DNA of 64,000 nt, from assembly GCF_022808775.1 (NCBI RefSeq), contig NZ_JAKZLA010000003.1, positions 496,001 to 560,000 on the forward strand. The letters run 5' to 3'. A program made the translations under genes and the position numbers. Below, one piece after another: positions 1-64,000 of this stretch. The notes below the pieces were generated by a model that did not search any database, was not told the origin of the DNA, and was given only the letters and a program-made list of their open reading frames with translations. Origin of the DNA: Geothrix terrae (GTDB taxonomy: Bacteria; Acidobacteriota; Holophagae; Holophagales; Holophagaceae). Every line of letters starts with the position of its first letter. The first letter of the stretch is position 1.

Positions 1-1
1 C

Positions 2-307
2 CACGAGCGCCTGAACCTCGGCAACGTCTCCATGAGCGAGGCCATCCAGCTGGCGGACAGCCAGCCCGACAAGGCCATCCACGGGTTCCGGCAGGCCATC
101 AAGGCTGATCCGACCAACGTGAACGCCCATGCCTGGCTGGCCACCGTGCTCTATGATCAGGGCCGCCATGCCGAATTCGTCCAGGAGTTGCGCGAGGCGC
201 GGCGCCAGGGCATCCTCGGCCAGATGGCCGCGCGCAACATCCGCTTCCGGGCCGTCCTCAACCAGGCCCGTTTCAACCGGAAGCTCCCTGCGGATCTGGC
301 GGACTGA
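2..307 (+). CDS. TPR-containing protein, C-terminal end (partial)
   Basis: The reading frame is open at the left edge, so the start lies outside the window; only about 101 residues are visible. The visible part carries one recognisable tetratricopeptide pair, with DKAIHGFRQAIKADP followed by the helix NAHAWLATVLYDQGRHAEF, the spacing typical of TPR. It then ends in a basic tail. TPR units mediate protein contacts, so the partner cannot be deduced. The TGA stop is 2 bp before the RNase III start, which suggests a common transcript. The true function depends on the missing N-terminus. Confidence 0.6.
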   Translation, partial: HERLNLGNVSMSEAIQLADSQPDKAIHGFRQAIKADPTNVNAHAWLATVLYDQGRHAEFVQELREARRQGILGQMAARNIRFRAVLNQARFNRKLPADLAD

Positions 308-309
308 CC

Positions 310-1017
310 ATGGCGAAACACGCCGAAGAACGGGCCGCCCTGGAGGCCGCACTGGGCTACCGGTTCGCGAATCCCGCGCTGCTCCAGGAGGCGCTGACCC
401 ACACCTCCGCCGCCAGGGGCCGGGACAACCAGCGGCTGGAGTTCCTGGGGGATGCCCTCCTGAATTTCTCCGTGGCGCTGCTGCTCCACCGGGAGCGGCC
501 GGACTGGCAGGAAGGCCCCATGAGCAAGTTCCGGGGCGTGCTGGTGTGCACGGATTCGCTGCACCGGTGGGCGCTGGATCTGGGCCTGGATCGCGCCCTG
601 AGCGCCGCGCATCCCAGGAAGGCCCCCCCCATGGGACCCAAACCCCTGGCCGATGCCCTGGAGGCCCTGCTGGCGGCGGTCTACCTGGACGCCCAGGCTT
701 CGGGAAGGGATGGACACGCCGCCGCCATGGCCCTGGCGGAAGGCCGGTTCCTGGAGCCCATCCGCCAGGCCCATCCGGATGCGTGGTCCCGCCTGGATCC
801 CAAGACCTCCCTCCAGGAGGCCGCCGCCCGGCTAGGATTGCCCACTCCCGCGTACACCCTGATCTCCCAATCCGGTCCCGGTCACGCCCCCCTCTTCACT
901 GTGCGGGTGGCCGTGGGCGATCGCAGCGTCGACGCCCGGGGGTCCTCCCGCAAGCGGGCCGAAAGCGACGCCGCCCGGCACCTCCTGGATCTGCTGACGG
1001 GATCCTCACAGGCGTAA
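310..1017 (+). CDS. rnc: Ribonuclease III
   Basis: Double-strand-specific endoribonuclease for rRNA and mRNA processing in the cytoplasm; 235 aa, the normal family length. The N-terminal nuclease domain (about 1-150) holds the signature RLEFLGDALL at 42-51 with E44 and D48, and the second metal-site motif LADALEALL with D115 and E118. The C-terminal dsRNA-binding domain covers about 160-228. The residue matching E. coli Glu38 is Gln41 (NQRLEFLGD instead of NERLEFLGD), while the main catalytic acids are present. The ATG lies 2 bp after the upstream TPR gene. Confidence 0.93.
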   Translation: MAKHAEERAALEAALGYRFANPALLQEALTHTSAARGRDNQRLEFLGDALLNFSVALLLHRERPDWQEGPMSKFRGVLVCTDSLHRWALDLGLDRALSAAHPRKAPPMGPKPLADALEALLAAVYLDAQASGRDGHAAAMALAEGRFLEPIRQAHPDAWSRLDPKTSLQEAAARLGLPTPAYTLISQSGPGHAPLFTVRVAVGDRSVDARGSSRKRAESDAARHLLDLLTGSSQA

Positions 1018-1061
1018 CCCTTGCGTTACACTCCCATCTACCGGTCTACCGGGGTGTCCGC

Positions 1062-1778
1062 TTGAAGATCTACCCAACCTTGAACCTCCAGCATGGCCGC
1101 GTCATCCCCACCACGGGACAGGGCGAGCCCTCGGCGGAGGCCCCGCTGGATCTCGCCGCCCGGCTGCTGGACGAGGGCGCCACGCGCATGGCGCTGGTGG
1201 ACGTGGATGCCGCCATGGGCAAGGGCAACAACCGCGAGCTCATCGCCCAGATCCTCCAGCGCTGCCATGCCCGGGGCCGGAAGGTCTGCATCCAGGTGGC
1301 CGGCGGCATCCGCAGCTCGGACCAGGCCCAGTTCTTCATCGACCACGGCGCGGTCTGGCTGGTGGCGGGCACGATCCTCCACAAGTCGTCCCTCGTGTCG
1401 GAACAGCTCATGGCCCGCTTCCAGCCCTTCCTCACCGCGGCCATCGACGCCCGGGGCGGGAGGGTGCATCGCTCGGGCTGGGTGGACACGGCCAACCTCA
1501 GCGCCCTCGACCTCGCCCTGCGCGCCAAGGCCTATGGCTTCAAGCGGCTGCTCTTCGTGGACATCCCCGAAGTGCCCGGCGCCGATCCCGACTTCGAGAC
1601 CGCGATCGCGCTGGCCACCGCCACCGGCCTGCCGCTGGTCATGGGCGGCAGCATCACGTCCCTCCGGCATCTGGACGCCGCGCCCACCCACCTCGGCCTC
1701 AAGGGCGCCCTGGTCGACGCCCTCCTCTTCCGCGAAGATCCCGGACTCCTGGCCCTCCTCCAAGCCGCCTGCGCCTGA
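1062..1778 (+). CDS. HisA-like (beta/alpha)8 isomerase-family protein, divergent
   Basis: 238 aa from a TTG start; the frame is open further upstream but only this start gives the normal MKIYPTLNL beginning of the fold. HisA converts ProFAR to PRFAR in histidine synthesis. The barrel is recognisable: beta-1 strand at 2-8, LVDVDAAMGKGNN near 45-57, the phosphate-site strand VAGGIRSS at 79-86, AAID at 126-129 and MGGSITS near 200. However the first catalytic Asp (position 8) is Asn, and the segment that normally reads as an R-D-G-T loop after the DI strand is replaced by PEVPGADPDF. No other his genes are nearby. It may be a repurposed HisA/HisF relative or a diverged functional HisA. Confidence 0.7.
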   Translation: MKIYPTLNLQHGRVIPTTGQGEPSAEAPLDLAARLLDEGATRMALVDVDAAMGKGNNRELIAQILQRCHARGRKVCIQVAGGIRSSDQAQFFIDHGAVWLVAGTILHKSSLVSEQLMARFQPFLTAAIDARGGRVHRSGWVDTANLSALDLALRAKAYGFKRLLFVDIPEVPGADPDFETAIALATATGLPLVMGGSITSLRHLDAAPTHLGLKGALVDALLFREDPGLLALLQAACA

Positions 1779-1789
1779 CTGGAGGACCC

Positions 1790-3574
1790 GTGACGGAACC
1801 GAAAGGCGCGTTCCTCGCCAGCCTAACGGAACCGGAACGGATCCACTTCCGCCACCTGGCCCTGGTGCGCCCGCAGCTGCCGTCGGAAAGCCAGATCCTC
1901 ATGCTGGAGGGCCTGGCCCGGTCCCTGGACTCGCCGCGCCTGCTGACCCTCATGGCCCGCACGCCCCACTGGCTGGCCCACTGGCCCATCCTCCTGGGGC
2001 TGGCGGAGAACGAGGCCACCCCCGAGGCCATCCGCCGCGACCTGGAGATGGTGGTCTCCCTGTTCGGCCAGATGCGGGAGATGGACCAGGCGCCCACTAC
2101 CGAGAAGGAGGACCGCTCCGAGGCGGTGAAGGCGCTCTACGCCCAGCTGAATCCCGAGCTGAAGCCCGTGGCCAAGCTCCTGGCGAAGCAGATCGCCAAG
2201 TCCGTCTCCGCCACCGGCTCCACCCAGGAGCTGCCTCCCCTGCCCGGGGAGGATCCCGATTGGGAGACCCTCACGACCCTGCCGGAGGCCCCCGCCACGC
2301 CGGCGCCGGCGCCAGTGGCGAACAAGGGGGATCGGCTCACCCGGGCCCAGCAGACCGCCCAGCCCGACGAGTTGGTGGGCTTCCTGGTGGACCCGGACGC
2401 GGATCTCCGCCTGGCCGCCCTCCAGAACCCGCTCATCTCCGAGGAGCTCCTCCTCCGGGCCCTGGGCCAGAGCGCCGTGCCGGAGCTCTTCGAGGAGGTG
2501 TACGCCGAAGCCCGCTGGTACTTCCGGGAGCCCGTGCGGGAGGGCATCCAGGAGGCCCCTGGTTGTCCCGCCGGGCTGTCGCGCCGCCTGGCCCTTTCCC
2601 GCCTCCTCGTGGCGACGCTGGAACGGGGCGCATCGAAGCCCGCCTCCCTGCGCCGCATCGTGAGCCTCTTCTCCCAGCTGGAGGAAGGCGAGTACCAGTT
2701 CGTCACCTACTGGGCCAAGCGGCAGTCCCCCCACCTGCTCCGGGTGGTGAAATACTTCTACGACCGCCTCCTCCGCCAGCGGTCGGGGCTGTCCACCGCC
2801 CTGCCCGAGCGCGGCGAGGACGGCCGCTGGGCCAGCCTCGAGGAGCGGGTGTTCCTCGCCACCCAGGCCACCCAGGAGGACCAGCTCATCCAGGTGCTCA
2901 AGGATCCGGATCCCCAGGTGTTCCACCTGTCCCTGGACAATCCGGCCCTCACGCCGCGGATGCTGGCCTCCACCCTACCCACCCTGGACCGCGACCGGGC
3001 CGAGCAGGTGGCCGCGCACGCCAAGTGGCAGGAAGATCCGCTGGTGGCGGAAACCCTGGTGCACCATCCCCACCTGACGGAAGCCACGGCCCTCCGCCTG
3101 CTCGCGAACCTGCCCGGCCTCAAGCCCGCCATCGAGATCCTGCGGGATCCGCGGCTCCAGCATCTGGAGGTCAAGCGCCGGGCCCTGGAGACCCTCCGCA
3201 CCCTCTACCTGGCCATGGACGTCTCCGACCGGATCACCGCCCTCCGCACCTCCGGCGGTGAGCTGATGCGCCACCTTCCCCAGGAGGTGCTCCAGGACGA
3301 GGAGACGTTGCGGCGCATGGTGTCCGACCGCCAGCTGGATCCCGGGATCCTCCTCCGCCTCGCCCGGAACAAGCTGACCCCCCGCGCCGTGCTGGAGCAG
3401 ATCGCCGGGCATCCGGTGCTCATGGCCCACGCCGCGATCATGTCCGAGCTGCTGCTGAACCCCAAGACGCCCCGGGAAGCCTCGGCCCGCATCTGGGGTC
3501 TGCTGTCCGAGGCCGAGCAGCAGCAACTTCTCCGCAGCCCGCACCTGCCCGTGACCCTGCGGACCCTCGGGTAA
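1790..3574 (+). CDS. Hypothetical protein, alpha-helical repeat type
   Basis: 594 aa, GTG start 5 bp after a clear GGAGG. I do not recognise a named family. The sequence is Leu/Ala/Arg rich and almost entirely helical by eye. From about 190 onward there are recurring units of the style 'D-P-D..L-R-L-A-A-L-Q-N-P..S-E-E-L-L' (for example near 200-220, 365-385 and 415-440), reminiscent of leucine-rich-variant or HEAT-like solenoids. An acidic/proline linker lies near 150-185. There is no signal peptide and no membrane segment, so a cytoplasmic scaffold is likely. It sits 11 bp after the HisA-like gene and ahead of a lipoprotein gene. Confidence 0.6.
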   Translation: MTEPKGAFLASLTEPERIHFRHLALVRPQLPSESQILMLEGLARSLDSPRLLTLMARTPHWLAHWPILLGLAENEATPEAIRRDLEMVVSLFGQMREMDQAPTTEKEDRSEAVKALYAQLNPELKPVAKLLAKQIAKSVSATGSTQELPPLPGEDPDWETLTTLPEAPATPAPAPVANKGDRLTRAQQTAQPDELVGFLVDPDADLRLAALQNPLISEELLLRALGQSAVPELFEEVYAEARWYFREPVREGIQEAPGCPAGLSRRLALSRLLVATLERGASKPASLRRIVSLFSQLEEGEYQFVTYWAKRQSPHLLRVVKYFYDRLLRQRSGLSTALPERGEDGRWASLEERVFLATQATQEDQLIQVLKDPDPQVFHLSLDNPALTPRMLASTLPTLDRDRAEQVAAHAKWQEDPLVAETLVHHPHLTEATALRLLANLPGLKPAIEILRDPRLQHLEVKRRALETLRTLYLAMDVSDRITALRTSGGELMRHLPQEVLQDEETLRRMVSDRQLDPGILLRLARNKLTPRAVLEQIAGHPVLMAHAAIMSELLLNPKTPREASARIWGLLSEAEQQQLLRSPHLPVTLRTLG

Positions 3575-3616
3575 ACGGGGGCAGGACCGCCCCGTAACCC
3601 AGATCCAGGAGCCCCC

Positions 3617-4642
3617 ATGCGCCGCCCCGCCGCCATTCTGATCCCCGCCGCGGTGGCGCTGGTCTGTCTGCCTTTCGTCACCTCGTGCCGGCCTAAGCCC
3701 CGTGTTCCCGGCTGGGTGCAGTCCGCGCCGACCGACAGCGTGGCCTCATTCTCCGGCGAAGCGGCCTGGATGCTCACCCACAAGGAGGTCCAGTCCCTTA
3801 TCTCCCGGGATCCCTCGGTGGAGCGGGCCCTCGATCTCTTCCTCCAGAAGGCGCGCATCAACCCGCGCACGGAGACGGGCCGGGTGACCTTCCATGTCAT
3901 CGGCGTGCCGCAACAGGGCGAATCGAACATCCAGAAAGGCCTTGAGCACGTCCTCATCCAGCTGAACCAGTTCGCCGATCCGACGTCGCTGGTGGCGGCC
4001 CTCTCCGAATCCTTCCCCCAGGAGGGGAGCCTGCGCCTCCAAGGCCGGGACTGGCCGCTCCACGTGATCCTCGACCTGGAGGCCGGCGGGGCGAAGGCTC
4101 ACATCCGGGCCGCCAGCGACGAGAAGGGCCAGATCTGGATCGGCTCGCTGGAGGCCCTCCAGCGCATGGCGGCCAAGGACAGCCTCGCCACCCGGCCGGA
4201 CGCGGCCCTCGCCGCCGAGTGGATCAACCCCCGGGCGCCCTTCCAGGGCTACCTCCAGCCCGAGGCCCTGCTGGGCGGGCTGCGCCGCAACCTGGAGGGG
4301 ACCCTCGTGAAGGACCTGCCCCAGGGTGTCAGTGCCCTCTTCTGGAGCATCACACCGCCCGCCGGGAAGGAGCCCGCCGGAAAAGAGCAGGCCATCCGCT
4401 TCGAGCTGGCCCTGGCGGGCACGCCCGAGGGGATCAACCAGGTCACGCCCTGGCTCCAGCGGCTGGTCGCCGCCGCCAATGCCGTGCAGGCCGCCCCCGG
4501 CGCCGCCCCCCAGCTCCTGCAGGAACAGCGCCGGGTGGGGCTGCGCTGTGCACTGACGCCCGAGCAGCTCAAGCTGGTGATGGAGAAGCTGGGGCAACCG
4601 GATTTCTCCTTCACCCTCCCCGTCCGAGTCCCCAAGGCATGA
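3617..4642 (+). CDS. Putative lipoprotein of unknown function
   Basis: 341 aa. The N-terminus is a lipoprotein signal: two Arg, a hydrophobic stretch and a lipobox-like VTSC with Cys at 24. The mature part has no motif I recognise; it looks like a mixed alpha/beta domain that may be repeated (strand patterns near 95-150 and 225-330). The start has an AGGAG-like site just upstream. The stop overlaps the start of the ECF sigma gene (ATGA at 4639-4642), so translation is coupled to it, and the protein may be an input or output of that signalling set. Confidence 0.6.
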   Translation: MRRPAAILIPAAVALVCLPFVTSCRPKPRVPGWVQSAPTDSVASFSGEAAWMLTHKEVQSLISRDPSVERALDLFLQKARINPRTETGRVTFHVIGVPQQGESNIQKGLEHVLIQLNQFADPTSLVAALSESFPQEGSLRLQGRDWPLHVILDLEAGGAKAHIRAASDEKGQIWIGSLEALQRMAAKDSLATRPDAALAAEWINPRAPFQGYLQPEALLGGLRRNLEGTLVKDLPQGVSALFWSITPPAGKEPAGKEQAIRFELALAGTPEGINQVTPWLQRLVAAANAVQAAPGAAPQLLQEQRRVGLRCALTPEQLKLVMEKLGQPDFSFTLPVRVPKA

Positions 4643-5229
4643 GCGCGGCCCTCCCCCAGCCGCCGACTGACGGCCCCCTCCTGCCGGAGACGGAGTCCCC
4701 CGAGTTCTGGATGGCCCAGCTCAAGGCCGGCCGGGAGGAGGCCCTGGCCCACCTCATGGCCCGCTTCGAGCGCCCCCTCTGCGCCTTCCTCCACCGGCGC
4801 CTGCAGGGCGAGGCCGGGGTGGTCCAGGAGCTGGTCCAGGAGGTTTTTCTCAAGTGTCTCCAGCATTGTCAGCGATTCGAGGAAGGCCGCCCGGTGGCTG
4901 CCTGGCTTTTTACATTGGCGGCTAATGCGGCGACCGACCACCTCCGTAGACGGGGGAGAGAGGTACCCCCTCCCGAGACCTTTGACGCACCGGATCCCCA
5001 GCAGGCTTCACCCTGGGAATCCGTGGACCAAAGCCGGCGCATCCAGGCCCTTCGCGGGGCCCTGGAGGGCCTCACCCCCCGCCAGCGGGCCATGGTGCTC
5101 GCCTACTACGTCCACGAGCACCCGGTGAAACGCATCGCCCAGGACCTGGGCTGCGCCGAAGGCACCGTGAAAGCCACCCTGTTCCAAAGCCTCCAGAAGC
5201 TCCGCAAGACCCTTGGACCCCAGCCATGA
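4639..5229 (+). CDS. ECF-type RNA polymerase sigma factor
   Basis: 196 aa. Region 2 (about 35-105) contains the helix VQELVQEVFLKCLQH and WLFTLAANAATDHLRRR, the usual core-binding and -10 recognition element. Region 4 (about 135-190) has GLTPRQRAMVLAYY and the helix-turn-helix IAQDLGCAEGTVKATL. This is the normal two-domain ECF form without extra domains. The start was chosen at the ATGA overlap with the upstream lipoprotein; longer versions of the frame run into that gene. Its stop again overlaps the next gene by 4 bp, which is typical of a sigma/anti-sigma pair. The target regulon is unknown. Confidence 0.87.
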   Translation: MSAALPQPPTDGPLLPETESPEFWMAQLKAGREEALAHLMARFERPLCAFLHRRLQGEAGVVQELVQEVFLKCLQHCQRFEEGRPVAAWLFTLAANAATDHLRRRGREVPPPETFDAPDPQQASPWESVDQSRRIQALRGALEGLTPRQRAMVLAYYVHEHPVKRIAQDLGCAEGTVKATLFQSLQKLRKTLGPQP

Positions 5230-5912
5230 CCGCCGCCCCCGACCCCAACCGCCTTGATCCCCAGGAAGAGGCCCGCCGCTTCGAGCTGCTCGAACGGCCC
5301 GAGCTCTGGCCTGACGATCCGGCGCAGCAGGCCGAGCTGGCAGGGCTGCTCGAGCTCCACCTCGCCCTGGAGAGCCACGGCCCCGGCCTGGCCGAAAGCC
5401 TGGCCCCACCCCCCCGCCTCCACTGGACCGGGTCCTGGACCCTGGCGGCCGCCGCGGTTTTGCTGGTGGCCCTGATCCCGGCCACCTACACCGTGCTGCA
5501 CACCCAGAGCCTCCGCGCCCAGGCCCAGGACACGGCCCGGCTGGAGCAGCTGGCCCGCAAACGCACCCAGGACCGCGCCTGGATCGCCTTCTTCCGGCAG
5601 AGCACCACCCTGCTCCAGGATTTCGAGCAGGACCCGACCCTGTGCAAGAAGGGGGAGGAGGACCGGCGCCAGGAGCGGGAGATGGCCCTGACCCTGCTGG
5701 AGGCCAGCCACCAGCTCGCCGCCCAGGGCGCGCCCATCCAGGAGGCCGAGGCCATCCGCGCCAACCTCCACGCCTGGCTGTCCGAAGTGGCCTTCGAGGA
5801 TGACTGCCTCAGCGTCGAGCGGGCCCGTGAGCTCCGACAGTGGGCCGCGGCCCACAACCTGGAGGGCGAGTCCGAGCGCATGGAACGGCGCCTCAGGGGA
5901 GACGGCGCATGA
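5226..5912 (+). CDS. Probable membrane anti-sigma factor
   Basis: 228 aa, overlapping the sigma gene by ATGA. The cytoplasmic N-terminal part (1-68) is acidic and Leu rich and is followed by a single transmembrane helix at about 70-90, then a mostly helical, charged extracytoplasmic part. This layout and the position directly after an ECF sigma gene fit an anti-sigma factor. I see no HxxxCxxC zinc motif, so it is not a ZAS-type protein. Assignment rests on context and topology, not on a recognised domain. Confidence 0.6.
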   Translation: MTAAPDPNRLDPQEEARRFELLERPELWPDDPAQQAELAGLLELHLALESHGPGLAESLAPPPRLHWTGSWTLAAAAVLLVALIPATYTVLHTQSLRAQAQDTARLEQLARKRTQDRAWIAFFRQSTTLLQDFEQDPTLCKKGEEDRRQEREMALTLLEASHQLAAQGAPIQEAEAIRANLHAWLSEVAFEDDCLSVERARELRQWAAAHNLEGESERMERRLRGDGA

Positions 5913-6730
5913 CCTTCTCCCTCCTCGTGGCCGTGCCGGCGCTGATCGCGCCCGCCGCCCCGGAGCCCGCCGTCCCCCTCGTCCTGGCGGGCCCGGAGAG
6001 CCCCGCGGACGCTCTGTTCCGGCAGGGCCGCGACCTCCGCTACGCCCAGCGCTGGTACGAAGCGGCCCAGGCCTACCGTTCGCTCATCCGCGAGTTCCCG
6101 CGGTCCTCCCGGATCCCGGACGCCCGCTACTGGCTGGCCTCCAGCCTGGAGCAGGACCAGCGGTGGGATGAGGCCGCCGAGGCCTACACCGACTTCCTGG
6201 CCCGGCATCCGGACCAGCGGATGCTGGGCAAGGAGGCCAAGCTGAACCGCGTCCGCTGCTGGGGCATCCGCCAGTGGAACAGCCCCGCGGCCCAGGCCGG
6301 CCTGGCCGGCGCCCTGTCCGACGACCGCGAGGAGGTCCGCATCGCCGCCGCCCTCCAGCTGGCCAAGCGGCGGGATGCCCGCGCCGTGCCCGTGCTCCAG
6401 GCCGGGCTGCGGGTGGACGCCTCTTCCGAGGCCTGCCGCCTCGCCCTGCAGGCCATGGGGGTCCAGCCCCAGGCCGCGGGCCCCGCCCAGGGCCGGTTCC
6501 TGGTGATCCGCGTGAAGGAGCGGGCCAAGCCCGAGGCCCTGACCGTGCGGCTGACCGTGGGCCTGGCCCGGGCCGTGGGCGGCTACCTCTCGGACGAGCA
6601 GCTGCGCCAGGCCAAGAAGAAGGGGGTGGACCTGGAGCGGCTCATGGACCAGGCCCTGAACGCCCCCAAGGGCACGGAACTCTTCAGCCTGGATGACGGC
6701 AAGAGCACGGTGACCGTGACCGTCGAGTAG
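5909..6730 (+). CDS. Exported TPR/HEAT-repeat protein
   Basis: 273 aa from the ATG that overlaps the preceding stop (ATGA); a longer version would run back into the anti-sigma-like gene. It has a short hydrophobic signal-like N-terminus (2-20). Two TPR units follow at about 31-95 (ADALFRQGRDLRYAQRWYEAA and RYWLASSLEQDQRWDEAAEAY), similar to YbgF/BamD-type repeats. A HEAT-like segment lies near 125-170 (DDREEVRIAAALQLAKRRD). The rest is charged. With the sigma and anti-sigma genes it probably forms one envelope-related unit, but no specific role can be assigned. Confidence 0.65.
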   Translation: MTFSLLVAVPALIAPAAPEPAVPLVLAGPESPADALFRQGRDLRYAQRWYEAAQAYRSLIREFPRSSRIPDARYWLASSLEQDQRWDEAAEAYTDFLARHPDQRMLGKEAKLNRVRCWGIRQWNSPAAQAGLAGALSDDREEVRIAAALQLAKRRDARAVPVLQAGLRVDASSEACRLALQAMGVQPQAAGPAQGRFLVIRVKERAKPEALTVRLTVGLARAVGGYLSDEQLRQAKKKGVDLERLMDQALNAPKGTELFSLDDGKSTVTVTVE

Positions 6731-6779
6731 CCGCCCGTGACGGCGGCATGAACCAGTGCGGCTAAGCTGGTCGCTGACC

Positions 6780-8584
<1,805 letters not shown>

Positions 8585-8585
<1 letters not shown>

Positions 8586-9652
8586 TGCGGCGCTCGGACT
8601 TCCACTTCGACCTGCCCCCGGAGCTCATCGCGCAACACCCCGCGCCCGACCGCGACGGGGCGAGGCTCCTCGTGGTGGATGCACGGACCGGGGCCTGGTC
8701 CCACCGCGCCATCCGCGACCTGCCGGACCTGGTGCCCGCGCGTAGCCTTTGTGTCCCCAACGACGTGCGCGTCCGCCACGCGCGCCTCTTCCTGAGGCGG
8801 GCCGGCGGCGGGGCGGGCGAAGCGCTCCTGTTGCGGAGCCTGGGCCAGGGGCGCTTCGAGGCCATGGTGAAGCCGGGGGCGCGGCTGAAACCGGGGGCCT
8901 CCGCCGCCGTGGTGGATCCCGTCACCCACGCGGAGCTGGCCCGCCTCGACATCCTGGAGACCCTGCCCGAGGGGCTGCGGGCCGTCCGAGTGCATGCCGC
9001 GCATGGCCTGGACTGGGACGAGATCGACCGCATCGGCCGCCTGCCCCTGCCGCCCTACATCGAGCACCTGGCGGAGGCCGAGGACGAGACCCGCTACCAG
9101 ACCGTCTTCGCCGCCCGGGAGGGCGAGGCCGTCGCGGCCCCCACGGCGGGCCTGCACTTCACGCCGGAACTTATCGGCGCCCTGGAGACCCGCGGCTGCG
9201 GCTGGCACCCGGTACGGCTCCACGTGGGCCTGGGCACCTTCCGGCCCATGACCGCCGAACGGCTGGAAGACCACGCCATGCACGAGGAGCGCTTCGAGGT
9301 CCCCGAGGCCACGGCTCAGGCCCTTGAGCCCGTCCTCCGCGATCGCACGCGGCCCGTGCTCTGCGTGGGCACCACCTCGCTGCGCACGCTCGAAGGCGCC
9401 TGGGACGGCACGCGGCTCGCGCGGGAGGGCGCCACGCGCCTCTTCATCACGCCGGGCTACCGCCTCCGCACCGCCGACCACCTGCTCACCAACTTCCATC
9501 TGCCGGAAAGCACCCTGTTCGTCCTGGTGGCCGCCCTCCTGGGCCTCGATCTGGCCCAGGCCGCCTACGCCGAGGCCGTGAAGGAGCGCTACCGGTTCTT
9601 CAGCTATGGGGATGCCATGCTGATCTTGAATGCCAAACCCAGCGACTCTTGA
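8585..9652 (+). CDS. queA: S-adenosylmethionine:tRNA ribosyltransferase-isomerase
   Basis: 355 aa. Transfers and isomerises the ribose of SAM onto preQ1 in tRNA to make epoxyqueuosine. The family N-terminus is clear (FDLPPELIAQHP at about 8-19), followed by the SAM-site region VAAPTAGLHFTPEL near 180-193, the conserved GLGTFRPM, and the C-terminal VCVGTTSLRTLE and FHLPESTL motifs. Length is standard (about 340-360). No tgt neighbour is visible in the window. It ends in front of the convergent region that carries two hairpin repeats. Confidence 0.95.
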
Positions 9653-9662
9653 TTCGCTCCCT

Positions 9663-9702
9663 GTGCGGCCCCGCTCCGCAGGCGACATTCAGTTGCCTGC
9701 TC
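9663..9702 (+). repeat. REP-like hairpin repeat, copy A
   Basis: A 40-bp unit starting GTGCGG, then CCCCGCTCCGC, then a hairpin GCAGGCGAC-ATTCA-GTTGCCTGC (9-bp stem with one G-T pair, 5-nt loop), then TCC. The same unit recurs about 72 bp downstream as copy B. It lies between the convergent ends of queA and a minus-strand gene, the usual site of REP elements. It could also act as a transcription terminator, though no T-run follows. Confidence 0.65.
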
Positions 9703-9733
9703 CCGTCGTCCCACCCCTTCGTGATTCTGATCC

Positions 9734-9775
9734 GTGCGGGTCCCCGCTCCGCAGGCGACATTCAGTCGCCTGCTC
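9734..9775 (+). repeat. REP-like hairpin repeat, copy B
   Basis: Second copy of the unit at 9663-9702: GTGCGGG, CCCCGCTCCGC, and a perfect hairpin GCAGGCGAC-ATTCA-GTCGCCTGC with TCC after it. The single change in the stem (T to C) restores a G-C pair, so the structure is kept. The shared core GGCCCCGCTCYGC also occurs in the insert at 37146-37259. Confidence 0.65.
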
Positions 9776-9791
9776 CGCGACCCGCATCGGA

Positions 9792-10139
9792 TCAGAGATA
9801 ATCGATGAACTGGTGGATCACCGGGATGCGGTGCCGCTTGCCTTTGGTGGCCTGCAGGATGCTGGTCACGGACATGCCCAGGCACCAGAGCAGCCAGAGA
9901 GGCAGGAAGAAGCGGATGGACACGGCGCCGAAGATGGGGAACAGGCCCAGGATGAGCATGGCCAGGGTCAGGGCGCACTCGGCGAAGGCCAGGATGACGC
10001 CCTGGCGCGCGTGCCAGAGCAGCTCCGGGTCCTCGCGGTTCCGCATGTAGGGCAGGAACGCCCAGGGCCCCGCGTAGCACAGGATCAGGTCTCGCAGGCG
10101 CTCCCCCACGTAGAGGGGGGTCGGGGCATCCAGGGGCAC
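9792..10139 (-). CDS. Small integral membrane protein (DUF4870/Tic20-like)
   Basis: 115 aa. The pattern LRDLILCYAGPWAFLPYM, then PELLWHARQGVILAFAE and two further hydrophobic stretches, matches the small DUF4870-type membrane proteins in which a His-Ala-Arg-Gln-Gly segment begins a helix. About three transmembrane helices at 35-60 (weak), 47-70 and 75-97. Function of the family is not established. It is downstream of the TSUP gene on the same strand with a 63-bp gap, and converges with queA. Confidence 0.6.
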   Translation of the reverse strand: MPLDAPTPLYVGERLRDLILCYAGPWAFLPYMRNREDPELLWHARQGVILAFAECALTLAMLILGLFPIFGAVSIRFFLPLWLLWCLGMSVTSILQATKGKRHRIPVIHQFIDYL

Positions 10140-10202
10140 GGCAACCTCCGGGTCGAGGATAGCGCAAGGCCGCGCCGTGCGTCCCCCGGGACGGGCTTCC
10201 GG

Positions 10203-10991
10203 TCAGCGCCCCCGCAGGACCACCAGGAGGGCCATGAACAGCACGATCACCGCGTAGACCTGCTTCAGCTTCGCGCCCCGCATGCGTGTGGCCACCCGCG
10301 CCCCGGCCAGCGCGCCGACCGCGAAGCCCACGGCCACCCCGGCGATCACCATCCAGGGCAGCCCGCCCTGGGCCTGGGCATAGACATAGACGCCAGGCAG
10401 GCCGATGGGGGGGAGCAGCATCATGAGGCTGGTGAGCTGGGCCTCGTGCTGGGTCATGCGGAAGCGGGAGGCCAGCAGGGGAATCACCACCACGGCGCCC
10501 CCCAGTCCCGTGAGGCCCGAGACCACCCCTGCCAGCAGGCCGATGGGCAGCCCCGCGGACCAGAGGCCCGAGGAGAGGTCGAGGGGTTCCGCGGTCCGGT
10601 CCACGGCCGGGGGCTCGTGCCGGAAGTAGGTCTTGAAGGCCAGGAGCACCAGGAAGGCTGCGTAGCCCCAGCGCAGGGGCCCCGAAGGAATGAGGTTCGC
10701 CACCCGGGCCCCGCCGTAGATGCCGAGAAGGAAGGCCAGCACCAGCACGCCCACCAGGCGCAGGCTGGTGTGGATGCCCCGGCTGCGGTACTGCAGCACG
10801 GCGGGCAGGCCCGTGGGCAGGAGCATCGCCGCCAGGGTGGCGCCCTGGGCGCGGTGCTGGTCCAGGTGCAGGAACAGGCCCAGCAGGGGCACCATCACCA
10901 CGCCCCCGCCCACCCCGAAGAGGCCTGACAGCACGCCGCCGGCCAGGCCCGTGCCCAAGCCGGGTATGAAATGGTTCGGGTCCGCGATCAA
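10203..10991 (-). CDS. TSUP (TauE/SafE) family membrane transporter
   Basis: 262 aa with about eight hydrophobic segments in two similar halves. Each half starts with the family glycine motif: GLFGVGGGVVMVPLL near 25-39 and GLTGLGGAVVVIPLL near 160-175. TSUP proteins move organosulfur or sulfite-type anions across the inner membrane; the substrate here is unknown. Its start overlaps the end of the esterase gene by 4 bp (ATGA at 10988-10991), so the two are one transcription unit. Confidence 0.85.
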   Translation of the reverse strand: MIADPNHFIPGLGTGLAGGVLSGLFGVGGGVVMVPLLGLFLHLDQHRAQGATLAAMLLPTGLPAVLQYRSRGIHTSLRLVGVLVLAFLLGIYGGARVANLIPSGPLRWGYAAFLVLLAFKTYFRHEPPAVDRTAEPLDLSSGLWSAGLPIGLLAGVVSGLTGLGGAVVVIPLLASRFRMTQHEAQLTSLMMLLPPIGLPGVYVYAQAQGGLPWMVIAGVAVGFAVGALAGARVATRMRGAKLKQVYAVIVLFMALLVVLRGR

Positions 10992-11833
10992 GGCGCCTCC
11001 AGGGGATGGGCTTCGAAGAAGGCCCAGATGAGGTGGCTGGCCGAGAGGTCCGGCGCGGGCCGATCCGCCCCCGGCGCGTAGGGCCGTCCGCCCGGCCAGG
11101 CGTGGCCCATGCCGGCCACCGTCCAGAGGCCCACCTCACATCCGGCGCCCGACCAGAGGTCGAGGTGATGGGGGTCCATGGCCTCGCGGACGGGCCCCTC
11201 ATCACATCCCATGAGGGCCGCCCAGCGGGCCGCCGCCTCTGGCGCGCCCAGGACGGGCACCCGCCGCCCCCGCGGCCCCAGGCCGCCCCGGTAGGGGATG
11301 TGGCCATCCTCCGTCCCGTGGAAGGCCAGGGTGGGCACGGGGCGGGTCGGAGAAGGGCCCCAGGTCGGCGCCCCCGCCACGGGCGCGATGGCCGCCACCC
11401 ATGGCGCCCCCAGGGCCAGGCGATAGGCCATGCGGGCCCCATTGGAGAAGCCCGCCACGAAGATCCGCCGGGGATCCACGATCCCGCGCTGGCCCAGGCG
11501 GTCGACCACGGCCCCGAGGAACCCGACGTCGTCCACCTCCGCATGACCGGGGCAGCCCAGCCCCGGCCCCACGTTCCAGGCGGCGCCGAGTCCGGGGTCC
11601 TCCGTGCCCGCCTCGCCCAGGGCTTGCGGATAGGCCACGCGGAAACCCCGCTCGTCGGCCAGGCGGCCGAGGCCCGAAAAGGCGGCCATGAGCCGCGCCG
11701 TGCCGCCGGTCCCATGGAGGGCCAGCACCAGCGGGAGTTCCTGATCCGAGGCCGCCGGAGGGTCATGGACCAGGACCCTCCGGGTCTCGCCTTGCCATTC
11801 CAGCTTCAGGTAGTGGCTCTGGCCGTGCCGCAC
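10988..11833 (-). CDS. PHB depolymerase/LpqC-type alpha/beta-hydrolase esterase
   Basis: 281 aa. Typical alpha/beta-hydrolase features of the LpqC/feruloyl-esterase-like group: oxyanion region LALHGTGG near 38-45, nucleophile elbow AGFSNGARMAY near 130-140 (Ser in G-F-S-N-G), an acid-region strand TLAFHGTEDGHIPY near 188-202, and the catalytic-His segment GMGHAWPGG near 245. No signal peptide, so probably cytoplasmic. The natural ester substrate cannot be inferred. It is co-transcribed with the TSUP gene and divergent from the metallophosphoesterase-like gene, with only 32 bp between starts. Confidence 0.8.
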   Translation of the reverse strand: MRHGQSHYLKLEWQGETRRVLVHDPPAASDQELPLVLALHGTGGTARLMAAFSGLGRLADERGFRVAYPQALGEAGTEDPGLGAAWNVGPGLGCPGHAEVDDVGFLGAVVDRLGQRGIVDPRRIFVAGFSNGARMAYRLALGAPWVAAIAPVAGAPTWGPSPTRPVPTLAFHGTEDGHIPYRGGLGPRGRRVPVLGAPEAAARWAALMGCDEGPVREAMDPHHLDLWSGAGCEVGLWTVAGMGHAWPGGRPYAPGADRPAPDLSASHLIWAFFEAHPLEAP

Positions 11834-11865
11834 CGATCCCCCATCCCCGGATTCTGGCCCCCGCC

Positions 11866-12663
11866 GTGTTCCAATGGAAGGCGGAGGCGCCGGTGCAGGT
11901 CCAGCTCAACCAGGATGTGATTCTCGACAGCCGGCGGGCGATCTGGCTCCCGCGGCAGAAGACGCTGGTGCTGGCGGACCTCTTCTTCGGCCTGGGCGCC
12001 GCCCGACGCCGGCGCCCGGACCCCCTGCCCCCGCCCCAGCAGACCGAGATCTGGGAGCGGCTGTTCAGCCTCATCGATGACTACGCCCCCGCCCAGATCG
12101 CCCTGCTGGGCGACCTCAAACCCAGCCAGGGCACGGTCGAGGGGGACGAGGCCGAGGAGCTCCGGACCATCTTCCGCAAGCTCCAGGCCGGGGGCCGCCA
12201 GGTGGTGCAGGTGGTGGGCCACCCGGACCGCAGCTGCGGCCCGGCGCTGGAGGGCACCGGCATCGAACCCGTGGAGCAGTACCGGGTCGGCCCCTTCACC
12301 CTCATGCACCGTCGCCGCATCTTCGTCTATCCCCGCCACGACTCATCTCAGGGCTTCTGGATCAATGGCGGGGTGCATCCCCTCTTCGCCGTGCCCGGCA
12401 TCGGACCCGCCGGAGAACCGGACTGGATGAGGCTTCCCGCCTTCCTCTACACCGGCTTCGCCCTGGTGATGCCGCCCTTCGTGAGCTATGCCCAGGGCTT
12501 CGAGGTCATCCAGGCCGAGCGCCTGCCCCGCCAGGCGCGCGCCTGGAAGCTGCTGGCGGATCGCCTGAGCCCCCTGGAGCTGACGGACCTCCCCCCGGCT
12601 CCCGAGGCTCTGCGCACGCTCACCCGTCCGCCCCGCAAGGGCGCGCCGAAGAACGGCGAATAG
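11866..12663 (+). CDS. Metallophosphoesterase-like protein with degenerate metal motifs
   Basis: 265 aa, GTG start. The layout follows the small archaeal/bacterial phosphoesterases (DEAD-helicase-associated type): a strand LVLADLFFGLGA where active members have a D-x-H-x-G motif, LLGDLKPS for the GD motif, VVGHPDRS for GNHD, and INGGVHPLF in place of the final GH-x-H. Thus several metal-binding His and Asn residues are changed while Asp residues at two sites remain. It may have altered metal use or be inactive. A terminator hairpin follows the stop. Confidence 0.65.
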   Translation: MFQWKAEAPVQVQLNQDVILDSRRAIWLPRQKTLVLADLFFGLGAARRRRPDPLPPPQQTEIWERLFSLIDDYAPAQIALLGDLKPSQGTVEGDEAEELRTIFRKLQAGGRQVVQVVGHPDRSCGPALEGTGIEPVEQYRVGPFTLMHRRRIFVYPRHDSSQGFWINGGVHPLFAVPGIGPAGEPDWMRLPAFLYTGFALVMPPFVSYAQGFEVIQAERLPRQARAWKLLADRLSPLELTDLPPAPEALRTLTRPPRKGAPKNGE

Positions 12664-12690
12664 GCCGTTCCCGGGATCGGACCTTCAACA

Positions 12691-12724
12691 GCGGACGCGG
12701 CGGAGGTCTCCGCGTTCGCCTTTT
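12691..12724 (+). terminator. Rho-independent terminator
   Basis: Stem GCGGACGCGG / CCGCGTTCGC (10 bp with one G-T pair), 9-nt loop, followed by CCTTTTATTT. It ends the metallophosphoesterase-like gene; the stop of the convergent DUF192 gene lies inside the T-run. Confidence 0.75.
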
Positions 12725-13202
12725 ATTTCTTCTTGGCCTTGGGCATCGGTGCCCCGCCGCGCACGGCCCGGCCGTCGTCCAGGACCAGGTCCCAGCCCAG
12801 GCGATCGCCCTTCTTCAGGCCGATGCGCTTGAAGGTGCCCGCGGCGAACTCGATGAAGTGGCGCGCCGGCACGTTCCCCCCGTAGGTGGGGCAGTCGTCG
12901 CCGCGCATGGGGCTGCACGGGGGCACGTGCTCGGCCGTCTCCACCACCTTGCCCTCCGCGTCCACCCAGGCCACGTCCAAGGCGATGAGGCAGTTCTTCA
13001 TCCAGATGGCGTGGTAGCCCTCCTCGCCGTAGACGAAGAACATGCAGCGGTCCTTGGCCAGGCTCTGCCGGTACATCAGGCCCTTCGCCTTCTCCTGGTC
13101 CGTGGCGGCCACCTCGGCCATGAAGGCCGTCTGTTTGAAGGCCACGGTGCCTCCGCCCGCCCACAGGGGCAGGGAGAGCAGGATGGCGAAGATCGTGCGC
13201 AT
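12723..13202 (-). CDS. DUF192 family exported protein
   Basis: 159 aa from the ATG at 13202, which has AGGAG 7 bp upstream; longer versions of the frame would cross the divergent promoter region. Signal peptide at 1-16 (AILLSLPLWAGG). The DUF192 core is clear: AATDQEKAKGLMYRQSL near 33-49, FFVYGEEGYHAIWMKN near 55-70 and LDVAWVDAEGKVV near 74-86. Members are small periplasmic or secreted beta-proteins of unknown function. A basic Lys-rich tail ends the protein. It is convergent with the phosphoesterase-like gene. Confidence 0.88.
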   Translation of the reverse strand: MRTIFAILLSLPLWAGGGTVAFKQTAFMAEVAATDQEKAKGLMYRQSLAKDRCMFFVYGEEGYHAIWMKNCLIALDVAWVDAEGKVVETAEHVPPCSPMRGDDCPTYGGNVPARHFIEFAAGTFKRIGLKKGDRLGWDLVLDDGRAVRGGAPMPKAKKK

Positions 13203-13320
13203 GTCGACTCCTGGAATTCCATTATCGATAGAAGTGCCTGGAGGGGATGGAAGGCTTCCAAAATCCATGATACCTCGCAAGATGTGGCAACATGGAGCTT
13301 CCCGCCGACTCCGGAGGATC

Positions 13321-15756
13321 ATGCGCACTCCCACCTGCTCCGCCCTCCTCCTCGGCGCGCTGGCCATGGCGGCCCCGGGTCCGGAGACCGGGCTCCAGGC
13401 CATGCGGATCGGCGCAGCCATCCAGCTGGATGGCCGCCTCGACGATCCCGCGTGGAAGCGCGCGCCCTTCGCCTCGGGATTCACCGAAGAGTGGCCCCAG
13501 CGCGGGCGACCAGCCCGCCAGCGCACGGAAGTGCGGGTGCTCTACGACGCCCGGTTCCTCTACGTGGGAGCGCGGATGCTCCACAACCGCCGGCTGGAGG
13601 GCGGCCGGGCCCACGTGGTGCGCCGCGTCCATCGCCGCGACCAGGACAGTCCCAGCGACTGGTTCGGGGTGGCCATCGACTCCAGCCACGACCGGCGCAC
13701 CGCGCTCCTGTTCGAGGTGAACGCGGCCGGCGTGCAGAAGGACCAGATCATCTACAACGACAGCACCTTCGATCCGAGCTGGGACGGCGTGTGGGAGAGC
13801 GCCGTGTCGGTGGATGCCGAAGGCTGGACCGCGGAGCTGAAGATCCCGTTGTCCCTCCTCCGGTTCAAGGAGGGCTCCGAACCCCAGACCTGGGGCATCA
13901 ACTTCAGCCGGACGGACCAGGGCGTGGTGCGGGAATCCAGCCGCTGGATGGTCGTGCCGCCGGGGGACAACGGCTTCGTCAGCCGCTTTCCCGACCTGAG
14001 CGGCCTGGAGGGACTGGCTCCCCAGCCGCGCCGGGAGTACGTGCCCTACCTGGGGACCGCCCGGAAGTTCGAGACCGCCCGGAGCTATGACGACCGGGGC
14101 TGGGACACCCGGGCCGGCCTCGACGCCCACTGGAGCCTGAACTCCCACGCCCAGGTGGACCTCTCCGTGCGGCCAGATTTCGGGCAGGTCGAGGTGGACC
14201 AGACCGTGCTGAACCTCGGCACCGTGGAGACCTTCTTCCCGGAGAAGCGCCCCTTCTTCCTGGAGGGCATGGACCTCTTCCGGGTCGCCGGTCCCGATCT
14301 CTTCTACAGCCGGCGAATTGGACATGGCTTGTCCGACCCGGACCTGGCCCCCGGCGAGACCCTGCAGGATCGCCCGAACGCCACGGACATCACCGCCGCC
14401 GCGAAGTACACCGCCACGTACGATTCGGACACCAAGGTGGGTCTCCTGGGCGCCAGCGTGGAGCCCGCTCGGGCCACAGTGGCCGATGCCGCCGGAACCC
14501 GCTCCCGGCGGGAGATCTCGCCGCTCACCAGCTTCGGCGTGTTGCGGATCCAGCAGCTCCTGGACGACCGGGGGAGCTACGTGGGCACCTTCGCCTCGGA
14601 GATGGACCAGGCGGGCGCGGCGGGCCGGTCCGCCCACGTCCAGGCGCTGGACGGGGTCTACCGCACCGAGGACCGGGGCGGAACGCTGGAGACCACCCTC
14701 AGCCGCAGCCAGACCGGCCCCGCCGGCGCCCAGGATCAGGGCTGGCGGGCGCGGCTCCGGGCCCACCAGGAGTGGCGCAGCGGCTGGAACGCCGAGTTCC
14801 AGGCCATCGACGCGGGGCACGACTACAACCCCAATGACGTCGGCTACCTGGGCCGCGCCGACGAGCAGCGCCTGTACGGCGAGGTCTCGCGCCGCTGGGA
14901 CCGCACCTGGGGCGTCTTCCGCAACTGGGCCTGGGGGCTGGGCCACACCTACGCCCGGGACCAGGCCGGCCGTGCCTTCATCCGCAACCTCAACACCTGG
15001 GGCCGGACCGACTTCACCAGCTTCTGGTCCCTCTGGGGCGGTGGGGGCGTGGACCTGCCCGCCGAGGACGACCGGGAGCTGCGCACCTACTCGGATCCGC
15101 AGAAGAAGTATCTGGCCCGCTCCGCCGTGCCCTACGCGAACCTGGGCTTCGACACGCCCGGCAACCGGCCCTGGTACCTCCGCCTCAACACCAGCCGAGC
15201 CTGGGAAGAGGGGGGGCCCTCCACCGACACGACGCTCTTCCAGACCCTCCGACCCGCACCCAACCTCGAAATCCAGGTCACGACCTCCGTCACCCGGGAC
15301 GAGGGCGAGCTGAAGTGGCTGGAGACCCCGGTGGCCACGCCCATCGTGGGCCTGCGCCGCCTCAGCCAGCTGAACCAGACCGTGCGGGTGGCCTACGCCT
15401 TCAACCCCACCCTCACGCTCCAGCTCTTCAGCCAGTGGCTGGCCGCGAACTGGAACTACCGGGACCTGAAGCACTACGTCGACGACGAGACCCTCGAGCC
15501 CGGCCTCCCGGAGGACCAGCCCGCAGGCACCACGCCCCAGACCGCCTTCAGCTACCGGACCTGGAACCTGAACCTCATCACGCGCTGGGAGTTCCGTCCC
15601 GGCTCCACCTTCTTCCTCGTCTACACCCACGGCGCCAGCACGGACGCCCTCATCAACGACCGCGCCAGCCTCGCCCCCCGGCCGGATCTCGCCCTCCTGC
15701 GGCACCTGCCTTCGGACGACGTGGTGCAGGCCAAGGTCAGCTGGCTGTTCCGCTGA
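13321..15756 (+). CDS. DUF5916 protein: CBM9-like domain plus outer-membrane barrel
   Basis: 811 aa from an ATG preceded by GGAGG; the frame continues upstream but only this start gives a signal peptide (1-17). An N-terminal family-9 carbohydrate-binding-like domain (about 25-215) starts with IQLDGRLDDPAWKRAPF and includes WFGVAID and WTAELKIPLSLLRF. It is followed by the DUF5916 hallmark VETFFPEKRPFFLEGMDLF near 303 and a long C-terminal series of amphipathic strands ending in VSWLFR, an outer-membrane barrel type end. These proteins are common in Bacteroidota and Acidobacteriota; the ligand is unknown. Its last 20 bp overlap the end of the convergent aminotransferase gene. Confidence 0.85.
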   Translation: MRTPTCSALLLGALAMAAPGPETGLQAMRIGAAIQLDGRLDDPAWKRAPFASGFTEEWPQRGRPARQRTEVRVLYDARFLYVGARMLHNRRLEGGRAHVVRRVHRRDQDSPSDWFGVAIDSSHDRRTALLFEVNAAGVQKDQIIYNDSTFDPSWDGVWESAVSVDAEGWTAELKIPLSLLRFKEGSEPQTWGINFSRTDQGVVRESSRWMVVPPGDNGFVSRFPDLSGLEGLAPQPRREYVPYLGTARKFETARSYDDRGWDTRAGLDAHWSLNSHAQVDLSVRPDFGQVEVDQTVLNLGTVETFFPEKRPFFLEGMDLFRVAGPDLFYSRRIGHGLSDPDLAPGETLQDRPNATDITAAAKYTATYDSDTKVGLLGASVEPARATVADAAGTRSRREISPLTSFGVLRIQQLLDDRGSYVGTFASEMDQAGAAGRSAHVQALDGVYRTEDRGGTLETTLSRSQTGPAGAQDQGWRARLRAHQEWRSGWNAEFQAIDAGHDYNPNDVGYLGRADEQRLYGEVSRRWDRTWGVFRNWAWGLGHTYARDQAGRAFIRNLNTWGRTDFTSFWSLWGGGGVDLPAEDDRELRTYSDPQKKYLARSAVPYANLGFDTPGNRPWYLRLNTSRAWEEGGPSTDTTLFQTLRPAPNLEIQVTTSVTRDEGELKWLETPVATPIVGLRRLSQLNQTVRVAYAFNPTLTLQLFSQWLAANWNYRDLKHYVDDETLEPGLPEDQPAGTTPQTAFSYRTWNLNLITRWEFRPGSTFFLVYTHGASTDALINDRASLAPRPDLALLRHLPSDDVVQAKVSWLFR

Positions 15757-16951
15757 GCCAGGCCCCCACGCGGTCCACATCGGCCTCCGTGTGGAAGCCG
15801 TGGAAGGCCACGCGCAGGTAGCCCTCGCGCACGGAGGCGAGGATGCCCTGTCGATGCCCGGACCGGAGCAGGGCCTGCAGGCCATCCGCCCCGGCGCCGC
15901 CATGGTGGAAGGCCAAGATGGAGCCCAGCCGCCCGGCCTCCAGCAGACCCCGCAGGCGGGCTCCATCCGCGGCCCAGGACGATCCCTCGATGGCGTCCAG
16001 GAGCCGGGCCTGGAGGGCCGCTCCGTGCGCGGCGATGGCGGGGACGCCCGCCCGGTTGATCAGGCGCAGGGACTCGAGCAGGGCGGAGAGGTTGAGCAGG
16101 TTGGGCCCCCCGGGTTCCAGCGCCCGTCCATCCGTCAGCCAGGCCCGGCGGAGGTCCGTGGACGGCCGCGAGAAATCCGTCGCGTCCTCCACGGAGAGCC
16201 AGGAGCCCGAGGGGGACAGGGACCGGCGAAACATCTCGTCCGTCCACAGGAACCCCATGCCCTGGGGCGACAGCAGGCCCTTGTGCCCGCTGGTGGCGAA
16301 GGCGGAAAGGCCCTCCAGATCCACGGGCACCGTGCCCGCGGCCTGGATGCCGTCCACCACCAGATGCACGCCCCGCTCCCGGCAGGCGGCGCCCAGGCGC
16401 CCCAGGTCCAGCTTCAAACCATCCTGGAAACGCACCCACGAGACGGCGAGGATTCGCGTGCGAGGTCCCAGGGCCTCCACGAGCCGGGCCTCGGGACCCG
16501 CCTCCGCGGTGGGCGGCCGGCTCGCCCAGGCCTCGGCCCCGGCGAGGTGCCCTTCCCACAGCGGCACCTCCCGGAAGGCCACGCCGCGGGCCTCGAGGGC
16601 CAGCCAGGGCCAAGCGTTGGCCGGGAACTCCCCCAGGGGCGCCACCACCTCGTCGCCGGACCGCCAGGGGAAGCCCTGGGCGACGGCCACCAGGCCCGAG
16701 GAGGCGCTGGGAGTGAGGGTGATGTCCTCGGGCCGGCCGCCCAGCAGCACCGCGGCCTCCGCCCGGGCGGCGGCCGGGATCCCCTGGAAGTCCTCCTCCC
16801 AGCGCACCTCCCAGGGCCGCAGCTCCTTGCGCATGAAGGCCTGCGTGGCGTCCAGCGCGGCCCGGGGCACGGGCCCCTCGGAGCAGTGCATGACCCAGAG
16901 GTGCTCCGGATCCAGGTGGAACAGGGCGGGGTCGAGGGGCGGCGCGCTCAT
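15737..16951 (-). CDS. Class V aminotransferase (NifS/isopenicillin-epimerase-like)
   Basis: 404 aa. PLP enzyme of fold type I: the lysine that carries PLP is in ATSGHKGLLSPQGMGF (about 230-245), the PLP-binding Asp in LVVDGIQAAG (about 203-212), and the N-terminal SASSGL loop near 83 binds the phosphate. This group includes cysteine desulfurases, kynureninase and epimerases; no active-site Cys loop is evident, so the reaction is open. The start was placed at 16951, where ATGA overlaps the end of thyX. The stop is 20 bp inside the convergent DUF5916 gene. Confidence 0.75.
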   Translation of the reverse strand: MSAPPLDPALFHLDPEHLWVMHCSEGPVPRAALDATQAFMRKELRPWEVRWEEDFQGIPAAARAEAAVLLGGRPEDITLTPSASSGLVAVAQGFPWRSGDEVVAPLGEFPANAWPWLALEARGVAFREVPLWEGHLAGAEAWASRPPTAEAGPEARLVEALGPRTRILAVSWVRFQDGLKLDLGRLGAACRERGVHLVVDGIQAAGTVPVDLEGLSAFATSGHKGLLSPQGMGFLWTDEMFRRSLSPSGSWLSVEDATDFSRPSTDLRRAWLTDGRALEPGGPNLLNLSALLESLRLINRAGVPAIAAHGAALQARLLDAIEGSSWAADGARLRGLLEAGRLGSILAFHHGGAGADGLQALLRSGHRQGILASVREGYLRVAFHGFHTEADVDRVGAWLSGTAS

Positions 16952-17628
16952 CCCTGGCGGTCCGCGAGCAGGGCCTTGAGGCCCACCGGGAAGAGGGGTT
17001 CCACCACCTGGCGCACGGCAGCGGCGTACTGCTGGATCTCCCACTGGGCGTGGCCGTCCGCCCGCAGGCGAATGAAGTGGGCCACGGCCTGGAGGCTCAC
17101 GGTCCAGTAGACCTCGGAGTAGAGGCCCACAGGCAGCACGCAGCGGGCCTGCTCGCGGCAGACGCCCAGGGAGAGCAGCTCCTTGTAGTGGGCCACGGCC
17201 CCCCGGCAGCTCTCCAGGTAGCTTTCCATGGCCCGGGCGCGGTTCGCCGCGTCGATCTCCCCCTCGCTGCCCTGCTTGTTGACCTTGGCCTGCTTCCGGA
17301 AGGTCGCCGGCACGAAGAACTCGTCCTCGGGGAACTCCACGTAGCGGCCGCTGATCTCGTTGAACTCCGAGCCGATGCGGTGCTTCATCCACTGGCGGAA
17401 CACGAAGATGGGCGCCTTCACGTGCAGGGTCATGGCCGTGTGGCGGAAGGGGGAGGTGTGCTCATGCTCCGCCAGGTAGCCGATCAGCTTGGCGTCCCCC
17501 GCCTCGAAGGCCTCCTTCCGCTTGCCGAAGGACACCCGGGCCGCGTTCACCACGGACAGGTCCGACCCCATGTGGTCGATGAGCCGGACGAACCCTTTGT
17601 CCAGCACCTTGATCTCGGTATGTGTCAT
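16948..17628 (-). CDS. thyX: Flavin-dependent thymidylate synthase ThyX
   Basis: 226 aa. Makes dTMP from dUMP with methylene-THF and FAD, replacing ThyA. Family features: AARVSFGKR near 29-37, a helix ending [26 protein letters not shown] (two parts, 55-80), and the signature region [16 protein letters not shown] at 81-96. The canonical motif is RHR-X7-S; here the first Arg is Lys82 and there seems to be one extra residue before Ser93. The C-terminal [15 protein letters not shown] is typical. It overlaps the downstream aminotransferase by 4 bp. Confidence 0.92.
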
Positions 17629-17693
17629 GGAAGACTCCGCGCTTCCAGCTTCGCTCCGGCCCTGGGAGAATGGAAGGTCCGCCAGGAGCCTCC

Positions 17694-18341
17694 ATGCAAT
17701 TCTTTATCGACACCGCCAACATCGACGAGATCAAGCGCATCAACGCCCTGGGCGTGCTGGACGGGGTGACCACCAACCCCAGCCTCATCGCCAAGGAGAC
17801 CGGCAAGCCCTTCGAGGCGATCATCGCGGAGATCTGCGACATCGTGGACGGCCCCATCAGCGCCGAGGTCATCGGCCTGGAGGCCCCCGCCATGATCCAG
17901 GAGGGCCTGAAGCTGGCCAAGATCCACGAGAACGTGGTGGTGAAGCTGCCCCTCATCGCCGAGGGCCTCAAGGCCTGCAAGGCCCTGACCTCCGAGGGCA
18001 TCAACACCAACGTCACCCTCTGCTTCAGCGCCACCCAGGCGCTCATGGCCGCCAAGGCGGGCGCCACCTACGTGAGCCCCTTCGTGGGCCGCCTGGACGA
18101 CATCAACCTCGACGGCATGGAGCTCATCCGCGAGATCGTGGCCATCTTCGAGAACTACGAGTTCGACACCCAGTGCCTGGCCGCCTCCATCCGCCAGCCC
18201 CGGCACGTCACGGACGCGGCCCTGGCCGGCGCCCACGTGGCCACCATCCCCACCAAGGTCTTCGACCAGATGCTGAAGCACCCCCTCACCGACAAGGGCG
18301 TGGAGGGCTTCCTGGCGGATTGGAAAAAGGGTGGCCGATAG
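17694..18341 (+). CDS. Transaldolase / fructose-6-phosphate aldolase family protein
   Basis: 215 aa, the short TalC/FSA type. Starts at [13 protein letters not shown], preceded by CAGGAG; longer frames add an unrelated leader. The family markers are [13 protein letters not shown] near 21-33, the Schiff-base lysine in VVVKLPL near 82-88 and [12 protein letters not shown] near 107-118. Acts in sugar-phosphate C3 transfer or aldol cleavage in the cytosol. The subgroup (transaldolase or F6P aldolase) cannot be separated safely by eye. It is divergent from thyX. Confidence 0.9.
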
Positions 18342-18454
18342 CTTCCCGATTCGTTCGTCAAGCGGAGCGTTAAGTCGTTCCGTCAATTCGTGACCGAATC
18401 GTAAAGAGGGCTCGATACCATGACCCCTGGCCCCACTCGGGCCGGAGGTCCTGT

Positions 18455-20314
18455 ATGGATGCCATCACGTCTGTCCTGCGCCGCTGCGAGATCTTCTCGG
18501 GCCTGTCCGACCCGGACCTGGGCCTGATCGCCAAGGCCGCCCGCCGGCGGGAGGTCCCCGCGGACACCCGCCTCTTCACCCAGGGCGACCCCCGCAAGGG
18601 CGCCACGGTCATCGCCGAGGGCCGCGTGGAGATCACCCGCGACAACGGCGACGGACCGGAGCCCGTGGTGATCCTGGGCCCAGGCGACGTGGCCGGCGAG
18701 CAGTCCTTCCTGGCCCCCAGCCCCCATTCGGCCACGGCCACCACGCTCACCCCCGCCGTGCTCCTGGACCTGGACCGCGAGACCGTCCTCCAGAGCCTCG
18801 GCCAGGATGGCGCCGCGGCCATCGCCGTCCTCAGCAAGATCGCCAACGTGCTCCACCGGCGCATCCTGTATTCGGCCACCCCGCGCACCGGACGCGAGCA
18901 GGCCTACGCCAGCGGGCAGACGCGGCGGGAGTCGGACCTCATCGGCCCCCTGGACGTGCCCGAGGACGCCCTCTTCGGCGTCCAGACCCTGCGCGCCGTC
19001 CACAACTTCCCCATCACGGGCACGCCCACCAGCCACTTCCCGGCCATGATCCGCGCCCTGGCCATGGTCAAGCAGGCGGCGGCCCGCGCCAACGCGAAGC
19101 TGGGCCTGCTGGACCTGGCCATCGCGGCCGCCATCGACCGTGCCTCGCAGGAGATCATCGACGGCCACTGGCACGGCCACTTCCCCACCGACATGGTCCA
19201 GGGCGGCGCGGGCACCTCCACGAACATGAACGCCAACGAGGTCATCGCCAACCGGGCCCTGGAGCTGCTGGGCCACAAGCGCGGAGACTACGCCCACTGC
19301 CACCCCAACGACCACGTGAACCTGGGCCAGAGCACCAATGATGTCTACCCCACGGCCCTGCGCCTCAGCACCATCTTCATGCTGCGGAACCTGCTGGACG
19401 CCATGGAGCGCCTGAAGGCGGCCCTGCACGTCAAGGGCCGGGAGTTCGCCGATGTGATCAAGATGGGCCGCACCCAGCTCCAGGACGCCGTGCCCATGAC
19501 GCTGGGCCAGGAGTTCGAGGCCTTCGCCGTCACCACGGGCGAGGACATCCTGCGCCTCCAGGAATGCGCCCGGCTCTTCCTCGAGGTGAACATGGGCGGC
19601 ACGGCCATCGGCACCGGCATCTGCGCCGATCCGAGCTACCCGGAGGCCGTGGTGGAGGAGCTGCGGAAGATCACGGGCCTGGAGGTGGTCCTGGCGGAGA
19701 ACCTCGTGGAGGCCACGCCGGACACGGGCGCCTTCGTCATGTTCTCCGGGGCCGTCAAGCGCGCCGCCGTGAAGCTCAGCAAGATGTGCAACGATCTGCG
19801 CCTGCTCAGCAGCGGCCCCCGCTGCGGCTTCGGCGAGATCAACCTGCCCCCCATGCAGCCCGGCAGCAGCATCATGCCCGGCAAGGTGAACCCCGTGATC
19901 CCCGAGGTGGTGAACCAGGTGGCCTACTCGGTCATCGGCAACGACCTCACCATCACCCTGGCGGCCGAGGCCGGCCAGCTGCAGCTCAACGTGATGGAGC
20001 CCGTGCTGGCCTACAGCCTGGCCACCAGCCTCCGCACCCTGACCGCCGCCGTGAACGTGCTCACCACCAAGTGCATCGTGGGCATCACCGCCAACCGCGA
20101 CCGCTGTCGCGACCTGGTGGAGCACAGCATCGGCATCGTCACCGCCATCATGCCGGCCATCGGCTACAAGCGCGCCACCGAGGTGGCCAAGGAGGCCCTG
20201 GAGACCGGCGTGGCCGTGCGCGAGATCATCCTCCGCAAAGCCTACTTGAGCCCGGCCGAGCTGGACGAGGCCCTCAGCCTCGAGGCCATGACCCAGCCGA
20301 GACCCATCCGCTGA
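18455..20314 (+). CDS. aspA: Cyclic-nucleotide-binding domain fused to aspartate ammonia-lyase
   Basis: 619 aa, about 150 longer than aspartase. Residues 1-135 form a CRP-type cNMP-binding domain (IFSGLSDPDLGLIAKAARRR, then LFTQGDPRKGATVI and GPGDVAGEQSFL). In its phosphate cassette Glu82 is kept but the cAMP-binding Arg is His91. Residues about 157-615 are an aspartase: DVPEDALFGVQTLRA, GAGTSTNMNANEVIANRA, the QSTNDVYPTA motif, and the flexible signature loop PGSSIMPGKVNP. The reaction is aspartate to fumarate plus ammonia. RBS GGAGG upstream fits the ATG. No DNA-binding domain is present, so the sensor domain should regulate the enzyme itself. Confidence 0.9.
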   Translation: MDAITSVLRRCEIFSGLSDPDLGLIAKAARRREVPADTRLFTQGDPRKGATVIAEGRVEITRDNGDGPEPVVILGPGDVAGEQSFLAPSPHSATATTLTPAVLLDLDRETVLQSLGQDGAAAIAVLSKIANVLHRRILYSATPRTGREQAYASGQTRRESDLIGPLDVPEDALFGVQTLRAVHNFPITGTPTSHFPAMIRALAMVKQAAARANAKLGLLDLAIAAAIDRASQEIIDGHWHGHFPTDMVQGGAGTSTNMNANEVIANRALELLGHKRGDYAHCHPNDHVNLGQSTNDVYPTALRLSTIFMLRNLLDAMERLKAALHVKGREFADVIKMGRTQLQDAVPMTLGQEFEAFAVTTGEDILRLQECARLFLEVNMGGTAIGTGICADPSYPEAVVEELRKITGLEVVLAENLVEATPDTGAFVMFSGAVKRAAVKLSKMCNDLRLLSSGPRCGFGEINLPPMQPGSSIMPGKVNPVIPEVVNQVAYSVIGNDLTITLAAEAGQLQLNVMEPVLAYSLATSLRTLTAAVNVLTTKCIVGITANRDRCRDLVEHSIGIVTAIMPAIGYKRATEVAKEALETGVAVREIILRKAYLSPAELDEALSLEAMTQPRPIR

Positions 20315-20364
20315 CAATCCTTGTTTCGCGCTACGCTTGGAGATTCCAATCCAAGGAGTCTTCT

Positions 20365-21090
20365 ATGCCTCGTCCTCTCGCCCTGCTGATGGGCTCTGCC
20401 CTGTGCCTATGCGCCCAGGAGCCGCCGACACCCCCGCCCGCCCAGGCTGCGCCGACCGCAACGACACCCGAGGCACAGCCTCTGGCTGCTCCAGCAGCAC
20501 CCCCGGCAGCGCCGGCCCCAAAACCCGAGCCCCCGAAACCCGCGGCCCCGAAGGCCCCCCTCCAGGACAACGGGCTTCTGGATCCTGCCTGGTTCGGCGA
20601 CGGCACAACCTTCGCCACTGGTGACGATGTGGACTTCTTCTGGATCAAGCCAGGCCTCGACCTCACTGGCCACACGGTGTTCATGAAGCCCTGGGAAGAT
20701 CCCGCCATGCTCCGCAAGGGGCGGGACGGAAAGGACAACGCCAAGGCCACCGAGCTGACCGACAGCTTTCCGGGCATGCTTCGCGGCGCGCTGACCGGCG
20801 CCGTCAATGGCAAGGCCAAGGTGAGCCGGACCGAGGGCGACCTGACCCTGGTGGGGAGATTCGTGGACGCCAATGCCGGGAGCAAGGCCGCCAAGTGGCT
20901 CATCGGCCTGGGCGCCGGCAGCGAGACCGCCACCTGGGACCTGAAGGTCGTGGACACCAAGACCGGCGAACTCCTTCTGGCCGTCCACCACCGCTCCATC
21001 AGCGGGACCGCCATGTCCACCATCCAGGACAAGCTCGTGAAATGGGCCGATAAATTCGCCACCTTCGTGGCCGTCCGCGCCGTCAAGTAG
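20365..21090 (+). CDS. Exported DUF4410-like protein
   Basis: 241 aa from an ATG with AAGGAG upstream; a signal peptide (1-18) ends in CAQ. A long Ala/Pro-rich linker (about 20-65) follows. The C-terminal half matches the DUF4410-type pattern in which a strand GDLTLVGRFVDANAGSK is followed by KWLIGLGAG and WDLKVVDTKTGELL, then a hydrophobic helix. Role unknown; the protein should be periplasmic or outer-membrane associated. It is followed by a strong terminator and stands alone. Confidence 0.6.
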   Translation: MPRPLALLMGSALCLCAQEPPTPPPAQAAPTATTPEAQPLAAPAAPPAAPAPKPEPPKPAAPKAPLQDNGLLDPAWFGDGTTFATGDDVDFFWIKPGLDLTGHTVFMKPWEDPAMLRKGRDGKDNAKATELTDSFPGMLRGALTGAVNGKAKVSRTEGDLTLVGRFVDANAGSKAAKWLIGLGAGSETATWDLKVVDTKTGELLLAVHHRSISGTAMSTIQDKLVKWADKFATFVAVRAVK

Positions 21091-21121
21091 GCCGGGGGAG
21101 GCTCCGGCGCTCGGGTAAACT

Positions 21122-21153
21122 GGCGGCTGATCCCTCTGATCGGCCGCCGTTTT
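21122..21153 (+). terminator. Rho-independent terminator
   Basis: Stem GGCGGCTGATC / GATCGGCCGCC (11 bp, one wobble), 5-nt loop CCTCT, followed by GTTTT. It lies between the DUF4410-like gene and the carboxylase gene. Confidence 0.8.
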
Positions 21154-21172
21154 CACGCATCCGGGAGTCCCC

Positions 21173-22711
<1,539 letters not shown>

Positions 22712-22719
22712 GAGGTCCC

Positions 22720-23796
22720 ATGCGCGCCGCCATCCTGGCCCTCGCCACCCTCACCCTTGCGGCCCAGGACGAGCGGGCCTTCCTGGATTCCATGGCCCGA
22801 CTCGAGAAGCAGGACCCTGCCGGGAAGAAGGACTTGGAGGCGGGCAGCCCGTTGCGCGCCACCGCGCTGGCCATGGATCCCGCCAAGGCGCCGGAGAAGG
22901 CCCGCTACGCCGCGGCGTCCTGGCTCTGGGCCACCAGCCTGATCCGGGGCCTCAACCATGGGGTGGATGGGACCTACCTGAAGGCCGCGCGGGGGCAGGT
23001 CGAACTCCAGAAGGCCTGGACGCTGCTGGAGACCGTGGGCGACGACCTGGCGCGCCCCCGGAACGCCATGCGGCTGGAGGTGGCCTGGCGCCTGCTCGAC
23101 CCGGACCGGATGAAGGCCGCCTACGCGGCCGTGGCGGCCCAGCCCGCCCTGAACCCCCGGGAGCTCATCCACTGCTTCTTCGTGTCGGCCCACCTGGGGG
23201 AGTGGGACGCGATGAAGCGCCATGCCCAGGCCGTCCTGGCCCAGGGCGGGAACCTGGAGAGCCTGCACGCCTCCGCGGAAGACACGCCGGCGATGTTCGA
23301 CTACGAGTCGCTGCTCAAGGCTATCGAAACCGGCCGCCCGGAACGGGTCACCGAGCCCCTGGCGGTCCGGAGCTTCCGGATCACGAAGACCCGGGTCAAG
23401 CTCCGTCGCGTCTCGGGCCACGACAAGACCCTCCTGAAGGAATCGGAGTCCTGGCCCAGGGACTGGGTGGCCAAGCCCGACCCGACGGCGCCCCTCCTCC
23501 AGGTGGGTGCGGCCGCCCACTGGGTGGAAGGCCCCGCCCTCCCCCCGGTGTCCGGGTTCATGCAGAAGGACCGCCTCTACCTCGTCGGGTACAAGATCGC
23601 CCAGGGGGATGCCCCGGAATCCGGCAGGCAGGACCAGGCCTGGGACATGCGGCCGGACAGCGGGGCTCCGGGCCGCTGGCAGGGGCTCAACACGCTCACG
23701 ATCTGGCGCGCGGGCGTGGATCCCAAGGCCGGCCCGGCCCTCCAGGTCACCTTCGATGCGGAGTGGGACCTGCGGCCCCTGGAAACCCTCCCCTAG
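22720..23796 (+). CDS. Exported protein of unknown function
   Basis: 358 aa with a short signal peptide (1-15, ending in LAAQ). The first 190 residues are helical and Ala/Leu rich; the rest is mixed. There is no motif I can name. It follows the carboxylase by 8 bp with an AGGAG site, so it may be carried on that transcript. Confidence 0.5.
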   Translation: MRAAILALATLTLAAQDERAFLDSMARLEKQDPAGKKDLEAGSPLRATALAMDPAKAPEKARYAAASWLWATSLIRGLNHGVDGTYLKAARGQVELQKAWTLLETVGDDLARPRNAMRLEVAWRLLDPDRMKAAYAAVAAQPALNPRELIHCFFVSAHLGEWDAMKRHAQAVLAQGGNLESLHASAEDTPAMFDYESLLKAIETGRPERVTEPLAVRSFRITKTRVKLRRVSGHDKTLLKESESWPRDWVAKPDPTAPLLQVGAAAHWVEGPALPPVSGFMQKDRLYLVGYKIAQGDAPESGRQDQAWDMRPDSGAPGRWQGLNTLTIWRAGVDPKAGPALQVTFDAEWDLRPLETLP

Positions 23797-23856
23797 ACTC
23801 TGGACCCGGTTCGGCGCGGGACCAGCCCGCGCCCTGCCCCGATCTCCAGGAGCCCC

Positions 23857-24726
23857 ATGCGCACTGTGTTCATCGACGGCCGTGGCGCGGTCCGCAACGG
23901 CTGGAAGGTGCTCGGATTCGTCGCCCTCTTCAGCCTCGCCGCCTCCGGCGCGGCCCCCCTCGCCCGCCTCTGGCCCGCCGCCTGGGGGACCCTGCTCCCG
24001 GGGCGGTGGCTCGATGTCGCCCTGGTGCTCGTCGTCACCTGGCTCTGCCTCCGCGCGGAAGGGGCGTCCCTCGCCGAGGTGGGCCTCCGCCCGGACTGGC
24101 GCTTCCTGCGGGAGATCCTCGTGGGCACGGCGGGGGGCTGCCTCCTGATGCTGGCGACCGCGGGGCTCATCCGCGGGCTGGGCGGCTTCCACTGGGTCCG
24201 GACGCCCGGAACGGGTCCCGCCGACCTGGCGGCGGGAGCCTGGCTCTTCCTGGCCGTGGCCTGTTTCGAGGAGATCCTCTTCCGCGGCTACGCCTTCCAG
24301 CGCGCCGTCCGGGGCCTGGGCTTCAGCCTCACCCAGGCCCTCTTCGCCCTGGCCTTCGCCATCGTGCACTGGGGGAACCCGGGCATGACCGGCGCCACGA
24401 AGGCCTGGGCCACCCTGAACATCGCTCTGGCGGCCCTGCTCCTCGGGCTCTGCTGGCGGCGCACGGGCAGCCTGGCCCTTCCCATCGGCGTGCACCTGGG
24501 GTGGAACTGGACCCAGGGCAACCTCCTCGGGTTCGGCGTGAGCGGCACCGAGGCCCCGGGATGGTGGACGCCGGTCTTCCACGGCCGGCCGGAATGGCTG
24601 ACGGGGGGCGCCTTCGGCCTGGAGGCCAGCGGGGTCTGCGCCCTGGTCTGCAGCCTGGTCGTGCTCGGGTTGTGGCGGTGGAAAGGCCGGCCTAGCGGCG
24701 GTGCTTCCACTGCTTCGGCGTCTTGA
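23857..24726 (+). CDS. CPBP-family intramembrane metalloprotease (Abi)
   Basis: 289 aa with about seven hydrophobic segments. The CPBP/Rce1 motifs are present: FEEILFRGYAFQ near 136-147 (EExxxR), ALAFAIVHW near 164-172 (FxxxH), and LPIGVHLGWNW near 208-218 (HxxxN/W). In bacteria these proteases act in bacteriocin self-immunity or membrane-protein processing; the substrate is unknown. The 3' end overlaps the convergent GNAT gene by 35 bp. Confidence 0.85.
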   Translation: MRTVFIDGRGAVRNGWKVLGFVALFSLAASGAAPLARLWPAAWGTLLPGRWLDVALVLVVTWLCLRAEGASLAEVGLRPDWRFLREILVGTAGGCLLMLATAGLIRGLGGFHWVRTPGTGPADLAAGAWLFLAVACFEEILFRGYAFQRAVRGLGFSLTQALFALAFAIVHWGNPGMTGATKAWATLNIALAALLLGLCWRRTGSLALPIGVHLGWNWTQGNLLGFGVSGTEAPGWWTPVFHGRPEWLTGGAFGLEASGVCALVCSLVVLGLWRWKGRPSGGASTASAS

Positions 24727-25192
24727 TCCCGGCCCCCATCACCAGGCGCATCTCGCTGGTGGGCACGAAGCCCATGCGCTGGTAGAGGCCCTCCGCCTCG
24801 ACACTCGCATGCAGCTCCATGATCTCCAGTCCGCATTCGCGGGCCAGGTCCAGGGCCGCGTCCGTGAGCCGCGCGGCCAGGCCCTGGCGCCGGTGCGAAG
24901 GCTCCGTGTAGATGTTGAAGAGGTAACCCCGGACGGAGAGCGGCGTCACCGGCGTGGGGAGGGACTCCTTCATCAGCAGGAGCACCCCGGCCACGGGCCG
25001 GCCGTCCTCCTCCACCAGGAAGCCCCGGCACTGCCCCGACACCATCCAGTTCCGGAGCTGGACGCGGAACGTGTCCGCCATGCGCCGCAGCCCGTCCTCG
25101 GAGGCCTTCTCCATGTCGCGGAACAAGGCCACGCGATGGGCCACGTGAATGTCCAGGTCAGCGGTGGTGGAGGGACGGAGGGAAGGGCTCAT
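24692..25192 (-). CDS. GNAT family N-acetyltransferase
   Basis: 166 aa from the ATG at 25192; an alternative start at 25222 would overlap the divergent MBL gene start on a shared CATG. The acetyl-CoA-binding motif A is YTEPSHRRQGLAARLTDAAL (about 95-114, with the R-R-Q-G-L-A loop), followed by AREC-GLEIMELHAS and EGLYQRMGF, the usual GNAT C-terminus. Substrate unknown. The stop lies 35 bp inside the end of the convergent CPBP gene. Confidence 0.82.
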   Translation of the reverse strand: MSPSLRPSTTADLDIHVAHRVALFRDMEKASEDGLRRMADTFRVQLRNWMVSGQCRGFLVEEDGRPVAGVLLLMKESLPTPVTPLSVRGYLFNIYTEPSHRRQGLAARLTDAALDLARECGLEIMELHASVEAEGLYQRMGFVPTSEMRLVMGAGIKTPKQWKHRR

Positions 25193-25220
25193 GCGGTCAG
25201 TGTAGGCGTTATCCTGGGCC

Positions 25221-26000
25221 ATGCACTACGCGGCCCTGGCCTCGGGTTCCAAGGGGAACTGCCACGCCCTGTCGGAGGGAGGGCGGACGCTGCTCATCGA
25301 CGCGGGCATCTCCCTGCTCCAGATCCGCCGGCGCATGGAGTCGCTGGAACTGGACTCAGGCTCCGTGCGCGCCCTGGCGCTCACCCACGAGCACTCGGAC
25401 CACATCGCCGCGGTGGGCGTGATCCTCCGGCGCACGGACTGGGCCATCGTCGCCACCGCCGCCACCCGCGAGGCCGTTGAGCGGATCCAGGGGATCGAGA
25501 TCCCGACCTCCCGCTGGATCGAGGTGGAGGCCGGCCGGCCCCGCGACTGGGAGGGCTGGCGCCTGCTGCCCTTCGCCCTGCCCCACGACGCCGAGGACCC
25601 TGTGGCCTACCGGATCGAGGCGGGGGCCACCGCCGCGGCCGTGGTGACCGACCTCGGCCATCCCACGGCCCTCGTGGCGGACCACCTCCAGGATCTGGAT
25701 CTGCTGGTGCTGGAGGCCAACCATGACGTGGACATGCTGCGCGAGGGGGACTATCCGCCCCAGCTCAAGGCGCGCATCCTCAGCCGCGTGGGGCACCTGA
25801 GCAACGCCGCCATGGCCGAGCTGCTGGGCCGGGTCCTGTCGCCCCGCCTCAAGCAGGTCGTACTGGCGCACCTGAGTGAATCCAACAACGATCCCGGCCT
25901 CGCCCGCTTCGCCGCGGAGGAGGTTCTCCGCGGCACCGACGTGGCCCTCCACCTGGCCCACCAGCGGGACCCCCTCACCCTGCCCCCGGCCGTGGCCTGA
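25221..26000 (+). CDS. MBL-fold metallohydrolase, YycJ/WalJ type
   Basis: 259 aa. The metal-binding motif is LTHEHSDHI at 54-62, with further ligands in LPHDAEDP, VVTDLGH and VLAHLSESNN. The N-terminus YAALASGSKGNCH and the segment LSRVGHLSN are typical of the YycJ group, thought to be 5'-to-3' nucleases (B. subtilis YycJ/WalJ) that act in DNA repair. The start is a strong ATG that opens a tight plus-strand run with the LolA-like gene 16 bp downstream. Confidence 0.8.
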   Translation: MHYAALASGSKGNCHALSEGGRTLLIDAGISLLQIRRRMESLELDSGSVRALALTHEHSDHIAAVGVILRRTDWAIVATAATREAVERIQGIEIPTSRWIEVEAGRPRDWEGWRLLPFALPHDAEDPVAYRIEAGATAAAVVTDLGHPTALVADHLQDLDLLVLEANHDVDMLREGDYPPQLKARILSRVGHLSNAAMAELLGRVLSPRLKQVVLAHLSESNNDPGLARFAAEEVLRGTDVALHLAHQRDPLTLPPAVA

Positions 26001-26016
26001 GGCCCCAAGGAGACCG

Positions 26017-26697
26017 ATGCTTCGACGCGCCCTGGCCCACCTCCTCCTGGTCCTGCCCCTCGCGGGACAGGGGACTCCTCCTTCCCTGCGCGAGGCCGTG
26101 GAGCGCTTCGACGCCGCCCAGGCCCAGGTGCAGACCCTGCAGTGCCCCTTCACCCTGACCCTGCGCCGGGCCCTGCTGAAGACTCCCTCCGTGACGAAGG
26201 GGACCCTCTACCTGCAGGGTTCCGACTTCGCCCATTTCGCCTTCCAGCCGCCGGAGGATCTGATCCTCCACCTCACGCCCAAGGCCCTGATCTCCTACAG
26301 TCCGGAGGCCCGCGCCGGCGAGCTGATGAAGATCGGTCTCATCAAGAACGCCAACCGCAAGTTCCTGGGCCTGGGCCAGAGGCTCAGCTACCTGTCGGAG
26401 TACTTCCAGATCCAGCTGGGGGAATCCAAGGATCCCACCGGCGCCTGGCTGCTGGCCATGACGCCCCGCACCCTGTCCATGCGCAAGCGGATGCAGGCCC
26501 TGAACCTCTGGGTGGACAAGGAGACCTGGCTGCCCCGTCAGGTCCAGTGGGTCGAGCGCAGCGGGGATTCCTGGCTGGTGGAGCTGGGCCCGCTCCGGAT
26601 CAACCAGGCCCTGCCGGCCGCGGTGACCGGTTTCAAGCTTCCCGAGGGCATTCCCCTGAAGAGCGACTTCAGCTTCTTCGCCACCCGCAAGAAGTAG
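26017..26697 (+). CDS. LolA-like outer-membrane lipoprotein carrier protein
   Basis: 226 aa from an ATG with AAGGAGA upstream. Signal peptide 1-19. The mature part follows the LolA/LolB half-barrel pattern: helix SLREAVERFDAAQAQVQTL, strands CPFTLTLRR, KGTLYLQGSDFAHFAFQPPE and later LNLWVDKETWLPRQVQWV. LolA shuttles lipoproteins across the periplasm from LolCDE. The level of similarity by eye does not separate true LolA from LolA-fold proteins such as LolF/DUF4292 types. It is between the MBL gene and the FHA gene. Confidence 0.65.
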   Translation: MLRRALAHLLLVLPLAGQGTPPSLREAVERFDAAQAQVQTLQCPFTLTLRRALLKTPSVTKGTLYLQGSDFAHFAFQPPEDLILHLTPKALISYSPEARAGELMKIGLIKNANRKFLGLGQRLSYLSEYFQIQLGESKDPTGAWLLAMTPRTLSMRKRMQALNLWVDKETWLPRQVQWVERSGDSWLVELGPLRINQALPAAVTGFKLPEGIPLKSDFSFFATRKK

Positions 26698-26731
26698 CGG
26701 TAGACTGCACAGGAGATCAGACGGGGGCCCG

Positions 26732-27388
26732 ATGATTGTGGTTTGCTCGGCCTGCCAGGCCCGCTTCCAGTACGACGACAGCCGGTTCGGCCAAGCCCGG
26801 ACCAAGCGCTTCAAGTGCCCGAAGTGTGCCCACGTCTTCGAGGTGGCGAACCCGGCGGTGCCGGCGGTTCCCGCCCCGCAGGCGTTGCCGGCGCCCATTC
26901 CCGCGCCCAGTCCCGCGCCGCCGACCCGGCCCCTGGTCATGACCGCCCCCCTTCCCGAGCAGGATCCCGTCATGGAGGCGACGCTGGCCTCCGCCCGGTC
27001 CACCGCCCGCCGGGACCGCGACTCCCTCTTGGCGGCCGCCGGGATCCAGCCGGGCGGCCTGCCCGCGGGGCTCAAGTTCAGCCTGGCCTTCCTCACCGGT
27101 CCGCAGGCCTCCACCGTGCAGGTGCTGGAGCGGCCCCTCATCGTCATCGGGCGGGAGGAAGGCGACGTCATCACCCAGGATCCCGAGACCTCCCGCCGCC
27201 ATGCACTGCTGGAGATCCGGGCGGACGGGTCGGTGTGGATCACCGATCAGGACTCCACCAACGGCACCCAGGTCAACGGCGAACGCATCACAGGTCCGGT
27301 CCAGCTCGTCAGCCAGCAGGAATTCACCTGCGGGAACAGCACCTTCATGCTGCTGGTGCGCAATACCGCCGAGTACCCGCTGCACTGA
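26732..27388 (+). CDS. Zinc-ribbon plus FHA domain protein
   Basis: 218 aa. N-terminal MJ0042-type zinc ribbon with CSAC at 5-8 and CPKC at 29-32. A Pro/Ala-rich linker follows (about 40-75). The C-terminal FHA domain (about 125-215) has the conserved phosphothreonine-binding set: IGREEG, SRRHALLEI and STNGTQVNG. FHA domains read phosphothreonine marks, so it should act in a Ser/Thr-kinase pathway, but no kinase gene is in the window. The next gene, 36 bp on, encodes a long TPR protein that may be a partner. Confidence 0.85.
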   Translation: MIVVCSACQARFQYDDSRFGQARTKRFKCPKCAHVFEVANPAVPAVPAPQALPAPIPAPSPAPPTRPLVMTAPLPEQDPVMEATLASARSTARRDRDSLLAAAGIQPGGLPAGLKFSLAFLTGPQASTVQVLERPLIVIGREEGDVITQDPETSRRHALLEIRADGSVWITDQDSTNGTQVNGERITGPVQLVSQQEFTCGNSTFMLLVRNTAEYPLH

Positions 27389-27424
27389 ATTCCGCCATTC
27401 CCACGACCTGAACCGAGCCAAGCC

Positions 27425-29299
27425 ATGACGCCAGATCCCTACGCGCCCTATCTCCGCCAGGCGGACCAGCTGTTCGCCCAGGGCGAGATCGTCAAGGCCG
27501 GACAGATCTGGCAGGCGATCCTCAAGCAGCAGCCCGCCCACGCCGAAGCCCGGGAGCGCCTCCTGGCCCTGCGCGACCGCCTGCTGGTCCAGCGGCAGGA
27601 GGAGGAACGCGCCGCGACCGCCGCGGCCCTGCCCGCCCCTCCGGCACCCCCCTCCGAGCCGGTCCAGCCCCCGCTCCCCGCGCCCGCACCCCCCGTCGCC
27701 GTGCCAGTCACGCCCCTTCCCCCACCTCCTCCCTCGCCTCTTCCACCGCCTCCGCCGGTCGCTCCGGCCCCGGCTCCCCCCGCTCCCCTACCACCCGTCC
27801 CGCCCCCCCCGGCCTCCGCCCACGTGGAACCCGAACGGCTGGTCATCGAGGGCTGCACGCTCTACGACATGGGCCAGGTGGCCGACGCCCTCCAGAAGTG
27901 GGAACAGGCCCTGGCCCTCGATCCCACCCAGAGCCTGGCCCTGGGCTACGCCAATGGCGCCCGCCGCGAGCTCGGGCTCCCGCCCCTGCAGGGATCGGCT
28001 CCAGCCGCCCCCATCGAGGAGAAGCCCCCCCAGGCCGACGAGGACGTGGACAAGCTGCTTCGCGAGGCGGTCCAGCTCTACGACATGGGATTGACGGAAG
28101 AGGCCATCTCCAAGTGGGAGCATGTGCTCGCCGTGGAACCCCACCGGGAGGAGATCCGGGGGTACCTCCGCCAGGCACGGATAGAGGTGACCCAGGCCGC
28201 GGCCCAGCCGGCGCCCGTCCAACCCCCGCCTCCCGCGCCAATTCCCGTGCCGGCCGCAAGCCCCGCCGCTGCTTCCGCCCAGGTTCCGGCCCCCGAGGCA
28301 GAGGCCCTGGCCCTCAAGCTCCGGCAGGCCGAGCACCTGCTGACGCTCCAGCGCCCCGACGAGGCCGCCTTCACCTATCAGCAGGCCCTCCGGCTGGCGC
28401 CCGGAAACCCCGAGGCCCTGGCGGGGCTCGAACGCTGCCGGCGGCCCCGGCCCCAGGCCGGATCCTCCAGCTCCGGCATCAGCCTGGACCTCCCGGACCG
28501 CATCGCCATGGTGGAGGAGGAGCCCACCCTCATCGTCACCGATCCCGGCCGCGTGGAGCCTCCCGCCTCCATGACCCGCAGCGCCCCGGCCCTCCGCGAA
28601 GGCCTCAGCCTTCCGGCTCGCCTGCAGGAGGCTTCGTCCCGACTTCCCTGGCTCCGGGAACCCAAGGTCTGGGCCATCGCCGGGGGGAGCGCCCTGACGC
28701 TGGCCCTGACCCTCTACGCGATCCACTCCTACCGCAGGGACCAGGAGCTGAAGGAGGCCGTCAAGGCCGCCCGCCAGGCGGCCATCGCTCCCGTCGCCCA
28801 GCAGGCCCAGTCACCCGACCTCACCGAAACGCCCGCGGCGATCCTCCGCGAGGGCGAGTCGGCCCTGGAGACGGACCCACTCCGGGCCTACTTCCGGGCC
28901 CAGTTCATCCTGGCCCAGAATCCTGGCGACGCCGCCGCCGCCCAGCTGCTGGAGAAGGCCAAGGCCGCCCTGCCCGGCGGGGCCGCCGGAGCGAGCCTCC
29001 CGGAGTTCCAGAAGCACCTCCAGGTCGGCGATCTCGACGCCGCAGCCAAGGTCATGGACGCGCTCCTGCGGGCCCAGCCCGATGATGCCGCGCTCCGCGC
29101 CAAGGCGGCCCGTCTGCACCTGGCCTTCTGCGCGGCCCATGCCGGCCAGGCCAAGTGGGACGAGGCCGCGGATGACCTGCGCCAGGGCCGGGCCCTGTTC
29201 CCCAGCGACAAGTCCTGGCAGGCGCGCCTGCTCCTGCTCGAGCGCATGAAGACCCTGCCCAAGTCGCAGCAGGCGGCCTGGCTTCCGCTGCTCGGCTAG
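27425..29299 (+). CDS. TPR protein with proline-rich linker and one membrane helix
   Basis: 624 aa. TPR-like units at about 8-45, 133-170 (LVIEGCTLYDMGQVADAL), 205-240 (REAVQLYDMGLTEEAISKWE) and 293-335. Between them are two Pro/Ala-rich linkers (about 65-130 and 255-290). A single transmembrane helix lies near 415-435 (IAGGSALTLALTLYAI), and a further helical domain follows it to the C-terminus. The N-terminal repeats should be cytoplasmic and the C-terminal part periplasmic. The recurring E-x-A-I-x-K-W-E-x-x-L unit resembles TPR sets found in gliding or signalling scaffolds. Role unknown. Confidence 0.65.
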   Translation: MTPDPYAPYLRQADQLFAQGEIVKAGQIWQAILKQQPAHAEARERLLALRDRLLVQRQEEERAATAAALPAPPAPPSEPVQPPLPAPAPPVAVPVTPLPPPPPSPLPPPPPVAPAPAPPAPLPPVPPPPASAHVEPERLVIEGCTLYDMGQVADALQKWEQALALDPTQSLALGYANGARRELGLPPLQGSAPAAPIEEKPPQADEDVDKLLREAVQLYDMGLTEEAISKWEHVLAVEPHREEIRGYLRQARIEVTQAAAQPAPVQPPPPAPIPVPAASPAAASAQVPAPEAEALALKLRQAEHLLTLQRPDEAAFTYQQALRLAPGNPEALAGLERCRRPRPQAGSSSSGISLDLPDRIAMVEEEPTLIVTDPGRVEPPASMTRSAPALREGLSLPARLQEASSRLPWLREPKVWAIAGGSALTLALTLYAIHSYRRDQELKEAVKAARQAAIAPVAQQAQSPDLTETPAAILREGESALETDPLRAYFRAQFILAQNPGDAAAAQLLEKAKAALPGGAAGASLPEFQKHLQVGDLDAAAKVMDALLRAQPDDAALRAKAARLHLAFCAAHAGQAKWDEAADDLRQGRALFPSDKSWQARLLLLERMKTLPKSQQAAWLPLLG

Positions 29300-29395
29300 G
29301 CCGCGGACCACCACCCGCCACCCATGTCGCGGCAAGAACCGGGTCGCCCGGGGGCGCTGGCGCGCCGGATGCTGGGTCCACGGGAGCCCTTTCCG

Positions 29396-29411
29396 CCTCC
29401 CGCCTGGGAGG
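29396..29411 (+). promoter_or_regulatory. Hairpin covering the flavin-reductase ribosome site
   Basis: Stem CCTCCC / GGGAGG with a 4-nt loop GCCT. The 3' arm is the ribosome-binding site of the gene starting at 29418, so the RBS can be closed by this stem. Confidence 0.5.
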
Positions 29412-29417
29412 TGCGCC

Positions 29418-30050
29418 ATGCACAAGGTCGTCCGTCCGAAGATGCTGTACTTCGGGACCCCGGTGGTCCTCATCAGCACGCTGAATCCCGATGGCTCGCC
29501 CAACCTGGCGCCCATGTCCTCGGCCTGGTGGCTGGGGGACACCTGCCAGCTGGGGATGAGCAGCCGGTCGCGGACCGTGGAGAACCTCGCCCGCGAGGGG
29601 GAGTGCGTCCTCAACCTCCCTTCCCAGACGCTGGTGGCCGCTGTGGACCGCCTGGCGCTCCTCACGGGGAGCGATCCGGTGCCGCCCTACAAGGCCGCCA
29701 TGGGCTACCGGCATGAGCCTCGGAAGTTCGAGGCTGCGGGCCTGACCCCGGTCCCCGCGGACCTGGTGAAGCCGCCGAGAGCTCTGGAGTGCCCCGTCCA
29801 CCTGGAGGCCCGGGTCCGCGAAATCCGTCGGATCGGCGGCGAGGACAGCCACCTGGCCGCCATCGAGACCCAGGTGGTCCGCGTCCACATCGACGAGGCC
29901 CTGATGATGCCGCGGGAAGGGGACTACATCGATCCCCAGCTCTGGCAGCCCCTGATCATGAGCTTCTGCGACTTCTTCGGCCTGGGCGGGACGCCCCTCC
30001 TGCCCTCCCGCCTGGCCCGGGCCTGGCGCCCGCCCGTGGCGGCCTCCTGA
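29418..30050 (+). CDS. Flavin reductase-like (FMN-binding split-barrel) protein
   Basis: 210 aa. N-terminal region YFGTPVVLISTLNPDGSPN, then APMSSAWWLGDTCQLGMS and RTVENLAREGECVLNLPS is the standard split-barrel FMN-binding fold of the flavin-reductase/DIM6-NTAB group. The family includes FMN reductases and FMN-binding proteins. No adjacent oxygenase is seen. The RBS GGGAGG lies inside a small hairpin. Converges with the AraC/Ada gene. Confidence 0.8.
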   Translation: MHKVVRPKMLYFGTPVVLISTLNPDGSPNLAPMSSAWWLGDTCQLGMSSRSRTVENLAREGECVLNLPSQTLVAAVDRLALLTGSDPVPPYKAAMGYRHEPRKFEAAGLTPVPADLVKPPRALECPVHLEARVREIRRIGGEDSHLAAIETQVVRVHIDEALMMPREGDYIDPQLWQPLIMSFCDFFGLGGTPLLPSRLARAWRPPVAAS

Positions 30051-30080
30051 GGCCCGGTTCAGGAGAGGCTCAGGAAGGGC

Positions 30081-30917
30081 TCAGGCCGTCCTCGCCCGCT
30101 CGAAGGCGAGGATGGCCTGCTTCCGCGTGGCGCCCCAGTGGTACTGGCCCAGGGCCCCGGTGGCCTGGATGACGCGGTGGCAGGGGATGAGCCAGGCAAT
30201 GGGGTTCTGCCCCACGGCCGTGCCCACGGCGCGCACCGCACCCGGGGCGCCGGACAGGGTGGCCAGGTCGCGGTAGGACACCGCCTGGCCCGGAGGAACC
30301 CGCAGCAGCGCCTCCCAGGTCCGGAGCTGGAAGGGCGTGCCCTTGAGGACGAGGCTGAGGGGTTGGCCCACGCCATCCCGCATGCGGGCTTCGAAGGCCT
30401 CCGCATAGGGGCGGACGAGCGCGTCCCCTCGCTCCAGGCGTGCCCCGGGCCAGCGGGCCTGGAGCTCGGCCAGGGCGCCGTCGCGGCCATCCTCGCCGAG
30501 GAAGGTCAGGCCGCAGAGGCCCCGGTCGAGGGCCGCGAAGAGCGCCGGGCCGAAGGGCGTCTCCTCCACGCCCCAGTGGATCGTGAGGCCGCCGGCCTGG
30601 GCCTTGTACTCCCCGGGGGTCATCCGCTCGAGGGCGAGGAAGAGGTCGTGCAGGCGGCCGGGGCCCGAGAGGCCCACCGCGTGGCTCACCTCGAGCAGGC
30701 TCCGGGATTCGGCGAGCATGCGCTTCGCCTCCGCCAGGGTCAGGACCTGGAGGAAGCGCTTGGGGCTCACCCCCGCCCACCGCTGGAAGAGCCGCTGGAA
30801 GTGGAAGGGGCTGAGGCCCACCTCCTCCGCCACCTGCTCCAGGCTCGGCTGCTCCTCCGCGTGATCGGCGAGGAAGCGGATGGCCCGCTCCACCCGGCTG
30901 TAGTCGCTGCTGGACAT
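30081..30917 (-). CDS. AraC-type regulator fused to methylated-DNA cysteine methyltransferase
   Basis: 278 aa from the ATG at 30917, which has GGGAGG 6 bp upstream. The AraC helix-turn-helix pair covers about 10-100 (PSLEQVAEEVGLSPFHFQRLFQRW). The C-terminal alkyltransferase domain covers about 175-275, with the acceptor-Cys motif IPCHRVIQA and the DNA-intercalating stretch VSYRDLATLSG. This is Ada without the N-terminal phosphotriester-accepting domain. It should repair O6-methylguanine and regulate genes in response to alkylation. It is 62 bp downstream of lysA on the same strand. Confidence 0.9.
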   Translation of the reverse strand: MSSSDYSRVERAIRFLADHAEEQPSLEQVAEEVGLSPFHFQRLFQRWAGVSPKRFLQVLTLAEAKRMLAESRSLLEVSHAVGLSGPGRLHDLFLALERMTPGEYKAQAGGLTIHWGVEETPFGPALFAALDRGLCGLTFLGEDGRDGALAELQARWPGARLERGDALVRPYAEAFEARMRDGVGQPLSLVLKGTPFQLRTWEALLRVPPGQAVSYRDLATLSGAPGAVRAVGTAVGQNPIAWLIPCHRVIQATGALGQYHWGATRKQAILAFERARTA

Positions 30918-30979
30918 GAGGACCTCCCAGGCCAAGATGCGATCACGGACGACCCGCACCCACCCGGATCTTGCGGGGA

Positions 30980-32131
30980 TCAGCCCGCCACCCAGACCTC
31001 CGGCGGCACCGGGTGGCTCAGGAAGTGGGTCATGCCCTCGTTCAGGCCGTAGGCGCCGGCGGTGCCGAAGGCCAGCAGATCCCCTGCCGCCAGCTCCGGC
31101 AGGCGCACCTCGCCCAGGCGGTCCAGGCTGGTGCAGAGGGGCCCGGCCAGCGTGTAATGCACGGTCCCCTCGCCCTTCCCCACAGCCTTCACCGGAAACG
31201 GCTGGCCCGTGAGGAGGGGCCGGATGAGGTGGTTGATGCCGCCTTCCAGGATGGCGAAGCGGGTGCCGCGGCTCTCCTTGAGGCGCACCACCCGGGCCAG
31301 GTAGATGCCGCAGGGGCCGGCCAGGAACCGGCCCGGCTCCAGGATCAGCTCGCCCGTGAACCAGGCGTGCTGGGTCAGCAGATCGGACAGTCCATGTCCA
31401 AAACCCACTAGGTCCAGGGGCGCTTCGTCCGGCGCGTACGGCACGCCCAGGCCACCGCCCAGGTCGATCTGCTCGAAGGCCAGCCCATGGGCCTCGTGCA
31501 GACGCTTCGCCAGGTCCAGCACCGCGCCGTGGATGGCCTTCAGCTTGGCGGCATCCCGCTGGTTGCTGGCGGCGAAGACGTGCAGCCCCTTGATGCGTAC
31601 GTGCGTCAGGCTCGCGGCCTTCTCGAGCAGGGCCGGCACGTCCTCCTCGTCCACGCCGAAGGCCGACGGCCCGCTGCCGCCGATGATGCGGTTGCCCTCA
31701 TCGATGTCGAAGGCCGGGTGCACCCGCAGGTTCACCGCCGTCTCCCGGGTGGCCAGGGCGTCGATGCGGGCCAGGTCCTCGAAGCCCTCGGCCTGCACCC
31801 GCACGCCCAGCTCCAGGGCCTTCTGAAGCTCGGGTTCCCGCTTGCCCGGCCCGGCGAAGAAGGTGCGGCCCACCGGCAGGCCCAGCGCCTCCACCCGCTC
31901 CAGCTCCCCGATGGAGGCGCAGTCGAAGCTCGCGCCCTGGGCCGCGAAACACCTCAGCAGATCCGCGTGCGGGTTGGCCTTCACCGCATAGGCCACCCGC
32001 ACCCGGGCCGGCAATGCCGCCCGCAGAGCCTGAAAGCCCGCCTCCGCCACCGCTCCCGAATAAGCAAAGCAGGGCGTGCCGTGGGTCTCGGCGAGGGACT
32101 GGCATTGAGCATCATCGAGCGCGAATAGCAT
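30980..32131 (-). CDS. lysA: Diaminopimelate decarboxylase-type PLP enzyme (atypical LysA)
   Basis: 383 aa; standard LysA is about 415. Fold-type III PLP enzyme: the PLP lysine is K51 in YAVKANPHADLL, and the Gly-rich loop IDLGGGLGVPY near 242-252 binds the phosphate. The substrate-site motif normally CESxD is here CTSLD (Cys333), as I recall for related ornithine-type or exosortase-associated decarboxylases. The last position in the lysine operon argues for DAP decarboxylase, which makes L-lysine from meso-DAP. ATG is 30 bp after the aminotransferase stop. Confidence 0.75.
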   Translation of the reverse strand: MLFALDDAQCQSLAETHGTPCFAYSGAVAEAGFQALRAALPARVRVAYAVKANPHADLLRCFAAQGASFDCASIGELERVEALGLPVGRTFFAGPGKREPELQKALELGVRVQAEGFEDLARIDALATRETAVNLRVHPAFDIDEGNRIIGGSGPSAFGVDEEDVPALLEKAASLTHVRIKGLHVFAASNQRDAAKLKAIHGAVLDLAKRLHEAHGLAFEQIDLGGGLGVPYAPDEAPLDLVGFGHGLSDLLTQHAWFTGELILEPGRFLAGPCGIYLARVVRLKESRGTRFAILEGGINHLIRPLLTGQPFPVKAVGKGEGTVHYTLAGPLCTSLDRLGEVRLPELAAGDLLAFGTAGAYGLNEGMTHFLSHPVPPEVWVAG

Positions 32132-32161
32132 GGGAACCTCGAACCACGGAGAACGCCCTCG

Positions 32162-33277
32162 TCAGTGCTTCCAGTACGGCGCCAGCCGCCGCACGCCTTC
32201 CCTTAGCTGCTCGGGCGTGGCGGCGAAGCTGAGGCGGGCGTGGCCGCGGCCGCCTTCGCCGAAGGCCAGGCCGGGGATGAGCACCACCTTGGCCTCGTCG
32301 CGCAGCTTCAGGCAGAAGGCCACGGGATCCGCATGGGCCGCCTCGGGCAGGGCCATGAAGTGGTAGAAGGTGCCATCGGGCGGGGCCGGGGCCTGGCCCA
32401 GTTCCTCGCGCAGCGCCTCGGCCAGGGCCTGCCAACGCTCGCCCACGGCGGCGCGGGCCTCGGCGAGCACCGTGTCGGAATCCTCGATCAAGGCCAGCGC
32501 CGCCCATTGCGCGGGCGTGGCCGTACCGGTCACCGCGTAGCCGTGCACCGTGCGGGCGGGAAGGAGCCAGGCGGGATCGCCCACGGCCCAACCCACGCGC
32601 AGGCCCGGGGCGCCCCAGCCCTTGCTGACGGAGCTGGTCACCACGCCGCGGTCGGTCACGTCCCGCAGGCTGGGGCAGCGGGTGCCGAAGTGCAGGTCAC
32701 GGTAGACCTCGTCGGAGATGAGTAGCACGCCGCGGGCGATGCAGGCGTCGGCCACGCGCTTGAGGGCCGCCAGGCTCCCGCCGCCGCCCGTGGGGTTCGA
32801 GGGCAGGTTGAGGACCACCGCAGACACGTCCGGCGTGGCGTCCAGCACGCGGATCAGGGCCTCCGCATCCAGGCGGAAGCGGTCCTTGGACAGTGGGTAG
32901 GGCACGGCCTCGGCGCCCGCCATGAGGGCAAGGGCCGGATAGGCCACGAAGCCGGGATCGGGCACCAGCACCTTCGTGCCCGGGTCCACCCAGGCCTGGA
33001 AGAGCGAGAACAGGGCCCCCTGGGAGCCCGTGGTGATGAGCACCTCGTCCACATGGGCGCCGTGGAAGGCGGCCACGGCCTTCCGCAGGTCCAGGAGGCC
33101 GACGTGCGGCACGTAGGGACAGGGGCCCGGGCTCCGCAGCAGGGCCTTCCGGCCCACCTCCGGCAGGTCCCAGGTGGGCTCGCCCAAGCCCAGGGGGATG
33201 GCCCCGGGTGGTGTGCCGTCCGTGATGGCGCGGATGGGAGAGGGCTTCAGCAGCGATAGGCGGGAGGCGGGCTTCAT
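32162..33277 (-). CDS. dapC: Class I/II aminotransferase, probable N-succinyl-DAP aminotransferase
   Basis: 371 aa. Fold type I PLP enzyme: the PLP lysine is in SSVSKGWGAPGLRVGW (about 217-232), the PLP-binding Asn in LNLPSNPTGGG near 155-165, and Asp in ISDEVYRDL near 190. The C-terminal Arg is in HARLSFAATPEQL. Position between dapD and lysA indicates N-succinyl-2-amino-6-oxopimelate transamination in the succinylase lysine route. The family also includes general aspartate or aromatic aminotransferases, so the symbol rests on context. Confidence 0.75.
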   Translation of the reverse strand: MKPASRLSLLKPSPIRAITDGTPPGAIPLGLGEPTWDLPEVGRKALLRSPGPCPYVPHVGLLDLRKAVAAFHGAHVDEVLITTGSQGALFSLFQAWVDPGTKVLVPDPGFVAYPALALMAGAEAVPYPLSKDRFRLDAEALIRVLDATPDVSAVVLNLPSNPTGGGGSLAALKRVADACIARGVLLISDEVYRDLHFGTRCPSLRDVTDRGVVTSSVSKGWGAPGLRVGWAVGDPAWLLPARTVHGYAVTGTATPAQWAALALIEDSDTVLAEARAAVGERWQALAEALREELGQAPAPPDGTFYHFMALPEAAHADPVAFCLKLRDEAKVVLIPGLAFGEGGRGHARLSFAATPEQLREGVRRLAPYWKH

Positions 33278-33305
33278 GGCTTCTCTCGGTCGGGCCGGAA
33301 CAGGG

Positions 33306-34127
33306 CTACCTCAGCGCCTGTTCCAGGGCGGTGGCCGCGTCGGTCCTGTCGTCGCGGTACTTCACGATACAGGGGGCCGACACCTGGAGTCCGTGAGCCT
33401 TGGCATAGTCGCCCGAGGCCGGGCGCGACCCCGGCACCACCACGGCGCCTTCCGGTACCTCCTGGCGCAGCTCCCGGCCGTGCACCAGGTCGTAGATCAC
33501 AGTGCTGCCGGTGATGACCACACCCGAGGCCAGCACCGCCCGTTTCCGGACGACGATGCCCTCGAACAGGCCCACGAGGCCGCCCACGAAGGCGTCGTCC
33601 TCCACCACCACGGGCCGGGCGCCCGCGGGCTCCAGCACGCCGCCGATCTGGGCGGCGGCGGAGAGGTGCACGCGCTTGCCGATCTGGGCGCAGCTGCCCA
33701 CCAGGGCGTGGCTGTCCACCATGGTGCCCTCGTCCACGAAGGCGCCCACGTTCACGTAGGCCGGGGGCATGATCACCACGCCCTTGGCGATGTGGGCGCC
33801 ACGGCGCACGGAGGAGCCGCCGGGCACGAGGCGCACGCCGTCCTCCAGTCCGAAGTGGCGGGCCGGGTAGGCGGTCTTGTCGAACATGGGGAAGCCGGGC
33901 CCGGGCATCTCCACGAGGTTGGTGCGGCGGAAGCCGCAGAGGATGGCCTGCTTCACCCAGGGGTTGGCCTGCCAGCTGCCGTCGGGCCGCTGTTCCGCGG
34001 CCCGCACGAGGCCGCTCTCCAGGGCGGAGAGGAGCACCTGGTGCATGGCCGGCGCTTCGGGATCGTTCGCCAGCTCCTCCGGGGAACGGCTGAAGAAGTG
34101 GTGGACGGTATCCAGGTCGACGACCAT
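33306..34127 (-). CDS. dapD: Tetrahydrodipicolinate N-succinyltransferase
   Basis: 273 aa, the normal length. Starts at the ATG that shares one base with the dapA stop (TGATG). The N-terminal helical domain is followed by the left-handed beta-helix hexapeptide domain (about 105-245): RRGAHIAKGVVIMPP, NVGAFVDEGTMVDSHALVGS and VEDDAFVGGLVGLFEGIVV. Uses succinyl-CoA. Its presence shows that lysine/DAP is made by the succinylase route. Found between dapA and the aminotransferase in the operon. Confidence 0.92.
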   Translation of the reverse strand: MVVDLDTVHHFFSRSPEELANDPEAPAMHQVLLSALESGLVRAAEQRPDGSWQANPWVKQAILCGFRRTNLVEMPGPGFPMFDKTAYPARHFGLEDGVRLVPGGSSVRRGAHIAKGVVIMPPAYVNVGAFVDEGTMVDSHALVGSCAQIGKRVHLSAAAQIGGVLEPAGARPVVVEDDAFVGGLVGLFEGIVVRKRAVLASGVVITGSTVIYDLVHGRELRQEVPEGAVVVPGSRPASGDYAKAHGLQVSAPCIVKYRDDRTDAATALEQALR

Positions 34128-35029
34128 CAGATCACTCCGGGGAAGGTGCCCTCGGTGGAGAGGCAGAGGGCCTCGGCCAGGCGGGTGCGCGTGGCGGCGA
34201 CGGCGGGGACCAGGGGCAGGCGCAGTCCTTCTCCGCAGAGGCCCAGCATGCGGAGGGCGGCCTTCAGCGGGATGGGATTGCTCTCGAGGAACAGGGCGTC
34301 CATGAGGGGCAGCAGCTGCTGGTGGAGGCGGATGGCCTCTTTGCGGTCTCCCCGGCGGGCCGCGGCGACCAGGGCGGCGGTCTCCCGGGGCAGCGCATTG
34401 CCCAGCACCGAGATCAGGCCCGAGGCTCCCACGGCGATGGAGGCCACGGCCAGGTTGTCGTCGCCCGACAGCAGGACCTTCCCTTTGGGCAGCTGGCGGA
34501 CGATCTCCGCGATCTGGGCGAGGTTGCCGCTGCTCTCCTTCACGGCCACCACCTGGGGGTTCTCCCAGAGCCGCGCCAGGACCGGCGGGGTCACGTTCAG
34601 CCCCGTGCGGCCCGGCACGTTGTAGGCGACGATCGGCAGGCCCGGCGCGGCCTCGGCCACGGCGGCGAAGTGGGCCACCAGGCCGTCCGGCGTGGGCTTG
34701 TTGTAGTAGGGCGTCACCACCAGGGCCCCCTGGGCCCCCAGGGCCTGGGCCCGCTTCGTCAGGGCCGCCGCCTGGCGGGTGGCGTTGTGGCCCGTGCCCA
34801 CGACCACCGGGCGGCCGCCAGCCTCCTCGAGGCAGGCCGTGATGATGGCGTCGCGCTCCGCGTCGAGGATGGTGGCGGCCTCGCCGGTGGAGCCCAGGGG
34901 CACGAGGAAGTCCGCGCCGCCGGCCACCACGTGGCGCACCAGCTTGCGATAGGCGGGCAGGTCCACCTCGCCCGAGGCCTTGAACGGCGTGGCCAGGGCG
35001 ACGGCGAGGCCGGAGAGATCGAGGGTCAT
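34127..35029 (-). CDS. dapA: 4-hydroxy-tetrahydrodipicolinate synthase
   Basis: 300 aa class I aldolase. Condenses pyruvate and aspartate semialdehyde. The TIM barrel includes GLAVALATPFK (7-17), LVPLGSTGEAATI (Thr-rich substrate loop near 43-55), PYYNKPTPDGLVAHF (catalytic Tyr, near 106-120), YNVPGRTG (near 135-142) and the Schiff-base Lys in VVAVKESSGN near 161. It overlaps dapB by ATGA, so the two are translationally coupled. Confidence 0.95.
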   Translation of the reverse strand: MTLDLSGLAVALATPFKASGEVDLPAYRKLVRHVVAGGADFLVPLGSTGEAATILDAERDAIITACLEEAGGRPVVVGTGHNATRQAAALTKRAQALGAQGALVVTPYYNKPTPDGLVAHFAAVAEAAPGLPIVAYNVPGRTGLNVTPPVLARLWENPQVVAVKESSGNLAQIAEIVRQLPKGKVLLSGDDNLAVASIAVGASGLISVLGNALPRETAALVAAARRGDRKEAIRLHQQLLPLMDALFLESNPIPLKAALRMLGLCGEGLRLPLVPAVAATRTRLAEALCLSTEGTFPGVI

Positions 35030-35745
35030 GGTCTTCCTCCAAACACAAAGAGGGGATCGAGCAGATCCGCGGCGAGGTCATCCATGGTGAAGACGCCCTT
35101 GCGGCCGTGGAGCCACTGGGCGGCTGCCAGGGCGCCCTGGGCGAAGGGGGCGCGGGACCGGGCCCGGTGCGTGAGCTCCAGCACCTCGGCCGGCGCGTCC
35201 AGGCCCACGGTGTGCGTGCCGAACTCGGCGCCGGCCCGGACCACCCCCAGGCTCAGCTGGTGGGGCGCCGGGGTGCCGAGGGTCCATTCCGTCTTCCGGG
35301 GGCAACCCGCCATCAGGGCCGCCGCCAGGGTCTTGGCGGTGCCCGAGGGCGCATCGGCCTTGAGCCGGTGGTGATGCTCCACCAGGTAGGGATCCCGGGC
35401 GGGGTCCAGGGCGGCGAAACGGCCAAGCACGGTGGCCATCCGGGCCATCAGGGCCACGGCCAAGGAGAAGTTCGAGGCGGTCAGCACGCCGATGCGGCCG
35501 GCGACCCGGGTCTCAAGATCGGGCAAGGACCAGCCGGTGGTGCCGATCACCAGGTCCGTGCCCGTCTCCAGGGCCCAGGCCAGGTGCGCCTCCACGGCCT
35601 CGGCCACGCTGGCGTCGAGGGCCACGTCGGCCCTGGGCGCCGGGGTCTCGCCCCGGCCGACGTGCCAGACCAGGGCCGGTCCAGCTTCGGCGGCGATGGC
35701 CGAGCCCAGGCGGCCCTTCCCGAAGAGCCCGAGGCGGAGCGTCAC
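35026..35745 (-). CDS. dapB: 4-hydroxy-tetrahydrodipicolinate reductase (short form)
   Basis: 239 aa, shorter than the 270-aa E. coli form. GTG start, inside GTGA with the lysC stop. Rossmann start GLFGKGRLGSAI (6-17), the substrate motif VEHHHRLKADAPSGTAK near 128-144, and GVVRAGAEFGTHTV near 174-187. Reduces the dapA product with NAD(P)H. The order lysC-dapB-dapA has 4-bp overlaps throughout. Confidence 0.92.
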   Translation of the reverse strand: MTLRLGLFGKGRLGSAIAAEAGPALVWHVGRGETPAPRADVALDASVAEAVEAHLAWALETGTDLVIGTTGWSLPDLETRVAGRIGVLTASNFSLAVALMARMATVLGRFAALDPARDPYLVEHHHRLKADAPSGTAKTLAAALMAGCPRKTEWTLGTPAPHQLSLGVVRAGAEFGTHTVGLDAPAEVLELTHRARSRAPFAQGALAAAQWLHGRKGVFTMDDLAADLLDPLFVFGGRP

Positions 35746-37082
35746 GGCGCCCCTCCCACCAGCACCTTGTGGAGGCGCCGCAGGGCCTCATCGCCCTGCT
35801 CCCGGCGCACCACGAGGCTCAGGTTGATCTCGTTGGCGCCCATGCTGATCATCTCCACGTTGATGTCGCCCAGGGCCGAGAGCAGGCGCGCGCCCAGGCC
35901 CGGCGTGGACTTGAGGCGCTCGCCCACGGCGGCGATGATGGCCCGGTCCTCGTTCACCTCCACCGTGGCGAAGGCCGAGAGGTCCTTGATGAGCGCCTTC
36001 AGGGGCATGTCCGCCTCCACCGTGAGGGAGACGCTCACCTCGGCGGTGGCGACGAGGTCGACGCTCACGCCGCGCCGCCCGAACACTTCGAAGAGGCGGG
36101 CCAGGAAGCCGCTCTGGGCCAGCATGCGCGAGCTGCTCACCGTGAGCACCGTCACGGGCCCGCGGCTGGCCAGGGCCGTGATGGGCCGGCCCGTGCGGAC
36201 CTCGGCGGAGATGGTGGTGAACCGGCCCTCCGGTTTTTGCGTATGCCGAACAGTGACGGGAATGCGCGCCTCGACGGCGGGCTGGATGGTGGCCGGGTGC
36301 AGCACCTTCGCCCCGAAGGCCGCCAGCTCGGCGGCTTCCGCGAAGCTCAGCTCGGGGATGGGCAGGGCCTCGGGGACGATGCGGGGGTCGCAGGTGAGCA
36401 CGCCTTCCACGTCCGTCCAGATCTGCACCTCGGCCGCCCCCAGGGCCGCGCCGAAGAGGGCCGCGGAGAAGTCGCTTCCGCCGCGGCCGAGGGTGGTGGT
36501 GAGGCCGTCCTCCGTGGCGCCGATATAGCCCTGGGTGATGACGGATCGGCCCGATCCGAGCAGCGGCTTCAGGTGCTCCGCCGCCAGGGCCTTGATGGCC
36601 TCCGCCTGCGGGGCCGCTTCGCCGAAGACCGCGTCCGTGCGCAGCACGGTGCGGGCGTCCACCCAGGCGCCGCCCACGAAGGCCGCGAAGATCCGCGTGG
36701 ACAGCCGCTCGCCCAGGGAGGCGATGGCGTCCATGCTGCGGGGGCTCAGCTCGCGGAGCATGGCCACGCCGCGGAGCAGCAGCTCCAGCTCACCGAAGAG
36801 GTCCGTCAGGGCCGCGTCCAGGTCCTCGGGCACCTCGCCGGCGAAGAGATCCTCCGCCGCCTTCCGGTGCGCGGCCATGAGCTTGCGCTGCCGCTCCATG
36901 GCGCCACCCAGGTCGCCCGCCTCCGCCGCCTTGGCGGCATCGAAGAGGCCGTTGGTGGTCTTGCCCATGGCGGACAGCACCACCAGGGGCGCCTGGGGGA
37001 GCGCCGCCTTCACCAGGCCTGCCACCTGCCGCATGCAGGCCGCGTCCGCCACACTGCTGCCACCGAACTTGAGGACGATCAT
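35742..37082 (-). CDS. lysC: Aspartate kinase (monofunctional, with ACT domains)
   Basis: 446 aa. First step from aspartate to lysine, threonine and methionine. The kinase domain starts VLKFGGSSVAD (3-13) and includes RGGSDFSAALFGAALGA near 208-224. Two ACT domains follow (about 305-440; SGFLARLFEVFGRRGVSVDLV, then ARLLSALGDINVEMISM), so feedback inhibition by an amino acid is likely. Its ATG and ribosome site lie inside a duplicated copy of the asd 3' end (37078-37145). Confidence 0.93.
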   Translation of the reverse strand: MIVLKFGGSSVADAACMRQVAGLVKAALPQAPLVVLSAMGKTTNGLFDAAKAAEAGDLGGAMERQRKLMAAHRKAAEDLFAGEVPEDLDAALTDLFGELELLLRGVAMLRELSPRSMDAIASLGERLSTRIFAAFVGGAWVDARTVLRTDAVFGEAAPQAEAIKALAAEHLKPLLGSGRSVITQGYIGATEDGLTTTLGRGGSDFSAALFGAALGAAEVQIWTDVEGVLTCDPRIVPEALPIPELSFAEAAELAAFGAKVLHPATIQPAVEARIPVTVRHTQKPEGRFTTISAEVRTGRPITALASRGPVTVLTVSSSRMLAQSGFLARLFEVFGRRGVSVDLVATAEVSVSLTVEADMPLKALIKDLSAFATVEVNEDRAIIAAVGERLKSTPGLGARLLSALGDINVEMISMGANEINLSLVVRREQGDEALRRLHKVLVGGAP

Positions 37083-37145
37083 CGGAGGTACCCCTTCGCG
37101 TGGGCCAGTTCGGCATTGAGGATGCTGCTACCGGCCGCCCCCGCT
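37078..37145 (-). repeat. Duplicated 3' end of asd, copy 1 (upstream edge of lysC)
   Basis: About 68 bp matching 37260-37328 with five substitutions and one 1-bp gap. On the minus strand it still reads ILNAELAHAKGYLR and stop, the end of Asd, and the stop overlaps the lysC ATG (CGATGAT). Four of the five substitutions are synonymous in that frame. It supplies the lysC ribosome site (AAGGGG). Confidence 0.85.
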
Positions 37146-37259
37146 CGGGGGGGCCCCGCTCTGCGGTCCCACGCAGCGGGGAGCAGGAGGACATGCCTTG
37201 ATGGCATGTCCGATCGCGGGCTGCCAGACAACACGTGCGAGGGACGAATGGATGTACGA
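37146..37259 (-). repeat. REP-like insert between asd and lysC
   Basis: 114 bp lying between two copies of the asd 3' end. It carries two hairpins: 37154-37181 (CCCCG with a CT bulge, then CTGCG / CGCAG and CGGGG) and 37189-37211 (GGACATGCC, loop TTGAT, GGCATGTCC). The 9-bp stem with 5-nt loop and the core GGCCCCGCTCYGC resemble the repeats at 9663 and 9734. No coding sequence is seen. Confidence 0.6.
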
Positions 37260-37328
37260 ATCATCGGAGGTACCCCTTCGCATGGGCGAGTTCCGCATTG
37301 AGGATGCTGCCACCAGCCGCCCCTCGCT
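37260..37328 (-). repeat. Duplicated 3' end of asd, copy 2 (native asd end)
   Basis: Functional end of the asd gene, repeated at 37078-37145 with an offset of 182 bp. Includes the asd stop codon in CGATGAT, the same junction sequence that forms the lysC start in copy 1. Confidence 0.85.
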
Positions 37329-38316
37329 CAGTGTTGTGGCCGAGGAGGGCGAACTTCACGCCCAGGATGGGGCAGGGCCGCAAGCGGCCCACGTGCACGC
37401 TCATGCCCTCATCCTTCTCCACGTCGCGGCGCACCTGGGGGCGGTCCTCCAGGGTGTGGACATGGATGGGCACCGCGGGCGCGGAGAAGAGCTTGAGCTG
37501 CTGGGGCTCGGGCCTCCAGCTCAGCCAGGCGTCGCGCACGGCCTCCAGGGACGGGTTGCCCTTCAGCTTCACGCTGACGGCCTCCGTGTGGCCCTCGATG
37601 ACGGGCACGCGGTGGCAGAGGGCGCTCACCAGCATGGGCGCCAGCTCCACTTCCTTGCCCGTGAAGCGGCCCAGCATCTTGGGGGTCTCCTCCTCCACCT
37701 TGGGTTCCTCGTTGCGGATGAAGGGGATGACGTTGCCCAGGATGTCCAGGCTGGCCACGCCGGGATAGCCCGCGCCGCTGATGGCCTGCATGGAGGTCAT
37801 CATCACGGCCTCGATGCCGAAGGCCCGGTGCAGGGGCGCCAGCGCCATCACCAGCACCGTGGCCGTGCAGTTGGCGTTGGTAACGATGCCGCCGCTCCAG
37901 CCGTGGTGGTGGCGCTGCACGTCCAGCAGGCCCAGGTGGTCCGCGTTCACCTCGGGCACCAGCAGCGGGACCTCCGGCGACATGCGGAAGGCGGCGGCGT
38001 TGGAGAACACCATGGCGCCGGCCCGGGCGAACTCGGGCTCCAGCTCCTTGGCGGGGCCTGTGTCCAGGGCGCTGAAGATCACCGGGGAGAGGGCGAACTC
38101 CGGCGTGCCCTCGGCCATGACCTGGTCGCCCAGGCCGCCGTAGGGTTCGCCGTCCAGGCGCCAGGCGCAGGCCTCGCGGTAGCGCTTGCCCGCGCTGCGC
38201 TCACTGGCGGCCAGGTGTTCGATGCGGAAGAGGGGATGGTTGGCCAGCCGGCGCACGAAGCGCTGGCCGACGACGCCGGTGGCGCCCAGAACGGTGACGG
38301 GGATTTTGGCGGTCAT
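37261..38316 (-). CDS. asd: Aspartate-semialdehyde dehydrogenase
   Basis: 351 aa, the archaeal/fungal-like subgroup with length near 350. N-terminal Rossmann motif VLGATGVVGQRFV (9-21); catalytic Cys in VTNANCTATVLV near 150; substrate and catalytic His in SALCHRVPVIEGHTEAV near 247. Reduces aspartyl phosphate to the semialdehyde used by dapA. Last residues ILNAELAHAKGYLR are duplicated downstream of the gene. It lies 3 bp after dapE. Confidence 0.93.
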   Translation of the reverse strand: MTAKIPVTVLGATGVVGQRFVRRLANHPLFRIEHLAASERSAGKRYREACAWRLDGEPYGGLGDQVMAEGTPEFALSPVIFSALDTGPAKELEPEFARAGAMVFSNAAAFRMSPEVPLLVPEVNADHLGLLDVQRHHHGWSGGIVTNANCTATVLVMALAPLHRAFGIEAVMMTSMQAISGAGYPGVASLDILGNVIPFIRNEEPKVEEETPKMLGRFTGKEVELAPMLVSALCHRVPVIEGHTEAVSVKLKGNPSLEAVRDAWLSWRPEPQQLKLFSAPAVPIHVHTLEDRPQVRRDVEKDEGMSVHVGRLRPCPILGVKFALLGHNTERGAAGGSILNAELAHAKGYLR

Positions 38317-38319
38317 GGT

Positions 38320-39354
38320 TCAGTCTCCCAGGAAGTGCAAGGCCAGTCGGTGGTTGAGCTCCACCCCCGCCTCGAGGTCGGCGAGGCTGAGGCGTTCCTC
38401 CAGCGTGTGTGCCACGCGGATGCTGCCGGGCCCCGCCAGCACCACGGTGCGGTCCGGCACCAGGGCCCGCAGGGTGGGGGCGTCGGAGCCGAAGGGCATG
38501 GGGGCGCGCTCGAAGCCGGGGATCTCGGGGTACCGGTCCGGCGGCTCATCCAGCGTGAGGGCCAGGGTGCCCTCGGGCGGGGCCAGGCGTCGCGCCTCGT
38601 CCACGAAGGTGCTCCCGGGCAGGGTGCGGATCATGAGCCGGGCCTCGGCGGAGGCGGGGATGGAATTGAGGGCTTCGCCCGCGTGGAGGATGCCCAGATT
38701 CCACACCTCCGGACCCAAAGCCGGGTCCACGGGGCGCGCCTGGTCGCGCAGGCGCTGGAGCCAGTCCAGGAGGGGCCAGGCGGCATCGCGACCCAGTTCG
38801 GGACTGCCGCTGTGGGCGGCGCGGCCCACGCAGCGGAGGTGCAGGTGCTGGGCCCCTCGCTGGCCCGTGGCCAGCTTCAGGTCCGTGGGCTCGCCGTTGA
38901 TGAGGACCCGCAGGTCCCGCAGCCGGTCCGCCAAACCCAGGGCCGCGGTGGCCCCGGCGCTGTCCGTCTCCTCGCCCACCACCCCCAGCCAGGCCAGGCC
39001 CTCCCGGCCCTCGGCCAGCAGGGTCCGCACGGCCCCGAGCTGGGCCGCGACCTGGCCCTTGGCGTCGCAGGCCCCCCGGCCATGGAAGACCTCGCCCTCC
39101 AGGCGGAGCGGCAGGTGGGGCGGTACCGTGTCCAGGTGCGTGGAGAAGAGGACCCTCGGCCGGCCCCAGGTGGCCAGCACGTTGGTGCGGCCTTCAGCCA
39201 CGGGCTGCTCCACCACCGTGGCGCCGAGCTCTCGGAGAAGCTTCCGGAGCTCCGGCAGGCCCGCGTCCTCCCGGCCCGAGGTCGTCTCCTGCGCGCAGAG
39301 CCGCCGCAGGCTGCCGGTGAGCCAGCTTCGGAGATCAGCGGGGGTGGCGTTCAT
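38320..39354 (-). CDS. dapE: M20 family deacylase, probable succinyl-diaminopimelate desuccinylase
   Basis: 344 aa metallopeptidase-like amidohydrolase. Metal-site motifs: VLFSTHLDTVPP near 69-80 (H, D), RGACDAKGQVAAQ near 92-104 (bridging Asp), VVGEETDSAGA near 125-135 (catalytic and metal Glu), and a C-terminal His region. The ArgE/DapE group cannot be split by motif alone, but the operon context (dapC, dapD present) favours hydrolysis of N-succinyl-LL-DAP. It is the first gene after the lysine riboswitch, and its ATG has GAGG upstream. Confidence 0.8.
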   Translation of the reverse strand: MNATPADLRSWLTGSLRRLCAQETTSGREDAGLPELRKLLRELGATVVEQPVAEGRTNVLATWGRPRVLFSTHLDTVPPHLPLRLEGEVFHGRGACDAKGQVAAQLGAVRTLLAEGREGLAWLGVVGEETDSAGATAALGLADRLRDLRVLINGEPTDLKLATGQRGAQHLHLRCVGRAAHSGSPELGRDAAWPLLDWLQRLRDQARPVDPALGPEVWNLGILHAGEALNSIPASAEARLMIRTLPGSTFVDEARRLAPPEGTLALTLDEPPDRYPEIPGFERAPMPFGSDAPTLRALVPDRTVVLAGPGSIRVAHTLEERLSLADLEAGVELNHRLALHFLGD

Positions 39355-39390
39355 GGAAACCTCGGCGGGCCGACGGTGCCATCAGGAACG

Positions 39391-39405
39391 CGGTGGGAAG
39401 GATCC
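39391..39405 (-). promoter_or_regulatory. Candidate riboswitch switching strand
   Basis: Minus-strand GGATCC-TTCCCACCG, just downstream of the L-box. It can pair with CGGTGGGAA (39530-39522) and GGATC (39515-39511) of the aptamer core: 9 bp plus 5 bp with a 6-nt bulge on the aptamer side. Such pairing would break ligand binding, as expected for an expression platform. Confidence 0.55.
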
Positions 39406-39420
39406 CGCCGCCGCGCCTCA

Positions 39421-39591
39421 GGCCCTCCGCGCCGGGTGACCGGCACGACAGCCGCCGGGCTTTCGCCTCGACGTCCAGGGGCCGCGCCGATGACTCGCGA
39501 ACCCTTCGGCGATCCTCCCCTTTCCCACCGGGTCATCGGGTTCATCGCCCTCGCCACTGGTACTGATGGGGACCGCTCCTCCATCGGAACC
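39421..39591 (-). promoter_or_regulatory. Lysine riboswitch (L-box) aptamer
   Basis: About 171 nt in the leader of the lysine operon. On the minus strand the conserved L-box blocks occur in order: GGAGGAGCGG (P2 start), CATCAGTACC, GGGAAAGGGGAGGATCGCCG followed by AAG, and GGCGGCTGTCGTGCC. P1 can form from GGTTC and GGGCC at the ends, the hairpin GGCGAAAGCC lies in the P4 position, and GCCGG-TCAC-CCGGC forms P5. The length fits the family (about 170-180 nt). Lysine binding should lower expression of the dapE-lysA operon. Confidence 0.88.
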
Positions 39592-39628
39592 TCCACCTTC
39601 CCATGCCGGGGCCCCCTTCCGCAACCCG

Positions 39629-40153
39629 CTAACGGATGTCGGCCAGCAGCCCCTCGCCCCGGGGCCAGGGGCCGTGGCCCGAGGCCAGGTTCAGGTGCCC
39701 GCAGGGCCCCAGGTCCACCAGCCGGGCCCCCCAGTCCGAGGCCAGGGCGTGGGCCCGGGCCGGGGCCAGGAAGGGATCGTCCGACGAGGCGGCCAGGATG
39801 GCCTGGAAGGCCAGCCGTTGACGGGGGATCGGCGCGAAGCCGCGCAGGAGGGGCAGCACATCCGGACGCTCCACATCCGTGGGCGCCGCCAGGAGGGCCC
39901 CGCGGATCTCGCGGTCGTGGTCCTTCGCCCAGTGGACGATCGCCAGGCAGCCCAGCGAGTGCCCCACGAGGATGGGCGGTTCCGTGCAATCGGCGATGAC
40001 CTCGTCCAGGGCCTCCACCCACTCCACCTTGCGGGGGAACTCCCAGTTGGGCATCTCCACCCGCTTCGCGTCCCGGAGGCTGCCCTCCCACAGGCTCTGC
40101 CAGTGGCCAGGGCCGGAGTTCTGGTAGCCGGGGACGATCAGGATGGCGGCCAT
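39629..40153 (-). CDS. RBBP9/YdeN-type alpha/beta hydrolase
   Basis: 174 aa, the small single-domain serine hydrolase family. Begins IVPGYQNSGPGHWQSLW (6-22), the family hallmark. The nucleophile elbow is LVGHSLGCLAI near 63-73 (G-H-S-L-G), the Asp-region strand is near 117-125 (SSDDPF), and the His is in GPCGHLN near 149-155. The substrate is unknown. It ends just upstream of the lysine riboswitch and probably belongs to a separate transcript. Confidence 0.85.
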   Translation of the reverse strand: MAAILIVPGYQNSGPGHWQSLWEGSLRDAKRVEMPNWEFPRKVEWVEALDEVIADCTEPPILVGHSLGCLAIVHWAKDHDREIRGALLAAPTDVERPDVLPLLRGFAPIPRQRLAFQAILAASSDDPFLAPARAHALASDWGARLVDLGPCGHLNLASGHGPWPRGEGLLADIR

Positions 40154-40199
40154 GGATCACCGTGGGATGGCTCCATGGAACGCCCACCGGAGCCCGAGT

Positions 40200-40805
40200 T
40201 CAAGCCCTCCTTGGAGCCCGCGCGGGCACCAGGGCGTCCGCCAGCTGGCGCACATAGCCGCTGAGGTCCGTCACTTCCTTCACGGCCTTGGGGGTAGCCC
40301 GCAGGAGCTGGAAGTAGCCCGCATAGGCCGCATAGGCCAGCAGGGCCCGCTGGCGCGCCTCGGTTTCCGTCAGGCCCAGCGCCAGGAAGGCCTCCGCGCC
40401 GAAGGCCAGGCGGCGCTCCGTGGCGCGGCGGAGGAAGGGCGCCACCCGGGGGTCTTCCCCGGAGAGCGCCAGGGCCGCGAAGAAGAGGCCGTTCTCCACG
40501 TCCTCGAAGGCCGCGAAGAGCAGCACCCGCAGGCGCCGCCGCGGGTCGGCGATGCCCCCGTAGCGGGCCACCACGTCCGCGCTCTGGTCCTGCTCCCAGT
40601 CCGCCAGGGCCGCCTTGATGAGGGCGTCCCGGCTGTCGAAGTGCCAGTAGAAGCTTCCCTTCGTGACCCCCAGCGCCTGGGCCAGCGGCTCCACCGCCAC
40701 GGCCGACACCCCCTCCCGGATGATGAGGGCCTGGGCCGCCTTCACCCAGACCTCGGGGGACAGCGGCTCAGTGGGGCGGCGGGGCTTCTTGCGGGGAGCG
40801 GGCAT
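40200..40805 (-). CDS. TetR family transcriptional regulator
   Basis: 201 aa from the ATG at 40805; the frame is open far upstream, into the divergent gene, so that start was rejected. The N-terminal helix-turn-helix (about 18-65) includes EGVSAVAVEPLAQALGV and TKGSFYWHFDSRDAL, the typical TetR recognition helix. The C-terminal ligand domain is helical. It is divergent from the rhombotarget/rhombosortase operon with two palindromes between the starts, so it probably represses that operon and itself. Ligand unknown. Confidence 0.87.
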   Translation of the reverse strand: MPAPRKKPRRPTEPLSPEVWVKAAQALIIREGVSAVAVEPLAQALGVTKGSFYWHFDSRDALIKAALADWEQDQSADVVARYGGIADPRRRLRVLLFAAFEDVENGLFFAALALSGEDPRVAPFLRRATERRLAFGAEAFLALGLTETEARQRALLAYAAYAGYFQLLRATPKAVKEVTDLSGYVRQLADALVPARAPRRA

Positions 40806-40841
40806 GGCGGCCTTGACAGGTGACCGGGCCAGCATACCATA

Positions 40842-40873
40842 CCATACCGTATGGCATCCATACGCATGCGTAT
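40842..40873. promoter_or_regulatory. Two adjacent palindromes, candidate TetR operators
   Basis: Perfect inverted repeat CCATAC-C-GTATGG at 40842-40854 and perfect 14-bp palindrome ATACGCATGCGTAT at 40860-40873. They lie between the divergent TetR and rhombotarget starts, 37 and 25 bp from them, and share the half-site GTAT. Preceded by two more CATAC units (40833-40845). Confidence 0.65.
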
Positions 40874-40898
40874 TGAGTGCAGCTTCCAAGGAGTTCCG

Positions 40899-41759
40899 AT
40901 GCCCCGCCACCCCTTCCTCACTGCCGCCCTGGCGCTCCTGACCTTCCTCGGCTGCAACACGCCGGAGACGCACGTCCGCCGCAGCAGCCTCATGGACTAC
41001 CTCTATCCGAAGGAGAAGGCCGCCCCCATGCCGAACCCCGCCGGGGCCCGCCTCAAGCTGCCCCTGAAGCTGGGCGTGGCCTTCGTCCCGGGCGGCACGG
41101 CCTCCTGGCGGGTCCAGAACCTCATGGCTCCGGGCCAGGAGAAGCAGCTTCTGGACGTGGTGAAGCAGAGCTTCAAGGACCGGCCCTGGATCTCGGAGAT
41201 CAAGCTCGTCCCCAGCGCCTACCTCCGTCCGGGTGGCGGCTTCGAGAACATGGACCAGGTGGCCCGGATGTATGGCGTGGACGTCATGGCCCTGGTGAGC
41301 GTGGACCAGGTGCAGAACACGGATCCCCGCTGGTACAGCTTCACCTACCTCTCCATCGTGGGCGCCTACGTGCTGCCCGGTGACGCCAACGACACGAACA
41401 CCCTCATCGACGCGGCCGTCTACGACGTGGCCAGCCATACCTTCCTGCTGCGCGCCCCCGGCCAGAGCCAGGTCAAGGGCAGCTCCACCTGGGCCTACCG
41501 CGAGAAGCAGCTGCGCGAGCACTCGGCGAAGGGCCTGGAGCTGGCCATGACGGATCTGGCCAAGAACCTCGACGCCGAAGTGGGCGCCTTCAAGGCGGAG
41601 GTGGCCCGGGGTGAGCGCAAGGACGTGGACGTGGTGGACCGCCAGGGCGTGTCCCTGCGCCAGAGCGGTGGCCGGAACTTCGGCGGAAGCACCGGCTGGA
41701 TCGAGGTCCTGGGCGCCCTCCTCGTCCTCGGTCTCGCCCTGCGGTTCCGGCGGGCCTGA
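40899..41759 (+). CDS. Rhombotarget lipoprotein with GlyGly-CTERM tail
   Basis: 286 aa from the ATG with AAGGAG upstream; a longer frame would cover the operator region. Lipobox FLGC with Cys19. The C-terminus is a sorting signal: a Gly-rich SGGRNFGGS, a hydrophobic helix (about 262-280), and a basic RFRRA end. This is the GlyGly-CTERM layout recognised by rhombosortase, whose gene follows with a shared TGATG. The body (DVVKQSFKDRPWISEIKLV and SYLSIVGAYVLPG) matches the family of single-copy lipoproteins paired with a rhombosortase. Exported, then cleaved and likely transferred to the cell surface. Confidence 0.82.
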   Translation: MPRHPFLTAALALLTFLGCNTPETHVRRSSLMDYLYPKEKAAPMPNPAGARLKLPLKLGVAFVPGGTASWRVQNLMAPGQEKQLLDVVKQSFKDRPWISEIKLVPSAYLRPGGGFENMDQVARMYGVDVMALVSVDQVQNTDPRWYSFTYLSIVGAYVLPGDANDTNTLIDAAVYDVASHTFLLRAPGQSQVKGSSTWAYREKQLREHSAKGLELAMTDLAKNLDAEVGAFKAEVARGERKDVDVVDRQGVSLRQSGGRNFGGSTGWIEVLGALLVLGLALRFRRA

Positions 41760-42241
41760 TGGATCCCCTCGCCCTCACCGCCGAGGCCCTCCGGGAGCCC
41801 TGGCGCCTCTGGACGGGGCACCTGGTCCACTTCGGCTGGGAGCATGCCCTGGCCAATGCCGTGGCCCTGGCCGTACCGTGGATCCTGGCCCCACCCGAGG
41901 ATCGGCGGCGGCTGGCCCTGGCGATGCTCGTCCTTCCGCCCCTCCTGAGCCTGCTCCTCCTGCCCTCCCTCGGCGGCGGCGATTACCGCGGCGCCTCGGG
42001 CCTGGCCTGCGCACTTTGGGGCTTGGTGGGCCTGCGCCTGACCGGGCGGCAAGGATCCACACCCCTCGGTCTGTTGATGCTTGGGGGGCTCATGCTGAAA
42101 CTGGGGACCGAGGCGGCCTTCGGCGGCTGCTTCCTGCTCCACCCTGAAGGCTGGCGCACCCTACCTGGCGCCCACCTGTGGGGGACGCTGCTGGGCCTCG
42201 CTTCCGCCCTGCCGCCCTGGCCCCGCCCTCATCCCGCCTGA
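41759..42241 (+). CDS. Rhombosortase (rhomboid-type intramembrane protease)
   Basis: 160 aa, the short rhombosortase type with about five or six helices. The first conserved block is WRLWTGHLVHFGWEHALAN (18-36), the nucleophile segment is YRGASGLACAL near 77-87 (Ser in G-A-S-G), and a late HLWGTLLGL supplies the His. It cleaves GlyGly-CTERM proteins at the inner membrane. The only visible substrate is encoded directly upstream and overlaps by one base. Confidence 0.85.
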   Translation: MDPLALTAEALREPWRLWTGHLVHFGWEHALANAVALAVPWILAPPEDRRRLALAMLVLPPLLSLLLLPSLGGGDYRGASGLACALWGLVGLRLTGRQGSTPLGLLMLGGLMLKLGTEAAFGGCFLLHPEGWRTLPGAHLWGTLLGLASALPPWPRPHPA

Positions 42242-42264
42242 TCTCCACCTCCTGAGGAGGCCCC

Positions 42265-42936
42265 ATGAGAAGGCTGATCTGCGCCCTTCTTTCGATCATC
42301 GGGGGCCTGGGGTGCGCTCGGATCTACCGGCCCGTGACCCTCGCCACGCCACCCGCCAGTATTCGCGGTGAAGGGCTTGCGGGGCAGGTGGCGTTGCAGC
42401 CCTGGGGCGACAACTCGAGGTACGAGCGGAAGGCCCTTCAGGCGAACCTGCGCGTCTTCGTGCTGACTCTCGAGAACACCTCTTCGGTCGACCTTGAGAT
42501 TCTGCGCCTGGACCTCCCGGAGGGAGCCACGGCCCTTCTGCCAGCGGCCGCCACAAGCCTCGTGAAACAGCGAAGCCTCGCCTACATCCTCTATCCACTG
42601 CTCCCGGGCCTGGCCAGTCTGGGGGCCGCGGAAAAGCCCCCCAGCGGTTCTGTGGGCCCTTCGGATCAAGCGATCCTCCAGGGCCTCGTCATCGTCGGCG
42701 CCTGCATCGGGATTCCCAACGCCCTCATCGCCGCCCGGAGCAACCGGCATCTGGAGGCGTTCTTCCGAGACCAGGCCTGGTCCCCGGGGCTGCTGAGGGC
42801 CGGCCAGACCCGGCGGGGACTGGTGTTCCTGCGGGCCCCAGATCTCTATGCACCCCTGCCCCTGCTGATCATCTACCGGGGCAGCGCGGGGGAACGGAAT
42901 TTGGCCCTGATCGGTCCGGGCGCGCGGCCCCTCTAG
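42265..42936 (+). CDS. Putative lipoprotein of unknown function
   Basis: 223 aa. Lipobox GGLGC with Cys at 17. A predicted beta-rich domain (about 30-85) is followed by a hydrophobic segment near 100-112 and another near 138-155, then a strand pattern ending ALIGPG. No family recognised. It is 23 bp downstream of the rhombosortase with a GAGG site, so it may be part of that operon. Confidence 0.5.
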   Translation: MRRLICALLSIIGGLGCARIYRPVTLATPPASIRGEGLAGQVALQPWGDNSRYERKALQANLRVFVLTLENTSSVDLEILRLDLPEGATALLPAAATSLVKQRSLAYILYPLLPGLASLGAAEKPPSGSVGPSDQAILQGLVIVGACIGIPNALIAARSNRHLEAFFRDQAWSPGLLRAGQTRRGLVFLRAPDLYAPLPLLIIYRGSAGERNLALIGPGARPL

Positions 42937-42977
42937 GCGGAGGCAGGCGGGGCTAGACTGGAGTCTCGGAGCGCCCC

Positions 42978-43754
42978 ATGTCCCTCGTCATCGCCGGCAA
43001 GACCTTCAGCAATCGCCTCGTGCTGGGCACGGGCAAGTACAAGGACTTCGCCACCATGCAGGCCTGCTACCGGGCCGCGCGGGTGGAGATGGTCACCCTG
43101 GCCGTCCGCCGCTTCGATTTGAACGCCAAGGGCCAGGACAACATCCTCCACTGGATCCCCAAGGACATCACCCTGCTGCCCAACACCGCCGGCTGCTACA
43201 CCCGCGAGGAGGCCCTGCGCGTGGCCCGCCTGGCCCGGGAGGCCCTGGACACCCCCTGGGTGAAGCTGGAGGTCATCGGCGACCAGAAGTCGCTCTACCC
43301 CGACAACGAAGAGACCCTGGAGGCCGCGAAGATCCTCGTGAAGGAGGGCTTCACGGTGCTGCCCTACGTGAACGCCGATCCCATCCTCGCCAAGAAGCTC
43401 TGCGACGTGGGCTGCGCCGCCGTCATGCCCTTGGGCAGCGCCATCGGCTCGGGCCTGGGCGTGCAGAACCCCATGACGCTGCTCCTGATCAAGGAGGTCG
43501 TGGAGGCCTACCAGCTGCCCATGATCGTCGACGCGGGTGTGGGCACGGCCTCGGACGCTACGCTCGCCATGGAGCTGGGCGCCGACGGCGTGCTGCTCAA
43601 CACCGCCGTGGCCGAGGCCGGCGAGCCCACCAAGATGGCCCAGGCCATGGACCACGCCGTGCAGGCGGGCCGACTCGCCTTCGAGAGCGGCCGCATGCCC
43701 AAGCGCCTCTACGCCAGCGCCAGCAGCCCGGTGGCTGGCGTCGTGGGGCGATAG
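42978..43754 (+). CDS. thiG: Thiazole synthase
   Basis: 258 aa. Makes the thiazole phosphate moiety of thiamine from DXP, dehydroglycine and ThiS thiocarboxylate. The start [19 protein letters not shown] (3-21) is diagnostic. The Schiff-base lysine is in WVKLEVIGD near 93-101, followed by [18 protein letters not shown] and [11 protein letters not shown], the phosphate-binding end of the barrel. No thiS, thiH/thiO or thiE is adjacent, and no TPP riboswitch fits in the 41-bp gap upstream. Confidence 0.94.
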
Positions 43755-43761
43755 GCGGTCG

Positions 43762-44670
43762 TTAGCGGGCTTCCGGCCAGGCCCTCCGCAGATCCTCCGC
43801 GAAGACCCCCATGGCTTCGGCCAGGGGGGATTCCCGCCGCCAGGCCAGCACCAGGGTGCGTCCGGGTGTGGGTCGGCCGAAGGGGCGCAGGGCCAGCGGC
43901 GCACGGCTCGCCTCCACCGGGATGCAAAGGCCGGGCAGCAGCGTGAGGCCCAGGCCCGCGGCCACCATCTGCACCAGAGTGGGCAGGCTGGAGGCCCGGA
44001 AGTCCACCTCCCGCACCCCCGCCTCCCCGCAGAAGGCCAGGGCCTGGCCCCGCAGGCAGTGACCATCCTCCAGCAGGAGGAGGGGCTGGCCCTCCAGGTC
44101 CCGCAGGCTCACCTGGGCCTTCCGGGTCGCGGGATGGTGGAGGGGTGCCGCCAGCAGGAAGGGATCCTCCTGCAGGGGCACCCGCACCAGGTCGCCCAGG
44201 TCCGTCCCCTCCGCCAGGATGGCCGCCTCCAGGCCCCCTGCGGCCAGCTCCGCCAGCAGGACGGGCGTGCGCTCCTCCCGCAGCTTCAGGCGCAGGTCCG
44301 GGTGCGCGGCGGCCAGGACGGGCAGCACCTCCGGCAGCAGGTAGGGCGCCACCGTGGGGATGACCCCCAGGCGCCAAACGCCCTGGAAGGGATCCCGCCA
44401 GACCTGGGCCGAGGCCAGCAGGTCCTGGGTTTCTCGCAGGATGCGGCGGGCCCGGGCCACCACCGCCTCGCCCGCGGGCGTGAGGAGCACGCGGCGGTGG
44501 TCCCGCTCGAACAGCCGCAGGCCCAGGGTGGCCTCGATCTGCTGGATCTGGGCGCTGAGGGAGGGCTGGGAGACGTGGACGCGCGCCGCCGCCCGGTGGA
44601 AGCCCAGGGTGTCTGCCAGGGCCACCAGGTACTCCAGCTGCCGGAAGGAGAGGTCCGAGGGGCGCGCCAC
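43762..44670 (-). CDS. oxyR: OxyR-type LysR family redox regulator
   Basis: 302 aa from the GTG at 44670; the frame is open further but that would overlap the rubrerythrin region. N-terminal LysR helix-turn-helix (about 5-65: SFRQLEYLVALADTLGFHRAA, in two parts). The regulatory domain carries the redox pair in EDGHCLRGQALAFC, Cys205 and Cys214, the same 9-residue spacing as E. coli Cys199/Cys208, and TLVQMVAAGLGLTLLP. Oxidation to a disulfide by peroxide activates it. It is divergent from the rubrerythrin operon with an OxyR site between. No clear ribosome site supports the exact start. Confidence 0.85.
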   Translation of the reverse strand: MARPSDLSFRQLEYLVALADTLGFHRAAARVHVSQPSLSAQIQQIEATLGLRLFERDHRRVLLTPAGEAVVARARRILRETQDLLASAQVWRDPFQGVWRLGVIPTVAPYLLPEVLPVLAAAHPDLRLKLREERTPVLLAELAAGGLEAAILAEGTDLGDLVRVPLQEDPFLLAAPLHHPATRKAQVSLRDLEGQPLLLLEDGHCLRGQALAFCGEAGVREVDFRASSLPTLVQMVAAGLGLTLLPGLCIPVEASRAPLALRPFGRPTPGRTLVLAWRRESPLAEAMGVFAEDLRRAWPEAR

Positions 44671-44723
44671 GGGGGGAGGATGGCAGCCGTAATCGGATCT
44701 GCCAAGACTCAATGGCGAAGCCG

Positions 44724-44760
44724 ATAGCCACACCCTATCAACGCGATCTGGAAGAAGTAT
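44724..44760 (+). promoter_or_regulatory. OxyR binding site and rubrerythrin promoter region
   Basis: ATAG-N7-CTAT-N7-ATCT-N7-GTAT, with starts at 44724, 44735, 44746 and 44757, all exactly 11 bp apart, as in the OxyR consensus (ATAG-N7-CTAT twice). The first half is perfect. A -10-like TATGTT (44784-44789) follows, placing the box directly upstream of the -35 position, the usual site for activation. Confidence 0.8.
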
Positions 44761-44812
44761 CGGCCCGCCGGCGCCCCCGGACCTATGTTGGGGACCCGAT
44801 CCCGGAGGAGCC

Positions 44813-45232
44813 ATGACCAAGCTCAAAGGCACCCGCACCCACCAGAACCTGAAGGACGCCTTCGCGGGCGAATCCCAGGCCAACCGCCGCTACCTCTACT
44901 TCGCCAAGGTGGCCGACATCGAGGGCTACCCGGAGGTGGCAGGCAACTTCAAGGAGACCGCCGACGGCGAGACCGGCCATGCCCACGGGCACCTGGACTA
45001 CCTGAAGGCTGTGGGTGATCCCGCCACGGACCTGCCCATCGGCGACACCGCCCTGAACCTCAAGTCCGCCATCGCCGGCGAGACCCACGAGTACACGGAC
45101 ATGTATCCGGGCATGGCCAAGACCGCCCGCGAGGAGGGCTTCGCCGAGATCGCCGACTGGTTCGAGACCTTGGCCAAGGCCGAGAAGAGCCACGCCGGCC
45201 GCTTCCAGAAGATGCTCGAATCCATCAGCTAA
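44813..45232 (+). CDS. Rubrerythrin-family diiron protein, without rubredoxin domain
   Basis: 139 aa four-helix bundle. Diiron ligands are in the helices [37 protein letters not shown] (E-x-x-H), [16 protein letters not shown] and [14 protein letters not shown] (E-x-x-H). A full rubrerythrin would add a C-terminal CxxC rubredoxin part; here the protein ends after the bundle. It reduces hydrogen peroxide with electrons from a separate donor. RBS GGAGGAG at 44804. It leads an operon with an Fe-S protein and DUF3501. Confidence 0.9.
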
Positions 45233-45240
45233 AAAAAGCG

Positions 45241-45329
45241 GGAACGCGAAGGACGCGAACAGGCCGAAGAGCCGCGAACAAAGAATGATTGCTCGGCGTC
45301 CTTCGCTACCTCTGCGTTCTTCGCGTTCC
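45241..45329. repeat. Imperfect inverted repeat downstream of rubrerythrin
   Basis: Outer arms GGAACGCGAAGGACGC (45241-45256) and GCGTTCTTCGCGTTCC (45314-45329) pair over 16 bp with one mismatch. The space between contains further CGCGAA and TTCG units. It sits between two genes of one operon (rubrerythrin and the Fe-S protein) after a short A-run. It could be a processing or attenuation structure, or a small mobile repeat. Confidence 0.6.
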
Positions 45330-45349
45330 GGATCCTTTCGAGGTGACGC

Positions 45350-46744
45350 ATGGCCGAGCGCTACGAGGTGGGCGACCACGCGCGCCCGCACACCACACCG
45401 GGCGAGCGCATCAGCTACGTGGCCGGGAAGGGCACCACCTACGATGCCGCGGATCCGCGCTACTGGGACGAGACCTTGCTGAAGGAGGAGGTGGAGCGGG
45501 CCTTCGAGATCTGCCACGGCTGCCGCATGTGCTTCAAGTACTGCGACGCCTTCCCCGGCCTCTTCGCCCTGCTGGACGAGAAGCACCACGGCGACGTGCG
45601 CGCCCTCTCGAAGGCGGAGCGCGACGGCGTCATGGACGGCTGCTTCCAGTGCAAGCTCTGCGAGGTGCAGTGCCCCTACACACCCCGGGAAGGCCACGCC
45701 TTCGCCCTCGACTTCCCCAAGCTCGTCCACCGCTACCAGGCCCAGCGCCGGAAGCGCGAGGGCGGCACGCTCCGGGACAAGCTCCTGGGCAATCCGGACC
45801 TCTCCGCGAAGCTGGCCCGGGCCTCCTTCGGCCTGGCCAACACCATGAACCGGGTGTCGATCCACCGCTGGTTCATGGAGAAGACGCTGGGCATCCACCG
45901 GGCGGCCCACCTGCCGGACTTCGCCGCCGCCACCTTCGAAGCCTGGGCCGAGAAGAGCGGCCGCATCCAGACGGAGCCCGGCGCTGAGGCCGTACTCTTC
46001 CAGACCTGCATTGTGCAGAACAACGAGCCCCAGCTCGGCAAGGACACCCTGGAGGTGCTGGAGAAGAACGGCTGCCGGGCGGGTTGTGTGAAGGGGCTCC
46101 AGTGCTGCGGCATGCCCGCCTGGGAGCACGGCGACCTGGAGAGCCTCCGGAAGCAGGCCCACGCCAACCTGGACGCCCTCATGCCCCACGTGGAGGCGGG
46201 CTCGCTGGTGCTGGCCATCAACCCCACCTGCGCCATGATGCTGCGCCAGGAGTATCCGGAGCTGCTGGAGGGCGCGGACCGTGAGCGGGCGAAGAAGCTC
46301 GCCGCCGCCGTGCGCGATCCCGCGGAGTTCCTCTGGTCCATCCGGAACGAGCCCCGGGCGAACTGGAGCTTCGAATCCAGCCCCGGTCCCATCGCCTACC
46401 ATGCCCCCTGCCACCTCCGCGCCCAGCGGGTGGGCTTCAAGGGCCGCGACCTGCTGAAGAAGATCCCCGGTGTCACCCTCACCTCCGTGATGGAGTGCTG
46501 CGGCCACGACGGCACCTACGCCATGCGCGCCGAGACCTACGAGGCCAGCCGGCGCGTGGGCCAGAAGGCCTTCACGGGCATGCAGGCCGCGGAAGAGGCG
46601 GAGGTCTGGGCCACAGAGTGCCCCCTGGCGGGCATGCAGTTCGAACAGCACGCCGGGCGGCGGGCCCTGCATCCCATGACCATCCTGGCCCGGGCCTACC
46701 GCAAGGATGGGTTTCCGAAGGCCGTGGATCCTCAGGTGGAGTGA
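45350..46744 (+). CDS. Fe-S oxidoreductase with two 4Fe-4S sites and CCG domains
   Basis: 464 aa. The N-terminal part has two CxxCxxCxxxC-type motifs: CHGCRMCFKYC near 56-66 and CFQCKLCEVQC near 98-108. The C-terminal part has two Cys-rich CCG-type motifs as in heterodisulfide reductase HdrD/GlpC: CVKGLQCCGMPAWE near 245 and CHLRAQRVG followed by MECCGHDG. It is likely an electron-transfer protein. In the operon it could supply electrons to the rubrerythrin, which lacks its own rubredoxin domain. Confidence 0.82.
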   Translation: MAERYEVGDHARPHTTPGERISYVAGKGTTYDAADPRYWDETLLKEEVERAFEICHGCRMCFKYCDAFPGLFALLDEKHHGDVRALSKAERDGVMDGCFQCKLCEVQCPYTPREGHAFALDFPKLVHRYQAQRRKREGGTLRDKLLGNPDLSAKLARASFGLANTMNRVSIHRWFMEKTLGIHRAAHLPDFAAATFEAWAEKSGRIQTEPGAEAVLFQTCIVQNNEPQLGKDTLEVLEKNGCRAGCVKGLQCCGMPAWEHGDLESLRKQAHANLDALMPHVEAGSLVLAINPTCAMMLRQEYPELLEGADRERAKKLAAAVRDPAEFLWSIRNEPRANWSFESSPGPIAYHAPCHLRAQRVGFKGRDLLKKIPGVTLTSVMECCGHDGTYAMRAETYEASRRVGQKAFTGMQAAEEAEVWATECPLAGMQFEQHAGRRALHPMTILARAYRKDGFPKAVDPQVE

Positions 46745-46746
46745 CG

Positions 46747-47316
46747 ATGGCGCGGGTCGATCGTTCCGAGATCCTGGACTTCCTCACCTACGCCGACCGG
46801 CGGGACGCCATCCGGGCCTCCGCCATGGCCGCCAAGGACCTGCGCCGGGTCCACCTGGGCGAGCACCTCACCCTGCTCTTCGAGAACCGGGAGACCATCC
46901 GCTACCAGATCCAGGAGATGGTGCGGGCCGAGCAGATGGTGCGCGAATCGGACATCCAGCACGAGCTGGACACCTACAACGCCCTCCTGGGCGGCGAGGG
47001 GGAGCTGGGCTGCACCCTGCTCATCGAGATCCCGGACGCGGCCCTGCGCCCCGTGCTCCTCCGGCGCTGGCGGGGCCTCCCGGGCCACCTGCACCTGACC
47101 TTCACGGACGGCACCCGGGAGACGGCCCGCTTCGATGCGACCCAGATGGATGAGGCCCGCCTCTCCTCCGTGCAGTTCCTCATCTTTCCCGTGGACGACC
47201 GCGTCCCCGCGGGCCTGATGGTGGACCTGCCGGAGCTCGCAGCCAGCACCTCGCTCGGCCCCGCCACCCAGCGGGCCCTGCTGGAGGACCTGGGACGGCC
47301 TCCGGCAGAGGCATAA
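46747..47316 (+). CDS. DUF3501 family protein
   Basis: 189 aa from the ATG 2 bp after the Fe-S gene stop; longer versions overlap it. The sequence VDRSEILDFLTYADRRDAIR and EHLTLLFENRETIRYQIQEMVRAE matches the DUF3501 family, a small family of unknown function. As I recall, it is often next to rubrerythrin and an HdrD-like Fe-S protein, and is so here. A role in the peroxide-reducing set is suggested only by this context. Confidence 0.82.
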   Translation: MARVDRSEILDFLTYADRRDAIRASAMAAKDLRRVHLGEHLTLLFENRETIRYQIQEMVRAEQMVRESDIQHELDTYNALLGGEGELGCTLLIEIPDAALRPVLLRRWRGLPGHLHLTFTDGTRETARFDATQMDEARLSSVQFLIFPVDDRVPAGLMVDLPELAASTSLGPATQRALLEDLGRPPAEA

Positions 47317-47323
47317 TGCCTCC

Positions 47324-47956
47324 ATGCCCGACGTCGACCTCACTCCCCTGGAATGCCGCATCCTCGGCTGCCTGCTGGAGAAGCAGCTCAGCACGCCGGA
47401 CGTCTATCCCCTCTCGCTGAACGCCCTGGTGAACGCCTGCAACCAGTCCAGCAACCGGGAGCCCGTGCTGGCGGTGGCAGAGGCGGAGGTCCATGCGGCG
47501 GTGGAGGCGCTCATCGGCCGGGGCCTGGTGGAGACCTGGCCGGGCCGGGTGCTCAAGTTCGCCCACACGGCCAAGCCCACCTGGAACCTGTCCGTGCAGG
47601 AGGCGGCCCTGCTGGCGGAGCTGCTGCTGCGGGGTCCGCAGACGCCCGGCGAGCTGCGCACGAACACGAAGCGCATGTACGCCTTCCCTGACCTGGCGGA
47701 GCTGGAGGGCTGCCTGGCGGCCCTGATGGAAGCGGAGCCCCCCCTGGCCGTGCGCCTGACCCGGGCCCCGGGCGCCCGGGAGGCGCGGGTGGCGCACCTG
47801 CTCTCGGGCCCGGTGGCGGCCGAGACCGCTCCCGCCAAGGCCACCGTTCCCGTCACGCCCGGCAGGGTGGAACAGCTGGAAGTCGAGGTCGCCTCGCTGC
47901 GCGAGGAGCTCGCGGACCTGCGCCAGGCCTTCGAAGCCTTCAGGGCCCAGTTCTAG
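47324..47956 (+). CDS. YceH/DUF480 family winged-helix protein
   Basis: 210 aa. The start LTPLECRILGCLLEKQLSTPDVYPLSLNALVNACNQSSNR (here in parts 6-45) is the clear hallmark of the YceH family, followed by a second winged-helix segment, TPGELRTNTKRMYAF. A C-terminal coiled coil of about 25 residues (EQLEVEVASLREELADLRQ) ends the protein. The family's molecular role is unclear. It follows the DUF3501 gene by 7 bp. Confidence 0.9.
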   Translation: MPDVDLTPLECRILGCLLEKQLSTPDVYPLSLNALVNACNQSSNREPVLAVAEAEVHAAVEALIGRGLVETWPGRVLKFAHTAKPTWNLSVQEAALLAELLLRGPQTPGELRTNTKRMYAFPDLAELEGCLAALMEAEPPLAVRLTRAPGAREARVAHLLSGPVAAETAPAKATVPVTPGRVEQLEVEVASLREELADLRQAFEAFRAQF

Positions 47957-47976
47957 AGCCGGCCGAAAATCCCACG

Positions 47977-48435
47977 TCAAAGATCCCGGTAGGCCACATT
48001 CAGGGCCCGGAGGCCGGCCACCAGGTCGCCCCGGCGGGCGGGATCCACTTGGAGCACCAGGTGGAAGGGCTGGGGAGCCAGATCCTCGGCGGTATCGGCC
48101 AGGACGGCCATCAGCGTGACCCCATCCTCCGGCGGTGCGTCCTGAAGGAGCTGATCCGCCTCCAGGATCAGGAAGGCGCCGCCCTCGGGCAGGTCCGAGA
48201 GGCAGTCCCGCAGGCTGTCCCAGGTGCCGCCGAAGTGGGGCGGGAACTGGGCCGCGGCCGCCCATTCGTCCAGGAGTCCCTGGCGGGTCCGCATGCGATC
48301 GCCCCGCAGCCAGCGGAGCATGCGGCCCGTCTCCACGGGCGCGGCATCCACCAGGGCGGAGGCGGACCCGGACCACACATGCACGCGGGGCCGCTGGGTC
48401 GAGGCCAGAAAGGACCAGTCCACCTCGGCCATCAC
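47977..48435 (-). CDS. Barstar-like ribonuclease inhibitor
   Basis: 152 aa. The barstar core is visible: [19 protein letters not shown] then [14 protein letters not shown], the usual barnase-contact helix, and [14 protein letters not shown]. Barstar-family proteins bind and block barnase-type RNases in the cytosol. No signal peptide is present. It overlaps the exported RNase gene by ATGA (48432-48435), so the inhibitor is translated immediately after the enzyme. Confidence 0.87.
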
Positions 48436-48842
48436 TTCACCTCGGTGAAGGTGCGGTAGTGGTCCGCCGTGTACCAGGCCCGGCCGTCACTGCCGGTCAC
48501 CAGGCGCTCGGCACCGCGGTTGCGCCCCTCGGCCTTGGGGTGCACGTCCCATTCCCGGTACTCGATGCGCTTGCGGCGGGCGTCGTAGCGGGGCAGCGCC
48601 CCCTCGTAGTTCCCGAAGACCCGCCCGCCGATGTACCCCGGCGGAGCGTAGCCGTGCTGGCGGACGTAGGCCAGGGTCTCTCGGGCCGGCGCGGGAATCG
48701 GGTCGCTCGGCGGGGCCTGCTGAACCTGGGCCGGCTGAGTCGGAGGCGCCGGCTCGGGGCCGCAGGCCAGCGGGGCCACCAAGGCGGCCAGGAGCGCCAA
48801 GCCACCGGCCAGGTGTGCGAGGGTCCTCCGCCAGCAGGTCAT
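48432..48842 (-). CDS. Barnase-type ribonuclease with lipoprotein signal
   Basis: 136 aa from the ATG at 48842; a longer frame adds an unrelated leader. Signal segment with lipobox PLAC and Cys27, then a Pro-rich spacer (28-53). The microbial RNase (N1/T1) domain covers about 62-136: [21 protein letters not shown] with the general base E97, RGAERLV with R113, and DHYRTF with the general acid H128. These match barnase E73, R87 and H102. The protein should be exported and anchored in a membrane. Confidence 0.87.
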
Positions 48843-48885
48843 GGGTGCTCCGGAAAGGGCCTTCAGTCTACCCGGGCTCCGATGA

Positions 48886-50205
48886 TCAGGCCTTGGAGGA
48901 TCCGGCCTCCAGGACGCCGCCATGCCGCTTGTCCGCCCGCAGCAGGAGGAAGGCGAAGACGAGCCCGGCCAAGCCCAGCCCCGCGAACATGATCTGGGTG
49001 GAGGTATAGGTTCCCGTCACGTCCCGCAGCTTGCCGTTGAGATAGGGGAACAGCGCCAGACCCAGGTTCTGGATGGCGGTCATCAGGCCGAAGGCCGTGC
49101 CCACCCGGTTCTCCTCCACCACCAGGGGCACCGAAGGCCACATGGCGGCGGGCACCAGCACGAAGGCCGCGCCCAGCATCACCATCATCGGGATGGGATT
49201 CCAGTGGGTGATGCCCATCAGGAGGTGCGCCGGGATCATCAGCAGGGAGCCCACCACCATCAGAGAGGCGCGCCGGCCCAGGCGATCCACCAGGTCACCC
49301 GCGAAGGGCGCGAAGAACATCGAGGCGGCGATGGCGATGCTCGTGATCCCCGGCGCGGTGCTGAACATGTGGGTGAAGTTGTAGAACACCCGGGACAGGA
49401 ACCCCCCGTTCGAGACGCTGACCAGGGGGATCCCCCATTTGTCGTGGAACATGTCCGTGGAGAGGGCGGTGAACGGGAAGATGGCGCTGTAGAAGGTCAC
49501 GCAGAGCAGCACCACGAACCAGTAGGACGAGGTGAACTTCTTGAGGTCCGAGAAGACGATCTTGTCGCCGGCGCCGGCTTTCGGCAGGGACAGCTCGCGC
49601 TCGCCGTGCCGGTCCATGGCGACGAAGACCAGGTTGCAGACCACGGAGAAGAGACAGAGCAGGGCCGCCGCCCAGAGGGCCGTGCGGAAGCTGTGGAAGT
49701 GGTCCGCGATGAGCTCCTCGGTGTTGAAGGAGAACAGCGTGCCCACCCGGCTGAGGGTCAGCGCGATCCCGAAGGCCATGGCCATCTCCTTGCCCTTGAA
49801 CCAGCGGCTGATGATGGCGCTCTGGACCACGATGAGGGATTCGGAGCCGGCGCCGAAGATCAGCCGTCCGAAGATGAGCATCCACTTGCCCTTCGCCACC
49901 GCCACGATGACCGCGCCCAGGAAGACGAGGGTGCTGAACAGCAGGCTGGCCTTGCGGGGCCCCAGCTTGTCGTAGAGCATGCCGCCGAAGAACACGATGG
50001 CGATGGCGGCCACCGAATAGGCCGTATAGAGATTGCCGATGGTGCTCCGGTCGAGGTTCAGCTCCCGCATCAGCGTGGTCTCGAGGGCCCCGATGCTGTC
50101 GTAGGCGAAGTAGCTCCCCAGCACCAGCAGGCTGATGAAGATCAGGATCGTGAACCGGTAGAGCCGGGAACTCGGATGAAAGGCGCCGGGAATCGCGGAG
50201 GTCAT
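48886..50205 (-). CDS. Major facilitator superfamily transporter
   Basis: 439 aa from the ATG at 50205 with GAGGA upstream; a longer frame would add an unlikely leader. Twelve hydrophobic segments. The loop 2-3 motif [16 protein letters not shown] (about 70-85) is the MFS signature and is repeated in [15 protein letters not shown] near 315-329. The substrate is not clear; its overall style recalls MFSD1-like or oxalate/formate-like carriers. A 235-bp gap lies upstream, shared with the M4 protease gene. Confidence 0.8.
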
Positions 50206-50440
50206 CGTGGGGTCCTCAGGTGGGCCAGAGCGACAGCAGAAACAAGGGGAAAGCCGGGGTGACTCGATCCCCGATGGTGACAGGGGCCTCCCCAAACCCC
50301 GCAAATAGAATTGATTCTCATAAAAATTCATAACACTTAACAGGGTTGTTTTGCCTTCTGGCACCTAGCATTCATCCACGCACCTCAGTCCTTGTCATCC
50401 CCATCCACCCATCTGGAGCTCAAGCTCCCTGGAGGTCACC
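50206..50440. other. Divergent intergenic region, AT-rich patch
   Basis: 235 bp between the divergent MFS and M4 genes with no gene. Positions 50301-50350 are notably AT-rich for this chromosome and hold the inverted repeat AGAAT-TG-ATTCT (50307-50318). This is where promoters for both genes are expected. A small hairpin GGAGCT-CA-AGCTCC lies just upstream of the M4 ribosome site. I cannot assign boxes with confidence. Confidence 0.45.
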
Positions 50441-52108
50441 TTGCCATCTCGTCTCGCCCTTCGCCTTGCCGCCGCCGCGCTTCTGGTGGTCCCGGCCTTC
50501 GCCGCCCGCCCCGTGGACAACCCCCTCGCCAACGAGGCGGCCCGCCACCTGGACGCCCGCGTCTTCCAGCTGGGCCTGGACCGGAACGCCGGCTTCGCCA
50601 CCAAGAACATCTTGGAAGAGGCCACCGGCGACGCCCACGTCCGCATGAACCAGTTCTACAAGGGCGTGCGCGTGTTCGAGGGCGAGACCATCGTCCACAT
50701 GCGGGGTGGCGTCGTCACCGGCCGCACGGATGCCCTGGTCCGCGGCCTCAACCTGAACGTGACTCCCACCCTCGGTGCCTCCGAGGCCCTGGCGGTGGCC
50801 CACCAGTCCCTGGCCCCCAAGGGCGCCTACGCCCACACGCCCACCTCCGAGCTCGTGGTGGTGACCGTCGGCCAGCCCACCCTGGCCTATCACGTCCACA
50901 CGGAGCTGGAGAACGGCGCCGAGGAGACCCGCCACACCGACTTCCTCGTGGACGCCCACAGCGGCGCCATCCTGGAGCAGTGGAGCACCCTCCACACCAC
51001 CGCCGCCAACGGCACCGGCAACAGCCAGTACTCCGGCACCGTCGCGCTGAACACCAACAGCCTGGCCAGTGGTTATGAACTGCGCGATACCGTCCGCGGC
51101 ATGAACTTCGACACCCGCGACCTGAACCACGCCACCACCGGCAACGGCACCACCTACACCGATGCCGACAACACCTGGGGCGACGGGCTCAACTACAACG
51201 GCGGGACCACCACCTCCGCCAACGGCCAGACCGCGGCCGTGGACGCCCACTACGGCGTGGGCCTCACCTACGACTACTACAAGAACATCTTCGGCCGGAA
51301 CGGCATCGACGGCATCGGCACCGCCACCTACAGCCGCGTGCACTACAGCAGCGCCTACGACAACGCCTTCTGGTCCGACAGCTGCTTCTGCATGACCTAC
51401 GGCGACGGCTCCTCCTTCAAGTCCCTCGAGTCCATCGACGTGGCCGGCCACGAGATGAGCCACGGCGTCTGCGCCCGCACCGCCAACCTCACCTACCGCG
51501 GCGAGTCCGGCGGCCTGAACGAGGCCAACTCCGACATCATGGGCACCATGGTCGAGTTCATGGCCCATGGCGGCGGCACCACCACCGTGCCCAACTACTC
51601 CAACATCACCTCGACCATCAACGTCTACTGGACGGGCACCACCACCCCCACGCCCTCCACCAGCAAGGCCGTGCCCGCCGCGAACTACCTGATCGGCGAA
51701 CAGCTGGCCACGAGCAAGTTCACCCATCCCCTGCGCTTCATGTACAAGCCCAGCCTGGACGGCTCCAGTCCCGACGCCTGGTCCAAGACCCTCGGCCGCC
51801 TGGATGTCCACTACAGCTCCGGCGTGGCCAACCACTTCTACTTCCTGCTCTCCCACGGCAGCCAGATCGACAGCTTCTCCGACGGCGTCCAGTCCCCCAT
51901 GGCCAACGGCGTCACCAGCGTCGCCGGCGTGGGCAACGACAAGGCCGCCCGCATCTGGTTCCGTGCCCTCACGGTCTACATGACCAGCAGCACCAACTAC
52001 GCCGGCGCCCGCACCGCCACCCTCAGCGCCGCCACGGACCTCTACGGGGCCGGGTCCGCCGAATACAACTCGGTCAACACCGCCTGGCTCGCCGTGAACG
52101 TGAAGTAG
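50441..52108 (+). CDS. M4 (thermolysin-like) metallopeptidase
   Basis: 555 aa, TTG start with GGAGG 5 bp upstream. Signal peptide 1-22, then an FTP/propeptide region (about 30-185; GVRVFEGETIVHMRGGVV). The catalytic domain has the zinc helix VAGHEMSHGV (HExxH) near 342-351, the third ligand in GGLNEANSD near 366-374, and the active-site His in DVHYSSGVANHF near 462-473. It is a secreted neutral protease likely used for extracellular protein digestion. The C-terminus has no GlyGly-CTERM or type IX signal. A GC-rich hairpin follows. Confidence 0.93.
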   Translation: MPSRLALRLAAAALLVVPAFAARPVDNPLANEAARHLDARVFQLGLDRNAGFATKNILEEATGDAHVRMNQFYKGVRVFEGETIVHMRGGVVTGRTDALVRGLNLNVTPTLGASEALAVAHQSLAPKGAYAHTPTSELVVVTVGQPTLAYHVHTELENGAEETRHTDFLVDAHSGAILEQWSTLHTTAANGTGNSQYSGTVALNTNSLASGYELRDTVRGMNFDTRDLNHATTGNGTTYTDADNTWGDGLNYNGGTTTSANGQTAAVDAHYGVGLTYDYYKNIFGRNGIDGIGTATYSRVHYSSAYDNAFWSDSCFCMTYGDGSSFKSLESIDVAGHEMSHGVCARTANLTYRGESGGLNEANSDIMGTMVEFMAHGGGTTTVPNYSNITSTINVYWTGTTTPTPSTSKAVPAANYLIGEQLATSKFTHPLRFMYKPSLDGSSPDAWSKTLGRLDVHYSSGVANHFYFLLSHGSQIDSFSDGVQSPMANGVTSVAGVGNDKAARIWFRALTVYMTSSTNYAGARTATLSAATDLYGAGSAEYNSVNTAWLAVNVK

Positions 52109-52127
52109 CGCTTCCCTCCACCCCGCA

Positions 52128-52151
52128 GCGCCCCGGCCTCGGCCGGGGCGC
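52128..52151 (+). terminator. Strong GC hairpin after the M4 protease gene
   Basis: Perfect inverted repeat GCGCCCCGGCC / GGCCGGGGCGC with a 2-nt centre. It ends the M4 transcript; the following GCTCGTTCT is only weakly T-rich. Confidence 0.65.
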
Positions 52152-52202
52152 GCTCGTTCTGGCCGCCCTTCCCCTGGAACCGCCCCTGGCCGATAGTGGT
52201 GC

Positions 52203-52925
52203 ATGATGACCGCCTCCACCCGGCGCACCTGCCCCAGTTGCCAGACTCGCCTCTCCCCCCTCGCGGCGGAGTGCCCGGAGTGTGGCCTGGCCCTGGCGCC
52301 GCCGCGGCAGGGGCGACCCATGCTCTTCCAGGCCTCGGCCCTGGCCCAAGTGCCGCTCGAGGCCTCACCCCGGGCCCTGACCGCCCCCGCCCTGGGCCGG
52401 GTGCCGGAAGTGGCGGTGGAGGTGGCCCCCGAGGAGCTGCAGCGATCCGACGCTGGCGATCCCCTCCCCGCCCCCGGGTTCCACCCCCAGGCGACCCTCG
52501 GGATCCAGGACCCCGGCTCCAGCTTCTGGCCGCTGGTGAAGGTGGAGGCCACCGAGGCGCTCCTGCTCACCCTCGTCCAGGGCCTGGCCCTGGCCCTCCC
52601 GGCATGGGCCCTGGGCATCTCCCCCCTGCGGCTCTTCGCCGGGGCCTGGCCCTTCGTGGTGCCCTACCTGTTCGCGACGTCCTGGATTCTCTTCATGGCG
52701 CCCCTGGTGCTCACGGGCCAGTCTCCGCTCATGGCCCCCTTCGGCGTGACCCTGCCCGAGAATGCCCCGGAGCGGCGCATCACCTTCTCGCTCGTGCACC
52801 TCGTATCGGTGGCCTGCTTCCCCCTCAGCTTCCTGTGCATGGTGCTGAGCCCCCGGCACCAGACCCTGGGGGAGCTGCTCAGCGGCCAGGAACTGCTGAC
52901 GCGCCCCACGGGCCGGATGCGCTGA
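52203..52925 (+). CDS. Zinc-ribbon plus RDD family membrane protein
   Basis: 240 aa. An N-terminal double CxxC zinc ribbon (CPSC at 10-13, CPEC at 24-27). A variable linker follows (about 40-105). The C-terminal part has three to four hydrophobic segments with RDD-like features: PLVLTGQSPLMAPFGVTLPEN and CMVLSPRHQTLGELLSGQELL. RDD proteins are small membrane proteins, some proposed as Na+/H+ antiporters. It converges with the KimA-like gene. Confidence 0.75.
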   Translation: MMTASTRRTCPSCQTRLSPLAAECPECGLALAPPRQGRPMLFQASALAQVPLEASPRALTAPALGRVPEVAVEVAPEELQRSDAGDPLPAPGFHPQATLGIQDPGSSFWPLVKVEATEALLLTLVQGLALALPAWALGISPLRLFAGAWPFVVPYLFATSWILFMAPLVLTGQSPLMAPFGVTLPENAPERRITFSLVHLVSVACFPLSFLCMVLSPRHQTLGELLSGQELLTRPTGRMR

Positions 52926-52947
52926 GGGGCGCCCTCGGCACGGGAGC

Positions 52948-54879
52948 CTACTGGGGCAGGTGCATGGGCACGGACGTGACGATCACGCCGGGCTTCACGA
53001 GCAGGGCCGCCTTGATGCGCAGGGCGCTCTGGTTGTGCAGGAACTGCTGCCACCACTTGGGGGCGATGAACTCCGGCAGGATGACCGTGAGGACCAGCTC
53101 GGGCTCCGCGAGCCGGATGCGGTCCACCTCCGCCAGGATCGGCTCCACGACCTTGCGGTAGGGGCTCGGGATGCAGCGCAGGGGCACGCCCATGCCATAG
53201 ATGGTCCAGTCTGCCCGCAGCTTCTCCATGGCCCTGCTCTCCCGGACCCCATCGGAGCCCAGGTCCACCGTGAGGGCCTCCACGCGATCCCCGGCGACGT
53301 GGCGGCCGTAGAGAAGGGACTGCACCACGCCCCGGTGGATGCTGTTCACCAGCACCAGGGCGTGGTGCTTGGTGGGCAGCGTGGCGTCCGTCCGGCTGGC
53401 GGCCAGCTTGCCCTTCACGCCGACGTAGTGGCGGCGGATGTTGAAGTGCACCACCACCAGGGCCGGCACCAGCAGGATCACGATCCAGGCCCCGTGGATG
53501 AACTTGGTGATGGCGATGTCCAGCAGCACCACGAAGGCGGTGATGGCCCCCAGGCCGTTGATGGCCGCCTTCAGGTGCCAGTGGCGGCCCCGGACCTTCC
53601 GCCAATGGGCCACCATGCCCGTCTGGCTGATGGTGAAGCCCATGAACACGCCCGCGGCGTAGAGGGGCAGCAGGATGTCCGTATTGGCATGGAAGAGCCA
53701 GACCAGCACCCCCGAGAAGAAGAAGAGGATGAGGATGCCGTTGGAGAACACCAGGCGGTCGCCCTGGCTCGCGAACTGGCGGGGCAGGAACCCGTCCCGG
53801 GCCTGGAGCGCGGCCAGGCGGGGGAAATCCGCGAAGGCCGTGTTGGCCGCCACCACCAGGATGGCGAAGGTGAAGCCCTGGACCACGTAGTAGACCAGCT
53901 TGGGGAACCCGTGGCTGATGTCCCCCAGGATCGCCTTGTTCAGCTTGGACAGCAGCGTCTCGGCCACCACCGCGGGATCCGCGCTGTGCTGGTAGGTCAC
54001 GCCGAACCGGTGGGCCAGGAGCGTGATCCCCAGGAACATGACCGCCAGCAGCCCCACCATCCACAGCATGGTCTTGGCGGCATTGGGACCGGCGGGATCC
54101 CGGAAGGCCGTGGTGCCGTTGCTGATGGCTTCGACACCAGTCAGGGCGGTGCACCCGGCGCTGTAGGCCCGCATGAACACCCAGGCCATGGTGAGGCCCG
54201 CCAGATGGGTGCCCTGCTCGACGGCCGCCTGCGCCTGGACCGGCGAGGGTCCGCCCGCGATCACCAGCTTCATCGTCCCGTAGCCGAGCACCACGAGGAT
54301 GCTGATGACGAAGCCGTAGGTGGGGATGGCGAACAGGCCGCCGCTCTCCTTGACCCCGCGGAGGTTCATCAGGGCGATGAAGCCGATGGCCGCCAGGGTC
54401 AGGGAGACGTTGTGGCCCTCCAGGGCCGGCAGGGCGGCCGTGATGGCCGCCACGCCCGAGGAGACGGACACGGCCACCGTCAGGATGTAGTCGAGGAGCA
54501 GGGAGGCGCCGGCGGTCAGGGCGGCGAGGTCGCCCAGGTTCTCCATGGCGACGATGTAGGCGCCGCCGCCGCCGGGATAGGCGAGGATGGTCTGCCGGTA
54601 GCTGACGGCCAGGATGGCCAGCAGCGCCACGATGCCCAGGGCCACCGGGATGGACCAGCCGAACATGGCGTAGCCCGCGGCTCCGGCCAGGGCCCCGGCT
54701 CCGAGGGCGTGGCCCACCGTGCTGGACAGGGACGCCATGATCTCCTGGGTGGCATAGGCCACGGAGGACAGGGCGTCCGAGCTGAACACCGCCAGGGCGA
54801 CGGGATTGCTGATCTTGGTGTGCTGCGTCTCTTCGCTGGAGAGCCGACGTCCCAGCAGGATCCGCCTCAAGCTCTGCAT
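52948..54879 (-). CDS. KimA-type (YdaO) amino-acid/K+ transporter, copy 2
   Basis: 643 aa of the APC superfamily. Hallmarks of the KimA/YdaO group: VFSSDALSSVAYATQEIM (32-49), YPGGGGAYIVAMENLG (97-112) and NLRGVKESGGLFAIPTYGF (167-185). About twelve hydrophobic segments precede a C-terminal cytoplasmic domain of about 180 residues (LPTKHHALVLVNSIHRGVV). KimA is a K+/H+ symporter in Bacillus. It lies 21 bp after a second paralogue in one operon. Confidence 0.85.
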   Translation of the reverse strand: MQSLRRILLGRRLSSEETQHTKISNPVALAVFSSDALSSVAYATQEIMASLSSTVGHALGAGALAGAAGYAMFGWSIPVALGIVALLAILAVSYRQTILAYPGGGGAYIVAMENLGDLAALTAGASLLLDYILTVAVSVSSGVAAITAALPALEGHNVSLTLAAIGFIALMNLRGVKESGGLFAIPTYGFVISILVVLGYGTMKLVIAGGPSPVQAQAAVEQGTHLAGLTMAWVFMRAYSAGCTALTGVEAISNGTTAFRDPAGPNAAKTMLWMVGLLAVMFLGITLLAHRFGVTYQHSADPAVVAETLLSKLNKAILGDISHGFPKLVYYVVQGFTFAILVVAANTAFADFPRLAALQARDGFLPRQFASQGDRLVFSNGILILFFFSGVLVWLFHANTDILLPLYAAGVFMGFTISQTGMVAHWRKVRGRHWHLKAAINGLGAITAFVVLLDIAITKFIHGAWIVILLVPALVVVHFNIRRHYVGVKGKLAASRTDATLPTKHHALVLVNSIHRGVVQSLLYGRHVAGDRVEALTVDLGSDGVRESRAMEKLRADWTIYGMGVPLRCIPSPYRKVVEPILAEVDRIRLAEPELVLTVILPEFIAPKWWQQFLHNQSALRIKAALLVKPGVIVTSVPMHLPQ

Positions 54880-54900
54880 CCGTGTCTCCCGGACAGAACG

Positions 54901-56796
54901 CTACTCCAGTATGGGCTCCAGGTGGTAGGGGATCGAGATCACCACGGTCTTGGGCTTCATGAGCAGGGTGCCCTTGATGCGCCAGGCGGTCTGGTTGTGC
55001 AGGAGGTTGGCCCACCAGTGGCCCGTGACGAATTCCGGCAGAATCACCGTGATGGTGTACTCCGGCTCCACGCGGCGCATGCGGTCCAGCTCCTCCACGA
55101 TGGGCTCCACGATCTTGCGGTAGGGGCTGCGGATGGACCGGAGGGGGATGCCCTCGCAGTACCGCGGCCAGTCGGACCGCAGCTTCTCCAGGGCGGCGCT
55201 GTCGCGGCCGTGCTCGTCGGGGAAGTCCACGGTCAGCGCTTCCACCTCGCCGTGATCCGCGATGACCTTGGCGTAGTTCAGGGACTGCACCACGCCGGAG
55301 TGGATGCCGGAGACCAGCACCACCACGCGGTTCTTGCGGGGCGTGATGAAATCCGCCCGGCTGCCGGCCAGGATGGATTTCACGCGGATGTAGTGACGGT
55401 GGATGTTGAAGAAGGTCATCACCATGAGGGGCAGGACCAGCACCACCACCCAGGCCCCGTGGGTGAACTTCGTCAAGATGATCACCGTCATCACGATCAG
55501 GGTGGTGAGGCCCCCGGCCCCGTTGATGAGCGACTTGAAGACCCACCGGCGGCCCCGGAGCTTCAGCCAGTGCCGGACCATGCCCATCTGGGATAGCGTG
55601 AAGCCCAGGAAGACGCCCACGGCGTAGAGCGGCAGCAGGTGATGCTCACGGGCATTGAAGATCCACAGGAGAACGCCCGAGAGGAAGGACAAGATGAAGA
55701 TGCCGTTGGAGAACACCAGGCGGTCGCCCTGGCTGGAGAACTGGCGGGGCAGGAAGCCGTCGCGGGCCATCATGGCCGCCAGGCGCGGGAAGTCCGCGTA
55801 GGCCGTGTTGGCCGCCAGGCAGAGGATCAGCATGGTGAAGGCCTGCATGAGCAGGTAGGTGATGTGGGGAAGCCCAGGGCCGTTCCCGAGGATCCGGTGC
55901 TCCAGCATGGAGAGCAGGGATTCGCCCTCGCCGGTGTACATGATGCCGAAGTGGTTGGACAGCCAGGTGATGCCCAGAAACATGGCGCCGAGCATCAGCA
56001 CCATGGCGATCATGGTCTTGCCCGCGTTCCGCGCCGTGGGCTCCCGGAAGGCCGATACCCCGTTGGAGATGGCCTCCACGCCCGTGAGCGCCGTGCAGCC
56101 GGCCGCATAGGCCTTCATGAACACCCAGATGGCGATCCAGCCCGGCAGGGGCGGCGCCACCACCGCGTGATGCCCCCCCGCGGCCACGCCACCCGCGAAG
56201 TAGCGCCAGAACCCAAGCGCGATGATCGCGAACATCGAGATCACGAACCCGTAGGTCGGAACGGAGAACACCGCCCCGCTCTCCTTCACCCCCCGCAGGT
56301 TGATCAGTCCGATGAAGGCCACCACCGCCAGGGCGAGGGCCACCCGGTGGGCATCCGCCCCGGGAAAGGCGCTGGTGATGGCGGTGACGCCGGCGGACAC
56401 GCTCACGGCCACCGTCAGGACATAGTCCACCAGCAGGGAGGCGCCCGCCACCTGGGCCGGCAGCTCGCCCAGGTTCTCCTTGGCCACGATGTAGGCGCCG
56501 CCGCCACTGGGGTAGGCGAAGATGGTCTGCCGGTAGCTGATGGTGAGGATCGTCAGCAGCAGCACGATGCCCACGGCCACGGGCCAGGACCAGGACAGCA
56601 CCGCCGGCCCGAAGGCCGCCATGGCCATGTAGGGGCCCAAGGCGGCCATGATTTCGCCGGTGGCGTAGGCCACGGAGGAGAGCGCGTCGGAACTGAACAC
56701 CGCCAGGGCGACGGGATTGCTGATGCGGGCCTCGTGGCTTTCCTCGCTGGCGAGGCGGCGGCCCAGCAGGAGGCGTCGGACATTGGCCATGTTCAA
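54901..56796 (-). CDS. KimA-type (YdaO) amino-acid/K+ transporter, copy 1
   Basis: 631 aa. Same blocks as the next gene: VFSSDALSSVAYATGEIM, YPSGGGAYIVAKENLG and NLRGVKESGAVFSVPTYGF, with the C-terminal domain beginning LAGSRADFITPRKN. The two are clearly paralogues from an old tandem duplication, since identity is high in the motifs but many loops differ. It lies 10 bp after the EamA-like gene. No ydaO-type c-di-AMP riboswitch fits upstream, as that gap is too short. Confidence 0.85.
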   Translation of the reverse strand: MNMANVRRLLLGRRLASEESHEARISNPVALAVFSSDALSSVAYATGEIMAALGPYMAMAAFGPAVLSWSWPVAVGIVLLLTILTISYRQTIFAYPSGGGAYIVAKENLGELPAQVAGASLLVDYVLTVAVSVSAGVTAITSAFPGADAHRVALALAVVAFIGLINLRGVKESGAVFSVPTYGFVISMFAIIALGFWRYFAGGVAAGGHHAVVAPPLPGWIAIWVFMKAYAAGCTALTGVEAISNGVSAFREPTARNAGKTMIAMVLMLGAMFLGITWLSNHFGIMYTGEGESLLSMLEHRILGNGPGLPHITYLLMQAFTMLILCLAANTAYADFPRLAAMMARDGFLPRQFSSQGDRLVFSNGIFILSFLSGVLLWIFNAREHHLLPLYAVGVFLGFTLSQMGMVRHWLKLRGRRWVFKSLINGAGGLTTLIVMTVIILTKFTHGAWVVVLVLPLMVMTFFNIHRHYIRVKSILAGSRADFITPRKNRVVVLVSGIHSGVVQSLNYAKVIADHGEVEALTVDFPDEHGRDSAALEKLRSDWPRYCEGIPLRSIRSPYRKIVEPIVEELDRMRRVEPEYTITVILPEFVTGHWWANLLHNQTAWRIKGTLLMKPKTVVISIPYHLEPILE

Positions 56797-56806
56797 GGCT
56801 CCTGGT

Positions 56807-57217
56807 TCAGCGGGCCATCAGCCAGAGGCCGGAGAGGGTGGCCGCGAGTCCCACCAGCTTGGAGGGCTGGAGCTGCTCGCGGAAGAGGAGGAAGGCCATC
56901 AGGGCCACAAGGACGAAGTTCGCATTCATGATGCCCACGCCCACGGCGGCCTTGGCGCCCCGAAAGAAGCTTTCGTTCACGGCGATCAGGGCCGCCGCGG
57001 TGGCGATTCCGGCCACCAGCGCCCAGGCCGTGGCTCCGGCGGGCGCGCTGGGGCGCCCGCGCCACAGCCAGTAGGCCAGCGCCAGGGGCACCTCACCGGC
57101 CACCACCCAGACGAGGACCGCCGCTGGCGGAAGCCCGTGGTGACCCGCGGCCTTCATGCCCAGGTTGCCCAGGCCCATGAGGACCATTGCCGCCATTGCC
57201 CAACCCAACCACGCCAT
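56807..57217 (-). CDS. Small EamA/DMT-family membrane protein
   Basis: 136 aa from the ATG at 57217 (a GTG at 57226 is an alternative). Four hydrophobic helices, the half-length EamA form: WLGWAMAAMVLMGLGNLGMKA at the start (in two parts), and VGIMNANFVLVALMAFLLFREQL near the end (in parts), the usual DMT last helices. Such four-helix proteins act as dimers in metabolite export. It leads the KimA-like pair and is divergent from lipA. Confidence 0.75.
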   Translation of the reverse strand: MAWLGWAMAAMVLMGLGNLGMKAAGHHGLPPAAVLVWVVAGEVPLALAYWLWRGRPSAPAGATAWALVAGIATAAALIAVNESFFRGAKAAVGVGIMNANFVLVALMAFLLFREQLQPSKLVGLAATLSGLWLMAR

Positions 57218-57373
57218 ACCCGGCACACCCCAAAGGAACCCATTATGGGGGCAGGCGCAGGCTGTGGGGACAAGGGTTGACGGACGCCACAGGGCGCCGG
57301 GCCCGCCCCGTCCGGGCGGTGGGTTGGAGAATCCGGCCCGCTACAGGAAACTGGAGGTTCGCAAGGAGGGCGG

Positions 57374-58300
57374 ATGCCCCGATTCTCGAAGCGCGTGGGC
57401 CGCGAAGTGCTCGAAGGACACCCCCGCCTCCCCGAGTGGATCACCAAGGAGCGGGTAAAGCTGGGCGACCTCCACGGCATGAAGGCGGACCTCCGGGATT
57501 CGCACCTGCACACGGTCTGCGAGGAAGCCCGCTGCCCCAACCGCACCCACTGCTTCACCCACGGCACGGCCACCTTCCTGCTCATGGGCGAGGTCTGCAC
57601 CCGGGCCTGTGGCTTCTGCAGCATCCAGAGCGGCAAGCCGAGGGCCCTGGACCCCCACGAGCCCACAGAGACGGCCGAGCGCGTGGCGGCGCTGGGGCTG
57701 CGCTTCGCCGTGCTGACCTCCGTGAACCGGGATGACCTGCCGGATGGCGGCGCCGCCCACTTCGCCGAGACCGTGCTGGCCATCAAGCGCCGCAACCCCG
57801 GCGTGGGCGTGGAGGTGCTGGTGCCCGACTTCCTGGGCGATCTCGAGGCCGTGGCCCGGGTGGTGGCCGCGGGCCCCACCGTGTTCAACCACAACACGGA
57901 GACCGTGCCCAGCCTCTACGCCGAAGTCCGGCCCGCGGGGCGCTTCGAGCGCAGCCTCCGCGTACTGGCGCACGCGAAGGAGATGGGAAGGGCACTCTAT
58001 GGCGGCGGCTTCCGCACCAAGAGTGGACTCATGCTCGGCCTTGGCGAAGCTGAGTCCGAGCTGATGCAGACCTTCGAGGCCCTGGCCAAGGCCAACGTGG
58101 ACATCCTCACCCTGGGTCAGTACCTGCGCCCCACCCGCCACCAGCTGCCCGTGAAGCGCTACGTGCATCCGGACGAGTTCGCGGCCCTGGGCGCCAAGGC
58201 CAAGGCCTTCGGCTTCCAGACCGTCTACGCCGGACCCCTCGTGCGCTCCAGCTTCAACGCCCACGAGGTCGCAAGTATGGAAGGCATCAGCATCGCCTGA
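57374..58300 (+). CDS. lipA: Lipoyl synthase
   Basis: 308 aa radical-SAM enzyme that inserts two sulfurs into protein-bound octanoyl groups. The auxiliary cluster is bound by CEEARCPN (Cys at 48, 53) with Cys59. The SAM cluster is in CTRACGFC near 76-83. The C-terminal serine ligand motif is VRSSFNA near 292-298. Start preceded by GGAGG. No lipB is adjacent. It is divergent from the small EamA gene. Confidence 0.95.
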   Translation: MPRFSKRVGREVLEGHPRLPEWITKERVKLGDLHGMKADLRDSHLHTVCEEARCPNRTHCFTHGTATFLLMGEVCTRACGFCSIQSGKPRALDPHEPTETAERVAALGLRFAVLTSVNRDDLPDGGAAHFAETVLAIKRRNPGVGVEVLVPDFLGDLEAVARVVAAGPTVFNHNTETVPSLYAEVRPAGRFERSLRVLAHAKEMGRALYGGGFRTKSGLMLGLGEAESELMQTFEALAKANVDILTLGQYLRPTRHQLPVKRYVHPDEFAALGAKAKAFGFQTVYAGPLVRSSFNAHEVASMEGISIA

Positions 58301-58327
58301 GGCTTGGTTCCGCGCCGGATTCCGGAC

Positions 58328-58975
58328 TCAGTCCCGCCGCGGATCCACCACGATCGCTGCGGGTTCGGCGGGGCAGGCGAAGACGCAGAGGCCGCAGCCC
58401 GTACAGACATCCGCATCCACCACCGGGTGGCCCACGGTCTCCCCCTCCCGGAGTTCTGCGATGCGGATGGCCTCCTCTGGGTAGGGGCAGCGATCCACAC
58501 AGACGCGGCAGGCGCGGGGCTCCCGGTCCAGGTCGCCCCAGGTGACGCAGAGGCTCGGCTTCACGCGGGCCGTGCCCATGCGCACGGCCTTCGGCCCTTC
58601 AAGCACGGTGCCATCCTTCCGGACGAGCCGGGGCCAAACCAGGGCCTCGTCATCGCACTCGGCCACGCAGGGCAGCGTGGTGCAGAGGAAGCAGGGGATG
58701 CTGCGCGGGTCGAGGTAGGGCGTCTTCAGGCCAAGGCCCGCGTTGGGGCCCGCCTTGAGGATGGCGTTCTCGGGGCAGGCCCGCATGCACTTGTCGCAGC
58801 GGGTGCACTTGGTGAGGAACTCCAGCTCATCGAGGGCGCCGGGCGGCCGGAGCAGCCGGGGCCCCAGGTTCGTCACCGCCTCTTCCACGCGGTTCGCCAC
58901 GAAGCCGGCGAACAAGGTGCCGAGGGACTTGAAGAAGTCGCCTCGTTCCTGGGGTTCGTCCAGCTTCTTCGCCAT
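58328..58975 (-). CDS. NapG/MauM-like ferredoxin with four 4Fe-4S clusters
   Basis: 215 aa. Four Cys clusters: CTRCDKCMRACP near 57-68, CFLCTTLPCVAEC near 95-107, CRVCVDRCP near 155-163 and CTGCGLCVFACP near 191-202. This order is that of NapG/MauM-type proteins that pass electrons to periplasmic nitrate reductase or other enzymes. No twin-arginine signal is evident, so it may be cytoplasmic. No nap genes are nearby. It lies 7 bp after the Asd-like gene. Confidence 0.82.
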   Translation of the reverse strand: MAKKLDEPQERGDFFKSLGTLFAGFVANRVEEAVTNLGPRLLRPPGALDELEFLTKCTRCDKCMRACPENAILKAGPNAGLGLKTPYLDPRSIPCFLCTTLPCVAECDDEALVWPRLVRKDGTVLEGPKAVRMGTARVKPSLCVTWGDLDREPRACRVCVDRCPYPEEAIRIAELREGETVGHPVVDADVCTGCGLCVFACPAEPAAIVVDPRRD

Positions 58976-58982
58976 CGCCGCC

Positions 58983-59813
58983 TCAGCTCATGAGTCCCAG
59001 CACGCGCATGGTGGGCCGCAGGGTCCCCCAGAGCACGGGATCGAAGCCCAGGGTCAGGACGGCGGCCTTCCCATCCCCCGCGAGGTCCAGGTGGGCCAGC
59101 AGGTCCGCGCTCACGGCCACGTCTCGGGAGCTGGGTGCCGCATCCACCCAGGCCACGCCGGCCGGAGCTGCCTTCTTCGCCAAGGAACGCCCCTCCGCGG
59201 CGCGGATCTGGAGGATCAGCAGATCCCCATGGAACGAGGGCACGCGGATCTCCATGAGCCGGCCCTTGCCCGCCGTAGGCGGGACCGGCACCACCTCGAA
59301 GGCCTGGCGGTAGCCCAGCTTGGCGAGATCCGGATCCTCGCCGTTGAGGACGGCCAGGGTCTGCTCCACGAGGCCGTCCAGGCCCCGGTCCCCCATCCAG
59401 GCCACGGACCGAAGGTGGGTGCCGCCCACGTCTCCGATGCCGTCCAGCAGGGAGGGCAGGAGCGCCAGCACCTGCTCCAGGGCCGGGCGTCCCCTCAGGG
59501 ACTTCGCGCCCTTGGGCCATCCGCCCGCCAGGGGCATGGGGTCCACCCGGACCTCGGGCTCGGCCCGCAGGTCCAGGATGCGGCCCGGGAATCCCTCCAG
59601 GAAGGAAGGGTCGGGCGTGTCGGCGAGGATCACCGCATCCAGGCCCTCCAGCAGCGCGGGATCGGGAGCGAAGACCACCAGGTCCCCCTCCTCCTCGGCC
59701 ACGGTGAGCGGGCCGATGGACAGGGGCACCACCGAGGCATCCTGAGCCTCCAGCGCGTTCACGAGTTCGCGACCCAGCAGGGTCTGGGCGCCGATGACGG
59801 CGAGCTTCAACAT
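58983..59813 (-). CDS. Aspartate-semialdehyde dehydrogenase-like protein without catalytic Cys
   Basis: 276 aa. The fold resembles Asd and its USG-1-like relatives: N-terminal Rossmann motif VIGAQTLLGRELV (6-18; normal Asd has GATGxVG), the segment ILDLRAEPEV, and the later VAWMGDRGLDGLVEQTL and VVPVPPTAGKGRLMEIRVPS. I see no Asn-Cys catalytic segment where Asd needs it. It therefore probably does not act as a semialdehyde dehydrogenase. It is between purB and the ferredoxin gene, 22 bp after purB. Confidence 0.65.
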   Translation of the reverse strand: MLKLAVIGAQTLLGRELVNALEAQDASVVPLSIGPLTVAEEEGDLVVFAPDPALLEGLDAVILADTPDPSFLEGFPGRILDLRAEPEVRVDPMPLAGGWPKGAKSLRGRPALEQVLALLPSLLDGIGDVGGTHLRSVAWMGDRGLDGLVEQTLAVLNGEDPDLAKLGYRQAFEVVPVPPTAGKGRLMEIRVPSFHGDLLILQIRAAEGRSLAKKAAPAGVAWVDAAPSSRDVAVSADLLAHLDLAGDGKAAVLTLGFDPVLWGTLRPTMRVLGLMS

Positions 59814-59835
59814 GTCGTACCTTTCGATGTCAGTG

Positions 59836-61287
59836 TCAGACGCGGACGGCGGCCTCGTCGGCCGGAGCGTGGTCCTTCAGGGCGGCGGCCACGGGACCCG
59901 CCAGGAAGGCCCGCACCTGGTCCCCGGCGCGGCCCGTGAAGCGGCTGGCGTCCAGCAGGGCGGCCAGCTCGGCCTCGGTCATGGCCCAGGCGGGATCCGC
60001 CGCCAGGAGCTTCAGCAGTTCGTTTGGGCGACCCTCGGCCTTGATGCGCCGGCCGGCCTCGAGGGCGGCCACGCGGAAGCGCTCGTGCAGGTCCTGGCGG
60101 TCGCCGCCGCGCTTCACCGCCTCCATGAGCAGCACCTCGGCGGCCATGAAGGGCAGCTCCTGGGCCAGGCGTGCCTCGATCATCTTCGGGTAGACCACCA
60201 GGCCCGAGGCCACGTTGCGCAGGAGGATCAGGATGGCGTCCGCCGCCAGCAGGCCCTGGCTGATGGTGAGGCGGCGGTGGGCGCTGTCGTCCAGTGTGCG
60301 CTCCATCCACTGGGTGGCGCTGGTCTGGTAGCTGGAGGGCATGAGTCCCAGCACGAAGCGGGCGAGGCTGTTGATGCGCTCACTGCGCATGGGGTTGCGC
60401 TTGTAGGGCATCGCACTGGAGCCGATCTGCTTGGACTCGAAGGGTTCCTCGACCTCCTTCAGGTGCTGGAGCAGGCGCAGGTCGCAGGCGAACTTCGAGG
60501 CACTGGCGGCGATTCCGCAGAGCACCTGGCCGATGCGGTCCTCCAACTTGCGGGTGGCCGTCTGGCCACTGACGGGGATGGCGGGGAAGCCCACCTTCTC
60601 GCAGAAGCGCCGCTCCAGGGCCTCCACCTTGTCGCCTTCACCTTCGAACAGCTCCAGGAAGCTGGCCTGGGTGCCCGTGGTGCCCTTCACGCCGCGCACG
60701 GGCGTGGTGCGGATGAGGTGGTCCAGGTCCTCCAGGTCCAGCAGCAGGTCCTGGATCCACAGGCTGGCCCGCTTGCCCACGGTGGTGGGCTGGGCGGGCT
60801 GGAAGTGGGTGAAGCCCAGGGTGGGCTGGTCCTTCCACTGGTCCGCGAAGGCGGCCAGGGCCGCGATCACGTCCTGGAGGCGGCGGCGCAGCAGGGCGAG
60901 GGCCTCCTGCACGATGAGCAGGTCCCCGTTGTCGGTGACGAAGCAGCTGGTGGCGCCCAGGTGGATGATGGGCCGGGCCCCCGGGGCCTGCTCGCCCCAG
61001 GCGTGGATGGCGGCCATGACATCATGGCGCAGGGCGGACTCGTGCTTCGCGATGGCGTCCAGGTCCACATCGTCCTGCGTGGCCTTCAGCTCCGTGATCT
61101 GGGCCTTGGTCACCGGCAGACCCAGCTCGGATTCGGCCTCTGCCAGGGCGACCCAGAGGCGGCGCCAGACCCGCTGGCGGTAGAGGGGCGAGAGCAGGCG
61201 CACCATGGCCTTGCTCGCGTAGCGGCTGGCCAGGGGATGCTCGAAACGCTCCAGGTCGGATCCGTCGTGGGGCGGGAGGAAGGGCAT
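59836..61287 (-). CDS. purB: Adenylosuccinate lyase
   Basis: 483 aa from the ATG at 61287 with GGAG upstream; the frame is open further but gives no plausible start. Two steps in purine synthesis: SAICAR to AICAR and adenylosuccinate to AMP. Motifs: HPLASRYASKAMVRLLS near 17-33, IIHLGATSCFVTDNGDL near 106-122, and the superfamily signature loop SSAMPYKRNPMRSE near 293-306. A long C-terminal extension fits the higher-eukaryote-like purB type. It begins the minus-strand run with the Asd-like and ferredoxin genes. Confidence 0.92.
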   Translation of the reverse strand: MPFLPPHDGSDLERFEHPLASRYASKAMVRLLSPLYRQRVWRRLWVALAEAESELGLPVTKAQITELKATQDDVDLDAIAKHESALRHDVMAAIHAWGEQAPGARPIIHLGATSCFVTDNGDLLIVQEALALLRRRLQDVIAALAAFADQWKDQPTLGFTHFQPAQPTTVGKRASLWIQDLLLDLEDLDHLIRTTPVRGVKGTTGTQASFLELFEGEGDKVEALERRFCEKVGFPAIPVSGQTATRKLEDRIGQVLCGIAASASKFACDLRLLQHLKEVEEPFESKQIGSSAMPYKRNPMRSERINSLARFVLGLMPSSYQTSATQWMERTLDDSAHRRLTISQGLLAADAILILLRNVASGLVVYPKMIEARLAQELPFMAAEVLLMEAVKRGGDRQDLHERFRVAALEAGRRIKAEGRPNELLKLLAADPAWAMTEAELAALLDASRFTGRAGDQVRAFLAGPVAAALKDHAPADEAAVRV

Positions 61288-61553
61288 GGAAACTCCGGCC
61301 CTCCAGTGTCGCATGTCACCGCATCCCCTGCCCGCCGCAAGCGCGTGAAAGCAGAGGCGGATCCCTCCGCCACCACCCCACCTCCTCAAGGCCCCGCTCC
61401 TGACCCGACCCGGTTCGACGCCCCCAGGGTTCTGGCCCGCCGTTCCGCGACACCCGGCCTGCTTGAGGGCACACCGGCCCCGCGCCAATTCCGAAGAGGA
61501 GCCAGCGCGGGTTTTTGGGGGGATTGGCGTGTTATATCAGCGTGATACCGGGT
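61288..61553. other. Intergenic region without a gene
   Basis: 266 bp between purB and the outer-membrane protein gene, both on the minus strand. I find no credible coding sequence. A short hairpin TATCA-GCG-TGATA (61535-61547) lies just past the outer-membrane gene stop, and an AT-rich GTGTTATATC stretch surrounds it. The purB promoter should be here but no clear boxes are visible. Confidence 0.4.
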
Positions 61554-62261
61554 TCAGAACTGGATTCCCGCGTAAACCGAAGCCTCCCAGCGAGGGCCCA
61601 TGGATTTCAGGGTCGTGTCGTTGTGGATGGAATCGCTGAGCAGCTGGACCCCGTCTTGGGTCGTGTTCTTGAGCGCTCCGGAGACATCCGCCCCGAAATG
61701 GGGAGCCCAAGTCCTTCCACTCGACGGCAGGCTGAACTCGGCGCTGATCCTGGCCCAGGGGCGCCAGAAGTTCACCCCCTGCGAAGCGGGGTATTGGGTG
61801 GTGACTCCGCCGGAGGTCGCCGTGGTCGCCCCTTCGACCTTCAGGTTCTCGCCCCGACCCTCGAGGTGGAACGCGATCTCGAACGAAGACGACGGACGCA
61901 AGGCATACCCCAGGCCGACCGACCACCAGGAATAGCGAAGCTTCGTCTCCATGTTATCGATGCTCCATCCACCCCCGGAACCATTGAGCTGGAATTTGGA
62001 CCGCTGGGGGAACCGGCCTCCCAGTTCAAGGCCCCAGTTGGGCGCGTCCGGGAAATCGGCGACAAACCTGAGACCGATTCCAACCTGGTCCTTCGCCTTG
62101 TCGGTGAACACATAGTTATTGATGCTCGCCAAGTTGTAGTCATGGAATGTCGTGGTGTCGACAAAGATCTGGATCTTGCCCCGGGCCTCGTGCGCCGGGG
62201 ACTGGCCGGCCAGGAACCCCGAGCCAAGTGCGATTAGAAGAGCTGATTTCCACTTCATCAA
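61554..62261 (-). CDS. Outer-membrane beta-barrel protein
   Basis: 235 aa. Signal peptide 1-19 (ending AGQ). The rest is built from alternating amphipathic strands, for example VGIGLRFVADF, WWSVGLGYALRP, SFEIAFHLEG and WEASVYAGIQF, ending in Phe, the standard BAM recognition signal. RBS GGAGGAA. This is a small eight-strand OmpA/OmpW-type barrel by size. It lies 33 bp after a large unknown gene on the same strand. Confidence 0.75.
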   Translation of the reverse strand: MMKWKSALLIALGSGFLAGQSPAHEARGKIQIFVDTTTFHDYNLASINNYVFTDKAKDQVGIGLRFVADFPDAPNWGLELGGRFPQRSKFQLNGSGGGWSIDNMETKLRYSWWSVGLGYALRPSSSFEIAFHLEGRGENLKVEGATTATSGGVTTQYPASQGVNFWRPWARISAEFSLPSSGRTWAPHFGADVSGALKNTTQDGVQLLSDSIHNDTTLKSMGPRWEASVYAGIQF

Positions 62262-62294
62262 AATTCCTCCGGACCTTGTGGGTAGGAATGGGGC

Positions 62295-64000
62295 TCAGGG
62301 GGCAACCAGCGTTTGAGCGCTGTTAACGATGACGATGTCCCATGGGTACTTGAAAAGGATCTTGTGGCCGAAACTGACATCGCCCGTGTTGGAGACGATC
62401 GACACCCTCGGGGTCGCGGTCTTGACCCCTTCGATCCAATCGGGGCGGTTGAGCGGGCGCGCAGAGGCAGTGGACGTGGTGTTGACCTGGACGGATTTCA
62501 CCGCGAAGACCGTGATGGTGGCCGTCCCGCTGGTCGGCCGCAGTTCGAGCGGCAGATCGAACCAGCAATATCCGGGGCCGACCTGGTCACCGGCTGTGTA
62601 CGTGGAGCCACCCGACGGGAGGAAGGTCCGGGCATCGGTCAACACCGAGTTGCTGACCAGCTGAGTCGCAGGGTAGTTCGCAGGCAACATGAAATCCTGC
62701 GTCTTCCCGTTGGCCTGGATGTCCACCACCCAGAAGTCCGGAGGCACGACGCTGCCGTTGGCATCCTTGGTCGGGTTGAACCAGGCGATGCGATAGCCGC
62801 CCGTCAGCTGGCCATTGAGCGCGCCGGTCGCATCCCGCCCCCGCTTGTCGACCACCAGGTCGATGGGAGGGGTGAAGCCCCAGCCGCTGAGCGCGAATCC
62901 GGTGGCCGAGGCCCCGTTGAACGTGGTGGGGAACTGGCCCGCGGCATCCGCCAGCCAGGAGCGGCTAATCACGGCTCCGGAGGCTGCGGAGTAGTAGGGC
63001 GTGAAGGCGGCCCAGTAGAAGTGGCCAACGCCGGTGGAGGGGGGGATCCCGGTGGTGGAGACCGGCGACTGGCTGGCGTCGAAGGCCGGATACCCGTTTG
63101 CCGTCAGGTCGATCTTGCTGTTGTCCGGGCTGATGGCGCTGGTGCTCTTGGGCCAGGCACCACCCACAGCCGGGGATCCGTAGCTGAACCCATTGAAATT
63201 GGGCATGTTCAACGTGGTGTCGACATAGCTGAGCGAGGCACGATCCAGCACGAACGGCCGGGCCCAGACCCGTGACCACAGGTAGTCGGCGTAGGAGAAC
63301 ACCTGCCGGATGTTGGCGAAGCTCCCCGTGAGGTTCTGGCTGGGGATTCGGTTCGGATCATTGCCATCGTAGGGGATGGTGAATCCTGTGATCCCACCCT
63401 GCAGTGGCGCTGCACCCTGGGATCCGTTGGCGATCTGGTCGAGGTAGAGCTGGACAGGGGCTCCACTGGTTGTCGGGAGGAAGGTGGGTTGGTCCGTCGG
63501 CGCGACCGGGGGCACCACTTTGCCCAAGCCAACCGTCAGCGAGGCATCATTGAACGCATTGTTCCCTGCGTTGAAGTCGTAGGGGTCCGTACTGCTGGCG
63601 GGCACGCGGAAGGCCTGGAGCGCGTTGACGCAGTAGGCATCGGATTTCGTACCGTCTGCGCTGTATTTGGGGTAGTTCACGATGAAGCCGAGATCGGTTG
63701 GGCCTGCCGGTCCGGTCGGGAAAATCCCTGGATCGAGCGACAAGATCGCGGCGCTATTTTTTAGGGTGTGGGCGAACAGCGTCCATTCATCGAAGAGCTG
63801 ATTGGCGGGAATGCCGTTGAAGGTGGCGATGGTGTTGGAAGACTGGGTCCATTGCGTGGCGCCCGCAGGGTCGTTGCCGGGAACCGAAAGCCGGTCCATC
63901 CACCGGATGTTGGCTGGCAGAGGCGAGGTGCCGCCCATCATGTTGGTCCCGTAGGGCGCGGAAATGTTGACGATTCCCTGCAGGCGGCGCTGCCCTACCG
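62295..64000 (-). CDS. Large protein of unknown function (start outside window)
   Basis: At least 567 residues are visible and the frame is open at the right edge (GQRRLQGIVNISAPYGTN precedes the first Met), so the start lies beyond 64000. It is rich in Gly, Pro, Ser, Thr and Asn and in aromatic residues, with few charges, as for an exported or surface protein. No domain recognised. The last part ends IVIVNSAQTLVAP. It is upstream of an outer-membrane barrel gene with a 33-bp gap, probably in one operon. Confidence 0.55.
   Translation of the reverse strand, partial: VGQRRLQGIVNISAPYGTNMMGGTSPLPANIRWMDRLSVPGNDPAGATQWTQSSNTIATFNGIPANQLFDEWTLFAHTLKNSAAILSLDPGIFPTGPAGPTDLGFIVNYPKYSADGTKSDAYCVNALQAFRVPASSTDPYDFNAGNNAFNDASLTVGLGKVVPPVAPTDQPTFLPTTSGAPVQLYLDQIANGSQGAAPLQGGITGFTIPYDGNDPNRIPSQNLTGSFANIRQVFSYADYLWSRVWARPFVLDRASLSYVDTTLNMPNFNGFSYGSPAVGGAWPKSTSAISPDNSKIDLTANGYPAFDASQSPVSTTGIPPSTGVGHFYWAAFTPYYSAASGAVISRSWLADAAGQFPTTFNGASATGFALSGWGFTPPIDLVVDKRGRDATGALNGQLTGGYRIAWFNPTKDANGSVVPPDFWVVDIQANGKTQDFMLPANYPATQLVSNSVLTDARTFLPSGGSTYTAGDQVGPGYCWFDLPLELRPTSGTATITVFAVKSVQVNTTSTASARPLNRPDWIEGVKTATPRVSIVSNTGDVSFGHKILFKYPWDIVIVNSAQTLVAP

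Follow-up and report, generated by a model that had tools for sequence, protein, structure and literature searches.

Rhomboid enzymology takes six transmembrane helices as the core of the enzyme. Rhombosortases (TIGR03902), such as RssP of Vibrio cholerae and SO_2504 of Shewanella, can serve up to thirteen substrates, and adjacent pairs of one GlyGly-CTERM target and one rhombosortase were published in 2011 (PMC3237569, Table 3). The accessible part of that paper places a histidine four residues after the catalytic serine (Ser+4) in virtually all rhombosortases. For VesB, which is cut by RssP, the available text of PMC6219818 gives an expected cut after the second glycine and a glycerophosphoethanolamine adduct. 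A GlyGly-CTERM tail together with RssP suffices for membrane association, and crossing of the outer membrane needs a further signal (PMC13393428, available portion). Similar tripartite tails are handled by a different enzyme class, myxosortase (PMC11980579, available portion). Mycobacterial Rv1337-type rhomboids have five predicted helices, of which the third and fifth carry the catalytic residues, and conserved TM2 residues that fall outside the predicted helices (PMC2989971, available portion). On the substrate side, NCBIfam TIGR04179 is named "rhombotarget lipoprotein"; judging from its name and profile, a lipobox combined with a C-terminal helix that has a basic end would define this family.

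The window analyzed here, a stretch of 64,000 nucleotides from Geothrix terrae, holds a pairing of this kind. The pair is a new example of the published arrangement, and its protease is a new structural variant. The features of the locus, in window coordinates, are as follows.

40200 to 40805, minus strand: TetR-type regulator transcribed divergently from the pair, with an approximate start codon (PF00440 TetR_N, 46.3 bits, cut-off 24)
40837 to 40854, no strand: inverted repeat CCATACCATACCGTATGG, CCATAC-N6-GTATGG, candidate TetR operator
40860 to 40873, no strand: second palindrome ATACGCATGCGTAT
40899 to 41759, plus strand: rhombotarget lipoprotein, 286 aa, signal peptide at about residues 1-18 (TIGR04179)
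41676 to 41756, plus strand: C-terminal sorting-type tail, NFGG-helix-RFRRA, helix at residues 267-285 in the structure model
41757 to 41761, plus strand: TGATG, lipoprotein stop overlapping enzyme start
41759 to 42241, plus strand: intramembrane serine protease of rhombosortase-like type, lacking TM1, 160 aa (TIGR03902, PF01694)
42265 to 42936, plus strand: third gene, for a small protein that resembles a lipoprotein and belongs to no known family, placed by synteny

The lipoprotein frame runs from ATG 40899 to TGA 41757-41759 and the enzyme frame from ATG 41759 to TGA 42239-42241, the common base being the A of TGATG. The first-pass annotation had described a lipoprotein followed, with one base shared, by a rhombosortase; this arrangement holds, and the overlap is kept in all 14 Geothrix pairs checked. 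One target and one enzyme in neighboring genes is also what the accessible part of PMC3237569 describes for the published pairs. That part describes no loss of TM1, and a term search of the text returned neither "lipoprotein" nor "lipobox" nor "Acidobacter-".

In Geothrix, the locus order is a serine hydrolase gene (minus strand), the TetR gene (minus strand), the lipoprotein/enzyme block, and thiG. The make-up of the block varies between loci, its possible members being a tail-less lipoprotein, the tailed lipoprotein with the enzyme, and the third gene. In some Geothrix loci, part of which are truncated at contig edges, the search turned up no hydrolase, no third gene, or no thiG. The third gene, for which Pfam and NCBIfam gave no match, is a frequent neighbor, including at loci without the tail and the enzyme.

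The lipoprotein scores 239.4 bits against TIGR04179 (cut-off 150), and the match runs from position 3 to position 255 of the 259-position profile, which takes in the tail region. All 11 tailed relatives in one alignment match this family, and the own assembly (3.43 Mb, 97.7% complete) holds one match. Cys19 (codon 40953-40955), which we take by the lipobox rule to be the lipobox cysteine, is invariant in two alignments of 31 rows each. The protein thus has both a lipobox and a C-terminal helix with a basic end, as the first-pass annotation had stated; its view of this two-ended topology as unusual has to be dropped, as it is the normal design of TIGR04179. We found no difference between this lipoprotein and the family, and the gene beside it is of the rhombosortase type. 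What sets Geothrix apart from the family description is the tail-less paralog, which stands in tandem with the tailed form in some genomes and replaces it in others.

The lipoprotein is under purifying selection (dN/dS 0.13-0.23, 8 comparisons), and so is the enzyme (0.22-0.35, 9 comparisons); therefore, neither gene is a chance open reading frame. The structure model of the lipoprotein (pLDDT 77) resembles PelC, CsgG, FlgT, HpaA, and LptE-type folds (Foldseek E 6e-6 and weaker), the best fold matches reaching a Z of about 8 over 127-160 residues, a value that the tool calls common. Because these folds mostly belong to outer-membrane or periplasmic lipoproteins, the modeled likeness is a hint to location, not to function. 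Sequence comparison with solved structures gave weak, mixed matches only, at E 0.23 or worse. A tblastn search of plasmids gave no match to the lipoprotein or the enzyme, and of 29 relatives located on contigs of named genomes, 27 lie in Geothrix, Holophagaceae, or Acidobacteria records.

The tail has a tripartite form at the extreme C-terminus, a motif, a helix, and a basic end (NFGG-STGWIEVLGALLVLGLAL-RFRRA). NFGG is invariant in all 14 tails aligned. The GlyGly codons lie at 41682-41687, and by analogy with VesB, the cut is predicted after residue 263. The tail is under looser constraint than the body of the protein (tail dN 0.07-0.27 vs dS 0.09-0.46). The first-pass annotation had proposed a single adjacent substrate and had named many other targets in the genome as evidence to the contrary. 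A profile of the tail type, which could miss tails of another type, was run against the whole assembly and gave one full match, this gene, at 60.6 bits; the only other hit was a partial one over 12 positions (E 0.6). The single-substrate claim is upheld accordingly.

Its naming of the tail as GlyGly-CTERM is borne out in part. The tripartite architecture agrees with it; the GlyGly-CTERM model TIGR03501 gave no match at the tail, which is formally an outcome that the annotation had listed as counting against the name. In this genome, the only TIGR03501 match at E up to 10 was a 10-bit stretch elsewhere; none exceeded the cut-off in five Geothrix genomes searched, and the model was not reported for 11 tailed proteins scanned. 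The tail of a relative from another family, in genome G287 (G numbers denote genomes), passes the model at 15.9 bits (cut-off 15.5). Since this tail passes and the tailed lipoproteins form one family, we read the failure as divergence.

The tail-less paralogs allow a length comparison. It took in 15 of the 23 family tail-less proteins, those in the alignment used, and 13 of them end 21 residues past an invariant Asp, the others 20 and 18. The same distance of 21 residues separates this Asp from the second Gly of the motif in all 14 tailed proteins of Geothrix and in those of G143 and G160, provided that a motif reading GGG is counted by its first GG (the three such cases otherwise give 22); in G287, there is no GG at this position. 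Judged from the aligned sequences, cleavage behind the second Gly would bring the protein back to the length of the tail-less form, an agreement that is suggestive only. The 15 tail-less paralogs of the family fall into a single clade (100/99) of a lipoprotein tree, and the remaining tail-less protein is a distant one from Rubrivivax (L089); long branches meet in this tree, and no branch separates the outgroup from the rest. Two family members have an odd shape. The tailed lipoprotein at L011 1495-2343 (minus strand, G009) has a signal peptide and first residues that resemble the tail-less paralog, as if tandem copies had recombined. The same-family tail-less lipoprotein L112 (G364) is apparently shortened internally and ends shortly after an RRKD motif.

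Rhombosortases and the enzyme share the rhomboid fold from L1 onward, the L1 WR..T motif, the GASG catalytic serine, the TM6 AH..G...G motif, and the same side of the tree. The catalytic residues are Ser80 (41996-41998) and His139 (42173-42175). In all 14 Geothrix enzymes, the catalytic Ser (GxSG), the catalytic His (AHxxGxxxG), the TM2 residues H29 and N33, and GxxxG are invariant. A 39-row tree places the enzyme on the rhombosortase side, split from nine ordinary rhomboids at 98/96. The own assembly contains one TIGR03902 match and one PF01694 match, so the enzyme is the only rhomboid found in its genome; other rhombosortases serve up to thirteen substrates, and this one has a single likely substrate. 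In another TM1-less enzyme, L123 (G287), GASA stands in place of GASG at the catalytic serine.

The call of a rhombosortase by the first-pass annotation is carried by the catalytic residues and the side of the tree, and it is weakened by three departures. The enzyme reaches 81.1 bits against TIGR03902, short of the cut-off of 84, and it passes Pfam Rhomboid PF01694 (25.2 bits, cut-off 22.6). Among its Geothrix relatives, G010 (85.3) and G308 (84.4) reach the TIGR03902 cut-off, and G023 and G007 do so only together with their frame neighbors. Ser+4 is Cys, not His, in all 14 Geothrix enzymes, and G412 and G136 are the only members of the rhombosortase side of our sample with His at this position. 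Finally, the enzyme lacks the first transmembrane helix: the gene starts at the overlapping ATG, and six helices are not present. Because the cut-off, the histidine, and the six helices were each sought and not found, we stop short of classing the enzyme as a full rhombosortase; it sits on the rhombosortase side of the tree and most likely works like one. The first-pass annotation had missed that the protease lacks TM1 and the rhombosortase His at Ser+4.

The absence of TM1 is seen in hydrophobicity. In the stretch before the L1 motif, the best 19-residue hydrophobic mean is 0.31-1.05 in the 14 Geothrix enzymes and 0.33-0.89 in those of G143, G160, and G287; it is 1.61-2.32 in 16 other enzymes, two of which are ordinary rhomboids. 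A full six-helix rhombosortase whose TM1 was merely missed, through a wrong start, a frameshift, or a separate small gene, would explain why no stop codon interrupts the frame for 21 to 531 codons before the enzyme ATG and why the N-terminus of the AlphaFold2 model has low confidence. We consider this very unlikely, as the upstream in-frame stretches hold no hydrophobic helix in any of the 14 Geothrix loci, nor in G143, G160, and G287, and a hidden TM1 in frame was rejected. The N-terminus is also conserved from the ATG itself, with M1, D2, L6, A10, and L11 invariant in a 14-row alignment and dN (0-0.10) well below dS (0.21-0.64) over the first 30 codons in 9 comparisons, and in all 14 Geothrix pairs, the enzyme start is fixed by its overlap with the lipoprotein stop.

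Structural comparison agrees with the loss of a single helix. The enzyme model (pLDDT 73, under 50 at residues 1-6 and 124-129) aligns over 140 residues, 3-156, to GlpG 127-272 with a VIA-align Z of 11.2, and the notes of the tool caution that helical bundles can commonly give a Z below about 13. We trust the match because ranks 1-25 are all GlpG and iRhom chains and Z falls to 6.6 in the next row. With Foldseek alone, matches to the enzyme did not get below E 1.6, GlpG standing at E 2.2, and a sequence profile reaches GlpG from enzyme residue 13 on (E 0.009). TM1 of GlpG, which we take to span about residues 94-114, precedes the aligned region. Over the 14 enzymes, the mean charge is -1.9 net at the N-terminus and +2.1, +1.4, and +2.1 in the inner loops, the outer loops being near-neutral; these charges fit an N-terminus on the outside. 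Like Rv1337-type rhomboids, the enzyme has five predicted helices and bears its catalytic residues in the third and fifth (PMC2989971, available portion). Unlike them, it keeps TM2 with H29 and N33 and lacks TM1, as judged from the fold alignment and the gene start. In the literature searched, which most subscription papers lay beyond, no TM1-less rhomboid was found.

In the 39-row tree, the 17 TM1-less enzymes form one clade (99/94), and their sister group is the TM1-bearing enzymes of G083, G155, and G351 (98/90 jointly), which adjoin the same lipoprotein family. The tree thus indicates one loss of TM1, in a lineage already paired with this substrate. An enzyme without TM1 and with an altered Ser+4 might be a pseudoprotease or escort that holds the lipoprotein by its tail helix and does not cut, in the manner of iRhom; the accessible part of PMC12615303 describes a non-proteolytic iRhom2 whose client contact is made via TM1. 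This reading is improbable, since pseudoproteases usually lose the catalytic Ser and His, the TM2 His and Asn, and GxxxG, all of which are invariant here, and since Ser+4 also varies in other Acidobacteriota enzymes on the rhombosortase side. The enzyme is probably an active, natural, and conserved rhomboid without TM1.

The presence of the tail and that of the enzyme coincide across genomes. In a first sample of 60 relatives, 37 of them in the genus, 11 genomes carry the tailed lipoprotein, and these are exactly the genus genomes with a TIGR03902 match of at least 78 bits; none of the 12 genomes with tail-less lipoproteins only has a TIGR03902 match at E 1e-3. A second, overlapping sample of 396 genomes from the phylum contributes a further 12 genomes with the tailed form, each of which matches TIGR03902 at 60 bits or higher, and three tail-less-only genomes (G192, G356, and G364), which are outside the 169 genomes with a match at E 1e-9. 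Overall, the enzyme is present in 23/23 tailed-lipoprotein genomes and in 0/15 tail-less-only genomes, counts that are not independent events, the genomes being related. Genomes with neither lipoprotein form were left out, as was G171, where the lipoprotein runs off its contig and the enzyme is on another. The lowest enzyme scores, 64.6 (G143) and 60.9 (G160), lie beside that of an ordinary rhomboid in G188 (60.8), and these two enzymes are set apart from ordinary rhomboids only by adjacency and the tree.

Of the 23 genomes, 21 have the two genes side by side, and G296 and G359 have them on different contigs, as might be seen if the tail and the enzyme were unrelated neighbors, the helix keeping the lipoprotein anchored and the protease acting on other proteins. 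Such independence is highly improbable given the co-distribution, the invariant NFGG, and the gene overlap. It is also opposed by synteny, in which the tailed lipoprotein and the enzyme are gained or missing as one unit at this one chromosomal place in Geothrix.

We are fairly confident in the explanation as a whole, namely a dedicated, translationally coupled substrate-protease pair in which the enzyme trims the tail of the adjacent lipoprotein. The signal peptide would export the lipoprotein, with lipidation at Cys19, and the C-terminal helix would give it a second anchor, in the inner membrane, leaving RFRRA on the cytoplasmic side. The enzyme, a derived rhombosortase with TM1 lost and its N-terminus presumably outside, would use Ser80 and His139 to cut at NFGG, most likely after the second Gly, and so remove the helix. 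As has been proposed for VesB, it may then hand the freed C-terminus to an ethanolamine lipid. Once mature, the lipoprotein, with its predicted CsgG/PelC/LptE-like periplasmic fold, would move on, probably to the outer membrane. Since a lipoprotein needs no tail for membrane association, the tail more likely serves to time or place maturation or to add a second lipid. One possible onward route is the type II secretion system, which exports lipoproteins in a GspN-dependent manner (PMC12802150, available portion). Divergent GspD-like secretin matches occur in 46/47 genus genomes, with and without the enzyme, and one of the 47 exceeds the cut-off; this distribution counts neither for nor against such export.

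A more specific version is conceivable and rather unlikely: in a five-helix rhombosortase with the N-terminus outside, specialization on one substrate would have removed the need for TM1, the substrate helix or a partner would fill the vacant TM1 face, and the Gly C-terminus would go to a lipid, so that the product carries a lipid at each end. To a specialist, the pairing would be familiar and the missing helix unexpected. A natural, conserved, probably active TM1-less rhomboid with one likely substrate encoded beside it would offer a compact way to study the role of TM1 and to learn whether rhombosortases hydrolyze or transfer. Paralogs with and without the tail serve as natural controls, and a clean comparative test comes from the way in which tail and enzyme are jointly present or jointly absent across a single genus.

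The pair may be under TetR control. The TetR gene adjoins it in Geothrix loci and is nearby in G160 and G287. The exact CCATAC-N6-GTATGG repeat occurs in 22 of the 30 upstream regions extracted (21 of 27 from Geothrix, plus G287), positioned in Geothrix upstream of the first lipoprotein gene; it was not found upstream in G143 and G160. In G287, which belongs to another family, a TetR gene stands beside the pair and the repeat before it. In the window, conserved inverted repeats lie within 40837-40873, between the TetR gene and the lipoprotein operon. Farther upstream, a lysine riboswitch lies at 39412-39591 on the minus strand (Rfam RF00168, 64.3 bits), ahead of minus-strand genes that resemble, by eye, lysine-pathway genes.
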